The translations under genes and the position numbers were made by a program. Positions 1 to 12,048 of a DNA stretch of 12,048 nt are shown here, piece by piece (the first letter of the stretch is position 1; each line of letters opens with the position of its first letter). The stretch comes from an uncultured Clostridia bacterium. Lineage in GTDB: Bacteria > Bacillota > Clostridia > Oscillospirales > Ruminococcaceae. The stretch covers positions 1 to 12,048 of the forward strand of contig CAMGJS010000016.1 in assembly GCA_946056455.1 (NCBI GenBank), given 5' to 3'. The notes under the pieces are model-generated. The model was not told the origin of the DNA and made no database searches. It saw only the letters and a program-made list of their open reading frames with translations.

Positions 1-184
1 TATTGTTTGTCAATGAGGCGACAATTCCGCCCACAAACCCCGAATAATAAACGGCAACAAATGTTCCTATCGTATCAAGCCATACGGGCAGACTTAAAGT
101 GTCTGCTATGTATCTTCCCAGAATATTGATTACTATTCCGATAGCTACCGCTAATATTTTTTTGTATGGTATTTTAGTCTTCAA
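1..184 (-). CDS. N-terminal fragment of a membrane protein with an ECF-transporter-S-like sensor region (3' end outside the window)
   Basis: Sixty-one codons are visible before the frame leaves the left edge. The start is a TTG at 184-182, because the frame has a TGA only three codons upstream and no ATG near. The purine-rich stretch before it (GAAG about 10 nt upstream) is a weak ribosome binding site. The peptide begins with a short Lys-rich segment, then a hydrophobic helix (residues about 10-22). The segment LGRYIADTLSLPVWLDTIGT (residues 22-41) follows, then a second hydrophobic stretch rich in Gly, Val and Tyr. From memory, this Gly-Arg...Leu-Pro-x-Trp-Leu-Asp-x-Ile-Gly-Thr pattern resembles the ECF-transporter-S-like N-terminus of some clostridial sensor proteins fused to kinase, phosphatase or GGDEF outputs. 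The output domain here is not visible. It starts 27 nt after the hybrid kinase stop at 212, so the two are probably one operon. A stand-alone transporter S component is the main alternative. Confidence 0.6.
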   Translation of the reverse strand, partial: MKTKIPYKKILAVAIGIVINILGRYIADTLSLPVWLDTIGTFVAVYYSGFVGGIVASLTNN

Positions 185-211
185 GTCTTTTCACTTCTTT
201 TCTCTTCTTGT

Positions 212-2470
212 TTACACCGTTTCGTTGAATATTTCGCATATTCTGTAAAAATCCCTAAAAAGCTGTTCCTGCAACTGTGGTATCTCATCGGCAGAACCTG
301 CTCTGCTTAGCTTTTCAAGCTCATATGCAAGGTCGCCCAACGCCTTTGCTCCTATGGTGTAGGCATTGTTCTTGAAGCCGTGAACACGCACGCAGTAATC
401 CTTTAAGTTGTTTTCGTTTAAATATCCCGAAAGCTCTTCGTCTATTTCGATGTTGACAAAATCGGTGAAGATTTCAAGATAAAAATCCTCGTCACCGCAA
501 CAGGAACCAAGCCCCTTGTCAAAATCTATTTCAGGCAATTTTTCACGAAGAATCGTCATAGCATCTTCTTCCTCGTCAGGCGTTTCAATAGCGGTTTCTT
601 CTGTTTCAACCGCTCTTATCAGATTGTCTGAAAGATATTTTTTCACCATTTTATCAAGATTTTTGGGGACAATGGGCTTTGAAAGAAAATCGTCAAAGCC
701 TTCGCTTATGTACATTTCTCTGTTGCCCTCTATGGCGTTTGCTGTGAGCATTATGACGGGAACGCCCTTGCAAAGACCGTCCCTTTTGATAACCTTCAGC
801 GTTTCAACACCGTCGATGTCGGGCATCATATGGTCAAGGAAGATAATATCGAAGCCGTTTTCTTTTCTGAGCGTTTCGATACATTCTCTTCCTCCTCCTG
901 CCGTTACAATATTTATCTTTGTATCTTTAAGAAGCGCCTTGAATACTTTAAGGTTCATCTCGGAGTCGTCAACCGCAAGAATTTTAGCGTCGGGAGCGGT
1001 ATAGTCCGCGCGGTATACCTTTTCGCCCGATGTTCTGAAATTCTTGTTGCGGAAATCTCCTGCGGGTTTTCTGTTTATGATTTTCTGAACTATATCAAAA
1101 GAAAACTCACTGCCCTTTTCATATTCGCTGGATATTTTGAGCTCGCTGTCCATAAGAGCAAGAAGCCTCTGGACAATGCTCATTCCAAGACCTGTTCCTT
1201 CAACATTCCTGTTACGCTCCGAGTCTACTCTGCGGAACTCCTCCTGCATTGCGACAATATCCTCCGCCCTGATACCTATGCCCGTATCGGAAACGGAAAA
1301 ATGAAGAAGTGCGTTTTCGCCCTCTGTCTTGCAGGATATTTTAAGTGTTACGCTTCCCTTTTCGGTGTACTTTACAGCGTTTGTGAGAAGATTTATGAGA
1401 ATCTGCTTTATACGCTTGTCATCGCCGTATAATCCCGACGGCATATCTTTGTCAATGTCAAAAATAAGGTCAAGACCTTTTTCCTTTGCTTTAAGGTTTA
1501 TCATATTGTAAAGGTCGTTTATTGCACTGCCCACTTCGTACTCTACGGGTTCAAGCTCCATCATTCCCGCTTCAAGCTTTGACGAGTCGAGAATATCGTT
1601 TATTATCCCCAGAAGCAGTACGGACGAGTCCTTGACATCTGCGGCATAATCCTTTACATTCTTTTCTCCGCTTTCACGAAGTATCATCTCGTTCATACCC
1701 ATAATGGCGTTGATGGGCGTTCTTATCTCGTGGGACATTCTTGCAAGGAACTGCGATTTTGCGCGGTTTGCGCTTTCAGCCTCGTTCTTTGCCTTTTCAA
1801 GCTCTTCCGTAAGCCTTGCCTTTTCAAGACTTCCGTTGACGATTTTGAAAATGCTGTTGCAAACAGACATAAACGCTATGTAAATAATACATCTGGGAAG
1901 AACGAAATAAAGGAACAAGGTGAGCGCGGGGTTTTCGTTAACCGTTGTGAGCGTGAACTGTCCGTCCACAACATAATTATCAATGCTTCCCGTTGTAAGA
2001 AGCGTCATATTAGCGTCGCAAAGACCGTAGTAATATCCGCCGTAAACAATTATCACCGTACTGACGACAGAGAGAACATAAACAACGGTCATTACTCTTT
2101 TTGACGAATAAATCGTTGCATAAAGAAACGGCAGAATAGGCAGAAGAACCGTGTGATAGGTCGCCGTAGCTCCCGCTATGGTCGACAGAAAAATTGTGCC
2201 CAGAAGAATAAAATATTTAAGCTTGGGGTTTGACAACGAAACAAATTTTGTCGCGATAAAAAGCGCCGCAAAGACTATTACCGACGGAATATATCCCGTT
2301 ATCATAATTCTTTTATCAACAATAAACACACCAAGCAGATTGAGTACAATGCAAATTGTATAAACAACCATTGTTACGCCGTAACAATGCATTACATAGC
2401 GGTTTGCCATCTGCTCTTTATCGCTCATATAAATGGCTATTGCGTCGCCTTTTCTGTCATATTTTTCCAT
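212..2470 (-). CDS. Membrane hybrid histidine kinase: 6 TM - HisKA - HATPase_c - REC - HPt
   Basis: A 752-residue multi-step phosphorelay kinase. Six hydrophobic segments (about residues 31-51, 55-77, 86-105, 107-121, 127-149, 182-203) form the membrane sensor, with no recognisable ligand domain. A coiled coil (about 214-237) leads to the H-box MSHEIRTP with phospho-acceptor His247. The ATPase follows: N-box around Asn360/Asn364, DTGIGI (395-400) and GTGLGM (425-430). The receiver (about 496-612) has acidic Asp501/Asp502, phospho-acceptor Asp546, Thr576 and Lys598. The C-terminal HPt domain (about 640-750) has His697 in VHGFKNNAYTIGA. All residues needed for a His-Asp-His relay are present. 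The final response regulator is not in the window. The ATG start at 2470 is supported by GGGGAGGG at 2483-2490, 12 nt upstream. An internal Met15 has no such site. A consensus promoter precedes it, and the membrane-protein gene at 1-184 follows after 27 nt. Confidence 0.93.
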   Translation of the reverse strand: MEKYDRKGDAIAIYMSDKEQMANRYVMHCYGVTMVVYTICIVLNLLGVFIVDKRIMITGYIPSVIVFAALFIATKFVSLSNPKLKYFILLGTIFLSTIAGATATYHTVLLPILPFLYATIYSSKRVMTVVYVLSVVSTVIIVYGGYYYGLCDANMTLLTTGSIDNYVVDGQFTLTTVNENPALTLFLYFVLPRCIIYIAFMSVCNSIFKIVNGSLEKARLTEELEKAKNEAESANRAKSQFLARMSHEIRTPINAIMGMNEMILRESGEKNVKDYAADVKDSSVLLLGIINDILDSSKLEAGMMELEPVEYEVGSAINDLYNMINLKAKEKGLDLIFDIDKDMPSGLYGDDKRIKQILINLLTNAVKYTEKGSVTLKISCKTEGENALLHFSVSDTGIGIRAEDIVAMQEEFRRVDSERNRNVEGTGLGMSIVQRLLALMDSELKISSEYEKGSEFSFDIVQKIINRKPAGDFRNKNFRTSGEKVYRADYTAPDAKILAVDDSEMNLKVFKALLKDTKINIVTAGGGRECIETLRKENGFDIIFLDHMMPDIDGVETLKVIKRDGLCKGVPVIMLTANAIEGNREMYISEGFDDFLSKPIVPKNLDKMVKKYLSDNLIRAVETEETAIETPDEEEDAMTILREKLPEIDFDKGLGSCCGDEDFYLEIFTDFVNIEIDEELSGYLNENNLKDYCVRVHGFKNNAYTIGAKALGDLAYELEKLSRAGSADEIPQLQEQLFRDFYRICEIFNETV

Positions 2471-2511
2471 AATAACAATTTACCCTCCCCATTTTAAACA
2501 TATACTCTATA

Positions 2512-2540
2512 ATTATACATTTTTTGCTGTTATTTGTCAA
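2512..2540 (-). promoter_or_regulatory. Consensus SigA promoter of the hybrid kinase gene
   Basis: On the minus strand the -35 box is TTGACA (2540-2535) and the -10 box is TATAAT (2517-2512), separated by exactly 17 bp. Both hexamers match the vegetative sigma consensus at 6/6. Transcription should begin near 2505, giving a leader of about 35 nt before the ATG at 2470. No operator-like inverted repeat is obvious around it. Confidence 0.85.
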
Positions 2541-2568
2541 TATTTGCACTTAATTATGTGCGTATTTT

Positions 2569-2606
2569 AAAAAAATTCCCCTCACTTAAAATGTGAGGGG
2601 ATTTTT
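2569..2606 (-). terminator. Intrinsic terminator after the FecR surface-protein gene
   Basis: An 8-bp perfect stem, CCCCTCAC (2578-2585) with GTGAGGGG (2593-2600), encloses a 7-nt loop. Read on the minus strand it is followed by AA and a run of seven T (2575-2569), and it starts 13 nt after the TAA at 2614. On the plus strand five T follow (2602-2606), but no plus-strand gene ends here. It insulates the surface-protein gene from the kinase promoter just downstream. Confidence 0.92.
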
Positions 2607-2613
2607 GATTAAG

Positions 2614-5082
2614 TTATCCTGCCGTTACTTCTACATCTACAGTAATGTTGACTTGTTGTGTATTTCCGATAATATTTGTGAGTACCGTTCCGACAGTTGC
2701 ATCAGAAGAAACTGTTTCTCCGTTTACTTTGTATGATGTTACAGTACCAGTTCCGATATTAACATTATCATTGAACAGATCTCCGATAGTTTCATAATAC
2801 TCGGCACCATATACTGGTACTGAGTCGCTTGTACTACTACCATTACCATATCCGAGGTCGATCGTCAAGTTGAATGTGACATTATAAGTCAAAGCTTCCT
2901 GCTTGACGGTGAGCATTTCACTTATTGAAAATACAGTATCCTCATCTACAGCGGTGTAACTGCTGTTTACCCATCCTATTGCTTCACAAAAATCGTCTGC
3001 GTCAGGGGTAGGAAATGTCAATCCGTTTTGGTCAAAGGAAGTGTTTTCGGGAATTGTGTAACTCGTTGTTGTTCCGTTTGCAAAGTTAAATGTTATTTTG
3101 ACCATATAGCATAAATTAAGCGTACCATATGAACTATACGGATAGTCTGAAGGTATAACCGTTGAAGCAGTAAATGCCGTCTCTCCGCCGTCTGTGCTCC
3201 ATACTCCTATACATCCCGATTTTGCGGGAATATCGGGAACATCTAAACCAAAATCAGAAAGAGAATACCCCTTTGCACATGTTCTGGTATAACTATCACT
3301 ATCAGATAAGAATGTTATCGTGATTGTTTCTGCGCTTACTTCCTTGACTGTAACAGCTCCCGTCACTACAGTTGAGGCGGTTATCTCGGTATCATCTTCA
3401 AAAACCCAGCCTATTCTTGTATAGCCGCCCAGTTCCGGTCTAGGCCATTTGGAGTTGAGTATAGAGAGAAATTCCGTGTCTTTTTCTGCTGTAAAGCCTG
3501 ACACTCCTCCTCCTGTCAGGTTAACGGTGATATCATAAGCTTCAACAGCTGTATATGTAACGCTGTCACCGTAAAGTCTCTTGTCGTAAGTACCCACATA
3601 ACCTGCACTTTCATATACATCCGTATCATTCAGTCTCCACCTGTTGTTTCCCGTTGTGGGAGTGGGAAGAGTATATGTTCCTCTGTCCTCTATATTATTT
3701 ATTGTGTTTATTATGGTTCCGTCATTATTCTTTAATATCACCTGATATGTTTTAACCTCTGTAAATGTAACGCTGTCGCCGTAACTTGCGTTATAGGTAA
3801 ATATATATCCTGCGTCATAATACGAACCATCATATTTCCACCTGTTTCCCGTCGGAGGAGAGGGAAGAGTATATGTATCTCCGTCCTCCATATCTATTGT
3901 GTCTATTATGGTTCCACCACTATTCTTTAATATCAACTTATATGTTTCAACAGCGGGTTCCTCAGGTGTTGATGGAGTTGAAGGGGTTGAAGACTTTTTC
4001 GTTGTAGTTTCCGTCGTTTCCGAAGTTTCTTCTGTTGTGGTTTCTGTGGGGACAGTTGTTTCAACCGTTGTAACTGTTGTTTCTTCGGGAACGGTTGTTT
4101 CTTCGGTCGTTGTTTCTTCGGGGTATATAACCTCTGTGGGAACGGTAGTAACTTCAGTTTCAGCTGTCGGCTCTGTTACGGGGGCGGTGGTTGTTTCCGT
4201 CGTAGTTTCAGCCGTTGTTTCCTCGGGCTCTTCTTCTCCCCTTAGCTTTCTGATAACGGTATCGTTAAGAAGCATAAGGTTTTCATCGTTGGAGCGTATT
4301 GCATTGCCTCTCAGCGAATCGGGGATATTGTCATAATTGATATTGTGCAAGGGGCTTTCATCTTCCCCGACAGGAACAAGACTGCCGTCCTCGCCTTCTT
4401 TTACAAATGACGATGTTCCGTCCTCATCGGCAGGATTTCCGCTTGTTGCGTCAGGCTCTGTGAGGATAGTTACGCTCGTATCGGGGGTAACAAGTGCGGT
4501 GTTGCCCGTGGGGTTACCGTCCTTGTCAAGAAGTTCTACTTCAACCTTACCCTGCAAGGTGCTTTCTGTGGTAATAAACGAGCCGTCCGACTGTTCCTCA
4601 ACAGATACAATGAAGCTTGTTCCTCTTACCGCCATTGTGGACTTCGGCGTTGATACTTCGTATGATGAATTTGCCGAAAGCGGATTTGTAAGCTCGTTGA
4701 GAATTGTTCCTTGTTTGAGGTTTATCACCGTTCTGCTGTCCGATGAACTGCCCGTTGCGGTGAGCTCAAGAACAGTTCCGCCGTCAAGAAGAACATACTT
4801 GTCGCTGTCCATTGAAATTCGCAGAGTGCTGTCATCTCCGACAACAAGAGTATCTCCGCTTTCAAGGTTCATTCCCACATAAGCGTCAAGGTCGCCTGTA
4901 CCGGCTCTTGTAACAACGGCTTCACCCGTCATTTCAAAAACCTTGATTACTCTGTATGCTTCCTCTTTGGTGAGAGTGACGCCAAGTACCGCGCCTACTC
5001 CGCCCACTACCGCAACGGTAGCACAGATAATAATTATCTTTGTTTTTAGTGCCATAGCAGAAATTATTGATTTAATACCCAA
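2614..5082 (-). CDS. Membrane-anchored FecR-domain surface protein with Thr/Glu-rich stalk and C-terminal beta repeats
   Basis: An 822-residue predicted extracytoplasmic protein. Residues 1-14 are short and basic. Residues 15-36 form one hydrophobic helix, likely an uncleaved N-terminal anchor. Residues about 45-205 form a FecR-type domain: GDTLVVGDDSTLRI (76-89) and the signature STPKSTMAVRGTSFIV (144-159). Residues about 283-378 are a low-complexity Thr/Glu/Pro/Ser stalk. From 381 on come about six beta-rich modules of 65-85 residues, most opening with a YxhxLxN or hxITFxF strand and somewhat like InlB/Listeria-Bacteroides-type repeats; the first two (381-444 and 446-514) are close copies. 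There is no LPxTG, choline-binding or S-layer motif. The start is TTG at 5082, fixed by GGAGG 8 nt upstream; the internal ATG at codon 10 lacks a site. The role is likely adhesion or envelope sensing (inference). No sigma/anti-sigma or TonB partner is present, so a classical FecR iron role is unlikely. Its leader carries a c-di-GMP riboswitch. Confidence 0.85.
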   Translation of the reverse strand: MGIKSIISAMALKTKIIIICATVAVVGGVGAVLGVTLTKEEAYRVIKVFEMTGEAVVTRAGTGDLDAYVGMNLESGDTLVVGDDSTLRISMDSDKYVLLDGGTVLELTATGSSSDSRTVINLKQGTILNELTNPLSANSSYEVSTPKSTMAVRGTSFIVSVEEQSDGSFITTESTLQGKVEVELLDKDGNPTGNTALVTPDTSVTILTEPDATSGNPADEDGTSSFVKEGEDGSLVPVGEDESPLHNINYDNIPDSLRGNAIRSNDENLMLLNDTVIRKLRGEEEPEETTAETTTETTTAPVTEPTAETEVTTVPTEVIYPEETTTEETTVPEETTVTTVETTVPTETTTEETSETTETTTKKSSTPSTPSTPEEPAVETYKLILKNSGGTIIDTIDMEDGDTYTLPSPPTGNRWKYDGSYYDAGYIFTYNASYGDSVTFTEVKTYQVILKNNDGTIINTINNIEDRGTYTLPTPTTGNNRWRLNDTDVYESAGYVGTYDKRLYGDSVTYTAVEAYDITVNLTGGGVSGFTAEKDTEFLSILNSKWPRPELGGYTRIGWVFEDDTEITASTVVTGAVTVKEVSAETITITFLSDSDSYTRTCAKGYSLSDFGLDVPDIPAKSGCIGVWSTDGGETAFTASTVIPSDYPYSSYGTLNLCYMVKITFNFANGTTTSYTIPENTSFDQNGLTFPTPDADDFCEAIGWVNSSYTAVDEDTVFSISEMLTVKQEALTYNVTFNLTIDLGYGNGSSTSDSVPVYGAEYYETIGDLFNDNVNIGTGTVTSYKVNGETVSSDATVGTVLTNIIGNTQQVNITVDVEVTAG
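3541..3942 (-). repeat. Tandem duplication of a ~65-residue module in the surface protein
   Basis: Unit 1 is 3942-3751 (residues 381-444) and unit 2 is 3747-3541 (residues 446-514). The shared protein pattern is YxxILKNxxGTIIxTI, then TYTLPxPxTGNxRW, then YGDSVTxTxV. The DNA is also close: GTAACGCTGTC and GGGAAGAGTATATGT occur in both units, as does TATTCTTTAATATCA. This implies fairly recent duplication rather than only fold similarity. The units differ by small in-frame insertions, mainly in the middle. The later modules (residue 516 on) have diverged much further. Confidence 0.8.
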
Positions 5083-5095
5083 TCAAACCGCCTCC
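5080..5095 (-). promoter_or_regulatory. Ribosome binding site and UUG start of the surface-protein gene
   Basis: On the minus strand GGAGG (5095-5091) lies 8 nt before TTG (5082-5080). This is ideal spacing, whereas the first in-frame ATG (codon 10) has no purine-rich site. The site lies just downstream of the riboswitch terminator hairpin, so translation depends on read-through of that hairpin. Confidence 0.8.
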
Positions 5096-5107
5096 GTTTA
5101 TCATAAT

Positions 5108-5141
5108 AAAAAAAGGAGCTGACGACCGAAGCCGCACACTC
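5108..5141 (-). terminator. Terminator hairpin of the riboswitch expression platform
   Basis: Minus-strand arms GAGTGTGCGGC (5141-5131) and GTCGTCAGCTC (5126-5116) flank a TTCG tetraloop. Nine of eleven positions pair, including three G-T wobbles, with a 2-nt internal mismatch. A run of seven T (5114-5108) follows. It lies directly after the aptamer and before the start codon, as expected for transcriptional attenuation. The 3' arm contains CAGCTC (5121-5116), which can instead pair with GGGCTG (5167-5162) inside the conserved 3' part of the aptamer (five Watson-Crick pairs plus one G-U). Ligand-bound aptamer would then free the terminator arm to form the hairpin, so an OFF switch is predicted (inference). 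Confidence 0.72.
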
Positions 5142-5147
5142 GGGACA

Positions 5148-5257
5148 ACGCCCTACAAATGCAGCCCGACCGCCATACTCCCGAAAAGTTCAGAAAGTTT
5201 AGGCTCACGCTTTGCGCCACCGATTTTCATCGGCTTTGCCTTTTATTTGTTAGGCGT
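5148..5257 (-). promoter_or_regulatory. Cyclic di-GMP-I (GEMM-I) riboswitch aptamer
   Basis: Read on the minus strand, the leader has the GEMM-I elements in order. GGCAAAGCC (5240-5232) runs into hairpin CCGAT-GAAA-ATCGG (5233-5220) with its GAAA tetraloop. Next come GCGCAAAGC (5217-5209), matching the invariant ACGCAAAGC, and GCCTAAA (5204-5198). A variable stem follows, then TATGGCGGTCGGGCTGC (5177-5161), corresponding to the family's tetraloop-receptor segment. The ends pair: ACGCCTAACAAAT (5257-5245) with ATTTGTAGGGCGT (5160-5148), 13 positions with one mismatch and one wobble. Departures from consensus as I remember it are GCC at the end of GGCAAAGCC where ACC is usual, and GC-A at the 3' end where GCC is usual. 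The family binds c-di-GMP. The related GEMM-Ib variant, specific for cGAMP, differs at about one ligand-contact base and cannot be excluded by eye. Confidence 0.86.
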
Positions 5258-5286
5258 ATTATAACATATATAAAATATATTTGCAA
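5258..5286 (-). promoter_or_regulatory. SigA promoter of the riboswitch / surface-protein transcript
   Basis: On the minus strand the -35 box is TTGCAA (5286-5281, 4/6) and the -10 box is TATAAT (5263-5258, 6/6), with a 17-bp spacer. The predicted start near 5251 lies immediately at the aptamer. The transcript would therefore include the ACAAAT/ATTTGT part of the closing stem but probably not all of the outer GC-rich part. The surface-protein gene thus has its own transcription unit, separate from the upstream operon. Confidence 0.72.
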
Positions 5287-5349
5287 TACTAAATTAACAA
5301 TTTTGTCACATTTACGAAAATATCAGCCAAATATAGCCATTTTAAAGGC

Positions 5350-5390
5350 AAAAAGAACAATGCTAAACTAATATATTATCATAGTAAAGC
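5350..5390 (-). terminator. Weak candidate terminator after the TIM-barrel gene
   Basis: GCTTTACTA (5390-5382) and TAGTTTAGC (5370-5362) pair at seven of nine positions around an 11-nt A/T loop. Five T (5354-5350) follow on the minus strand after a 7-nt gap. It overlaps the last codons of the gene ending at 5392. The stem is AT-rich and interrupted, so termination here is doubtful and read-through into the riboswitch leader is possible. The rest of the stretch up to the promoter at 5286 shows nothing else recognisable. Confidence 0.25.
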
Positions 5391-5391
5391 A

Positions 5392-6168
5392 CTATATCAG
5401 CCCTAAGTTTGCAAGAAATTCAGCCGAACGCTTCTGATTTTCTATGGACGAGGTTTCTATAAGCACCGATTCTGCCTCCGACAATTCGTTTTCAAAATGT
5501 GATTTGAACTTGTTCCAGTCAATTTTTCCGTCGCCGACAGCGAGGTGAAGGTCGTTTACAAGGTCGTTGTCGTTTATGTGCATATGCTTGACAAAGGGCG
5601 CAACGCTCTTTACCCAGCCGTCAATGTCCGAGCCGTATATCACCGCGTGGGCGTAATCAAAGCATATCCCGAAATTTTTCATATCCGAAAGCCTTTTTGC
5701 AAGTGTCGTGAGCATATCGGGCGAGGTATCAAACATATTCTCCATATAAATATTAAGTTCGGGATATTCTGAAAGCGCTTTTCTGAAAAATTCTTCGTTG
5801 CAGTCAAGCCAGTTTTCAACATAAGACTTCGCCGTTAAGGACGGGTTGTGGTTTGTGTGGAACACAACTCCTTTTGCTCCGATTTTTCGGGCAATGTCAA
5901 GGCTTGTGCATACCCTTTCTTCCGAAACGGCACGGATTTTTTTGTCGCTGCTGAAAATGGTGACATCAAAGAACGCTCCGTGCATTGTGCAGTATTCGGG
6001 CAGTCTGTACGACTTATATCCGCCGATAATTTCTTCCGTCAGCTCGGGATTATCCATAACATCGGGGATAAAAAAGTCGTTGTACTCAAAGCCGAGGTCA
6101 TATTTTTTTGAAAGGGCAAGACTTTCCGTTATATTATCACGCGCGGGAATTATAAGAAACTTACTCAT
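5392..6168 (-). CDS. TIM-barrel sugar phosphate isomerase/epimerase-like protein (AP_endonuc_2 superfamily)
   Basis: A 258-residue soluble protein of the xylose isomerase-like TIM-barrel family. The expected metal-site residues are visible at strand ends: His63 in MHGAFFDVT, His104 in GVVFHTNHNP, Glu143 in IYMENMFD, Asp171 and His174 in FDYAHA, His197 and Asp200 in KHMHIND, His208 in DLHLAVGDGKIDW, and Glu238 in VLIETSS. The catalytic metal site therefore looks intact. Family members isomerise or epimerise sugars or inositols, or act on DNA abasic sites. The short length and the HLAVGDGKIDW signature favour sugar chemistry, but the substrate is unknown. The start is ATG at 6168, with GGAGG (6182-6178) 9 nt upstream. 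The frame could open 20 codons earlier, but those codons lie inside the cyclase gene and lack a site. It overlaps the cyclase stop by 8 nt (ATGAGTAA), so the two are translationally coupled. Confidence 0.88.
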   Translation of the reverse strand: MSKFLIIPARDNITESLALSKKYDLGFEYNDFFIPDVMDNPELTEEIIGGYKSYRLPEYCTMHGAFFDVTIFSSDKKIRAVSEERVCTSLDIARKIGAKGVVFHTNHNPSLTAKSYVENWLDCNEEFFRKALSEYPELNIYMENMFDTSPDMLTTLAKRLSDMKNFGICFDYAHAVIYGSDIDGWVKSVAPFVKHMHINDNDLVNDLHLAVGDGKIDWNKFKSHFENELSEAESVLIETSSIENQKRSAEFLANLGLI

Positions 6169-7975
6169 TGACAAGCTCCTCCGTTTTCTCTGTTGTTTCC
6201 TCGTTAAGTCCTGTAAGAGAGTATACAAAAACGCCCTTTGATTTTCCCTTCAAGGGAATTTCTCCTATGGGTTCAACGGTAATTCTGTCCTTGACTTTAA
6301 GATAAACGCTCTCACTGATAAGCACCTGTCCCCTCTTGGCGTTAGCTTCAAGTCGCGCGGCGGTGTTTACTGTATCTCCTATGGCGGTATAGTCCATTCT
6401 GAAATCGCAACCGATATTTCCCACAACGGCGGGACCGCAGTTCACTCCCACTCCGAATGCAACGGACTTTCCGTATTTTTCAAGGAACTTGCTCTCTATT
6501 GCGTTTCCTCCGCTGACAATATCCCACGCGGTCTTGACGGCTCTGTAAATATAATCGTCAAGGTCAAAGGGCGCGTTGAATACCGCCATAGTAGCGTCAC
6601 CGATGAATTTGTCAAGCGTTCCTCCGTTGCTGAAAATCGCGTTTGTGGTGAGGTTTAAATAGCTGTTTAAGATGTCGACTACCTCTTCGGGTTCAAGGCT
6701 CTCTGACATAGGCGTAAAGCCTCTTATATCGACAAAAAGAACGGCGACATCGCGGTTTTCTCCACCAAGCTTTATATGATAGTTGCCCGATTTTGCGATT
6801 TCTTCAACAACCTGCGGAGCAACATATTTTTTGAACGCGGCGGTGATTTTTCTCTTTTCTGCGGCTTGTTCGGCATATTTTCTCACAAGGTTTACAAGAT
6901 AGCAGACAATCGCACAAAGCGGAGCGTAAAGGAGCGGAAAAGCCGTTCCTGCGTTGAAAAGAAGTATCCCCGAAACAACGCAGCCTGCCGCTATGACTAT
7001 AACAACGGGGGTTGAAATCTTTATTGCAAGCTTTTTAGAAAGAAGATAAACAGCGCAGGCGATAAATGCAACAACAAGCGCAGATACCACTCTGTCTGCG
7101 GGGGCGGAGCTTCTTCCGTCAAGAAGTCCCTGAACGATATTTGCGTGAATTTCCGCTCCATACATCTGGTCGGCGGAGTTCGGAACGGCAAACTGATCCT
7201 GAAGTCCGGGGGTGTACGCTCCGATGATAACTATACAATCCTTGAAAATTCTTGCGTCAACCTTGCCGTCAACAATATCGCAGAGAGAAATATACTCATA
7301 GTCATAAGGTCTGCCTGCGTAAGATATCCACATTCTTCCGTTGTCGTCAAGCGCGGGGAGAGTTTCTTCCGTTCCCGTCACTTCGCAGTATTTTGAATAA
7401 ATCTGTGACGCAAAGCTTTTATATGTAACGCCGTTCCATTCCTCCGTCAGCATTGTAGAGCGTACTATTCCGTCGTCGTCTGGGGCGGCGTTGACAAACC
7501 CCGTCTTTGCACAATCCGCAATGATAGGTTGCTCTATCGACTCAACATTGAAATGGTCTATGTACGGCTTGCCGTTTTCATCTGTTTTATAGACGGAGTT
7601 GTAATTCACAAATGCGCCCGAAACTACTCTGTTATTCTCTTCACAAGCTTTTCTGAGAGCCTCGTCGCCCTCTTTGTCCATATCGCCGAAAATCATAATG
7701 TCCATTGCGATAACGGCAGGGCTGTCGCTGAGCTTTTCAATAACATCGGCATAAACTCCCCTCGACCATGTTCCGAAGGGACCTATCTCCTGCAATGTTC
7801 TGTCGTCTATTGCAATTATTTTGATTTTATTGTTTATTCCGCGGGGACTCTGATATATCTTATCCTGCAAAAGACTGTCGAATGAATAGAAAACATCAAA
7901 AAAGGTAATTGAAAATGCAAGAACAAACACAAGGACAGTCTCAATAAGAGTCATTAATTTTGGTTTATTTTTCAT
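6161..7975 (-). CDS. CHASE2-domain class III (IIIb-type) adenylate cyclase
   Basis: A 604-residue membrane cyclase predicted to make cAMP from ATP in response to an extracellular cue. TM1 is about 11-30. The extracytoplasmic CHASE2 domain (about 34-290) shows IKIIAIDDRTL, GTWSRGVYADVIEKL, AMDIMIFGD, GIVRSTML, ISYAGRP and the closing MYGAEIHANIVQGLL. Three TM helices follow (about 295-313, 321-341, 344-363), then a cytoplasmic linker (FKKYVAPQVVEEI) and the cyclase domain (about 405-590). Catalytic residues are complete: metal ligands Asp416 (FVDIRGF) and Asp460, adenine-specifying Lys456 (LDKFIGD) and Thr530, and transition-state Asn537 and Arg541 (VNTAAR). Thr at the second base-recognition position is the class IIIb pattern, known in cyanobacterial cyclases as bicarbonate-responsive. 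A guanylate cyclase would lack this Lys. The ATG at 7975 follows a GGGGG-containing site 7 nt upstream. It is first in an operon with the overlapping TIM-barrel gene and divergent from the diguanylate cyclase. Confidence 0.92.
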   Translation of the reverse strand: MKNKPKLMTLIETVLVFVLAFSITFFDVFYSFDSLLQDKIYQSPRGINNKIKIIAIDDRTLQEIGPFGTWSRGVYADVIEKLSDSPAVIAMDIMIFGDMDKEGDEALRKACEENNRVVSGAFVNYNSVYKTDENGKPYIDHFNVESIEQPIIADCAKTGFVNAAPDDDGIVRSTMLTEEWNGVTYKSFASQIYSKYCEVTGTEETLPALDDNGRMWISYAGRPYDYEYISLCDIVDGKVDARIFKDCIVIIGAYTPGLQDQFAVPNSADQMYGAEIHANIVQGLLDGRSSAPADRVVSALVVAFIACAVYLLSKKLAIKISTPVVIVIAAGCVVSGILLFNAGTAFPLLYAPLCAIVCYLVNLVRKYAEQAAEKRKITAAFKKYVAPQVVEEIAKSGNYHIKLGGENRDVAVLFVDIRGFTPMSESLEPEEVVDILNSYLNLTTNAIFSNGGTLDKFIGDATMAVFNAPFDLDDYIYRAVKTAWDIVSGGNAIESKFLEKYGKSVAFGVGVNCGPAVVGNIGCDFRMDYTAIGDTVNTAARLEANAKRGQVLISESVYLKVKDRITVEPIGEIPLKGKSKGVFVYSLTGLNEETTEKTEELVNE

Positions 7976-8006
7976 TGCCGTTCCCCCGTTTCAAATTTTA
8001 AGTATA

Positions 8007-8035
8007 ATTATATCACAATATTTTTTTCTTGTCAC
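8007..8035 (-). promoter_or_regulatory. SigA promoter of the adenylate cyclase operon
   Basis: Minus-strand -35 GTGACA (8035-8030, 5/6) and -10 TATAAT (8012-8007, 6/6) with a 17-bp spacer. The start is expected near 8000, giving a leader of about 25 nt. No riboswitch or CRP-like palindrome was found in the leader or intergenic region. Confidence 0.78.
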
Positions 8036-8074
8036 TAATTTATGAAATCTTTATTAAAATTTTTGCAAATAATG

Positions 8075-8103
8075 TTTACAACATCGGCAAATTATGCTAT
8101 ACT
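8075..8103 (+). promoter_or_regulatory. SigA promoter of the diguanylate cyclase gene
   Basis: Plus-strand -35 TTTACA (8075-8080, 5/6) and -10 TATACT (8098-8103, 5/6) with a 17-bp spacer. The start is expected near 8110, about 38 nt before the ATG. The two -35 boxes of the divergent pair are 39 bp apart, close enough for a shared regulator. The ribosome binding site is AAAGGA at 8131-8136. Confidence 0.72.
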
Positions 8104-8147
8104 TATGTAAATCTATTTAAATATAATATGAAAGGATAGTTGCATTT

Positions 8148-9176
8148 ATGGGTAACGCGGTTTCTTCCGATGTTCTGCTTGAACAGATTTTCAGCATAAC
8201 ACAGAATCTTTATAAAGAGATTTCAACCCCCGATAACGATACCGAAGACGACCACAACAAAATATACAGGCTTCTTACCGACCTTGGCAGAACGCTTGTC
8301 AACGCGGACAGAGCAAGCTTCTGGAAGTGGGACAAGAGAAATCACTCGTTGTGGACAACTGCCGCTGTCGGCGCAGGAAGAATAACTATCCCCGAAGGCA
8401 CCGGGCTTGTGGGAAAAGCGCTCACAGAAAGGCGCGCCATTGTCACAAACGACCCGTACAACAACCCCGATTTCAACTCTGATGTCGACAAGAAAACGGG
8501 ATATGTGACAAAGTCGATACTCGTTATGCCCATTTCAAACTGCAAGGGTGAATTCATCGGCGCTTATCAGGCGATAAACAAGCTTGACGGCGAAGGCTTC
8601 GACCTTGAAGAAGATGTAAAGCGCCTTTCTCTTGCGGCGTTTATCTGCGGAATAACCCTTGAATCTGACAGCTTCCTTGACGATTCCCGTCACGACAAGC
8701 TCACCGAGCTTAAAAACAGAATGGGCTTTTACAGCGACTACACCAAGATTTTTGAAAAAATCCTCACCGATACCGAAAAGGACAGATGCGTTTCGCTCTT
8801 TATCTGTGACATCGACCATTTCAAAAAGGTCAACGATACATACGGTCACAACGCAGGCGACGCTGTTCTCAAACATGTCGCTGAGCATTTCCGCATAAAT
8901 TCCCGTATATGCGACGGCGTTTACAGATGGGGCGGAGAGGAATTCATCGTCGTTCTGCCCGACACGGACATTACTCAGGCGGCTGACGCGGCAGATAGGC
9001 TGAGAGTATGCATAATGGAGTCTGTCTGTCATTTTGAAGAGCTTGACATCAAGGTGACTATGAGCTTCGGCGTTACTCAGCTTGATATGTCAAAGTCCAT
9101 TGAGGATAATATCAAGGACGCTGACGAAAAGCTCTATAAAGCAAAAGAGGGCGGAAGAAACAGAGTTATCGTGTAA
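8148..9176 (+). CDS. Cytosolic GAF-GGDEF diguanylate cyclase
   Basis: A 342-residue protein without membrane segments or signal peptide, predicted to condense two GTP into c-di-GMP. An N-terminal helical region (1-37) precedes a GAF domain (about 38-172) containing PEGTGLVGKALTERR, IVTNDPYNN and ILVMPI. The segment AINKLDGEGFDLEED (142-156) resembles the NKFDE motif (Asn144, Lys145, Phe151, Glu155/Asp156) of cyclic-nucleotide-binding GAFs, although ordinary GAFs often carry something similar. The GGDEF domain (about 180-342) starts at DKLTELKNR and has CDIDHFKKVNDTYGHNAGD. The active loop is GGEEF (262-266), a functional variant. An RxxD product-inhibition site, RICD (253-256), stands exactly five residues before it, and the domain ends in DEKLYKAKEGGRNRV. 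Active enzyme with feedback inhibition is expected. The ATG at 8148 has AAAGGA 11 nt upstream. It is transcribed divergently from the adenylate cyclase and ends at a bidirectional terminator. Confidence 0.94.
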   Translation: MGNAVSSDVLLEQIFSITQNLYKEISTPDNDTEDDHNKIYRLLTDLGRTLVNADRASFWKWDKRNHSLWTTAAVGAGRITIPEGTGLVGKALTERRAIVTNDPYNNPDFNSDVDKKTGYVTKSILVMPISNCKGEFIGAYQAINKLDGEGFDLEEDVKRLSLAAFICGITLESDSFLDDSRHDKLTELKNRMGFYSDYTKIFEKILTDTEKDRCVSLFICDIDHFKKVNDTYGHNAGDAVLKHVAEHFRINSRICDGVYRWGGEEFIVVLPDTDITQAADAADRLRVCIMESVCHFEELDIKVTMSFGVTQLDMSKSIEDNIKDADEKLYKAKEGGRNRVIV

Positions 9177-9193
9177 TTATTCATACATATACA

Positions 9194-9223
9194 AAAACAG
9201 TCGGACAATCGTCCGACTGTTTT
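9194..9223. terminator. Bidirectional intrinsic terminator between convergent genes
   Basis: A perfect 13-bp inverted repeat, AAAACAGTCGGAC (9194-9206) and GTCCGACTGTTTT (9211-9223), has a 4-nt loop. A T-rich tract follows on the plus strand, and the A run (9193-9197) gives T on the minus strand. It serves both the diguanylate cyclase (stop at 9176) and the minus-strand kinase (stop at 9228). Confidence 0.95.
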
Positions 9224-9227
9224 ATTT

Positions 9228-12048
9228 TTATTTTCCAAACACGCCCTGCAAAGCGTCTATTACCTCGTCCATATTGATAGGCTTTGAGATAAATCCGTTC
9301 ATTCCGCAATTTTCGGCATTCCTGCGGTCTTCGTCAAAGGCGTTTGCGGTCATCGCAACAACGGGAATATGCGCAAGCTTTTTGTTTTTAAGCGCTCTTA
9401 TCTGCTTTGTCGCCTCATAACCGTCCATAACGGGCATCTGAATGTCCATAAGAATAAGGTCAAAGTCCCCTGCCTCTGAGGATGATATTCTGTCAACCGC
9501 TTCCTTTCCGTTTTCGGCGGTGTCAACTTCAAAGCCGTAGCCTTTGAGTATCTCGACGGCGATTTCCATATTAAGCTCGTTATCCTCGACAAGAAGAATA
9601 TGCTTGCCCTTAAAGCTCTTGTTATTCTCAAGTGACGGCATAATCTGCTGCTCTTCGGCTTTTTTCTGCCCAAGAGCCGTCAGCAGCGACTCCCGAAGGT
9701 CCGACATAAACATAGGCTTTGAGCAGAACGCGGTCACTCCCGCCGCTCTCGCTTCTTCCTCTATATCGTCCCAGTCGTATGCGGTGAGGATTATTATAGG
9801 AGTATTGTCCCCAAGACTTCTTATCCGCCTTGTAACTTCAATTCCGTTCATATCGGGCAGTCGCCAGTCGATAATATAAGCGTGGAATGCGTCGTTCATT
9901 TCAATCGACTGCTTTGCGCGAAGGACAGCTTCTTTTCCGAACATTGTCCACTCGGAGCGCATTCCGACCTGAGCAAGCATCTTTGTAACGCTGTCGCAGG
10001 TGTCAAAATCATCGTCCACAACAAGCGCTTTAAGACCTGACAGCTCGGCAATTTTTTCAACGCTTCTGCGCTCGGATTGCAGGCGGAGAGTAAGATTTAT
10101 GACAAACTCCGTTCCCTTGCCCTGCTCGGTGATGACTTCTATCGTTCCGCCCATCATATCAATGATGTTCTTGGAAATAGCCATTCCCAGACCTGTTCCC
10201 TGAATTTTGCTTACCGTCGAGGTGCGTTCACGCTCAAAAGGCTCGAATATACGCTCGGCAAATTCCTTGCTCATACCGATACCCGTGTCCTTTACCCGTA
10301 TCTCGTATATTCCCTTGCCCTCGGGCGCGTTATGTATCTGCGTAACTCTTACGGAAACCGTTCCGCCCGGTGCCGTGAACTTGACAGCGTTTGACAGAAG
10401 GTTTAAAAGCACCTGATTTATTCTTGTCTTGTCGCAGAAGACATTTTCATCGGTGACATCCATAACATCCATATAAAGTTCAAGCTGTTTTGCGTGAATT
10501 TGTCCGCCGATTATTGTCTTTATATCGTGAAGCATATCGGAAAGATTTGCCTCGACCTCTTCAAGCTGAATTTTTCCGCTCTCTATTCGGCTCATATCAA
10601 GAATATCGTTTATGAGCGAAAGCAGATGATTACTTGATGAAAGTATCTTTGAAAGATAATCCTTTACCTTTTCGGGATTGTCAACATTTGCCGTTGCAAG
10701 GGTTGCAAATCCGATGACAGCGTTCATAGGCGTTCTTATATCGTGGGACATATTTGAAAGGAAGGTGCTCTTTGACTTGTTAGCACTAATCGCCATATTA
10801 ACGGCGTCTTCAAGCTCTTCGTTTATCTTCTTGTCCTTTGTTCTGTCTGAAAGAACGAGGATATATTTCTTTTCGCCCTGAATTTCTCTGCAAAGGGCGG
10901 TAACATGGAACCAGCGCCGTTCACCCGTTTCCTGATGAATATATTCCCTGCTCCATTCCGCCTGCTCGCCCGAGGCGATATCGGGGAGCTGGTCGAGGAC
11001 AAAAACTGTATTCTTATCCGAAACAAGTCGGTCGACAATGCGGATATTTTCCCGCACTTTCTCTTCGGATATTCCCACAAGCTTTTCAACATTCGGGCTT
11101 ACATAGTCAACACGGAAATCCTCTGCGTCAAGCATCATAAAAATATCGTCGACATTGTTTGAAAGGGTTGAGAACAATTCCTCGCGATAGAGGATTTCGG
11201 TGTCCTTCTTTGAAAGATTTCTGCGGTAACGCACAAAGGCAATAACCGCAAGCAAAACAACAACAGCCACTGCAATTGCCGTCACCATAAGCATAGTGCT
11301 TGACTGCAAAGCGTTCATACTGGAATTGACAATGCTTGTGGGGATAACTCCGAGTACTGTCCAGTTTTCAAAACCCACAGCCTCATAAACAAGATAATAG
11401 CTTGTATCGCCCACGGTAAATGTGGTAACGCCCGAACGCTTCTGCTCAAAGTCGTCTTTGAGAGCTTCTATTTCTTCTCCGCTCATATCGGAATAATCTT
11501 TGAGCATAGCCACAAAGTTGTGTATCTGTTTTGCTGACGGTTGAGCGTTGTCGATAATTACTCTGCCGTCGGGGTGAATGACATAGCTTGTCGATTGTCC
11601 GTCAAATGCTGAAATATCAAGCGTTTCAACAAGGTCCGAGTTATTGAAGCTTATTGCAATGGCTTCATAATCAAAGCCCTGATAGCTGTTTTTGTATGCA
11701 GGAACGGCAAACACCATTATCTCAGGCTGACCGGGAACAACGGATGATACCGCAATGTCCTTCTTTTCAAGAATAAGCTCGGGCAATTTGGTTTTAAGGT
11801 CAAGATACCCCGTCTTTCCGTCGGCGATGAGGTATCCTCCCTCCCGTGAGATAAAGTAGAAATCGGTAAAGCCCGCTTCCTTTTGCATACTTTTAACATA
11901 CGACCTGACAAGCTTGTCGTTGTTTATATCACGGAGATAGGGCGTCCACATACGCAATGTCCGCCAGTTCTTTCCGACAAGATTATCAAGCGACTGGTTT
12001 GACTGATGATAAATTTCCGTCAGGTGAGCGGAGCTTTCCTCGAAAATC
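9228..12048 (-). CDS. Large hybrid histidine kinase: extracellular sensor - TM - PAS - HisKA - HATPase_c - REC - REC (N-terminus outside the window)
   Basis: The frame is open to the right edge, with 939 residues visible. A TTG at 11957 is not needed as a start, since the reading continues through 30 sensible codons to 12047. Numbering from the first visible residue, the extracytoplasmic region (about 1-247) looks like a double-Cache-type sensor, with ISREGGYLIADGKTGYLDL and YVIHPDGRVIIDNAQ. A TM helix lies at about 250-272, and the preceding N-terminal TM must lie outside. A PAS domain (about 291-401) follows. HisKA has MSHDIRTP with His435. The ATPase has LLNLLSNAVKF, KDTGIGM and GTGLGM. 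REC1 (about 672-790) has acidic Asp678-680, Asp727 and Lys777. REC2 (about 815-938) has Glu821/Asp822, phospho-acceptor Asp868 and Lys922. There is no HPt, so phosphate must pass to a separate HPt protein or the receivers act as sinks or switches. It is convergent with the diguanylate cyclase. Confidence 0.93.
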   Translation of the reverse strand, partial: IFEESSAHLTEIYHQSNQSLDNLVGKNWRTLRMWTPYLRDINNDKLVRSYVKSMQKEAGFTDFYFISREGGYLIADGKTGYLDLKTKLPELILEKKDIAVSSVVPGQPEIMVFAVPAYKNSYQGFDYEAIAISFNNSDLVETLDISAFDGQSTSYVIHPDGRVIIDNAQPSAKQIHNFVAMLKDYSDMSGEEIEALKDDFEQKRSGVTTFTVGDTSYYLVYEAVGFENWTVLGVIPTSIVNSSMNALQSSTMLMVTAIAVAVVVLLAVIAFVRYRRNLSKKDTEILYREELFSTLSNNVDDIFMMLDAEDFRVDYVSPNVEKLVGISEEKVRENIRIVDRLVSDKNTVFVLDQLPDIASGEQAEWSREYIHQETGERRWFHVTALCREIQGEKKYILVLSDRTKDKKINEELEDAVNMAISANKSKSTFLSNMSHDIRTPMNAVIGFATLATANVDNPEKVKDYLSKILSSSNHLLSLINDILDMSRIESGKIQLEEVEANLSDMLHDIKTIIGGQIHAKQLELYMDVMDVTDENVFCDKTRINQVLLNLLSNAVKFTAPGGTVSVRVTQIHNAPEGKGIYEIRVKDTGIGMSKEFAERIFEPFERERTSTVSKIQGTGLGMAISKNIIDMMGGTIEVITEQGKGTEFVINLTLRLQSERRSVEKIAELSGLKALVVDDDFDTCDSVTKMLAQVGMRSEWTMFGKEAVLRAKQSIEMNDAFHAYIIDWRLPDMNGIEVTRRIRSLGDNTPIIILTAYDWDDIEEEARAAGVTAFCSKPMFMSDLRESLLTALGQKKAEEQQIMPSLENNKSFKGKHILLVEDNELNMEIAVEILKGYGFEVDTAENGKEAVDRISSSEAGDFDLILMDIQMPVMDGYEATKQIRALKNKKLAHIPVVAMTANAFDEDRRNAENCGMNGFISKPINMDEVIDALQGVFGK

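Follow-up and report, generated by a model that had tools for sequence, protein, structure and literature searches.

We identify in an uncultured gut Clostridia bacterium (Ruminococcaceae lineage; contig CAMGJS010000016.1) a cluster that combines a c-di-GMP-I aptamer with genes for a FecR-type protein, a TIM barrel protein, a CHASE2-cyclase and a GAF-GGDEF enzyme, all within the 12,048 nucleotides analysed here, hereafter the window (Table 1). With moderate confidence, we propose that the aptamer belongs to an ON riboswitch acting on the FecR-type envelope gene within a conserved module of two messengers, where the GAF-GGDEF enzyme is probably one source of c-di-GMP. The aptamer, an expression platform that excludes it and covaries among leaders, the enzyme motifs and the conserved linkage are computational results; on them we build the proposals that this GAF-GGDEF enzyme may feed this riboswitch, that cAMP may be its GAF ligand and that the FecR protein is probably a partner of CHASE2. 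A preliminary description of the locus had placed a c-di-GMP-I aptamer in the FecR leader and, about 2.9 kb away, a GAF-GGDEF enzyme with an intact GGEEF loop and inhibitory site. Both are borne out, distances included; the description was silent on the CHASE2-cyclase and TIM barrel genes lying between them, on the expression platform and on the sign of the switch.

Table 1 Features of the riboswitch-FecR and two-cyclase cluster, in window positions.
Feature	Position	Strand	Basis
FecR-type regulated gene, 822 aa, TTG start after GGAGG	2614..5082	-	Pfam
U-tract (7 U) of intrinsic terminator	5108..5114	-	sequence
Long terminator hairpin, 5' arm formed by the aptamer 3' half	5114..5182	-	minimum-energy fold and covariation
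Short hairpin with UUCG loop, possible when the aptamer holds its own 3' half	5116..5141	-	fold
c-di-GMP-I riboswitch aptamer (RF01051), G at specificity position	5157..5250	-	cmscan, 56.3 bits
Promoter-like site of riboswitch-FecR transcript	5258..5286	-	consensus scan
Xylose-isomerase-like TIM barrel gene (start 6168 inferred; ORF extends to 6228)	5392..6168	-	Pfam AP_endonuc_2, 71.7 bits
CHASE2 + class III nucleotide cyclase	6161..7975	-	Pfam, catalytic motifs
Promoter-like site of CHASE2-cyclase gene, GTGACA-17-TATAAT	8007..8035	-	consensus scan
Promoter-like site of GAF-GGDEF gene, TTTACA-17-TATACT	8075..8103	+	consensus scan
Diguanylate cyclase with GAF and GGDEF domains, gene divergent to that of the CHASE2-cyclase	8148..9176	+	Pfam

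The predicted c-di-GMP-I aptamer is established computationally. Using cmscan on the whole window, RF01051 matches the FecR leader with a score well over the gathering score of 35 (E 4.7e-09), spanning the full model (1-87) untruncated. Apart from two overlapping, lower-scoring matches from the same clan that the tool left out, one sub-threshold sRNA model is the sole other entry listed at E<=1 in the window, and no second RF01051 match was found in the window's partial genome. Both the CGCAAAGC block and the terminal TGCATTT, with the C92 equivalent, are intact in the window aptamer, and the GAAA loop and its CCUAA/UAUGG receptor are both present. Across 17 leaders (the window and 16 loci of other species), both blocks and the GAAA tetraloop are kept throughout, and the receptor pattern is found in 15 including the window, being missing in loci L137 and L139. 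The specificity nucleotide at model position 11, which we take to be the equivalent of Vc2 G20, is G in 16 leaders, window included, and A in L119. According to the available text of one report (PMC7288161), an A at this position lets a c-di-GMP-I riboswitch bind cGAMP; with G there, cGAMP specificity of the window aptamer is unsupported. In L138, the model matches only weakly (21 bits, E 0.013), about 10 kb from the FecR gene of that locus and without the CGCAAAGC block; this match was set aside as a chance hit.

The GAF-GGDEF gene encodes a predicted diguanylate cyclase with canonical motifs (GAF 46 bits, GGDEF 134.3 bits), namely RICD-x5-GGEEF and NDTYGHNAGD. GGEEF and NDTYGHNAGD, with the residues for metal and GTP, are kept in all seven aligned orthologues, as is the RxxD of the inhibitory site (RICD-GVYRW-GGEEF in the window), which is missing in several more distant homologues. 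A Hypr enzyme making cGAMP was ruled out by the Asp at the selectivity position in all seven orthologues, presumably a marker of c-di-GMP rather than the Hypr product. The predicted structure (mean pLDDT 85.5, pTM 0.52) agrees with GAF and GGDEF domains, and its best full-length fold match in Foldseek is the GAF-GGDEF protein Dcsbis; structure prediction and fold search are silent on the GAF ligand. The divergently transcribed CHASE2-cyclase carries a catalytic domain (PF00211, 88.5 bits) that matches CyaB 3r5g at 1.2e-32 and contains DIRGF, LDKFIGD, MDYTAIGD and VNTAARLE, which we take to be the metal Asp residues, the purine Lys and the Asn/Arg motif. By these features it is predicted to be a class III adenylate cyclase producing cAMP, and it may represent the input side of the cluster. 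It is the only PF00211 match detected in the window's partial genome, and all seven related genomes likewise have one class III cyclase match each; no cNMP_binding (CRP-type) match was detected in four of these seven, and a single such match is present in the genome of the window.

A small molecule is the most likely input of the GAF domain, and cAMP from the neighbouring cyclase appears to be the leading candidate for it. The domain resembles the GAFs of 4mcw, CyaB2 and PDE2/5/6/10, a kind that includes cAMP- and cGMP-binding GAFs. None of 80 homologues departs from its residues R55, S57, D114 and T117, S57 falling inside one of the two search patterns used to collect them. Of the 43 loci that extend at least 4 kb to either side of the GAF-GGDEF gene, 36 carry the CHASE2-cyclase gene on the same stretch; the gap has a median of 230 nt across all 60 loci having the cyclase. 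The invariance and this linkage argue against the alternative that the GAF domain binds another ligand or merely dimerises and that the two cyclases do not act in series, towards which we nevertheless lean slightly. In genome G002 the cyclase is located elsewhere, which counts against the main reading. Searched against the PDB, the GAF profile gives its lowest E-value with CyaB2 (1ykd), whose two GAFs are summed; the best single-domain match is 4mcw (94.6 bits, versus 58.6 bits for CyaB2 GAFb), which also leads when a single sequence is the query. Like the enzyme here, 4mcw joins a GAF to a c-di-GMP enzyme, but of the HD-GYP type, and we know of no cAMP-receptor role and no GAF ligand for it. 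When the CyaB2 cAMP contacts R291, T293, I308, D356 and N359 are mapped by hand onto the window GAF, they become R, S, A, D and T, i.e., two kept, one conservatively replaced and two changed, and the NKFDE motif (NK-Xn-F-X3-DE) is only partly matched (NKLDGEGF-DLE-ED, the last two residues in swapped order). CyaB2 further differs in carrying tandem GAFs on a cyclase instead of a single GAF on a GGDEF enzyme, and the fold match to Dcsbis likewise fits the alternative of another ligand or a dimerisation role. A precedent for cAMP is the Leptospira enzyme Lcd1, for whose cAMP dependence da Costa Vasconcelos 2017 is reportedly the source study. As cited in the available text of PMC6717892 and PMC5932348, Lcd1 is a GAF-GGDEF diguanylate cyclase whose activity is raised by cAMP on its GAF. 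It shares this architecture with the enzyme described here, which differs in having a cyclase gene adjoining and in that its ligand is only a candidate. The FecR protein is probably the partner of the CHASE2 sensor on the extracytoplasmic side, an arrangement by which the circuit would close on itself. We consider doubtful the complete loop, in which CHASE2 would pass an extracytoplasmic signal to the cyclase, the resulting cAMP would stimulate the GAF-GGDEF enzyme, its c-di-GMP would switch on the FecR gene through the riboswitch, and the FecR protein would in turn influence CHASE2. Two observations keep this estimate low: 4mcw, not CyaB2, is the nearest single GAF match, and the window genome has one cNMP_binding match.

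The preliminary description had also proposed a local c-di-GMP circuit with a surface protein as output, in keeping with a possible role in adhesion. What our analysis adds is that the linkage of riboswitch-FecR and GAF-GGDEF is conserved; that this particular enzyme supplies this riboswitch is still a proposal, since in the window's partial genome (1.33 Mb) 12 GGDEF matches exceed the cut-off and 7 EAL domains are present, and other enzymes could therefore set the c-di-GMP seen by the riboswitch. On a rough estimate from the 12 matches and this genome size, chance would place a GGDEF gene within a few kb of the riboswitch in about 6% of cases, which makes the window by itself weak evidence for a circuit. 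In all 17 leaders the aptamer lies upstream of a FecR-type gene with an orthologous GAF-GGDEF gene linked, the presence of the latter being built in, as these loci were picked by the GAF domain; L114, which lacks a Pfam FecR match, was counted as FecR-type by eye from its N-terminal sequence. Among relatives selected independently of GAF-GGDEF, a FecR homologue stands beside a riboswitch in the window and in three of the 50 further riboswitch stretches retrieved (part of all matches, 30 of the 50 reaching only up to about 1.5 kb each way), and those three also contain the GAF-GGDEF gene. CHASE2 occurs in 14 of 149 relatives, all within the 16 having a FecR homologue and including all seven with a GAF-GGDEF orthologue. 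It is possible, if less than probable, that the riboswitch follows the whole cellular pool and that the adjoining GAF-GGDEF gene only marks the CHASE2-cyclase cluster. The number of GGDEF matches would fit this, as would the eight measured loci of other species in which the cluster occurs without a riboswitch, which indicate that the GAF-GGDEF linkage is independent of it. However, the riboswitch-FecR unit and the enzyme stay near each other despite loss, shift or inversion of the intervening genes (L128, L139, L141 and L146), consistent with the divergent GAF-GGDEF enzyme being a probable c-di-GMP source, one among others.

For the riboswitch itself, we envisage that without ligand the aptamer 3' half would be drawn into the long terminator hairpin before the U-tract and transcription would stop, and that with c-di-GMP the aptamer would retain its 3' strand, letting polymerase read through into the FecR gene. 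c-di-GMP should probably turn FecR ON by such antitermination, a sign predicted because the terminator stem pairs with the aptamer 3' half in 17 of 17 leaders, making hairpin and aptamer mutually exclusive, and because the long hairpin covaries beyond shuffles whereas its short rival does not. In the ligand-free ensemble of every leader, the four nucleotides preceding the U-tract find their pairing partners in the aptamer (mean probability 0.75-1.00) and none further downstream. Over 15 aligned leaders (L128 and L139, whose platforms differ, were omitted; both still fold a hairpin that consumes the aptamer), 95.3% of cells in the long hairpin are paired and 8 pairs are changed on both sides, values reached by 0 and 1 of 500 shuffles, respectively; its covariation score is equalled by none of 500 and its number of further pair types by 114 of 500. 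In the short UUCG hairpin, only 76.5% of cells are paired, with covariation at shuffle level. The aptamer-platform interaction beats 95% of shuffles in 13 of 17 leaders; that of the window is not above shuffles (48 of 200 equally strong), nor does it reach the 5% level in L139, L144 or L141 (83, 17 and 16 of 200). Neither hairpin was flagged by a simple terminator scan in which loop size is limited to 3-8. In the window and some relatives, the short hairpin can adjoin the U-tract when the aptamer is sequestered (last-four pairing 0.76), so bound-state read-through may be partial; little of a short terminator is seen in L146, where last-four pairing is 0.02, and in L128, where the downstream energy is -3.3 kcal/mol. 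An OFF switch, in which the bound aptamer frees the short terminating hairpin and a ligand-free antiterminator blocks it, would draw on this adjoining hairpin, and c-di-GMP-I riboswitches of the OFF type exist, but we find it improbable given the shuffle-level pairing of that hairpin, a ligand-free state that already terminates with the pre-U-tract bases paired to the aptamer, and how little short terminator L146 and L128 have.

The FecR gene regulated by the proposed ON switch appears to be a separate unit with its own promoter. Its promoter-like site reads TTGCAA, 17 nt and a TATAAT preceded by TG, with the -10 ending 7 nt before the aptamer; in 14 of 17 leaders the aptamer is preceded by a TATAAT at a distance of no more than 30 nt, and the consensus scan of 5000-8250 found 16 sites against a shuffle mean of 5.5. 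Between the TIM barrel and FecR genes, 14 of the 17 riboswitch loci have a gap of 226-501 nt (one of them 4084 nt), L114 and L128 each lacking one of the two matches and L146 having them on opposite strands; the gap is 12-32 nt in eight loci without a riboswitch. Locus L144 looks degraded or misassembled, since no reading frame longer than 100 aa is open close to its riboswitch; its GAF-GGDEF and FecR matches overlap, leaving its 501 nt gap unsure. The window protein has a FecR domain (32.6 bits, cut-off 24) preceded by an N-terminal hydrophobic stretch, judged by eye, and a Thr-rich, repeat-like C-terminal part.

The component parts are of known kinds, and we found no description of their combination in the literature. 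In the available text of PMC4933901, Bc2 RNA of Bacillus thuringiensis is an ON switch of the c-di-GMP-I class that controls the collagen adhesion gene cap, sharing with the present system the aptamer class, a ligand-free terminator, bound read-through (here predicted) and a surface-protein output; its output family differs, and that text mentions no linked diguanylate cyclase or cyclase. Campylobacterota clusters, as far as the corresponding text of PMC9239204 describes them, also place a CHASE2-adenylate cyclase beside a FecR-domain protein but add a cAMP phosphodiesterase and a TPR protein, in place of which the present cluster has a TIM barrel, a GAF-GGDEF enzyme and riboswitch control of FecR.

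A natural comparison is offered by sister species in which the same gene either carries the riboswitch or lacks it, together with L119 and its A at the specificity position. Whether and how Firmicutes use cAMP is called an open question in the available text of PMC5217690, and the cluster is a concrete candidate for a cAMP pathway, with cyclase, possible receptor, messenger relay, RNA reader and output side by side. The two signalling systems, c-di-GMP and cAMP, may be wired together in it. If the closed loop were true, a diguanylate cyclase would serve as the cAMP receptor in those relatives where a single class III cyclase but no CRP-type domain was detected, and through it cAMP would come to govern a riboswitch.

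Across the window, cmscan returned a single family match over the cut-off, the c-di-GMP-I riboswitch aptamer RF01051 (56.3 bits), and it lies in the leader of the FecR-domain gene, where the preliminary description had placed it. The aptamer is 74 nt upstream of the TTG start of this gene, whose 822-aa product has a hydrophobic N-terminal stretch (judged by eye). The window is a complete contig of 12,048 bases, and no second RF01051 match was found elsewhere in the genome to which it belongs (1.33 Mb in 244 contigs, estimated completeness 74%). The GAF-GGDEF enzyme reported beforehand with a GGEEF loop and an I-site does carry both motifs; a TIM-barrel gene and a CHASE2/class III cyclase gene sit between it and the FecR gene. 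Two hybrid histidine kinases (HisKA-HATPase-receiver) flank this module, one showing a weak Hpt match and the other two receivers plus a weak dCache match. In the sister genome (contig L053), a 98% identical counterpart of the second kinase (9228-12047) lies beside the module, and the first has only a distant match there.

Positions of the features discussed, in the window unless preceded by the handle of another locus or contig (L).
Feature	Location	Strand	Remark
RF01051 aptamer	5250-5157	minus	cmscan
Long hairpin	5182-5114	minus	receptor-stem 3' strand to U-tract; fold of leader
Promoter-like site TTGCAA-17-TATAAT	end 7 nt ahead of aptamer	minus	consensus scan
GAF-GGDEF gene	8148-9176	plus	GGEEF and RxxD present, as is the Asp expected for selectivity towards GTP
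Flanking kinase, first	212-2470	minus	
Flanking kinase, second	9228-12047	minus	
Second CHASE2 gene, window genome contig C91	L102:2911-4938		HD-GYP-type (HHE...GYP read in L102); overlaps or abuts second FecR gene
Second FecR gene, window genome contig C91	L102:1851-2906		
Second CHASE2 gene, sister genome	L103:1136-3208		HD-GYP-type; overlaps or abuts second FecR gene
Second FecR gene, sister genome	L103:108-1187		
Different GGDEF-type frame	L024:819-1445		
Orthologous riboswitch, other genus	L054:9926-9834		same contig as L119

GGDEF matches above the cut-off number 12 in the window genome, which also has seven EAL domains, so a lone GGDEF gene near a riboswitch is weak evidence that the pairing exceeds chance. 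Among 149 relatives, RF01051 is present in 41 and an orthologue of the GAF-GGDEF gene (E <= 1e-60) in seven, window genome counted; in all seven a FecR gene lies about 0.4-3.1 kb from the orthologue, and the riboswitch is found in four (G000, G002, G004 and G007) and not in G001, G003 and G005. A FecR homologue occurs in 3 of the 50 riboswitch stretches fetched besides the window, and the same three also hold the GAF-GGDEF gene. Scanning genome contigs with a GAF alignment gave 209 loci, the best 80 of which were kept. A covariance model derived from 24 aptamers and run on 88 sources found 20 strong matches and a single weak one, leaving 17 riboswitch loci (window counted) once three duplicate contigs and the weak match were dropped. 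The gene following the riboswitch encodes the same anchor type and a FecR-type N-terminus in 16 of these 17; L144 has a FecR match, with an intact frame missing near the riboswitch. The link between riboswitch-FecR and GAF-GGDEF is kept despite loss or displacement of intervening genes (L128) and across a 4 kb insertion (L139), an inversion (L146) and a reordering (L141). Selection via the GAF domain builds the GAF-GGDEF gene into this set, whereas recurrence of riboswitch and FecR is not built in, except for four of the 17 aptamers, which were used in the model. The local c-di-GMP circuit of the preliminary description thus gains comparative support from the 17 loci and from linkage through rearrangement; the ON sign set out below was not part of it.

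An unrelated instance of such a pairing comes from another relative (L024), where a c-di-GMP-I riboswitch match and a different GGDEF-type frame are no more than about 100 nt apart. One relative (G035) carries 10 c-di-GMP-I riboswitch matches, several as adjacent tandem pairs or triplets, and adjacent matches likewise occur in G031, G052, G064, G089, G116 and G121.

The expression platform could form either a short UUCG hairpin next to the U-tract or a long terminator hairpin that uses the 3' half of the aptamer. In the unconstrained ensemble, the 4 nt preceding the U-tract pair with the aptamer in all 17 leaders (mean probability 0.75-1.00) and do not pair with downstream sequence. In 13 of the 17 leaders, no more than 5% of shuffles reach the strength of the aptamer-platform interaction; the window, where 48 of 200 shuffles do so, L139 (83), L144 (17) and L141 (16) fail this test. 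Over 15 aligned leaders, pairing of the long hairpin amounts to 95.3%, and eight of its pairs change on both sides. Of 500 shuffles, 0 come up to its pairing and to its covariation score, 1 to its number of two-sided changes and 114 to its further pair types. Slid versions drop to 43-53% pairing, a comparison biased in favour of the long hairpin, whose structure was derived from the same alignment. The rival UUCG hairpin, 76.5% paired, stays at shuffle level. A simple terminator scan restricted to loops of 3-8 did not flag the long hairpin. Since pairing and covariation favour the long hairpin over the short one, termination is expected of ligand-free RNA and read-through of RNA bound to c-di-GMP, as has been shown for the Bc2 RNA of Bacillus thuringiensis (PMC4933901). 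By energy subtraction, the fold that consumes the aptamer is preferred to an intact aptamer with its own downstream fold by 5.7-18.6 kcal/mol in the 17 leaders, least in the window (5.7 kcal/mol), so that the outcome is probably settled by kinetics while the RNA is being transcribed. When the aptamer is sequestered, the bases before the U-tract still pair locally with a probability of 0.02-0.76, highest in the window, so that read-through in the bound state may be incomplete.

In 12 of the 14 riboswitch loci measured, 226-331 nt separate the stop codon of the TIM-barrel gene from the FecR start (outliers: L144, 501 nt, unsure; L139, 4084 nt), versus 12-32 nt in eight loci without the riboswitch. 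FecR therefore comes in two arrangements: without the riboswitch it is tightly coupled to the cyclase operon as its next gene, and with the riboswitch it appears to form a unit by itself, under a promoter and riboswitch of its own. Four loci (L121, L123, L127 and L132) have neither a FecR match nor a riboswitch. A quick tree of 48 GAF-GGDEF proteins, which carried a long-branch warning, requires at least five changes between riboswitch presence and absence when limited to the 32 rows where FecR is in view (17 bearing the riboswitch, 15 lacking it), and 11 when riboswitch rows are set against all others (12 unknown and four without FecR counted); a single gain with several losses would fit. In more distant, mostly Lachnospiraceae-titled loci (L155-L192), the GAF-GGDEF gene often has a CHASE2-cyclase gene nearby, with side and orientation varying, and the aptamer-model search found no riboswitch match there, a hint that linkage of enzyme and cyclase may predate the riboswitch. 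An orthologous riboswitch in another genus (L054) has A at the specificity position, a change tied to cGAMP recognition; the linked GGDEF enzyme on that contig stays canonical.

A search for class III cyclases gave exactly one match in each of the seven genomes, each coinciding with a CHASE2 match. No CRP-type cNMP_binding match was found in four of the seven, three of them at least 91% complete, and each of the remaining three, window genome included, has one. Of the 149 relatives, 14 have CHASE2, and each of these is one of the 16 genomes with a FecR homologue. In G000 and G004, a second CHASE2 gene, with an HD-GYP-type domain replacing the cyclase, lies beside a second FecR gene; the CHASE2-FecR pair is therefore seen in one version with a cyclase and in another with a domain of the c-di-GMP-hydrolase type. 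In Campylobacterota, too, CHASE2-cyclase genes are reported to adjoin FecR-domain genes (PMC9239204).

Searched against PDB structures, a profile of seven GAFs gave its lowest E-value (4.8e-27) with the cAMP-bound CyaB2 GAFs (1ykd), a value that sums two GAFs; among the matches displayed, the highest-scoring single domain is the GAF of an HD-GYP protein (4mcw, 94.6 bits). PDE5 (60.4) and CyaB2 GAFb (58.6) come next, and the PDE6, PDE10 and PDE2 GAFs rank lower. The single window GAF sequence also places 4mcw slightly ahead of 1ykd (86.6 vs 85 bits). The cAMP contacts of CyaB2 listed in PMC4411481, R291, T293, I308, D356 and N359, align with R55, S57, A72, D114 and T117 of the window GAF. All 80 of 80 homologues share R55, S57, D114 and T117, S57 falling inside one search pattern; the NKFDE motif matches only in part. 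Predicted structure and fold search agree with GAF and GGDEF domains and do not discriminate between ligands. Citing papers describe the Leptospira GAF-GGDEF enzyme Lcd1 as dependent on cAMP, and cAMP would be a plausible candidate for the GAF ligand here.

In the literature searched, which lay mostly outside subscription journals, riboswitch, c-di-GMP and FecR do not occur together in any paper, and none of the titles listed describes this riboswitch/CHASE2/FecR/GAF-GGDEF combination. CHASE2 is found alongside riboswitch in one cyanobacterial paper, and alongside FecR and adenylate cyclase in two. Known parts are thus arranged here in a new way, and the step of interest in the module is a candidate relay in which cAMP would act through c-di-GMP on the riboswitch.
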